DNA of 20,910 nucleotides from a virus: positions 1-20,910 of the IMG/VR virus record IMGVR_UViG_3300017917_000447, one strand, 5' to 3'. Below the pieces are notes generated by a model that was given only the letters and a program-made list of their open reading frames with translations, was not told the DNA's origin and searched no databases. A program made the translations under genes and the position numbers. Shown piece after piece: positions 1 to 20,910 of the stretch (positions within the stretch are counted from its first letter, which is position 1; every line of letters begins with the position of its first letter).

Positions 1-162
1 ATGGAAAATAATCAACTACATCCACCACCAGTGGAGATAGATATTGAAACTGGTCTTAAGAAATGGGTAATTAACGACATAAACGTCTACGCTCACACCT
101 ATGAGGGAGCACTACGAGTTTATGAACAAATCATTGATTATGGATATTCTCACACTTGTTAA
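1..162 (+). CDS. Small hypothetical protein (53 aa)
   Basis: An open frame starts with ATG on the first base of the window and ends in TAA at 160-162. The protein begins MENNQLHPPPVEIDIETG and is polar with no recognisable domain. It overlaps the next gene by 41 bases, and that gene in turn overlaps a third by 4 bases, which is typical of a tightly packed phage operon. Because the window starts here, the ATG could be an internal methionine of a longer gene. I do not recognise the family. Confidence 0.5.
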   Translation: MENNQLHPPPVEIDIETGLKKWVINDINVYAHTYEGALRVYEQIIDYGYSHTC

Positions 163-313
163 AGAATTTGTATTTGGTGTAAGACGTGAGCCAGTGGATA
201 CTATGTCCACTGGTTTTCGTTCTTCTTATCCAGATGATCAACCCACTTATGAAGAGTGGTGCAAACAATTCAACGTAAGCATGCTTTACGATAGAAAAAT
301 TCTTCATCTATGA
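122..313 (+). CDS. Small hypothetical protein (63 aa)
   Basis: Predicted protein begins MNKSLIMDILTLVKEFVF and ends CKQFNVSMLYDRKILHL. I chose the ATG at 122; the frame is open from an ATG at 101, but that would deepen the overlap with the upstream gene, and an ATG at 140 would start just before the hydrophobic stretch MDILTLVKEFVF. The stop codon overlaps the next start as ATGA at 310-313, which points to translational coupling. The N-terminal 18 residues are hydrophobic but too short and charged for a clear membrane segment. Function unknown. Confidence 0.55.
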   Translation: MNKSLIMDILTLVKEFVFGVRREPVDTMSTGFRSSYPDDQPTYEEWCKQFNVSMLYDRKILHL

Positions 314-873
314 GAAAGACAGACTACAGCAAATCTTATAAAAAGAAAGTGGTGCAACAAATGGTTTTTTCTGATATGAAACAACGTGGGTTAAATAAAC
401 TAATAGGTTTGGCTGGTCCAAACATTACAGATTATTTATCCTTTGCTAAACAAATGGGTATAAAACAAGCAGAAGTGTACGAAAGAGACTATGTTAATCT
501 CATCTACCAGATGCAAGATTTTAAACCACCTATTAGCACAACCGTTAAATATCAGGATATCTACACAGCTGATGTCTATCAGAATGTATTATATGATCTT
601 GATTTTTGTTGTACAATCAAGTATGCAGAACCACATATTAAAAAGTTTAAAAACAATGCCATTATAACTCTTGCATTAAGAGGAGTGGGATTTAAAGAAA
701 CTTTAAAGAAGTTTTGCAAAATTGTAAGTAAACTGAAACCAGTAATTACATTAAATGTAAACGTTACAAATTCTTACAAACAACATGTTGTATACTTTGA
801 TGATAATCAGAGTTATACATTGTTTGAATACAGGGATACAAGTCCCATGTTAACTATTAAACCCAATTTTTAA
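310..873 (+). CDS. Possible Rossmann-fold methyltransferase-like protein, degenerate
   Basis: The 187-residue protein has an order of elements that resembles a class I SAM-dependent methyltransferase: a glycine-bearing strand-loop (IGLAGPNITDYLSFAKQMG, about residues 32-50), an acidic end of the next strand (AEVYERD, about 54-60), a motif-IV-like YDLDFCCTI (about 95-103), and a later strand NNAIITLALRG followed by a helix. The first loop lacks the usual GxGxG, so SAM binding is uncertain. DLDF resembles the DLDP of Trm1-like RNA methyltransferases, but that is only a visual similarity. The start overlaps the previous stop as ATGA, so it is probably co-translated. It could instead be a Rossmann-like protein with no methyltransferase activity. 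Confidence 0.6.
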   Translation: MRKTDYSKSYKKKVVQQMVFSDMKQRGLNKLIGLAGPNITDYLSFAKQMGIKQAEVYERDYVNLIYQMQDFKPPISTTVKYQDIYTADVYQNVLYDLDFCCTIKYAEPHIKKFKNNAIITLALRGVGFKETLKKFCKIVSKLKPVITLNVNVTNSYKQHVVYFDDNQSYTLFEYRDTSPMLTIKPNF

Positions 874-891
874 AAATTAAATTCAATTAAA

Positions 892-1221
892 ATGTCACAG
901 ACAACCACAAAAAGAACATTAAAATTTTATTCTAAAGAAGAAAATGCATTTATTACAGCTTATGCTAAATCAAAAGAACCTGTAAAGGAAGAATTTTTGC
1001 AGAAGTTTTGTGTTGATAATAATCGTCCTATGAAGTCAGTTATGTTTAAGATTTATAATTTAAGAAAGAAAATGAAGCAATATAAACCAACTTCTCCTAA
1101 AGGAAATGTTGTAAAAGATAACTCTGTTGCTAAAATTTCTAAAGGAGAGTTTAAGATTCCTGTGAATAATTGGAATATAACAAATGAAGATGGACAGATG
1201 TTTTTAAACATCAAGTTCTAA
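892..1221 (+). CDS. Putative Myb/SANT-like DNA-binding protein
   Basis: 109 residues. Residues about 10-60 (FYSKEENAFITAYAKSKEP to VMFKIYNLRKK) have the spacing of a homeodomain-like Myb/SANT three-helix unit: an aromatic residue and acidic pair at the start, a middle helix, and a basic recognition helix ending NLRKKMKQ. The C-terminal half is basic and probably flexible, ending NNWNITNEDGQMFLNIKF. It follows the methyltransferase-like gene after 18 bases and precedes a structured non-coding interval. The sequence supports a DNA-binding role; its target and direction of regulation are unknown. Confidence 0.6.
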   Translation: MSQTTTKRTLKFYSKEENAFITAYAKSKEPVKEEFLQKFCVDNNRPMKSVMFKIYNLRKKMKQYKPTSPKGNVVKDNSVAKISKGEFKIPVNNWNITNEDGQMFLNIKF

Positions 1222-1504
1222 AATAGGTGAGGCTAGCAAAAGCTAGCATGGGCACGTCCTTGTCCTATACCAAGTGGACTCAGGATACTGATCAACCATG
1301 GAAATGTGCCTAGACAAGAATCTAGGCTAATCAGGAATGAAAAGATAACCTGTAATAATGGATAACCAACCATTTCCTTGTCACGTTGGGACTATTGTCC
1401 CGTATCTACCATATGTGGAGCCATAGAGCTGCCGCAGTGACTAGTAGTGATACACACAGGGTGGGTGAAGCCCTGTATTTTTTAATTTTTTTTAAAACAC
1501 AAAT
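1222..1504 (+). ncRNA. Structured intergenic RNA A with terminal hairpin and T-run
   Basis: This gene-free stretch of 283 bases holds many short perfect helices: GCTAGC/GCTAGC with an AAAA loop (1232-1247), GGCAC/GTGCC closing 1251-1310, CCTAGA/TCTAGG (1309-1326, sharing two bases with the previous stem), AATGG/CCATT (1357-1374), GGGAC/GTCCC with a TATT loop (1388-1401), and ACAGGG/CCCTGT (1456-1476) followed by T-rich sequence. GATAACC is repeated at 1344 and 1361. It is less AT-rich than the flanking genes and has no plausible ORF. I infer an independent small RNA or a long 3' UTR RNA. It does not match any RNA class I can name from the sequence. Confidence 0.5.
1456..1495 (+). terminator. 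Intrinsic terminator at end of RNA A
   Basis: Stem ACAGGG (1456-1461) pairs with CCCTGT (1471-1476) around a 9-base loop, followed by T-rich sequence to about 1494. It ends the structured interval just before the next gene at 1505. Confidence 0.6.
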
Positions 1505-2050
1505 ATGGAATTAACAAAATTAACTGTGGATCACCACGTAGAAAACATCCAAAAAGCATTGGGTGTACCACATGATGTTGTAATCTCTTCTAGAGAGAAG
1601 ATAATCTTCACTACAATCTCTAATGCATTGTTTGTAGAAGAAATGTATACCACTTCTAAAGATGCTCCTAAAAGTTTAACTACAGTGACAGGAGATCTTC
1701 AGAAATGTATGACAATGATGGATAATGAGTTAGAGTATGAAATTATGCTTTTAATGTTCATGCATTATCATGAAGCAGCTATTTCTGCCTTTAGACATTA
1801 CAATAGTTTTGAATCAGAAGAAGATCCTGAGCTTAAAAAGAAATATGAACTGTTTAAAAAACTTATGGAAGTTAAAAAGCTTATGTCTGATGATGACGAA
1901 GACAAAGAAGAAGAAGATCCTTTTGCTCTAACTAAGTTCAATATGATTGAAAGAGTTAAATTTGTAAAAAGTTCTAACTACAACTTTCAGAAGTATATGG
2001 AACAGGTTACAAATATGTTTAGACAGGAGCAATTAAACAATGAAGAATAA
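1505..2050 (+). CDS. Acidic hypothetical protein (181 aa)
   Basis: Predicted to be mostly helical, with a strongly acidic segment around residues 120-142 (SDDDEDKEEEDPF) and methionine-rich helices (MTMMDNELEYEIMLLMFMHYH, in part). No catalytic motif is visible. It starts 10 bases after the T-rich end of RNA A, so RNA A may act as its leader. Its last 11 bases overlap the start of the HTH gene at 2040, suggesting a two-gene unit. I do not recognise the family. Confidence 0.65.
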   Translation: MELTKLTVDHHVENIQKALGVPHDVVISSREKIIFTTISNALFVEEMYTTSKDAPKSLTTVTGDLQKCMTMMDNELEYEIMLLMFMHYHEAAISAFRHYNSFESEEDPELKKKYELFKKLMEVKKLMSDDDEDKEEEDPFALTKFNMIERVKFVKSSNYNFQKYMEQVTNMFRQEQLNNEE

Positions 2051-2318
2051 TCGTGTCATAAAAGGGTTTGGTATGGTGTCTTCTCTTGTAATTAGGGATC
2101 CAGGTCTTACGTTACAAGAAAAGGCACTATACTCATACCTCTGTAGTTATTCTGGTGGTGATAATGAAGTGTTTGTAAGTGTAAACAGAATGTGCTCAGA
2201 GTGTGGAATAACTCAATCAACCGTAAAAAGAATTCTCACAAGTTTAGAGAAAAAGGGTATAATTTTACGTGAGAATAGAACTGTTGGGTCAACTCGTAAG
2301 ACAATTCTATTAAAATAA
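2040..2318 (+). CDS. HTH_36-like winged helix DNA-binding protein
   Basis: 92 residues that cover essentially one winged helix-turn-helix domain. The N-terminal motif FGMVSSLVIRDPGLTLQEKALYSYL (read in two parts) is typical of HTH_36/replication-initiator-like domains, followed by the recognition helix region CGITQSTVKRILTSLEKKG and the wing GIILRENRTVGSTRKTI. Such domains are found in plasmid and phage replication initiators and in small regulators. The protein has no extra domain, so it may be a DNA-binding regulator. It overlaps the acidic gene by 11 bases and is followed by a long structured interval. Confidence 0.75.
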   Translation: MKNNRVIKGFGMVSSLVIRDPGLTLQEKALYSYLCSYSGGDNEVFVSVNRMCSECGITQSTVKRILTSLEKKGIILRENRTVGSTRKTILLK

Positions 2319-2609
2319 CTGTCTGATTTAAGGAGCTATAGGAGTATAGAAGTGAGATCCAAGCACGTACTGTGAACACATAAGTATCAACCCGCATGAC
2401 AAATAAGGCCTGGGACATTGAGAATATGTAAGTAATTATGGGGTCAACGGTATCTCTAAATTAGAAACTGTATCCCTTGAATAGGCATAAGATGAGAGAG
2501 AGAAGGAAGAAAACACACTTTAATCATTTAATTTTTTAATTTAGTAAGGTAAATTAATTTCCGATGATAAGGGTTCTTCCTTTCTCTCTTATTCTTTTAA
2601 ACATCAAAC
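2319..2609 (+). ncRNA. Structured intergenic RNA B with long terminal stem
   Basis: This interval of 291 bases has no credible gene. Its 5' part holds short hairpins such as TACTGTG pairing with CACA...GTA near 2368 and ACGGT/ACTGT near 2447-2470. Its 3' part forms a long purine/pyrimidine stem: about 2496-2511 (ending GAAGGAAGAA) pairs with about 2574-2590 (starting TTCTTCC) over 15-16 base pairs with one bulge, enclosing a 62-base AT-rich loop that contains AATTTA/TAAATT. The stem lies just before the start codon at 2610. A long UTR, a small RNA or a leader that controls the next gene are all possible. Confidence 0.4.
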
Positions 2610-2816
2610 ATGAAAACATATTATATTAAAAAAAACGGACAGTATATAAATTATATTTTTTCTTTTAATGAGCTTTTGAAACTTAAAAGCACAAATGCAA
2701 AAATAAATAACAACAGGGTGGCTAGAATGCAACCACATATTGTTTATACAGAACAAGAAGCTAGAAGAATACTTCTCATAGAAAAAGATGCTTATTTAAT
2801 TCCTGTTGAAAATTAA
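2610..2816 (+). CDS. Small hypothetical protein (68 aa)
   Basis: Begins MKTYYIKKNGQYINYIF and ends EQEARRILLIEKDAYLIPVEN. Beta-rich N-terminus, then a helix, and no motif I can assign. It follows the long stem of RNA B by about 20 bases and precedes a membrane microprotein by 5 bases, so these two probably share a transcript. Confidence 0.6.
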   Translation: MKTYYIKKNGQYINYIFSFNELLKLKSTNAKINNNRVARMQPHIVYTEQEARRILLIEKDAYLIPVEN

Positions 2817-2821
2817 AAAAA

Positions 2822-2941
2822 ATGAATAGAGACTTACCACTAAACAAACAACAACAGAAAGAAGGATGTATATTCCTTTCTATTCTACTAGTCCTAGCTA
2901 TAACAGGACTGGTGTTATTATATCATGTAGTAAACAACTAA
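2822..2941 (+). CDS. Single-span membrane microprotein (39 aa)
   Basis: ATG at 2822, TAA at 2939-2941. The polar N-terminus (MNRDLPLNKQQQKEG) is followed by one clear transmembrane helix (CIFLSILLVLAITGLVLL, residues 16-33) and a short tail YHVVNN. The lysine in the N-terminal part suggests an N-in orientation. It lies 5 bases after one small gene and 12 before the next. Function unknown; small single-span phage proteins include holins, superinfection-exclusion and host-takeover factors, but nothing here discriminates. Confidence 0.6.
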   Translation: MNRDLPLNKQQQKEGCIFLSILLVLAITGLVLLYHVVNN

Positions 2942-2953
2942 AACTAAATAAAC

Positions 2954-3262
2954 ATGTACGATCAAGAAAGAGCAATCCATGGTAGTTATGAAACACCACA
3001 AACAGAAAGAGCTATTGTAGGTAGAGAAGAACCACAAGCAACTCTTAGACAGGAATATGAGAAAGTCCCACGTACAAAACAACAGATACTACAAGAATAT
3101 CCTATAGGAATTAGATTCCTATCTAAAGGATGCGTTGTAGAGGTTGGTTGTAAGACAATAGCTTTTAGCACTGTACCAGAAGCTATGGAGGCTGTTAACA
3201 GCTATGTAAAAGATCCTGAGAATGTAGGAGAATATTGGAGAGGACAGTTTAATATGAAATAA
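2954..3262 (+). CDS. Hypothetical protein (102 aa)
   Basis: N-terminal third is polar and low in hydrophobic residues (YDQERAIHGSYETPQTERA), followed by a compact domain from about residue 45: QEYPIGIRFLSKGCVVEVG, then CKTIAFSTVPEAMEAVNSYV. The second half looks like a small alpha/beta domain. No known motif. The gene is followed directly by structured interval C. Confidence 0.6.
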   Translation: MYDQERAIHGSYETPQTERAIVGREEPQATLRQEYEKVPRTKQQILQEYPIGIRFLSKGCVVEVGCKTIAFSTVPEAMEAVNSYVKDPENVGEYWRGQFNMK

Positions 3263-3461
3263 AGATATTTAGATGTGTGATATACAAGGGAGTATATATG
3301 CAAGGTTGTAGCTGCATTAATGAAAAGATTCTCATTAACTGAGATCTCACTACAATGAGCGTTACACCCATCTAAACTTAGTCAGGTAGCTTAATGTAAA
3401 GCAGACTCGATAGGGTAAGTTACAGGGTCATAACCTGTCCTGACTACTAAAACAAAAACAT
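3263..3461 (+). ncRNA. Structured intergenic RNA C: two multibranched domains, the second tRNA-like
   Basis: Domain 1 is closed by TTAGATG (3269-3275) with CATCTAA (3369-3375), and encloses TTGTAG/CTACAA (3306-3311 with 3350-3355) and TTAATGA/TCATTAA (3317-3338). Domain 2 is closed by AGTCAGG (3380-3386) with CCTGACT (3439-3445); it carries TA, a D-arm-like GCTT/AAGC hairpin (3389-3402), and directly before the closing strand a 5-bp/7-base-loop hairpin ACAGG/CCTGT (3422-3438) placed exactly as a T arm. The segment between has no standard anticodon stem and the total is only 67 bases. An alternative pairing GTAGCTTA/TAAGTTAC competes with the D-arm. No ORF is credible here. Confidence 0.5.
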
Positions 3462-3671
3462 ATGACATCAATAGAATGGTTATTCGATCAAATACCTTTA
3501 GAATGGACTATAAAAAGGTCAGCACTTGAAGTATTGCAACAAGCCAAAGAAATGCATAAGCAAGAGATAATGAATGCTTGGTCTGATGGTGCTGTTGGTG
3601 GACAATTTACAACTACACCAGATACACCAGAACAATACTATCAAGAAACATTTAAACAACCTAAACAATGA
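3462..3671 (+). CDS. Small hypothetical protein (69 aa)
   Basis: Begins MTSIEWLFDQIPLEWTIKR; predicted helical with an acidic/aromatic amphipathic N-terminus, then a glycine- and threonine-rich tail that includes GAVGGQFTTTPDTPEQYYQ. It shares its stop with the next start as an ATGA overlap at 3668-3671, so translation of the pair is probably coupled. It starts 15 bases after the tRNA-like domain of RNA C. Function unknown. Confidence 0.6.
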   Translation: MTSIEWLFDQIPLEWTIKRSALEVLQQAKEMHKQEIMNAWSDGAVGGQFTTTPDTPEQYYQETFKQPKQ

Positions 3672-4063
3672 ATAAAGAGTTTATCCCATACGAACAAGCA
3701 TTAGAACTTAAAGAACTTGGGTTTGATGAACCTTGTTTTAGATGGTACGATGAAAGGTTTAAAGACGACTTACACCAAGATAAGTACAATACCAATAAGG
3801 ATTTATTTATGACCGACTTAGATTGCTCGTCACCATTATACCAACAAGCATTTAGATGGTTTAGAGAGAAGTATGGGTTACACGCAGTGGTGGATATTGA
3901 TATTTCTGATGAATGGTACTTTTCAATTTTCAATCTTAATACCAAAAGAAATGCAGAAGTAGAAGTATTACCGAAAGATGAACGTTACAATAGCTACGAA
4001 GAGTCAGAACTTGCTTGTCTAAACAAACTTATTGAAATAGTTAAACAACCTAAAAAAGATTAA
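3668..4063 (+). CDS. Conserved hypothetical phage protein (131 aa)
   Basis: The motif FIPYEQALELKELGFDEPC near the N-terminus, QQAFRWFREKYGLHAVV in the middle and a C-terminal YEESELACLNKLIEIVKQ form a pattern I recall from many uncharacterised genes in Bacteroidota phages and prophages. No catalytic residues stand out. The middle motif is hydrophobic and aromatic, suggesting a small alpha/beta fold. It is coupled to the upstream gene by ATGA and sits 3 bases ahead of the next. Recognition of the family is from memory of its motifs; its function is unknown. Confidence 0.7.
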   Translation: MNKEFIPYEQALELKELGFDEPCFRWYDERFKDDLHQDKYNTNKDLFMTDLDCSSPLYQQAFRWFREKYGLHAVVDIDISDEWYFSIFNLNTKRNAEVEVLPKDERYNSYEESELACLNKLIEIVKQPKKD

Positions 4064-4066
4064 ATT

Positions 4067-4471
4067 ATGACACCTGTTCAAACATTATACAGATGGTTTA
4101 ATGACAATCCTGAAGCTACATATAAAGAAGCTTTAGAAGCTTATGAACATTGTTTGGAATTAGAAAAAAACGAAAGGGAAAAACTTGTTGATGATGCTTT
4201 AACTAACTATGAACTAGGATGGGCTGATAGAAAGAAACAATTTAGTTTATATGAACATAAAGAAACTATAACAAGTTCTGATACACCTGTATCTAATACA
4301 TTTTTAGAAAGTGTTACTCAACAAGAAAAATCGGAAAAACCGATTTATTTTGAAATATCAGATGAAGAAATAGAGAAAGCATTTACAATAGAAACTGAAG
4401 TTCAAACAACAAAGTATGTAGGAGAAATTGCAGGTGCTAAATGGTACAGAGAACAATTAAAACAGAGGTAA
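4067..4471 (+). CDS. Hypothetical protein (134 aa)
   Basis: Helical N-terminus (TLYRWFNDNPEATYKEALEA), acidic and glutamate-rich middle, and C-terminal EIAGAKWYREQLKQR. It is 3 bases downstream of the preceding gene, so it likely shares its transcript. The C-terminal motif GAKWYREQL resembles ends seen in small phage proteins of unknown role. No function assigned. Confidence 0.6.
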   Translation: MTPVQTLYRWFNDNPEATYKEALEAYEHCLELEKNEREKLVDDALTNYELGWADRKKQFSLYEHKETITSSDTPVSNTFLESVTQQEKSEKPIYFEISDEEIEKAFTIETEVQTTKYVGEIAGAKWYREQLKQR

Positions 4472-4480
4472 TAAGTTGAT

Positions 4481-4553
4481 TATTTTCCACAATAAGCTTA
4501 AAAATGTGGAGTATTTTCCACTATAACACTAAAAACAGAAAATATTTTCCATT
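4481..4553 (+). repeat. 31-bp-period direct repeats (about 2.5 copies)
   Basis: TATTTTCCAC occurs at 4481 and 4512 and TATTTTCCAT at 4543, each exactly 31 bases apart. Similarity between the first two units extends further (xATAA at offset 10 and CTxAAAAA or similar near offset 17), so it looks like an eroding tandem repeat. The third unit runs into the start codon of the gene at 4554. The 31-bp period is close to three turns of DNA, which would place the copies on one face of the helix. Confidence 0.6.
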
Positions 4554-4742
4554 ATGGCAACAATTATTGACCCACCATCAGGATGGAAGTATGGGTTTCC
4601 TAAACCTATTCCTGAAGATAGAAGACAAGATAGCTTAACATGGCTTGTAGAACAGGGCTATCCTCAATCTGAGATAGATGCATTAGGGGAATACTTCTAT
4701 TGCAGATATTGGGAAGAACCAGAGTCAAGTAAAGAACACTAA
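4554..4742 (+). CDS. Small conserved phage protein (62 aa)
   Basis: The motif PSGWKYGFPKPIPEDRRQ at the N-terminus and a C-terminal EYFYCRYWEEPE, with GYPQSEID between them, look like a small phage family I have seen in Bacteroidota elements, without known function. It is proline- and aromatic-rich. Its start lies on the third copy of the 31-bp repeat. It is followed by a promoter-like region for the endonuclease gene. Confidence 0.65.
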   Translation: MATIIDPPSGWKYGFPKPIPEDRRQDSLTWLVEQGYPQSEIDALGEYFYCRYWEEPESSKEH

Positions 4743-4749
4743 AAACTTC

Positions 4750-4792
4750 TTGACATTTTTCTTGACATTATGAATAATAAGTTGTATCTTTA
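4750..4792 (+). promoter_or_regulatory. Predicted promoter for the HNH gene
   Basis: TTGACA occurs at 4750 and again at 4762. TTG at 4762-4764 is 20 bases before TATCTTTA (4785-4792), close to the Bacteroidota -33 TTG / -7 TAnnTTTG arrangement. The start codon follows at 4805, after a purine-rich AAGAGGA that is one of the few Shine-Dalgarno-like sequences in this window. Confidence 0.5.
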
Positions 4793-4804
4793 TAAAAAGA
4801 GGAT

Positions 4805-5242
4805 ATGACAAAAGAAAAATTAGAAGAGCTAATAGCATCAGGTGCTACTAGAAAATGTAACAAGTGTAACGAAGTATTACCAGTTACTGAATTTCACATA
4901 CAAGCTGGCAAAAATCCTAACCATTACAGATTTAATTCTCCTTGTAAGTTTTGTGCTAATTTTCATAGAAATAAAAATTATCATAAAGCATATTTAAGAA
5001 AAATTAAGTACGACTTAAGTCAAGAAGATTATGACTTAAAACTAAAAGAACAAAACTATTCTTGTGCTATATGTGATATACATAAAGATGATTACTCTAA
5101 AGAATTTTCTGTAGACCATTGTCACAAAACAGGAAAAGTAAGATCTTTATTGTGTACTCAATGTAATTCTGGAATAGGTTTTTTTAGAGAAAACATAACT
5201 GTTATGAAAAAAGCTATCCAGTACGTAAAGAAACATCAGTAA
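4805..5242 (+). CDS. Recombination endonuclease VII-like HNH nuclease
   Basis: 145 residues with a zinc-binding CNKC (residues 18-21), a second SPCKFC, a CAIC pair, and the HNH core VDHCHKTGKVRSLLCTQCN followed by GIGFF. This is the arrangement of the T4 endonuclease VII-like family (PF02945), used either to resolve branched DNA or, in many phages, as a free-standing homing-type nuclease. The second role is favoured here because the gene is monocistronic, has its own promoter and Shine-Dalgarno-like site, and interrupts a run of unrelated small genes. Similar AAAAACTTGACA-like promoter sequences lie on both sides of it, at about 4741 and 5245. Confidence 0.85.
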   Translation: MTKEKLEELIASGATRKCNKCNEVLPVTEFHIQAGKNPNHYRFNSPCKFCANFHRNKNYHKAYLRKIKYDLSQEDYDLKLKEQNYSCAICDIHKDDYSKEFSVDHCHKTGKVRSLLCTQCNSGIGFFRENITVMKKAIQYVKKHQ

Positions 5243-5249
5243 TAAAAAC

Positions 5250-5288
5250 TTGACAAATCTGTCTCAAATTTAGTAGATATTTGAGACA
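5250..5288 (+). promoter_or_regulatory. Promoter-like TTGACA overlapped by a perfect palindrome (candidate operator)
   Basis: TTGACA (5250-5255) is followed after 18 bases by TAGATA (5274-5279). Across this spacer lies a perfect inverted repeat, TGTCTCAAAT (5260-5269) and ATTTGAGACA (5279-5288), with a 9-base gap. The position would let a repressor compete with RNA polymerase. As RNA the same sequence could also form a 10-bp hairpin that ends the upstream nuclease transcript. Confidence 0.5.
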
Positions 5289-5290
5289 AA

Positions 5291-5332
5291 CTGCATGAAG
5301 TTTTAGGAAAAATTCATGCAGATTTTATTTAT
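5291..5332 (+). terminator. Perfect 9-bp hairpin with T-rich tail (terminator or attenuator)
   Basis: CTGCATGAA (5291-5299) pairs perfectly with TTCATGCAG (5313-5321) around a 13-base loop and is followed by ATTTTATTTAT. It lies between the candidate promoter at 5250 and the zinc-ribbon gene at 5349, so it could terminate the nuclease transcript or attenuate the downstream gene. Confidence 0.55.
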
Positions 5333-5348
5333 AACTAATTGATTATCA

Positions 5349-5516
5349 ATGGATAAAGCTATTATTAAGTTTAATGGTGGTAATCTAGCCATACTCTGTA
5401 GTGGGTGTAGAACTATTATAAAAACTGGTGTAGATTTTACAGAAGAAGAAATAGACTTTGCTTTTAAAGATGGACATCTAGATCCACAATATTGTGAAAA
5501 GTGTAAAGTAAAATAG
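5349..5516 (+). CDS. Zinc-ribbon microprotein (55 aa)
   Basis: ATG at 5349, TAG at 5514-5516. The protein has two CxxC knuckles: C17-S-G-C20 and C49-E-K-C52, spaced as in a small zinc ribbon, with an acidic linker FTEEEIDFAF between them. Small zinc ribbons of this size bind nucleic acid or proteins such as RNA polymerase. It has its own regulated-looking leader (palindrome plus hairpin) and ends 19 bases before the tmRNA, so the end of the gene overlaps the region where the tmRNA promoter should be. Confidence 0.65.
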   Translation: MDKAIIKFNGGNLAILCSGCRTIIKTGVDFTEEEIDFAFKDGHLDPQYCEKCKVK

Positions 5517-5518
5517 TG

Positions 5519-5526
5519 TATATTTG
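5519..5526 (+). promoter_or_regulatory. Bacteroidota-type -7 box for tmRNA
   Basis: TATATTTG matches the TAnnTTTG consensus exactly and ends 9 bases before the mature tmRNA 5' end. A well-spaced -33 TTG is not obvious (nearest TTG at 5492, spacing 24), so this is a partial match. Confidence 0.4.
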
Positions 5527-5535
5527 TAAACTCAT

Positions 5536-6067
5536 GGGGGTGCCATGGTTTTGACAGCATTATGAAGGAAGTATCACATGCAAGACCTAGTCAGTGGTCA
5601 AACAAACTGATTACTTTTAACTGGCAACACTAACGTTGACCTTTCTGAGTACACAGTGGACAGTCTGCTTGCAGAACTTGAAGCTGAGGCTGTATTAGCC
5701 TAATCAGACGAGCAGCTATGCTTTGGAACAGAAAATAGCAAATGTAAAGACATAGGACATCCTATGACACTGACCATCCAAGACTATATGATGTAAAAAG
5801 AAAGTTAGTTTCCTAGTTCATAAACTAGGTGGTGGAGCTGGTGACTACAGCTTGTAGTCAACTGGTTAGTTCCCAACTACGGTGCAAAGGACGATTAGTC
5901 GATACGTAATTACGTGACTATTTCTATCCTTAGTACAAATCACGGTGCAGAAGTAAGCTTATAGCTTTACTTTAGTACGATAGTTGTCAAGCTATCTCTT
6001 GACTAAGCATGTAAGAATGGTATTTTTGGAATCTTGTTGGACAGGGGTTCGACTCCCCTCACCTCCA
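5536..6067 (+). ncRNA. ssrA: Transfer-messenger RNA (tmRNA), one-piece, about 532 nt
   Basis: tmRNA rescues ribosomes stalled on broken mRNA: charged with alanine, it switches the ribosome to its own reading frame and tags the product for degradation. The ends pair as a 7-bp acceptor, GGGGGTG (5536-5542) with CACCTCC (6060-6066), then discriminator A6067; the third pair is G.U, the alanyl-tRNA synthetase identity element. The T arm is AGGGG-TTCGACT-CCCCT near 6043-6059. CTAAGCATGTA (6003-6013) and GGAC-x-GGGTTC (6039-6050) match the conserved 3' part of bacterial tmRNA, and GGTTTTGACAG near 5547 matches the 5' part. The tag frame opens at GGC 5623 and stops at TAA 5701. The region between tag and 3' domain holds the hairpins expected of pseudoknots. 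CCA is not encoded. It is longer than E. coli tmRNA (363 nt). Confidence 0.95.
5623..5703 (+). other. tmRNA tag reading frame (26 codons plus TAA)
   Basis: The frame that starts at GGC and ends at TAA encodes a peptide starting GNTNVDLSEY, running through TVDSLLAEL and ending EAEAVLA. The GxTN beginning matches the GETN start of Bacteroides tags and the hydrophobic end resembles the ALAA degron. Bacterial tags are mostly 8-15 residues, so 26 is long. The stop lies in the hairpin AGGCT/AGCCT (5687-5701), as is usual for helix 5. The exact resume codon cannot be proved from sequence alone. Confidence 0.75.
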
Positions 6068-6089
6068 CACTTAACTAAATGTATATAAA

Positions 6090-7430
6090 ATGAAAAAAGT
6101 TTTTCTTTTTGCATTGGCATTTTTAGTATGTCAATTAAGCTATGGTAGGAAGATTTATGTGTCATCCACTTTGGGCAATGATACAAGAACTATTACACAA
6201 GCTCAGAGCTCATCTACACCATGGGCTAGTCTTAGCAAGATGCAGAGTTCTATGTCATCTATAGTTAGTGGAGACAGTGTATTGTTTAGAAGTGGAGATA
6301 GATTCAATGGGACATTAGTAGTATCTTCTAAGACAAATGTCTACTTTGGTAGCTATGGAACAGGTGCAAAACCTTTGTTCTGGGGAACAGGAGCTACAAT
6401 ATCTTCATTAGTCATCTTCAGAAATTCTAAGAACATTGTAGTTGAGAACTGGAATATATCTGACACAACCATCTCATTTACAGACAGATATGTAATGGCT
6501 AAGATTAAGATAGCATTTACCATAGAACAAAGTTCTACAGGGAACACTGTTAAAAACTGTAGAATGGATAGAATTGGATATGGGTTCTACATTACATCAT
6601 CTTCAAGAAGTAACAATATTGCAAACTGTGATATTGGTAATCTTAGAATGATTAAGAATACACCAAAGACTATCAATCCTGATGATGACTATGGTGGTGT
6701 ACCAGTACAAATCTCCAGTTCTGGAAATACATTCACAAACAACTATCTACATGACTGTTGGGCTATGTCCTATGATTATGGTAGAGATGGTGGTGGTATA
6801 GAATTCTTTGAAGAAGGAGCCGTTATAGAAAATAACTTTATTGCTTATAACACGTTCTATGATAACAATGGTACGCTTGAACACGGTTCTAATGCAGATG
6901 GTATAGCTAACAATGACATCCGTAACAACACATTTGCTTTTAATAAGGTAATTAATTGCCAGGGGTCTGTGTACATTAACAACGGTGGGCAGTATAAGAC
7001 AAGAGTGAGAAACCTAATGATTTATAACAATGTGTTTGTAGAAACAGTCACTAAAACATCTACAGCTGTATTTGGTCAGAAGGCGGCTGACACTATTCCT
7101 AATGTTATTGTAGCTAAGAACAACATCTTTAGACTCACTAATGGTCTTCAGGTGGCTAGAACAAGCTTAACCACTCCTGCTAATCAGTTTGTACATACAA
7201 ACAATCTCTATCAGCTATCTGGTGGCAGCATAACCAACTTTCCATTAGACAGATCAGAAATTAGTTCTACATCAACCATCTGGGTGAACACAGCTAATAC
7301 TAACCCTCTTCTTTGGGATTATCATTTAGCATCAGGAAGCCCAGCTTTTAGTTCAGGAATTGATGTAGGCTTATCTAAAAACTTTGAAAACAATCCTGTT
7401 GTGTTCCCATATAATATGGGTATATACTAA
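6090..7430 (+). CDS. Secreted right-handed parallel beta-helix protein
   Basis: 446 residues. The N-terminus is a clear Sec signal peptide: KK, a hydrophobic core VFLFALAFLVCQL, and a likely cleavage after SYG (residue 19). The rest consists of short repeating strands rich in N, G, S and T with asparagine ladders (NIVVENWNISD, NTVKNCRMDRIGYGFYI, NNFIAYNTFYDNNGTLEHG, NNTFAFNKVIN), typical of pectate-lyase-like right-handed beta-helix proteins. Such folds degrade or bind polysaccharide. A tail spike would not normally carry a signal peptide, so I infer a protein exported by the infected or lysogenised host cell. It lies 22 bases after the tmRNA and its stop codon touches the first base of the tRNA. 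Catalytic residues cannot be assigned. It resembles a cargo (moron) gene. Confidence 0.85.
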   Translation: MKKVFLFALAFLVCQLSYGRKIYVSSTLGNDTRTITQAQSSSTPWASLSKMQSSMSSIVSGDSVLFRSGDRFNGTLVVSSKTNVYFGSYGTGAKPLFWGTGATISSLVIFRNSKNIVVENWNISDTTISFTDRYVMAKIKIAFTIEQSSTGNTVKNCRMDRIGYGFYITSSSRSNNIANCDIGNLRMIKNTPKTINPDDDYGGVPVQISSSGNTFTNNYLHDCWAMSYDYGRDGGGIEFFEEGAVIENNFIAYNTFYDNNGTLEHGSNADGIANNDIRNNTFAFNKVINCQGSVYINNGGQYKTRVRNLMIYNNVFVETVTKTSTAVFGQKAADTIPNVIVAKNNIFRLTNGLQVARTSLTTPANQFVHTNNLYQLSGGSITNFPLDRSEISSTSTIWVNTANTNPLLWDYHLASGSPAFSSGIDVGLSKNFENNPVVFPYNMGIY

Positions 7431-7504
7431 GGACTCATAGCTCAATAGGTTAGAGCAATTGACTCATAATCAATAGGTTTCTAGTTCGATCCTAGATGAG
7501 TCCA
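7431..7504 (+). tRNA. tRNA with CAU anticodon (Met elongator or Ile2)
   Basis: Complete cloverleaf of 74 nt: acceptor GGACTCA/TGAGTCC with discriminator A, D arm starting TAGCTCAATAGGTTAGAGCA, anticodon stem ATTGA/TCAAT around loop CTCATAA (anticodon CAT), and T arm TCTAG-TTCGATC-CTAGA. CCA is not encoded, as is common in Bacteroidota. With CAU the molecule could read AUG, or AUA if the host TilS enzyme modifies C34 to lysidine; phages often carry the second type. It starts on the base after the stop codon of the beta-helix gene, so it must be processed out of that transcript or have a promoter inside the gene. Confidence 0.95.
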
Positions 7505-7540
7505 CGACTATGGGAGATATAGTCTTCAAAGGGTATCAAC

Positions 7541-7571
7541 GTCCTGTGTTTCTACACGGGACTCTTTTTTA
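7541..7571 (+). terminator. Intrinsic terminator after tRNA
   Basis: GTCCTGTG (7541-7548) pairs with CACGGGAC (7555-7562) over 8 bp with one G.U pair and a 6-base loop, followed by TCTTTTTT. It closes the tmRNA / beta-helix / tRNA module. A smaller hairpin GACTAT/ATAGTC lies between tRNA and terminator. Confidence 0.8.
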
Positions 7572-7587
7572 AACTAAATTCTAAACA

Positions 7588-8106
7588 ATGACAGAAGAAA
7601 AATTTAATGACATTAAAGAATCTTATGTAGAACACTTGAAAGAAGTGATGATTGAAGAAGGTTTTCTACCACCACTAATTACAGTGATTGGATCAGAAAA
7701 AGAAACAAAACATAATTCTATAATACATATACTTGTTCCCGCAGAGTATATGGTTAGTGATGAAAAGAAAGAAGAATTTATAGAAGATCTTCTACCTAAT
7801 GCATCTAAAGAAGTTAGAGAAAGGTTTGATATAGAAGCCACTATTTGGTCTGCAGAATGTTGGATGACTATAGCTGATAAAAATCTTAAACCCACAGAGG
7901 AAAAACAAGAAGCTATCATTATCAACATTGAGTCAGAAACTAAAAATCAAACTTTAGTCTACAATATAGAAAGAATTGGTATGGAGTTTGTAAAAGACAA
8001 AGGACTTGTTGACAAAATTGAACTAAAAGAGTTCATTAATGATTATGACTTACCATCAGATGGTAGATTTACAGGACTATTTAAAAAAATTAAAAACGAT
8101 GTTTAA
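7588..8106 (+). CDS. Hypothetical protein (172 aa)
   Basis: The first 95 residues have an alpha/beta pattern: helix, then PPLITVIGSEKE, SIIHILVPAEYM, an acidic helix, and IEATIWSAECWMTIAD. This resembles small phage proteins of unknown role with two strands and a conserved AxW end. The C-terminal part (YNIERIGMEFVKDKG onward) is helical. It begins a new unit after the terminator at 7541. I cannot assign a function. Confidence 0.6.
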   Translation: MTEEKFNDIKESYVEHLKEVMIEEGFLPPLITVIGSEKETKHNSIIHILVPAEYMVSDEKKEEFIEDLLPNASKEVRERFDIEATIWSAECWMTIADKNLKPTEEKQEAIIINIESETKNQTLVYNIERIGMEFVKDKGLVDKIELKEFINDYDLPSDGRFTGLFKKIKNDV

Positions 8107-8275
8107 CCTATTCAAAAAAAAAGAAACACAAGAGTTGGAAGAACAAAACAAACAACTTAAAGAACAGTTGGAGTTATGTTCTCAAAAATTGGCTGAAAAA
8201 CAAGAGCATATTAATAAAACTAATGCTTTTTGGAAAAAGAAAATGAAAGAAGCCAAGATGAAAAAGGGTTTATAG
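8099..8275 (+). CDS. Coiled-coil microprotein (58 aa)
   Basis: I chose ATG 8099, which overlaps the previous stop by 8 bases; the frame is open further upstream to an ATG at 8039, but that would lie within the neighbouring gene. The protein starts MFNLFKKKETQELEEQNKQ and continues as an unbroken charged heptad-like helix rich in E, K and Q, ending MKEAKMKKGL. A coiled coil over most of its length is likely, with a possible membrane-touching N-terminus (MFNLFKKK). Function unknown. Confidence 0.6.
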   Translation: MFNLFKKKETQELEEQNKQLKEQLELCSQKLAEKQEHINKTNAFWKKKMKEAKMKKGL

Positions 8276-8286
8276 CCCTATAGTCC

Positions 8287-8352
8287 GTACATATTATACT
8301 AAAGCATTGTTTATAGTATATTTACTAGTAGCTTTATAGTAAATTAATGTAC
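8287..8352 (+). promoter_or_regulatory. Three-way-junction leader before gene 8354
   Basis: GTACAT (8287-8292) pairs with ATGTAC (8347-8352) and encloses two hairpins, ATACTA with TAGTAT and TTTACTA with TAGTAAA (7 bp). The structure ends one base before the start codon. At DNA level the repeated TATAGT/ACTA half-sites could instead be protein binding sites, and AT-rich -7-like elements are present. Confidence 0.4.
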
Positions 8353-8353
8353 A

Positions 8354-8608
8354 ATGTTTTATCAACTACCCAATGGAAAGGTGATAGAGATAAGTACAGA
8401 ACAATATCTTGATATGTCTGATGAAGAATTAGAATATCTAATAGCATATAACTACGGTGATGTTTTAGAAAATCCCTGGCACGGTTCTGTGTTAAATGGT
8501 AGAGTTATTGAAGATTCAGAAGAAATAGATATTATTCCTGACTTAACTAATACACCAGATCAACAAAAACTTACGGATCTAGATGTAGACTTCAATTCAG
8601 AAGATTAA
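8354..8608 (+). CDS. Acidic hypothetical protein (84 aa)
   Basis: Starts MFYQLPNGKVIEISTEQYL and contains MSDEELEYLIAYNYGDVLENP, then an acidic disordered tail ending DLDVDFNSED. The N-terminal half is a small conserved-looking domain with a beta hairpin and a helix. It precedes, by 74 bases and a terminator, the stand-alone gene at 8683. An acidic C-terminal tail like this is common in proteins that work with single-stranded DNA, but nothing else supports that. Function unknown. Confidence 0.6.
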   Translation: MFYQLPNGKVIEISTEQYLDMSDEELEYLIAYNYGDVLENPWHGSVLNGRVIEDSEEIDIIPDLTNTPDQQKLTDLDVDFNSED

Positions 8609-8630
8609 AAATTATTATTCTAAAGTTTAT

Positions 8631-8659
8631 AGCCTCTAAGAAATTAGAGGCTTTTTTTA
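8631..8659 (+). terminator. Strong intrinsic terminator
   Basis: AGCCTCTAA (8631-8639) and TTAGAGGCT (8644-8652) form a perfect 9-bp stem with a GAAA tetraloop, followed by T7. It ends the unit with gene 8354. Confidence 0.9.
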
Positions 8660-8682
8660 TTAACAACTAAACAAGCAAAACC

Positions 8683-9141
8683 ATGAGCAAAGTTACAGTA
8701 GCTGCCGATCAGAACGGCAACGTTATTGGAATTTCAACAAACAATCCTGAGTATGGATGGTTTAGAGTTGAACAAGTAGCCACCCAAATTGATGACAAAG
8801 GTTGGTTAAGAAATGTAAAGCGTTCCGCTCTTATTAAAGGTAAGGTGGAAGACTTAGTCACTTTAAACTACCAAAAAGGAACTGAAATTCCTGGTAAGAT
8901 TGTTGTGAGAGAATCTTTTGAACCATTCAATCCAACTAATCCAGATCGTGATCTTAAGATTGCAGGTGATACAGGTATCATCTGTAGAGTGAATGATCAA
9001 CCAATTTATAGACAAACGTTTTTTACTCAGAATTTAAATGCTACAGATGAGTTTATTATGCATAATAACTCTGATGAAATTAGAGATGTTCAATCTGCTC
9101 AAAGAGCTATAGGTTCTTTGAAAAGAGAAGTGACTCTTTAA
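8683..9141 (+). CDS. Stand-alone conserved protein, possible ssDNA-binding
   Basis: 152 residues, beta-rich, with repeated short strands and turns: VTVAADQNGNVIGISTNNPEYG, WFRVEQVATQIDDKGWL, KGTEIPGKIVVRESFEPFNP, and later TGIICRVNDQPIYRQTFFT. The pattern of beta strands would suit an OB-like or small barrel fold, and a single-stranded DNA-binding role is one possibility, but no diagnostic motif is seen. It has its own transcription unit between two strong terminators (8631 and 9165), which suggests a product made in quantity. Confidence is high that it is a real gene and low for its function. Confidence 0.75.
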   Translation: MSKVTVAADQNGNVIGISTNNPEYGWFRVEQVATQIDDKGWLRNVKRSALIKGKVEDLVTLNYQKGTEIPGKIVVRESFEPFNPTNPDRDLKIAGDTGIICRVNDQPIYRQTFFTQNLNATDEFIMHNNSDEIRDVQSAQRAIGSLKREVTL

Positions 9142-9164
9142 TAGATTAAATATAGAAACTTATA

Positions 9165-9196
9165 AATAGGGAGGGATTATTCTCTCCCTATTTATT
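9165..9196 (+). terminator. Intrinsic terminator
   Basis: AATAGGGAG (9165-9173) pairs perfectly with CTCCCTATT (9184-9192) with a 10-base loop and a T-rich tail. It closes the single-gene unit 8683-9141. Confidence 0.8.
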
Positions 9197-9222
9197 ATTA
9201 TAAACAATCAAAATCTCTAAAC

Positions 9223-9744
9223 ATGAGAAACTCTGAAAAAACAATCAGTGCTAACTCCAAGGGTATAGTTATATCCTATGGAGATGTTAACAAACACATG
9301 TTCACTAGTTATAGAAGTGAGTATGTAAAGAAAATCCAATTGGAAGGTACTAAGAAGTATCAAAAGTTTGATCAATTTGTATTAAATTCAATCCAAGATG
9401 AAATTTATTATAAAACACTCTATGGATTAAATGGGTATACAAGTGAAGAACTAGCAGCAATGTCTAGAAGTAAAAGATCAAAGGTTATTATCACTTACAC
9501 CAAAGCTCACAGAATTCTTAACCGTTGGAAGCAAGAAATAATTAATGAGTATGTAAATGGCTTTATGTCTAAGTTATTTCCTAATTCACCTGTTGTAAAA
9601 CAACTTGTTGGTGTAAATGGGTATGATAACACACTAGACTGCTCTGACATTTCTTTTAAAGAATTAGGAGTAACAAGAAAAGCTATTATAAACAAACTTA
9701 TTGAGTTTAGAGTTCTTCCAGAAAACTTTTACAATTTAGTATGA
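9223..9744 (+). CDS. Hypothetical protein (173 aa)
   Basis: Basic, helical protein with KHMFTSYRSEYVKKIQLEG near the start, a central YTSEELAAMSRSKRSKVIITY and a C-terminal SFKELGVTRKAIINKLIEFRV that looks like a helix-turn-helix-type segment. A nucleic-acid-binding role is plausible from composition but not proved. Its last 4 bases overlap the next start (ATGA at 9741), linking it to the HNH gene. Confidence 0.65.
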   Translation: MRNSEKTISANSKGIVISYGDVNKHMFTSYRSEYVKKIQLEGTKKYQKFDQFVLNSIQDEIYYKTLYGLNGYTSEELAAMSRSKRSKVIITYTKAHRILNRWKQEIINEYVNGFMSKLFPNSPVVKQLVGVNGYDNTLDCSDISFKELGVTRKAIINKLIEFRVLPENFYNLV

Positions 9745-10136
9745 TCACACCTAAACTTAAAAAATGTGCAGGCTGTTCTCAGCTTAAGCACATTTGGAAA
9801 TCTCACAAGAAAGATAAGTATTGTAAAGAATGTTGGTATACAATAGAGAAACCCAAGTCTATAGCTCCTGTCTCTAAAAAGAGGCAGGTTGCTATGGATG
9901 AATACTCTAAGAAAAGACTAGCATTTCTTTCTTTACATGCAGCTTGTCAAGCTAAATTAATAGGATGTAAAGGACTTAGTACAGACGTACATCATAAAGC
10001 TGGTCGTGTTGGAGATAATTATCTCAACATGAACACATGGTTGGCTGTATGTAGAGATTGTCACACTTGGATAGAAGAAAATCCAGCTGAAGCTAAAGAA
10101 CTTGGCTTCTCAGAATCTAGACTTAATGAGTCATAA
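9741..10136 (+). CDS. HNH endonuclease-like protein (131 aa)
   Basis: An N-terminal zinc finger-like pair (CAGC and CKEC) is followed by a basic linker and an HNH core: GCKGLSTDVHHKAGRVG, then TWLAVCRDCHTWIEENP. The HH pair, the conserved N in the loop (LNMNTW) and the CxxCH zinc site fit a functional HNH fold as found in many phages, some of which nick or cut DNA during recombination or packaging. It is coupled to the upstream gene by ATGA. It is not adjacent to terminase genes here, so a packaging role is not supported by context. Confidence 0.8.
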   Translation: MITPKLKKCAGCSQLKHIWKSHKKDKYCKECWYTIEKPKSIAPVSKKRQVAMDEYSKKRLAFLSLHAACQAKLIGCKGLSTDVHHKAGRVGDNYLNMNTWLAVCRDCHTWIEENPAEAKELGFSESRLNES

Positions 10137-10232
10137 AAGGGATAAAATGTATGATTTATGCTACTTTAATGACACATTATGATGCTAACGTATGAAATAT
10201 CCTACATACACTTACCTTTTTAAACTAAAGAA

Positions 10233-10400
10233 ATGAAAACCCTTAAATTCCTAACAAAATATAAATGGTATAGAAGACTTATAGGTGGAATCTGGTATAA
10301 ACACGTTGTACCAGGACCAAGAAATGAACAGTTTTGGTCAAAGAAAAAACACTTTAAGCACTACACCTTAATTATTAAACTAGAATATTACAGACGATGA
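10233..10400 (+). CDS. Small basic hypothetical protein (55 aa)
   Basis: ATG at 10233; TGA at 10398-10400 overlaps the next ATG as ATGA. The protein is rich in K, R, W, Y and H (KFLTKYKWYRRLIGGIWYK and FWSKKKHFKHYTLIIKLEYY), strongly basic, with no membrane span. The composition suits nucleic-acid binding or membrane-surface contact. A gap of 96 bases separates it from the HNH gene; I see no clear terminator there. Confidence 0.6.
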   Translation: MKTLKFLTKYKWYRRLIGGIWYKHVVPGPRNEQFWSKKKHFKHYTLIIKLEYYRR

Positions 10401-10723
10401 AAAAAATCTACATAGCATCTCCTTATAGAGTGGGGGATGTTGGACAGAACGTAAGAGCTCAAATGGAAGTATTTGATTTATTAGTAGGAAAAGAATATGT
10501 TCCTTTTGCACCACTACTATTTCACTTTCAACACATATCATTTCCTTTACCAGAAGAAGTTTGGTTAGAACTAGACTTTGAATGGGTAAAAGCATGTGAT
10601 GGGTTACTAAGACTCCCTGGAGAAAGTAAGGGAGCAGATATGGAAGTGGAAGTAGCTAAAGCAGCAGGAATTCCTGTATTTACTACTATAAAAGAAATAG
10701 ATAAATATTTTCAAATTAAATAA
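10397..10723 (+). CDS. Nucleoside 2-deoxyribosyltransferase-like protein (DUF4406-like)
   Basis: 108 residues. N-terminal KIYIASPYRVGD, then PFAPLLFHFQH, DFEWVKACDGLLRLPG and SKGADMEVEVAKAAGIPVF follow the order seen in the nucleoside 2-deoxyribosyltransferase and DUF4406 families, where the Glu in the GADxExxxA segment is the catalytic nucleophile in active enzymes. In phages this family is thought to act in nucleotide salvage or modified-base metabolism, but substrates are mostly unknown. Coupled to the upstream basic protein by ATGA and 3 bases ahead of the DUF6915-like gene. Confidence 0.85.
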   Translation: MKKIYIASPYRVGDVGQNVRAQMEVFDLLVGKEYVPFAPLLFHFQHISFPLPEEVWLELDFEWVKACDGLLRLPGESKGADMEVEVAKAAGIPVFTTIKEIDKYFQIK

Positions 10724-10726
10724 AGT

Positions 10727-11125
10727 ATGAGTCATCCTTATCACCACAGTATTTCTTCAGCTAAGAAGCATGGAGGAATATGGCAAGACTATATACATAT
10801 ACATAATTGGTTTGATGAAACTAAAGCACACTTTCCAGACATGCGACATAGAGCCCTCAGACACCATGCTGAGGGTATTTTTTGGTGTGAAAAAGAATTT
10901 GGTGTAGTTATTATCAACAAAGACGGTAAGTCAATACCTGTTAGAGCTATAGGAGAACAGCATTTAATGGAAGACATTGGCTTTATTCCTACAATAGCCG
11001 ACTATCTAAAAGAAATGAATCAAACTGGTTGGATGTATAAACCAGGAGAAGGTAGAAAAATCTTAAAAGAAATCAAACAAGAAAAATTAGATTATGACAA
11101 AACAAACATTGATCAGTTGGTGTGA
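10727..11125 (+). CDS. DUF6915-like conserved protein (132 aa)
   Basis: The sequence has the hallmark pattern I recall for this family: SHPYHHSISSAKKHGG, then DYIHIHNWFDETKAHFPD, MRHRALRHHAEGIFWCEK and IPVRAIGEQHLMEDIGFIP. The many conserved histidines could bind metal. The family is widespread in phages and bacteria and has no established function. The end of the gene overlaps the next start by 32 bases. Confidence in the family is from memory of the motifs. Confidence 0.8.
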   Translation: MSHPYHHSISSAKKHGGIWQDYIHIHNWFDETKAHFPDMRHRALRHHAEGIFWCEKEFGVVIINKDGKSIPVRAIGEQHLMEDIGFIPTIADYLKEMNQTGWMYKPGEGRKILKEIKQEKLDYDKTNIDQLV

Positions 11126-11771
11126 CCAACAAGTAAAAGATGGTAAAGAACTTAAGATTGTATGGGATGGTGGTGGAGATTCAGGATGGGTACACTTTGA
11201 AGTAGATGGAGATAGTTATGATGATGAACATACAGAGTTGTTAATAGATTATATGCATGATGAACTAGATTATGGATCATGGGCTGGTGAGTTTAATGCT
11301 AATGGAGAAGCTATATACAATGTAGAAGAACAAGCCTTTGTAGGTACAGACTATTATTCTGAAACTCAAATATTATCACAAGAAGTAAATATTGAGGTGA
11401 GTATTCCTAAAACCTTGTGGTTCAACGAGTTAAGTATTCATATAGAAGCAAACTATGATGAAACTCCTGATCTAGAAGTAAGTTTTGGAATAAAGAATGG
11501 TTTTCTCACTCCAGAACATAATCAAATAGAAGAGTATTTAAAACAAACTCTTACAGAAAAAATACAACAGGCTGTATCAGATTGGGAAGCTCACACTGGA
11601 CATGAACTAGAAAGTTTATGGGATGATGTTACACTAAGATTTGAAGACTTTGAAGTAGTAGGTGATCAGTTAGTGGGAGAGATTAAGCATATAGACTTTA
11701 GATATCCAGATGGACATGATAATGAAATTTATTTAGATCTTAAAACAATTGAAATAGGAGATGAAAATTAA
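11094..11771 (+). CDS. Acidic hypothetical protein (225 aa)
   Basis: The first 80 residues carry IVWDGGGDSGWVHFEVDG and DYGSWAGEFNANGEAIYN followed by FVGTDYYSE, a pattern found in small uncharacterised phage/bacterial proteins. The second part has regularly spaced beta strands (NIEVSIPKTLWFNELSIHI, DLEVSFGIKNGFL) and a final EIKHIDFRYPDGHDNEIYL. Strongly acidic overall. It overlaps the gene before by 32 bases and the gene after by 11, so all three probably form one operon. No function assigned. Confidence 0.65.
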   Translation: MTKQTLISWCDQQVKDGKELKIVWDGGGDSGWVHFEVDGDSYDDEHTELLIDYMHDELDYGSWAGEFNANGEAIYNVEEQAFVGTDYYSETQILSQEVNIEVSIPKTLWFNELSIHIEANYDETPDLEVSFGIKNGFLTPEHNQIEEYLKQTLTEKIQQAVSDWEAHTGHELESLWDDVTLRFEDFEVVGDQLVGEIKHIDFRYPDGHDNEIYLDLKTIEIGDEN

Positions 11772-12498
11772 TTATTCAGAACAAGTATATACAGTATCAA
11801 ACAGAGGGGGCTTCACATTAAGTGAGGCTCTTTCTTTATGGAAAGCAAAATATGCAGACTTAAAAGACCTAAAAAAGGAGATTATTATTCATGAAAGTTT
11901 GCAAGATTTTGGTAACTTTATAGAAGAAATGTGGACTTCTATTAAACCTGCAACAGTAGAGCAGGCTTTAGCTAGAGAGAACGCAGAAGAAAGAAGAGTG
12001 TTCTTTGATTGTATAGGTGTACAAGAGTTGTTCAAACAATTAGAACCCACTCTTAGAGATAGACAAGTGATTAAGAAGAAACGTACTAAGTGGGATGACA
12101 ACAATGATCCTTATGAGTATGAGTTTGAAGATGTCTATGAACTCTATGAGATAGATGGTCATAAGATGTTTGAAATAGACAGATGGGGCAGACATCCTAA
12201 TCCTGCATTTGCTGTAAGATGTTGGTGCACTACAACTAATAGAGAATATTGGTTGTATGTAGATAACCAAGCAGCTACAGGAGAAAGATGGTTTTCACCT
12301 GGTGATGAAGTCACTTATGATGCTATAAGAGCTATAGCTTGGACTATTAGAGTGGATGTATCAGAAGATCAAATAGAGAAACTCTATAGACAAGGTGATA
12401 TTATTGTAGCTAAACTCAATGATACTGCTCAACCTATATCATTCTTTAGACATCTCAGTAAAGAAGCTTATTTAGAAAAAATGTATTCAGAAACTTAA
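11761..12498 (+). CDS. Hypothetical protein (245 aa)
   Basis: Key segments are FTLSEALSLWKAKYADLK, ARENAEERRVFFDCIGVQE (a helix with a single Cys), the strongly charged DDNNDPYEYEFEDVYELYE, and a region FAVRCWCTTTNREYWLYV that looks like a conserved beta hairpin with two cysteines, followed by AIRAIAWTIRVDV. No known catalytic motif is visible. It overlaps the preceding gene by 11 bases and is 11 bases ahead of the AT-hook gene. Confidence 0.65.
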   Translation: MKINYSEQVYTVSNRGGFTLSEALSLWKAKYADLKDLKKEIIIHESLQDFGNFIEEMWTSIKPATVEQALARENAEERRVFFDCIGVQELFKQLEPTLRDRQVIKKKRTKWDDNNDPYEYEFEDVYELYEIDGHKMFEIDRWGRHPNPAFAVRCWCTTTNREYWLYVDNQAATGERWFSPGDEVTYDAIRAIAWTIRVDVSEDQIEKLYRQGDIIVAKLNDTAQPISFFRHLSKEAYLEKMYSET

Positions 12499-12509
12499 AA
12501 AACAAAATC

Positions 12510-12848
12510 ATGGCACAAAGAGGAAGACCAAAAAAACAAAAAGAAGAATTAACAGTAATTCGTCCAGAAGTTGATTACACTAAACTGTTGAAACAACGTG
12601 AACAAGAACAACAGATTCAGTTGGAAGCATTATATAAACAACTAGCTAAGATTAAACAAAAAGTAGATTTAGCACTCACTCATGTAGGATTTATGGATGA
12701 CTGTGAATCACTTAGTCATGCTTCATTTAGAGCAGGTAGAGCTTATGGTCCATTAGATGAAGCTAATGATAAGCTTGAAGAAATCTTAGAAGATATTTAT
12801 AGTAAGAATGATGTAGATCATTGGGATGATGTTTATAATGAAAATTAA
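12510..12848 (+). CDS. AT-hook-containing coiled-coil protein (112 aa)
   Basis: The N-terminus MAQRGRPKKQKEE is a canonical AT-hook (RGRPKK), which binds the minor groove of AT-rich DNA. Residues about 22-55 form a charged coiled coil (LLKQREQEQQIQLEALYKQ). The C-terminus is acidic (EEILEDIYSKNDVDHWDD). Such a layout fits a small DNA-binding dimer or a nucleoid-type factor. It sits in an operon with the upstream gene and a membrane microprotein 2 bases downstream. Confidence 0.7.
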   Translation: MAQRGRPKKQKEELTVIRPEVDYTKLLKQREQEQQIQLEALYKQLAKIKQKVDLALTHVGFMDDCESLSHASFRAGRAYGPLDEANDKLEEILEDIYSKNDVDHWDDVYNEN

Positions 12849-12850
12849 TT

Positions 12851-12946
12851 ATGGAAAAAATAGCTGGTATAGTAATACTGTTTGTAATTGCAGTTTCTAT
12901 TTATGGATTAATAGATGTTATTAAACAACTAAATAAATTAAAATGA
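12851..12946 (+). CDS. Single-span membrane microprotein (31 aa)
   Basis: ATG at 12851; TGA at 12944-12946 overlaps the next ATG as ATGA. The peptide is one hydrophobic helix (IAGIVILFVIAVSIYGLI, residues 4-21) after MEK, then a basic tail VIKQLNKLK. The position 2 bases after one gene and with a 4-base overlap to the next strongly supports translation. Function unknown. Confidence 0.65.
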   Translation: MEKIAGIVILFVIAVSIYGLIDVIKQLNKLK

Positions 12947-13203
12947 AAAAATCTAAAAGACTTATCCTTGGAGAAGGAGAAGGTAGAGATGCTAACGGTG
13001 ATATAAAAAAGCATGTATTAGATAGTACAGCTGAAATAGAATATGAAATAGATGACAATGGCATTACATTTATGCTAAAGTCTATGGGTATTCTTACACA
13101 TGACGAACATGCTAAAATGATGTTTGAAAAAGGTAGATATAGAAGCTACAATCAAGTAGAATTTAATCCATTTGATCAAACTATTTCAAGAGTATTTGAC
13201 TAA
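12943..13203 (+). CDS. Small hypothetical protein (86 aa)
   Basis: Begins MKKSKRLILGEGEGRDANG; beta-rich with EIEYEIDDNGITFMLKSMG and ends with EFNPFDQTISRVFD. No motif recognised. It ends the operon that started with the deoxyribosyltransferase-like region; structured interval D follows directly. Confidence 0.6.
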   Translation: MKKSKRLILGEGEGRDANGDIKKHVLDSTAEIEYEIDDNGITFMLKSMGILTHDEHAKMMFEKGRYRSYNQVEFNPFDQTISRVFD

Positions 13204-13368
13204 ACGAAAATCCCAGAATGCCTATAATTCCCTTGTACCCTTGCCTCAGGGTTGGGTTAGACATAGGTTACTTGACTTTGTTTGGCACCTATTAACTGGG
13301 AGTTTGTTATTGCAGCATAAAGTAACCAGGGGGGTCGAGCTGTACCAGAACAGCTAATTTTTATTATT
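13204..13368 (+). ncRNA. Structured leader/intergenic RNA D before the helicase gene
   Basis: GGTTACTT (13266-13273) pairs with AAGTAACC (13320-13327); CCTAT (13219-13223) can pair with ATAGG (13263-13267) and CCCAG (13212-13216) with CTGGG (13296-13300), suggesting a branched or pseudoknotted RNA. It ends with hairpin AGCTGT/ACAGCT (13338-13355) and AATTTTTATT, a terminator-like element 13 bases before the helicase start. Base composition is less AT-rich than the flanking genes. It could be a small RNA, or a leader with attenuation of the helicase gene. Confidence 0.45.
13338..13365 (+). terminator. Terminator or attenuator hairpin before helicase
   Basis: Perfect 6-bp stem AGCTGT/ACAGCT with a 6-base loop and a T-rich tail. 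It is short, so termination may be partial or regulated. Confidence 0.45.
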
Positions 13369-14472
13369 ATGACCAAAAGAGAACAAGTCCAGAAAGATGC
13401 TCTGGACATAGCATTAAACCATAAACGTTGTGGACTAGGCATCAGCATGGGAGTTGGTAAAACTCTTATAGGTCTTAGATATATAGATCATTGTCGGGGG
13501 TTAGAAAAGAAAGTAAGGGTGCTAGTAGTAGCACCCAAGCTTTCTATCTTTGACTCATGGAGAAATGATGCTACAACGTTTAATATAAACATGGAGAACG
13601 TAGAGTTTACAACCTACCTCTCAATAAATAAGAAAGATCCAAATAATTATGATGTAGTGGTCCTGGATGAGTGTCATAATTTATTAAGTAGTCACGTTGG
13701 TTTTCTTGGACATTTTAACGGAAGAATTTTAGGATTGACAGGTACACCTCCCAGATATGGTAATTCTGAGAAAGGTAGAATGGTTAATGAGTATTGTCCC
13801 GTTAAGTTCACGTACATCACTGACAGTGCTGTGGAAGATGACATACTGAACGATTATAGAATAATGGTTCATAGGATGCCGCTTTCTACAGTGAATAATA
13901 TACCAGTAAAACTCAAGGACAAAACTTTCTATACATCAGAAAAGAAAAACTATGATTATTGGACTTCCCGTATAATGCAAGCTACTACTAAGAAGCAAGA
14001 ACAGATTGCTTCTATTATGCGTATGAAAGCTTTAATGGGATTCCAAACAAAGGAAACTTATGCAAAACAACTTTTCTCTGAAATAGAAGACAAATGTATT
14101 TTATTTTGTAACACCCAAGAACAAGCTGATAAGATGTGCGTTCATTCCTATCATTCTAATAATCCAGACTCAGAAGAAAATCTTCAAGAGTTTAAGAAAG
14201 GAAATATTAGTAAGTTAAGTTGTGTACTACAGCTTAATGAAGGTATAAATATTCCTGACTTAAGAGCAGGTATTATTATGCATTCTTATGGGAATGAACG
14301 TAAATCTAATCAGCGTATTGGTAGACTTCTTAGATTAAATCCTACAGAAACAGCTATTATACATATTTTGTGTTATGGTAACACTGTAGATGATCGTTGG
14401 GTGATAGAAGCCCTTAAAGATCTAGACGCAACTAAGATTAAATATTTTGATGCCAATGATACTAGTAGGTAA
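13369..14472 (+). CDS. SF2 DNA helicase/translocase
   Basis: 367 residues with helicase motifs in order: Walker A SMGVGKT (26-32), Ia-like VVAPKLS (about 53-59), Walker B DECH (100-103), motif III TGTP (124-127), motif IV-like CILFCNT (about 243-249), motif V QLNEGINIPD (about 288-297) and motif VI QRIGRLLR (315-322). This fits the ResIII/DEAD-like SF2 class used by phages for replication, recombination or repair (UvsW- and SNF2-related). It is compact, without extra domains. A structured leader lies upstream and the next gene overlaps its 3' end, so helicase and NinB-like protein are probably co-expressed. Confidence 0.92.
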   Translation: MTKREQVQKDALDIALNHKRCGLGISMGVGKTLIGLRYIDHCRGLEKKVRVLVVAPKLSIFDSWRNDATTFNINMENVEFTTYLSINKKDPNNYDVVVLDECHNLLSSHVGFLGHFNGRILGLTGTPPRYGNSEKGRMVNEYCPVKFTYITDSAVEDDILNDYRIMVHRMPLSTVNNIPVKLKDKTFYTSEKKNYDYWTSRIMQATTKKQEQIASIMRMKALMGFQTKETYAKQLFSEIEDKCILFCNTQEQADKMCVHSYHSNNPDSEENLQEFKKGNISKLSCVLQLNEGINIPDLRAGIIMHSYGNERKSNQRIGRLLRLNPTETAIIHILCYGNTVDDRWVIEALKDLDATKIKYFDANDTSR

Positions 14473-14845
14473 ATATAAAAAAGAAAGAGGACTTCTTAAA
14501 CCAACCACTATATCTAGTATGAAACAATACGAAGAGTTTGTTTCTAATATACCAGATGGAAGTTTGGTAGAGTTCTTTTATGAATTACAACATGATGATG
14601 GTACACTTCCTCAGCTAGCAAAACTTCATGCTATGATCAAACAGTTAGCCACCCATATAGGTGAAACTGCTGAAAACATGAAGCTGCTAGTTAAAGATAG
14701 AGCTGGGCTCTGTATTGCAAGGGAAGTAAGTGGTAAAGAATATTTCTTAGCTAAGTCTTTTGCAGAATGTTCTAAAGAAGAACTATCTCTAGCTATTCAG
14801 GCTGCTTTAGAGATTGGTCAAGAAGTGAATCTATATCTTTACTAA
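14456..14845 (+). CDS. NinB-like recombination protein, tentative (129 aa)
   Basis: Segments SLVEFFYELQHDDGTLPQLAK and LHAMIKQLATHIGETAENMKL recall the NinB/YbcN recombination fold, where a beta strand precedes a helix pair that binds single-stranded DNA; the match is only by eye. I chose ATG 14456; ATG 14450 and TTG 14447 are also in frame and would add two or three residues. The start overlaps the helicase by 17 bases. The 3' end overlaps, tail to tail, the reversed gene at 14793-15134 by 53 bases. Confidence 0.6.
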   Translation: MILVGKYKKERGLLKPTTISSMKQYEEFVSNIPDGSLVEFFYELQHDDGTLPQLAKLHAMIKQLATHIGETAENMKLLVKDRAGLCIAREVSGKEYFLAKSFAECSKEELSLAIQAALEIGQEVNLYLY

Positions 14846-15134
14846 CTTCTTTTTCATACTCATCAAAATCTTTCTCATAAGTAAATCCTTGTTTTTCAGC
14901 TTCTTCTTGAATAGTCTTAAGAAGTAAAGTTAATGTAGTTATATCATTCATCCAATCTTCTTGAAACATTTCATTTGGCTTTAATGAAGCCGCTAATTCT
15001 TGATATTTTTTTATATCTTCTTCTGTTAGCTTTTTTGAAATATTATAAATAACAAAATTTAATTTTTCAATAAATGCTGAACCAATTTGAATATTAATCT
15101 TAGCGTCTTTTTTAATCATTTTTATTTTATCCAT
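14793..15134 (-). CDS. Reversed-strand hypothetical protein (113 aa)
   Basis: The protein begins MDKIKMIKKDAKINIQIGS, contains FIEKLNFVIYNISKKLTEEDI and EMFQEDWMNDITTLTLLLK, and ends with an acidic helix. The pattern (short strand INIQIG, then helices with a conserved tryptophan) fits small phage proteins I recall without function. It is the only minus-strand gene within the plus-strand block. Its start is 21 bases from the start of the uracil-DNA glycosylase, back to back, with a small palindrome between them, and its end overlaps the NinB-like gene. Translation is supported by composition and by the lack of another gene there. Confidence 0.7.
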   Translation of the reverse strand: MDKIKMIKKDAKINIQIGSAFIEKLNFVIYNISKKLTEEDIKKYQELAASLKPNEMFQEDWMNDITTLTLLLKTIQEEAEKQGFTYEKDFDEYEKEVSKDIDSLLDQSLKQPE

Positions 15135-15136
15135 GG

Positions 15137-15150
15137 TGTAAATTTTTACA
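15137..15150. promoter_or_regulatory. Palindrome between two divergent starts
   Basis: TGTAAA (15137-15142) and TTTACA (15145-15150) form an inverted repeat with a 2-base gap, centred between the start codons of the reversed gene (15134) and the glycosylase (15156). The space is too short for two full promoters, so promoters must overlap the coding starts or lie further away; an operator is possible. Confidence 0.35.
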
Positions 15151-15155
15151 AATAT

Positions 15156-15872
15156 ATGACAGGAGCAATCAATTTAGAAGAAATTAAAGAAAAACTTATA
15201 GAAAAGCTACAGCCTTCTGGTTGGGCTTCAAAGCTTAGAGGTTTTATACAGAGTTCAGACTTTGATAAAATTTTAGAAGTGTTGTATAAACTAAGAGAAG
15301 ATGGTAAAAGATTTACGCCTCCTCTTAAGAATGTCTTTAGAGCATTTGAAGAATGTCCTGTAAACAAAGTGAGAGTTATTATTATAGGACAAGATCCTTA
15401 TCCCCATTTTGGTGTAGCAGATGGTTTGGCGTTTAGTTGTGCTAACACAGGTAAGCCTCAACCTAGTTTAACTAAAATCTTTGAGGCTGTAGAACATACG
15501 GTGTATGATAACTATCCCACTCATCAAGATCCAGATCTAACGAGATGGGCTAACCAAGGAGTGCTACTTCTTAACTCAGCTCTTACATGTGAGATAGATA
15601 AGGTAGGGTCTCATTACAATGTATGGAAAGAATTCATAGCATATGTAATGGATATCCTAAACTTTACAGACTCAGGATTGATCTTTGTACTCATGGGTAA
15701 ACAAGCTCAAGAGTTGGAAGGACTAATAGGAGAACATCATCACATTATAAAAACTACACATCCTGCTTATGCTAGTTATACTAAGCAACCATGGGACTGT
15801 GAGAATATGTTCAACGCTTGCAATACTATTATAGAAGGTCAAAATGGAAAAGAATTTAGAATAGTTTGGTAG
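15156..15872 (+). CDS. ung: Uracil-DNA glycosylase, family 1-like
   Basis: 238 residues from ATG 15156; the frame is open upstream, but those codons would cover the divergent spacer. It removes uracil from DNA by cleaving the N-glycosidic bond. The active site motif GQDPYP (78-83) carries the catalytic Asp and the Tyr that excludes thymine; the usual sixth residue in bacterial Ung is His. The second motif LLLNSALT (137-144) is conserved and supplies the Asn that binds uracil. The third motif reads HPAYASY (H202 on) where Ung has HPSPLS, so the catalytic His is kept but the intercalating Leu is absent. That pattern suggests a divergent phage branch, similar to the glycosylases reported in crAss-like phages. 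Confidence 0.88.
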   Translation: MTGAINLEEIKEKLIEKLQPSGWASKLRGFIQSSDFDKILEVLYKLREDGKRFTPPLKNVFRAFEECPVNKVRVIIIGQDPYPHFGVADGLAFSCANTGKPQPSLTKIFEAVEHTVYDNYPTHQDPDLTRWANQGVLLLNSALTCEIDKVGSHYNVWKEFIAYVMDILNFTDSGLIFVLMGKQAQELEGLIGEHHHIIKTTHPAYASYTKQPWDCENMFNACNTIIEGQNGKEFRIVW

Positions 15873-15926
15873 TTTAAGTAGTTATTTGTATATTATAGTA
15901 TATAGTAAACTACATACCCAAATATT

Positions 15927-16658
15927 ATGAAAGTAAGAATTTATACACTAACAGACCCAAGGACTAACATTGTAATGTATGTTGGTAGAACAATCTTAAG
16001 ACTTTGCAATAGACTATCTAGTCATGTTCATTGTGCAAAACATAATAAAACACCTAGAGATCTTTGGTTTAAAGAACTTTTAGATTTAGGACTAAAACCT
16101 ATTATTGCATGTATAGAAGAAGTAATACCTGATAATTGGGAAGAAAGAGAAAAGTATTGGATTGCTTATTATAAAAAGATTAATCCAAACTTATGTAATC
16201 TTGCTATTGGTGGAGGAGGACCATTAGGTCATAAACCACAACCAGATGTTATTTTATCTATGTCCAAAATTCATTCTAAACCAGTGTATCAATTAACTTA
16301 TGATTATAATATTATAAAACTCCATGATTCTTGTAAACAAGCATCTAAAGAAGTTAGTTGTGCTGATACTTGTATTAGTACAGCAGCTAGAAGTAAAGGT
16401 TTAAAGTCAGCAGCAGGTTTTGTTTGGATATATTTATCTGATTATGATGAATGGCTAAAAAATAAAAATTCAGATAAATATGTTATAGATTATTCTTATT
16501 TAAATTCTAAAGTATCTCAATATGATAAAAATGGAAACTTTATAAAAGAATGGTCTTCTCAAGCAGAAGCTGCTAAAAGTTTAAACATTAGAAGAGAGGG
16601 TATAACCAGAGCAAAATGTGGTGATAGACCTTCATATAAAGGATTTATATGGAAATAA
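15927..16658 (+). CDS. GIY-YIG homing-type endonuclease with NUMOD1-like repeats
   Basis: 243 residues. The N-terminal nuclease module has IYTL (5-8) and YVG (18-20) as the GIY and YIG strands, the catalytic Arg in NRLSSHVH (about residue 29) and a conserved Glu in the helix NWEEREKYWIAYYKK. Two NUMOD1-like DNA-binding repeats follow: VYQLTYDYNIIKLHDSCKQA (about 118 on) and VSQYDKNGNFIKEWSSQAEA, each ending in a GF-I/V-W motif. Such free-standing genes spread by cutting a site in a related genome. It lies 8 bases before the next gene, with a stem TAGTTTA/TAAACTA in its leader near 15872-15914. Confidence 0.88.
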   Translation: MKVRIYTLTDPRTNIVMYVGRTILRLCNRLSSHVHCAKHNKTPRDLWFKELLDLGLKPIIACIEEVIPDNWEEREKYWIAYYKKINPNLCNLAIGGGGPLGHKPQPDVILSMSKIHSKPVYQLTYDYNIIKLHDSCKQASKEVSCADTCISTAARSKGLKSAAGFVWIYLSDYDEWLKNKNSDKYVIDYSYLNSKVSQYDKNGNFIKEWSSQAEAAKSLNIRREGITRAKCGDRPSYKGFIWK

Positions 16659-16666
16659 ACAAAACT

Positions 16667-17248
16667 ATGACTAACTATTATTTTACATTTGGACAAGAAC
16701 ATAGACTTTCTGATGGTTATCCTATGAGAGATCATTGGGTAAAAGTAGAAGCAGTAGACTATGGATCTGCTAGAAAAACATTTATGGAAGAGTTTGCAAC
16801 ACCATGGTTAGAAAGACCATTAGGTTGGGCTTTTCAATATGATGAAGCAGGTTTTAAATCAGAATATTTTCCTAAGGGAGAATATAAATTTATTAAACAA
16901 CAAAACCCCTTTAACATGGCAGTAAATAAAGTAGACTTGACAGTAAGTCAATTAATCAATGACCTGAACTCAGGTTTAACATGGCTTAAGAAAGATGATC
17001 TTGGCTATGGAAGTATAGAAATTAAATATGGTGCTAACCCCAATCAGATTGCAGCTATTAGAAAGCACCCTGCTCTTAAAGATGCAGAGACTAGTATTAC
17101 AATCTTTAACATTATAGATGATACCAAAACCCAACAATCAACAGCTACCAAATCAAACACTCCTGTGGAACAACCAGCCGTATCTATGGTCGGTGAGAGA
17201 ACAACAGTGGATTCAACTGAAGCAGCAGACATCTTTGCCAGTCTTTAA
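16667..17248 (+). CDS. Two-part fusion protein of unknown function (193 aa)
   Basis: I chose ATG 16667 (an in-frame ATG at 16649 would lie inside the nuclease gene). Part one (residues 1-83, YYFTFGQEHRLSDGYPMRD, PLGWAFQYDEAGF) resembles small uncharacterised phage proteins. Part two starts at Met 84 (base 16916, MAVNKVDLTVSQLINDLNSG) with IEIKYGANPNQIAAIRKHP and an acidic, T/S-rich tail. The DNA before Met 84 (AACAAAACCCCTTTAAC) looks like an untranslated leader now read as protein (KQQNPFN). The same sign is seen in the next gene. Part two could also be made separately from the internal ATG. Confidence 0.65.
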   Translation: MTNYYFTFGQEHRLSDGYPMRDHWVKVEAVDYGSARKTFMEEFATPWLERPLGWAFQYDEAGFKSEYFPKGEYKFIKQQNPFNMAVNKVDLTVSQLINDLNSGLTWLKKDDLGYGSIEIKYGANPNQIAAIRKHPALKDAETSITIFNIIDDTKTQQSTATKSNTPVEQPAVSMVGERTTVDSTEAADIFASL

Positions 17249-17270
17249 TGACCCTCTTAATATTAGAAAA

Positions 17271-18917
17271 ATGAGACCAAGTCCTACAGAAAGTGCTACA
17301 TGGTATATGCCAGGTACATTTAAACAAGGTAATGATGGTAACTGGTACACAGTAAGTATAAGTAATTCAGGTGTACATAGATGGATACAAGCTCCTATTG
17401 GACCAGCTACATATATATCACATGAAGTATTTTCTACTAAACATCCATCCTTTGGACAAGCATCAGCTATATTACCAAACAGTCTATATGCTACTATGGG
17501 CAGTACTAGACAACCTCCTATCCAATATAAATTTAATGTAGGAGATATAGTAAAAGTGATAACATCTGGCTCTGGTTGTGCACCAGAAGAAATAGATATG
17601 GAGGTAACTATTATAGAAAGAGGTGACTATTCTTATGATCCAGGATATAAAGTTTATCCAGCTATAGGAAACACTAGAAGTGGTAGCTATAATGGATTTA
17701 TAGGAGAAGAATCATTTCAATTAGTAACACCATCATTATACGCAACAACACAACCAACAATAACAAAAAAACCCCTTAAAATGGCTAAGTCAACTAAGAC
17801 TATTACAAAAAAGACTACTCAAGAAGTACGTCAGATTGAAACTTCTTTGATTAACAAGGAAGAAGTATTTAAGATGCTAGCATTAGCAGAAGCTACAGGA
17901 TTACCACTGTTACTAGTGGGTGAGCCAGGTGTAGCTAAGACCAAAACTATTATAGAATATGCCAAAGCTTGGCTGAACAAAGACGGAAAGATGTCTGCAG
18001 AAGACTTTGCTAACAAGATGTACATTCTAGAGACTGATGAGGGTACTAAAGCATCAGAGATTAAAGGTATGCCTGATCTACAAACATTGTTTACAGAAAA
18101 TAAGTATAACCTTAACACACCTATTGCAGATGCAGATATTGTTATTATCAATGAGGTGGACAAGGCTAGCTCAGCTATCCGTAATGCAATGTTGGGTGTA
18201 ATGAACGAGAAGTTCCTCTTCAACGGTAAGCATAAGATTCCATGTAAGTGGAAGCTGTTCATTGCTACTTGTAATGAAATTCCTAAAGACGAACAAGACT
18301 CTCCGTTCTGGGACAGGTTTATGTTGAAGATGACTGTTAACCGTGTATCTGCAGGTGAAATGGCTAAGTATTATGAGAAGGGTGCACGTAACTATCGTGA
18401 GAAGTTTGCTATTGGTATTCCAAACAAAGCAGAGATTGCTGCTGTAGAGATTCCAGTTAAGAAGCTAGAGAAATATCTTGAAGTGGGTTATACTAAAAGC
18501 TCAGATAGAACATTGACTTTCGTACCAGGACTAGCCAAAGCTGTTAGTTATATATGGGATATCTCTGTAGATAAAGCTCTTGTAAAGACAGCTCAGATTA
18601 TGATTGATCAAAACGCAGCTTCTAACCTACAGAATAAATTAATGTCTGCAGAAGTTAAGGCTGTTATGAGCAAGGTGGAGATGTTACATTCTCATAGCAC
18701 TAGTGAACAACTAGAACTGGCTGTAGCAGAGATTGAAAGTCTCATCAATGCTTATACTAGCAGAGGTGTTCTTGACGAAGGTCAAGTGGAAGAGATAGAA
18801 ATGTCTATGCAGTATATCATTTCTAGTCATCCTGCTCGTAAAGAATACATGTCTGCAGAAGAGTTTGATAATATGCTAGAAGATGCAGCACCAATGGATG
18901 CTAGCAACCCTTTCTAA
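17271..18917 (+). CDS. MoxR/RavA-like AAA+ ATPase with N-terminal SH3-like extension
   Basis: 548 residues from ATG 17271 (an ATG at 17118 would overlap the previous gene by 131 bases). Residues 1-170 are an extra region with beta-rich YKFNVGDIVKVITSGSG and DPGYKVYPAIGNTRSG, like a small SH3-type barrel. The AAA+ part starts at Met 171 (base 17781) and has Walker A GEPGVAKT (217-224), Walker B VIINE with Asn 294 and Glu 295, sensor 1 Asn 335 in ATCNE, and an arginine-finger candidate Arg 349 in WDRF. The stretch ASSAIRNAMLGVMNEKFLF matches the MoxR/RavA lid. MoxR ATPases work as chaperones with a VWA partner, which follows after a small ORF. Asn in place of the Walker B Asp is unusual. Confidence 0.88.
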   Translation: MRPSPTESATWYMPGTFKQGNDGNWYTVSISNSGVHRWIQAPIGPATYISHEVFSTKHPSFGQASAILPNSLYATMGSTRQPPIQYKFNVGDIVKVITSGSGCAPEEIDMEVTIIERGDYSYDPGYKVYPAIGNTRSGSYNGFIGEESFQLVTPSLYATTQPTITKKPLKMAKSTKTITKKTTQEVRQIETSLINKEEVFKMLALAEATGLPLLLVGEPGVAKTKTIIEYAKAWLNKDGKMSAEDFANKMYILETDEGTKASEIKGMPDLQTLFTENKYNLNTPIADADIVIINEVDKASSAIRNAMLGVMNEKFLFNGKHKIPCKWKLFIATCNEIPKDEQDSPFWDRFMLKMTVNRVSAGEMAKYYEKGARNYREKFAIGIPNKAEIAAVEIPVKKLEKYLEVGYTKSSDRTLTFVPGLAKAVSYIWDISVDKALVKTAQIMIDQNAASNLQNKLMSAEVKAVMSKVEMLHSHSTSEQLELAVAEIESLINAYTSRGVLDEGQVEEIEMSMQYIISSHPARKEYMSAEEFDNMLEDAAPMDASNPF

Positions 18918-18937
18918 ATAGAGATTTTCTTAAGCCG

Positions 18938-19033
18938 ATGGACCCAGGGGGACTAGATCTCCCTGGTGTTTCATTGGAAGATCTCGTAAAGGCTGCTCAA
19001 ATTAAAACAGATACAGATGGCAAAACAGTATAA
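18938..19033 (+). CDS. Small ORF between AAA+ and VWA genes (31 aa)
   Basis: ATG at 18938, TAA at 19031-19033; peptide MDPGGLDLPGVSLEDLVKAA then QIKTDTDGKTV. It starts 20 bases after the AAA+ gene and overlaps the VWA gene start at 19017 by 17 bases. The composition is that of a small amphipathic helix with a flexible ends, and the overlap suggests translational coupling. The early part also forms a DNA/RNA hairpin (CCAGGG/CCCTGG), so the frame could be incidental. Confidence 0.4.
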   Translation: MDPGGLDLPGVSLEDLVKAAQIKTDTDGKTV

Positions 19034-20522
19034 GAATGTATATACCATTCTTGAGAAAGTAAAGAAAGGTGAGATACAATCTCATTATAAAAATGAAGGT
19101 GGTTTGTTTGGTAAGATTAACTTCTATAAGAAACCAGACCTTATTAAGCCACATATGCATTGGTTAGATGAAAATAGGATAGATAGTATCATGAATCATT
19201 ATTTTGGTGATGCCAAAAATGTACAAGATGCATATAATAAGTTTGCAAAGAGTACAGGTTATGCTAAGATACCTGATGGTAAAAAGCCAGACTTTGGAGA
19301 CTTTGTAAAGAAGGTTAAAGAAAACTATCAGAAGTTTCCTAAGCATATACCTAAAGATATCTTTAAGATGTTCTATCACAGAATGGAGAACTTAGAGTTT
19401 GAAGAGCGTACTGATATTAATCATGCTAAGTTTAGATTTCTAGAGAAAGCTAACAATCCTGTAGCCAAGATTATGTCTGAAGGATCTAATCTAAAGTCTG
19501 CCATCTTTGCTAGAAACATCATGGGTGCATATATGACCAGACTAACAACCATGGATTATATAGATGCAGAACAATCTGAAAAGATTAAGAATGGTATGAG
19601 TGGTCAGTCAGACTTTGACAATGAAGGGTTTGATGACGCCATGAAAGACATGATGGATAGTCAACAAGGTAAGTCTGCAATGGAAGAAGCTATTAAACAA
19701 GCTACAGATTTATGTAATCAAATGGATGATACAATGGACCAAGACATACAAGAGATGATGTTTGACCAGGTCAATGAACCTGGAGGTCAATCTGAAGCTG
19801 GTAAACTTAGTCCTGATTATATCAGACAAGTAGCAAGAAGTCTTGAGAACATATCTCTATCCATGGGATCTCTTAAAGAGAAACTTAAGAAGTTGCTTGA
19901 TAAGTCTGCAAGTTATTTTAGTTCTAAGAAGAAGGTGATATATGAAGACTTGTTCAACTCAGATAATATATCTGGTCTAGAAGAATTTGAATTCTTACAT
20001 CCAAAACTTAGAAAGCTTTTTGCAGAAGACATCATGGTAAAAGATACTAAGTCCATAGGTAAGATAGATGTCTATATAGATATATCAGGATCTATGTCTG
20101 ACTCTTGTGGTGTAACCAATAAAGATGGAGACAGAATATCTCGTTTAGACTTCTGTAAATCCATGGTGGCTAAGCTAGCTGAAATGGATATGCTAAATGA
20201 AGTGTACACATTTAATAACAATGTTAGAAAGTTTAAGAAAGACATTGTAAGTATTGCAATGTTGGATACATCTGGTGGTACAACTATTAACAATGCTGTA
20301 AATAGTGTACAGAGAAATGGCGTTAACGCTATTATTCTTACAGATGCAGAAGACGGATGTAACACTTATTCTGATAAAGCATTCTTCATTGGTCTAAAGG
20401 GAGCTAGGTTTAATCATTTTCATGCTGATACCATAGCAGAGTATTCTAGAAGAGATCAAGTGATTATCTTTGATGGTTCTACTATTAAGAAAGTAGATCA
20501 GAATGGTCAAGTGATGAACTGA
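19017..20522 (+). CDS. VWA-domain protein, partner of the AAA+ ATPase (CobT/ViaA-like)
   Basis: 501 residues. Residues 1-330 are mostly helical; about 210-265 form an acidic, Met-rich segment. The C-terminal VWA domain starts with IDVYIDISGSM: MIDAS residues D355, S357 and S359, then T422 in GGTT and D443 in LTDAED, so the metal site is complete. A VWA domain at the C-terminus after a long helical, acidic part is the layout of ViaA and CobT, which work with RavA and CobS. With the AAA+ gene just upstream, this is an ATPase/adaptor pair. In phages the substrate is not known; assembly or host-takeover chaperoning are options. A strong terminator follows. Confidence 0.88.
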   Translation: MAKQYKNVYTILEKVKKGEIQSHYKNEGGLFGKINFYKKPDLIKPHMHWLDENRIDSIMNHYFGDAKNVQDAYNKFAKSTGYAKIPDGKKPDFGDFVKKVKENYQKFPKHIPKDIFKMFYHRMENLEFEERTDINHAKFRFLEKANNPVAKIMSEGSNLKSAIFARNIMGAYMTRLTTMDYIDAEQSEKIKNGMSGQSDFDNEGFDDAMKDMMDSQQGKSAMEEAIKQATDLCNQMDDTMDQDIQEMMFDQVNEPGGQSEAGKLSPDYIRQVARSLENISLSMGSLKEKLKKLLDKSASYFSSKKKVIYEDLFNSDNISGLEEFEFLHPKLRKLFAEDIMVKDTKSIGKIDVYIDISGSMSDSCGVTNKDGDRISRLDFCKSMVAKLAEMDMLNEVYTFNNNVRKFKKDIVSIAMLDTSGGTTINNAVNSVQRNGVNAIILTDAEDGCNTYSDKAFFIGLKGARFNHFHADTIAEYSRRDQVIIFDGSTIKKVDQNGQVMN

Positions 20523-20530
20523 TACGAGAA

Positions 20531-20568
20531 AGCCCCTGTTATGTAATACAGGGGCTATTTCTTTTTCT
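20531..20568. terminator. Strong intrinsic terminator at convergent junction
   Basis: AGCCCCTGT (20531-20539) and ACAGGGGCT (20548-20556) pair perfectly over 9 bp with an 8-base loop, followed by ATTTCTTTTT on the plus strand. On the minus strand only TTCTC follows, so it ends plus-strand transcription best, though it may serve both sides. Confidence 0.85.
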
Positions 20569-20616
20569 GGGTGAATCTATAGGAGTAGATCAGCATCCAG
20601 AATATATATGGAAGGG

Positions 20617-20745
20617 TTAACGTCCTTGTCCTTGGTATTTCTTAGGTCTAGGAGTATGCTTATTATATGACTTCTTAGCAGCACCACCTTTGCGTCTACC
20701 AAATGTCACCTTTCTAAGCTCTCCTAATGATTTTCCTTTTGCCAT
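20617..20745 (-). CDS. Highly basic small protein (42 aa)
   Basis: Read on the minus strand from ATG at 20743-20745 to TAA at 20617-20619. It begins MAKGKSLGELRKVTFGRRKG and ends RPKKYQGQGR, with 14 Lys/Arg in 42 residues and no hydrophobic segment. Composition suggests nucleic-acid binding or a virion DNA-condensing protein; nothing more specific is visible. It lies 2 bases downstream of a probable surface/structural protein gene, so it should be co-transcribed with the late genes. Confidence 0.75.
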   Translation of the reverse strand: MAKGKSLGELRKVTFGRRKGGAAKKSYNKHTPRPKKYQGQGR

Positions 20746-20747
20746 TA

Positions 20748-20910
20748 TTAATCTTTTATAAGTCTTACAGTAAGTCCTGTTTTTTTAATTATACTACTTC
20801 CTACAGTGAATTCTGCAGAACTTGAACTAAAATTTATAGTTCTAGCATTATTTAAATCAAATTCATTAGAAGACCAGTTACCACCACTTTGAAGTAAAAA
20901 ATTAAAAAAG
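20748..20910 (-). CDS. C-terminus of a FISUMP/DUF1566-like surface or tail protein (partial)
   Basis: Minus-strand frame open from the window edge (20910) to TAA at 20748-20750; 54 residues visible. It contains SGGNWSSNEFDLNNARTINF, SSSSAEFTVGSSII and ends KKTGLTVRLIKD. The end GLTVRLIKD and the WSS...NAR.INFSSS pattern match the C-terminus of Fibrobacter-succinogenes-major-paralogous (DUF1566) domains, common in Bacteroidota surface proteins and in tail fibres of their phages. The rest of the gene lies beyond the window, so its full size and role are not known. Confidence 0.7.
   Translation of the reverse strand, partial: FFNFLLQSGGNWSSNEFDLNNARTINFSSSSAEFTVGSSIIKKTGLTVRLIKD

Follow-up and report, generated by a model that had tools for sequence, protein, structure and literature searches.

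Phage tmRNAs are usually regarded as spare copies of host genes. They are carried by virulent phages (PMC4131195, PMC9004378), and a 2025 tmRNA database, in which 10 residues is the commonest tag length, holds 79 phage sequences (PMC11915505). The phage-carried tmRNAs of mycobacteriophages, Bacillus phage G, the OM43 phage Melnitz and Streptomyces phages have tags of 9 to 13 residues where these can be read, and that of Melnitz is made in two pieces. Bacterial one-piece tmRNAs (Rfam family RF00023), such as those of Bacteroidota, combine a G3.U70 acceptor, the pseudoknot PK1, a tag starting at a G codon, a pseudoknot region, CTAAGCATGTA and a T arm. Extended tags of about 27 residues occur in Mycoplasma and Mesoplasma. 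The extended tag of Mycoplasma/Mesoplasma florum is degraded by Lon (PMC8138137, PMC3985003). Both tmRNAs in phages and extended tags have been described, separately; in the literature searched, which comprised largely papers available without subscription, no phage group with conserved long tags turned up.

The window analysed here is an IMG/VR virus record of 20,910 bases, in which an earlier note had described, from the sequence alone, a phage-borne tmRNA gene with intact alanine identity and a tag of 26 codons. The RF00023 covariance model spans positions 5536 to 6070 end to end with 81.6 bits (E 1.5e-30; curated cut-off, 47 bits), which bears out the identification. The last three positions of the match are the CCA, which is unencoded, so that the gene ends at 6067, as had been proposed. 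Its 532 nt fold better than 100 of 100 shuffles, and its layout matches that of the bacterial one-piece tmRNAs, unlike the two-piece RNA of Melnitz (Table 1). PK1, whose pseudoknot score of 27.8 was equalled by 1 of 60 shuffles, sits upstream of the resume codon, at the place expected of it. In the covariance-model alignment, the resume-codon region coincides with the tag start at 5623, which upholds the 26-codon reading over one in another frame. The tag ends in VLA, a C terminus that is non-standard, as the note had it, and whose role as a degron is putative. ARAGORN did not call this unusually long gene, probably because of the enlarged part 3′ of the tag; in about 20 relatives it reads the same frame, with tags of 26 to 27 residues. 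Candidate sigma-70 promoter sites for the gene were no commoner than in shuffles.

Table 1. Features of the tmRNA gene, in window coordinates
Feature	Position	Strand	Evidence
Complete one-piece tmRNA gene (ssrA-like), 532 nt to discriminator A	5536-6067	+	RF00023; fold z -3.19
5′ acceptor strand GGGGGTG, opposite 6060-6066; G3 pairs with U6064 (G3.U70, alanine identity)	5536-5542	+	Sequence
PK1 pseudoknot, H-type	5584-5613	+	Pseudoknot score; compensatory changes in relatives
PK1 stem 1, GACC with GGUC	5584-5587 with 5596-5599
PK1 stem 2, UAGUCAGU with ACUGAUUA	5588-5595 with 5606-5613
Tag reading frame, 26 codons + TAA: GNTNVDLSEYTVDSLLAELEAEAVLA	5623-5703 (codons 5623-5700)	+	Translation; pN/pS
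Expected C-terminal peptide of tagged proteins, example: ...SLLAELEAEAVLA
Enlarged stretch from tag to tRNA-like domain, site of helix 5 and of the later pseudoknots	5704-6000	+
ACGGTGCA, repeated inside the enlarged region	5879-5886 and 5942-5949
Module CTGACCATCCAAGACTATATGATGT, common to other phage tmRNAs	within 5704-6000
3′ part of tRNA-like domain	6003-6067	+	RF00023 alignment; sequence
CTAAGCATGTA	6003-6013	+	Intact
T stem-loop	6043-6059	+	T arm intact
3′ acceptor strand CACCTCC	6060-6066
Discriminator A	6067

Viral contigs, some of them 120 to 131 kb long, contain more than 100 relatives of the window's gene for a MoxR-type ATPase (17118-18917). An Rfam search found a tmRNA in 17 of these records, which were reached through an unrelated gene and not picked by tag, and in all 17 the tag has about 26 to 27 residues (the start is ambiguous in L114, with 27 residues by eye and 23 by ARAGORN). 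Scans with the tags yielded 9 and 37 contigs in which tmRNA sequence surrounds the tag, and a scan with a shared RNA module yielded six more; in total, about 56 viral contigs carry tags of 25 to 28 residues, a few of them truncated or difficult to read at one end. The long tag is conserved as a feature of the phage group as a whole. On the MoxR tree, type-A tags, the class to which the window's belongs, are clustered, whereas absence of the tmRNA is scattered. Sixteen long relatives without a model match also lacked a tmRNA by a loose pattern, which points to a patchy presence, the absences being less than firm because some contigs end near the site.

The tags fall into two classes, type A (for example DNTTVELSDYTFESLLAELETSELELA) and type B (for example AKTQSERVAEGEAILASIFADEAVAA), which are connected via intermediates; two tags, those of L162 (GTSNVD followed by RVAEGEAILASIFGEVAIAA) and L098 (DNTTVELSDMTFDSLMAFIGADEAIAA), look mosaic. 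Each class has a conserved inner core, RVAEGEAILASIF in type B and VELS-YT--SL-AEL in type A. Phages with other tag lengths were also encountered, with 21 residues (L106-L111) or 30 to 31 residues (L091, L338). The 30- to 31-residue tags, seen in the phage contigs L091/L084, L338 and L368-L371, one of which is 204 kb long, share a core VxEADAxL, and its form VAEADAFL resembles VAEGEAIL of type B, a likeness of sequence only.

A shared module lies just 3′ of the type-A tag in all nine newly fetched contigs that bear it. Between tag and tRNA-like domain, the phages differ by apparent insertions of structured modules (window 5704-6000; L093, L097, L099, L101, L102, L104 and L115), which would account for the spread of gene sizes from 348 to 779 nt. 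One module, traced by a scan, is confined to tmRNAs, and the 3′ insertions match no Rfam RNA family. The variable 3′ region, the length of up to 779 nt and an acceptor that is mostly GGGGGTG set these genes apart from bacterial tmRNAs.

The tag length of about 26 residues likewise differs from that of Bacteroidota, where ARAGORN readings from 80 tmRNA loci gave tags of 9 residues in 62 of 73 cases. The long exceptions there came mostly from endosymbionts of the Cardinium/Amoebophilus type, with a few apparent misreadings; tags of 27, 29 and 18 residues were read in L201 and L208 (both Cardinium) and L258 (Amoebophilaceae), respectively. Some Cardinium tags are thus as long as those of the phages, at 27 to 29 residues, but they are unrelated in sequence by eye and belong to reduced endosymbiont genomes. 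Among other viral tmRNAs, 21 of 24 have tags of 8 to 13 residues. Neither tag type matched anything in the named phages scanned. A scan of GTDB species genomes with the type-B tag returned no cellular relative, and we dropped a cellular origin for it; derivation from a structurally known protein was dropped as well, type B having no match in the PDB and type A one chance match.

Conservation among the relatives argues that the RNA is functional, as the earlier note had supposed. Acceptor pair 3 is G.U in the window and in 47 of 47 distinct complete phage tmRNA genes (348 to 779 nt), whose extraction demanded seven standard acceptor pairs and a 5′ GGG with the partner of G3 left free; alanine identity is intact in the window, as the note had it. 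Pairs 4 to 7 of these genes vary on both sides in a compensatory manner. PK1 stem 1 shows both-sided compensatory changes too, its pairs being counted in a hand-set register that favours the structure, since MAFFT misplaced this stem.

A 26-codon open frame would arise by chance in about 29% of cases by codon counting, and it is the codon-wise conservation among relatives that excludes a chance frame. In-frame pN/pS is 0.39 for type A (9 distinct tags) and 0.43 for type B (30 distinct tags), against 1.08 and 2.58 out of frame for type A and 1.08 to 3.1 out of frame across both types; the ratios count related pairs without phylogenetic correction, which affects the out-of-frame controls equally. 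Codons differ about twice as often at the third position (0.40) as at the others (0.15 to 0.20). In type B, the ratio is 0.65 for codons 1 to 6, 0.33 for the 13 inner codons 7 to 19 and 0.51 for the last seven codons. The low in-frame ratios, lowest in the type-B inner core, indicate that the tag is translated and that its inner part is under selection, not just a C-terminal degron. The window almost certainly encodes a working tmRNA with this 26-codon tag, and these comparisons strongly support a tRNA-like domain of alanine type, presumably chargeable, together with PK1 and a translated tag, about 26 codons long, that purifying selection maintains in the phage group.

We placed the window among known phages through a relative of 124,719 bases and 31% GC, G072, to which it is tied by the MoxR gene and by gene order, the 20.9 kb themselves being without terminase, portal or capsid genes. 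The terminase, portal and capsid proteins of G072 are related to those of crAss-like phages at 22 to 34% identity, with matches that include phages of Bacteroides, Flavobacterium and Cellulophaga; the terminase profile PF17289 gave no match. Judged by these relationships, the contig would fall in a group of phages of about 125 kb that are kin to the crAss-like ones. The Bacteroidota host proposed in the earlier note is plausible, and the likeliest, in that the structural genes of G072 match those of crAss-like phages that infect Bacteroidota. Among named phages, however, portal and capsid are closest to those of Leptolyngbya phage Lbo-JY46 (portal, 33.5%), recorded from a cyanobacterium. In that phage the tmRNA model found only a short T-arm-like match. 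Some type-B tags, such as those of L161 and L168, have C termini like FSRVAVAA, which we take to resemble the ends of cyanobacterial tmRNA tags. Since these C termini coincide with a Leptolyngbya phage as closest named relative, a cyanobacterial host is possible.

The surroundings of the gene contain several recognizable features. A 446-residue protein encoded directly after the tmRNA (6090-7430, +) has a signal-peptide-like start and, by eye, the look of a secreted, beta-helix-like repeat protein; it matched neither Pfam nor PHROG. It is followed by a tRNA-Met (CAT) gene (7431-7505, +), about 1.4 kb downstream of the tmRNA, and other tRNA genes lie near the tmRNAs of relatives. Nuclease genes are, in the order listed, of the recombination endonuclease VII type (4805-5242, +) and the HNH type (9741-10136, +). 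The MoxR-type AAA+ ATPase, encoded on the plus strand, is widespread in the phage group, and a 501-residue protein encoded after it (19017-20522, +) resembles by eye a vWA-domain partner. We looked for a partner gene beside the tmRNA and found none; a conserved neighbour in that role was dropped, as only conserved gene order was seen. SmpB was not found in 32 phage records, nor ClpP or Lon in the phage records tested, most records being incomplete in both cases. A phage-encoded SmpB, ClpP or Lon was therefore dropped as partner, which implies use of the host machinery.

The likeliest account, with about an even chance of being right, is that trans-translation works in these phages and that its extended tag, kept by selection, alters by which route or how fast tagged proteins are degraded, the last step being inferred. 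By the known pathway, the host alanyl-tRNA synthetase would charge the phage tmRNA, host EF-Tu and SmpB would deliver it to ribosomes that had stalled on broken mRNA, and translation would resume at the G-starting codon at 5623, so that the stalled protein would gain an alanine and the tag. The roughly 17 residues ahead of the C-terminal A/L-A degron would then most likely serve as a second recognition element, altering how a host AAA+ protease, or an adaptor of it, deals with tagged proteins, in route or rate. The overall gain would be that ribosomes stay free when host defences or host shut-off cut mRNA; the earlier note had proposed ribosomes kept free late in infection. The nearest precedent for such an added-recognition role, itself about as likely as not, is the Lon-directed tag of the Mycoplasma type. 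Like the phage tags, the Mycoplasma/Mesoplasma tag is long and changed at its C terminus, which is where the likeness ends, and its altered proteolysis is known; it differs in being cellular, in bacteria without ClpXP, and is unrelated in sequence by eye. A single recognition site common to both phage types is doubtful because types A and B differ much in sequence and charge. We rejected an amphipathic helix in the extension, as hydrophobic moments were not above those of composition shuffles (mean z -0.6). A more tentative version is a phage-specific tagging code in which the inner core docks on a particular host or phage factor; if true, trans-translation products would be sent to the phage's own destination and not along the host's default route.

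The extra length might instead have no role, the tmRNA serving plain ribosome rescue and the C-terminal residues alone forming an ordinary ClpXP degron. Twenty-six of 35 distinct tags do end in AA, mostly after a hydrophobic residue, and some have exactly the ends of host tags (EYALAA, EEFALAA). This is nevertheless unlikely, at perhaps one chance in four, as tag length is held at 25 to 28 residues although the RNAs diverge from 348 to 779 nt, and the tightest constraint in type B falls on the inner core and not on the end. Less probable still is a protective tag that slows or blocks degradation, in line with the slower ClpXP decay that the earlier note had suggested; truncated phage proteins would then persist, or tagging would be incidental to the release of ribosomes. 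The type-A tags, strongly acidic (charge -6 to -8) and ending in ELA, ALA, VLA, EVA or ELV, not LAA, would suit it, whereas type-B tags in the same group retain an AA end suited to ClpX-type recognition, and the sequences give no sign of stability.

An RNA that titrates host SmpB or blocks the host tmRNA has a model in mycobacteriophage DS6A, for whose tRNA-like-only RNA a decoy role has been proposed; such phage RNAs can inhibit host tmRNA (PMC4131195, PMC11915505). The failure to find a phage SmpB would fit, but a decoy needs no tag frame, whereas this RNA retains PK1 and an open frame that is selected at the protein level, which makes this role very improbable. It is harder yet to believe that conservation of the frame serves RNA structure rather than the peptide: the tag does lie inside a structured RNA, but differences are concentrated at third codon positions and pN/pS is low in the tag frame alone. 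Finally, a contig that is contaminated or wrongly classed as viral and carries the host's ssrA, which the earlier note had allowed for, or a decayed copy, might explain the unusual length and the ARAGORN miss. This is contradicted by the phage gene order conserved over dozens of viral contigs, by a type-B tag without relatives in the cellular genomes scanned, and by an invariant G3.U70 and compensatory stems.

A tag about three times the usual length, near-constant and under protein-level selection across a diverse phage group, argues that the phage has a stake in the tag itself. Its conservation suggests that these viruses have changed the fate of tagged proteins. The group would thus provide a sequence-defined case for a phage gain from trans-translation, together with a set of natural long tags as candidate degrons.
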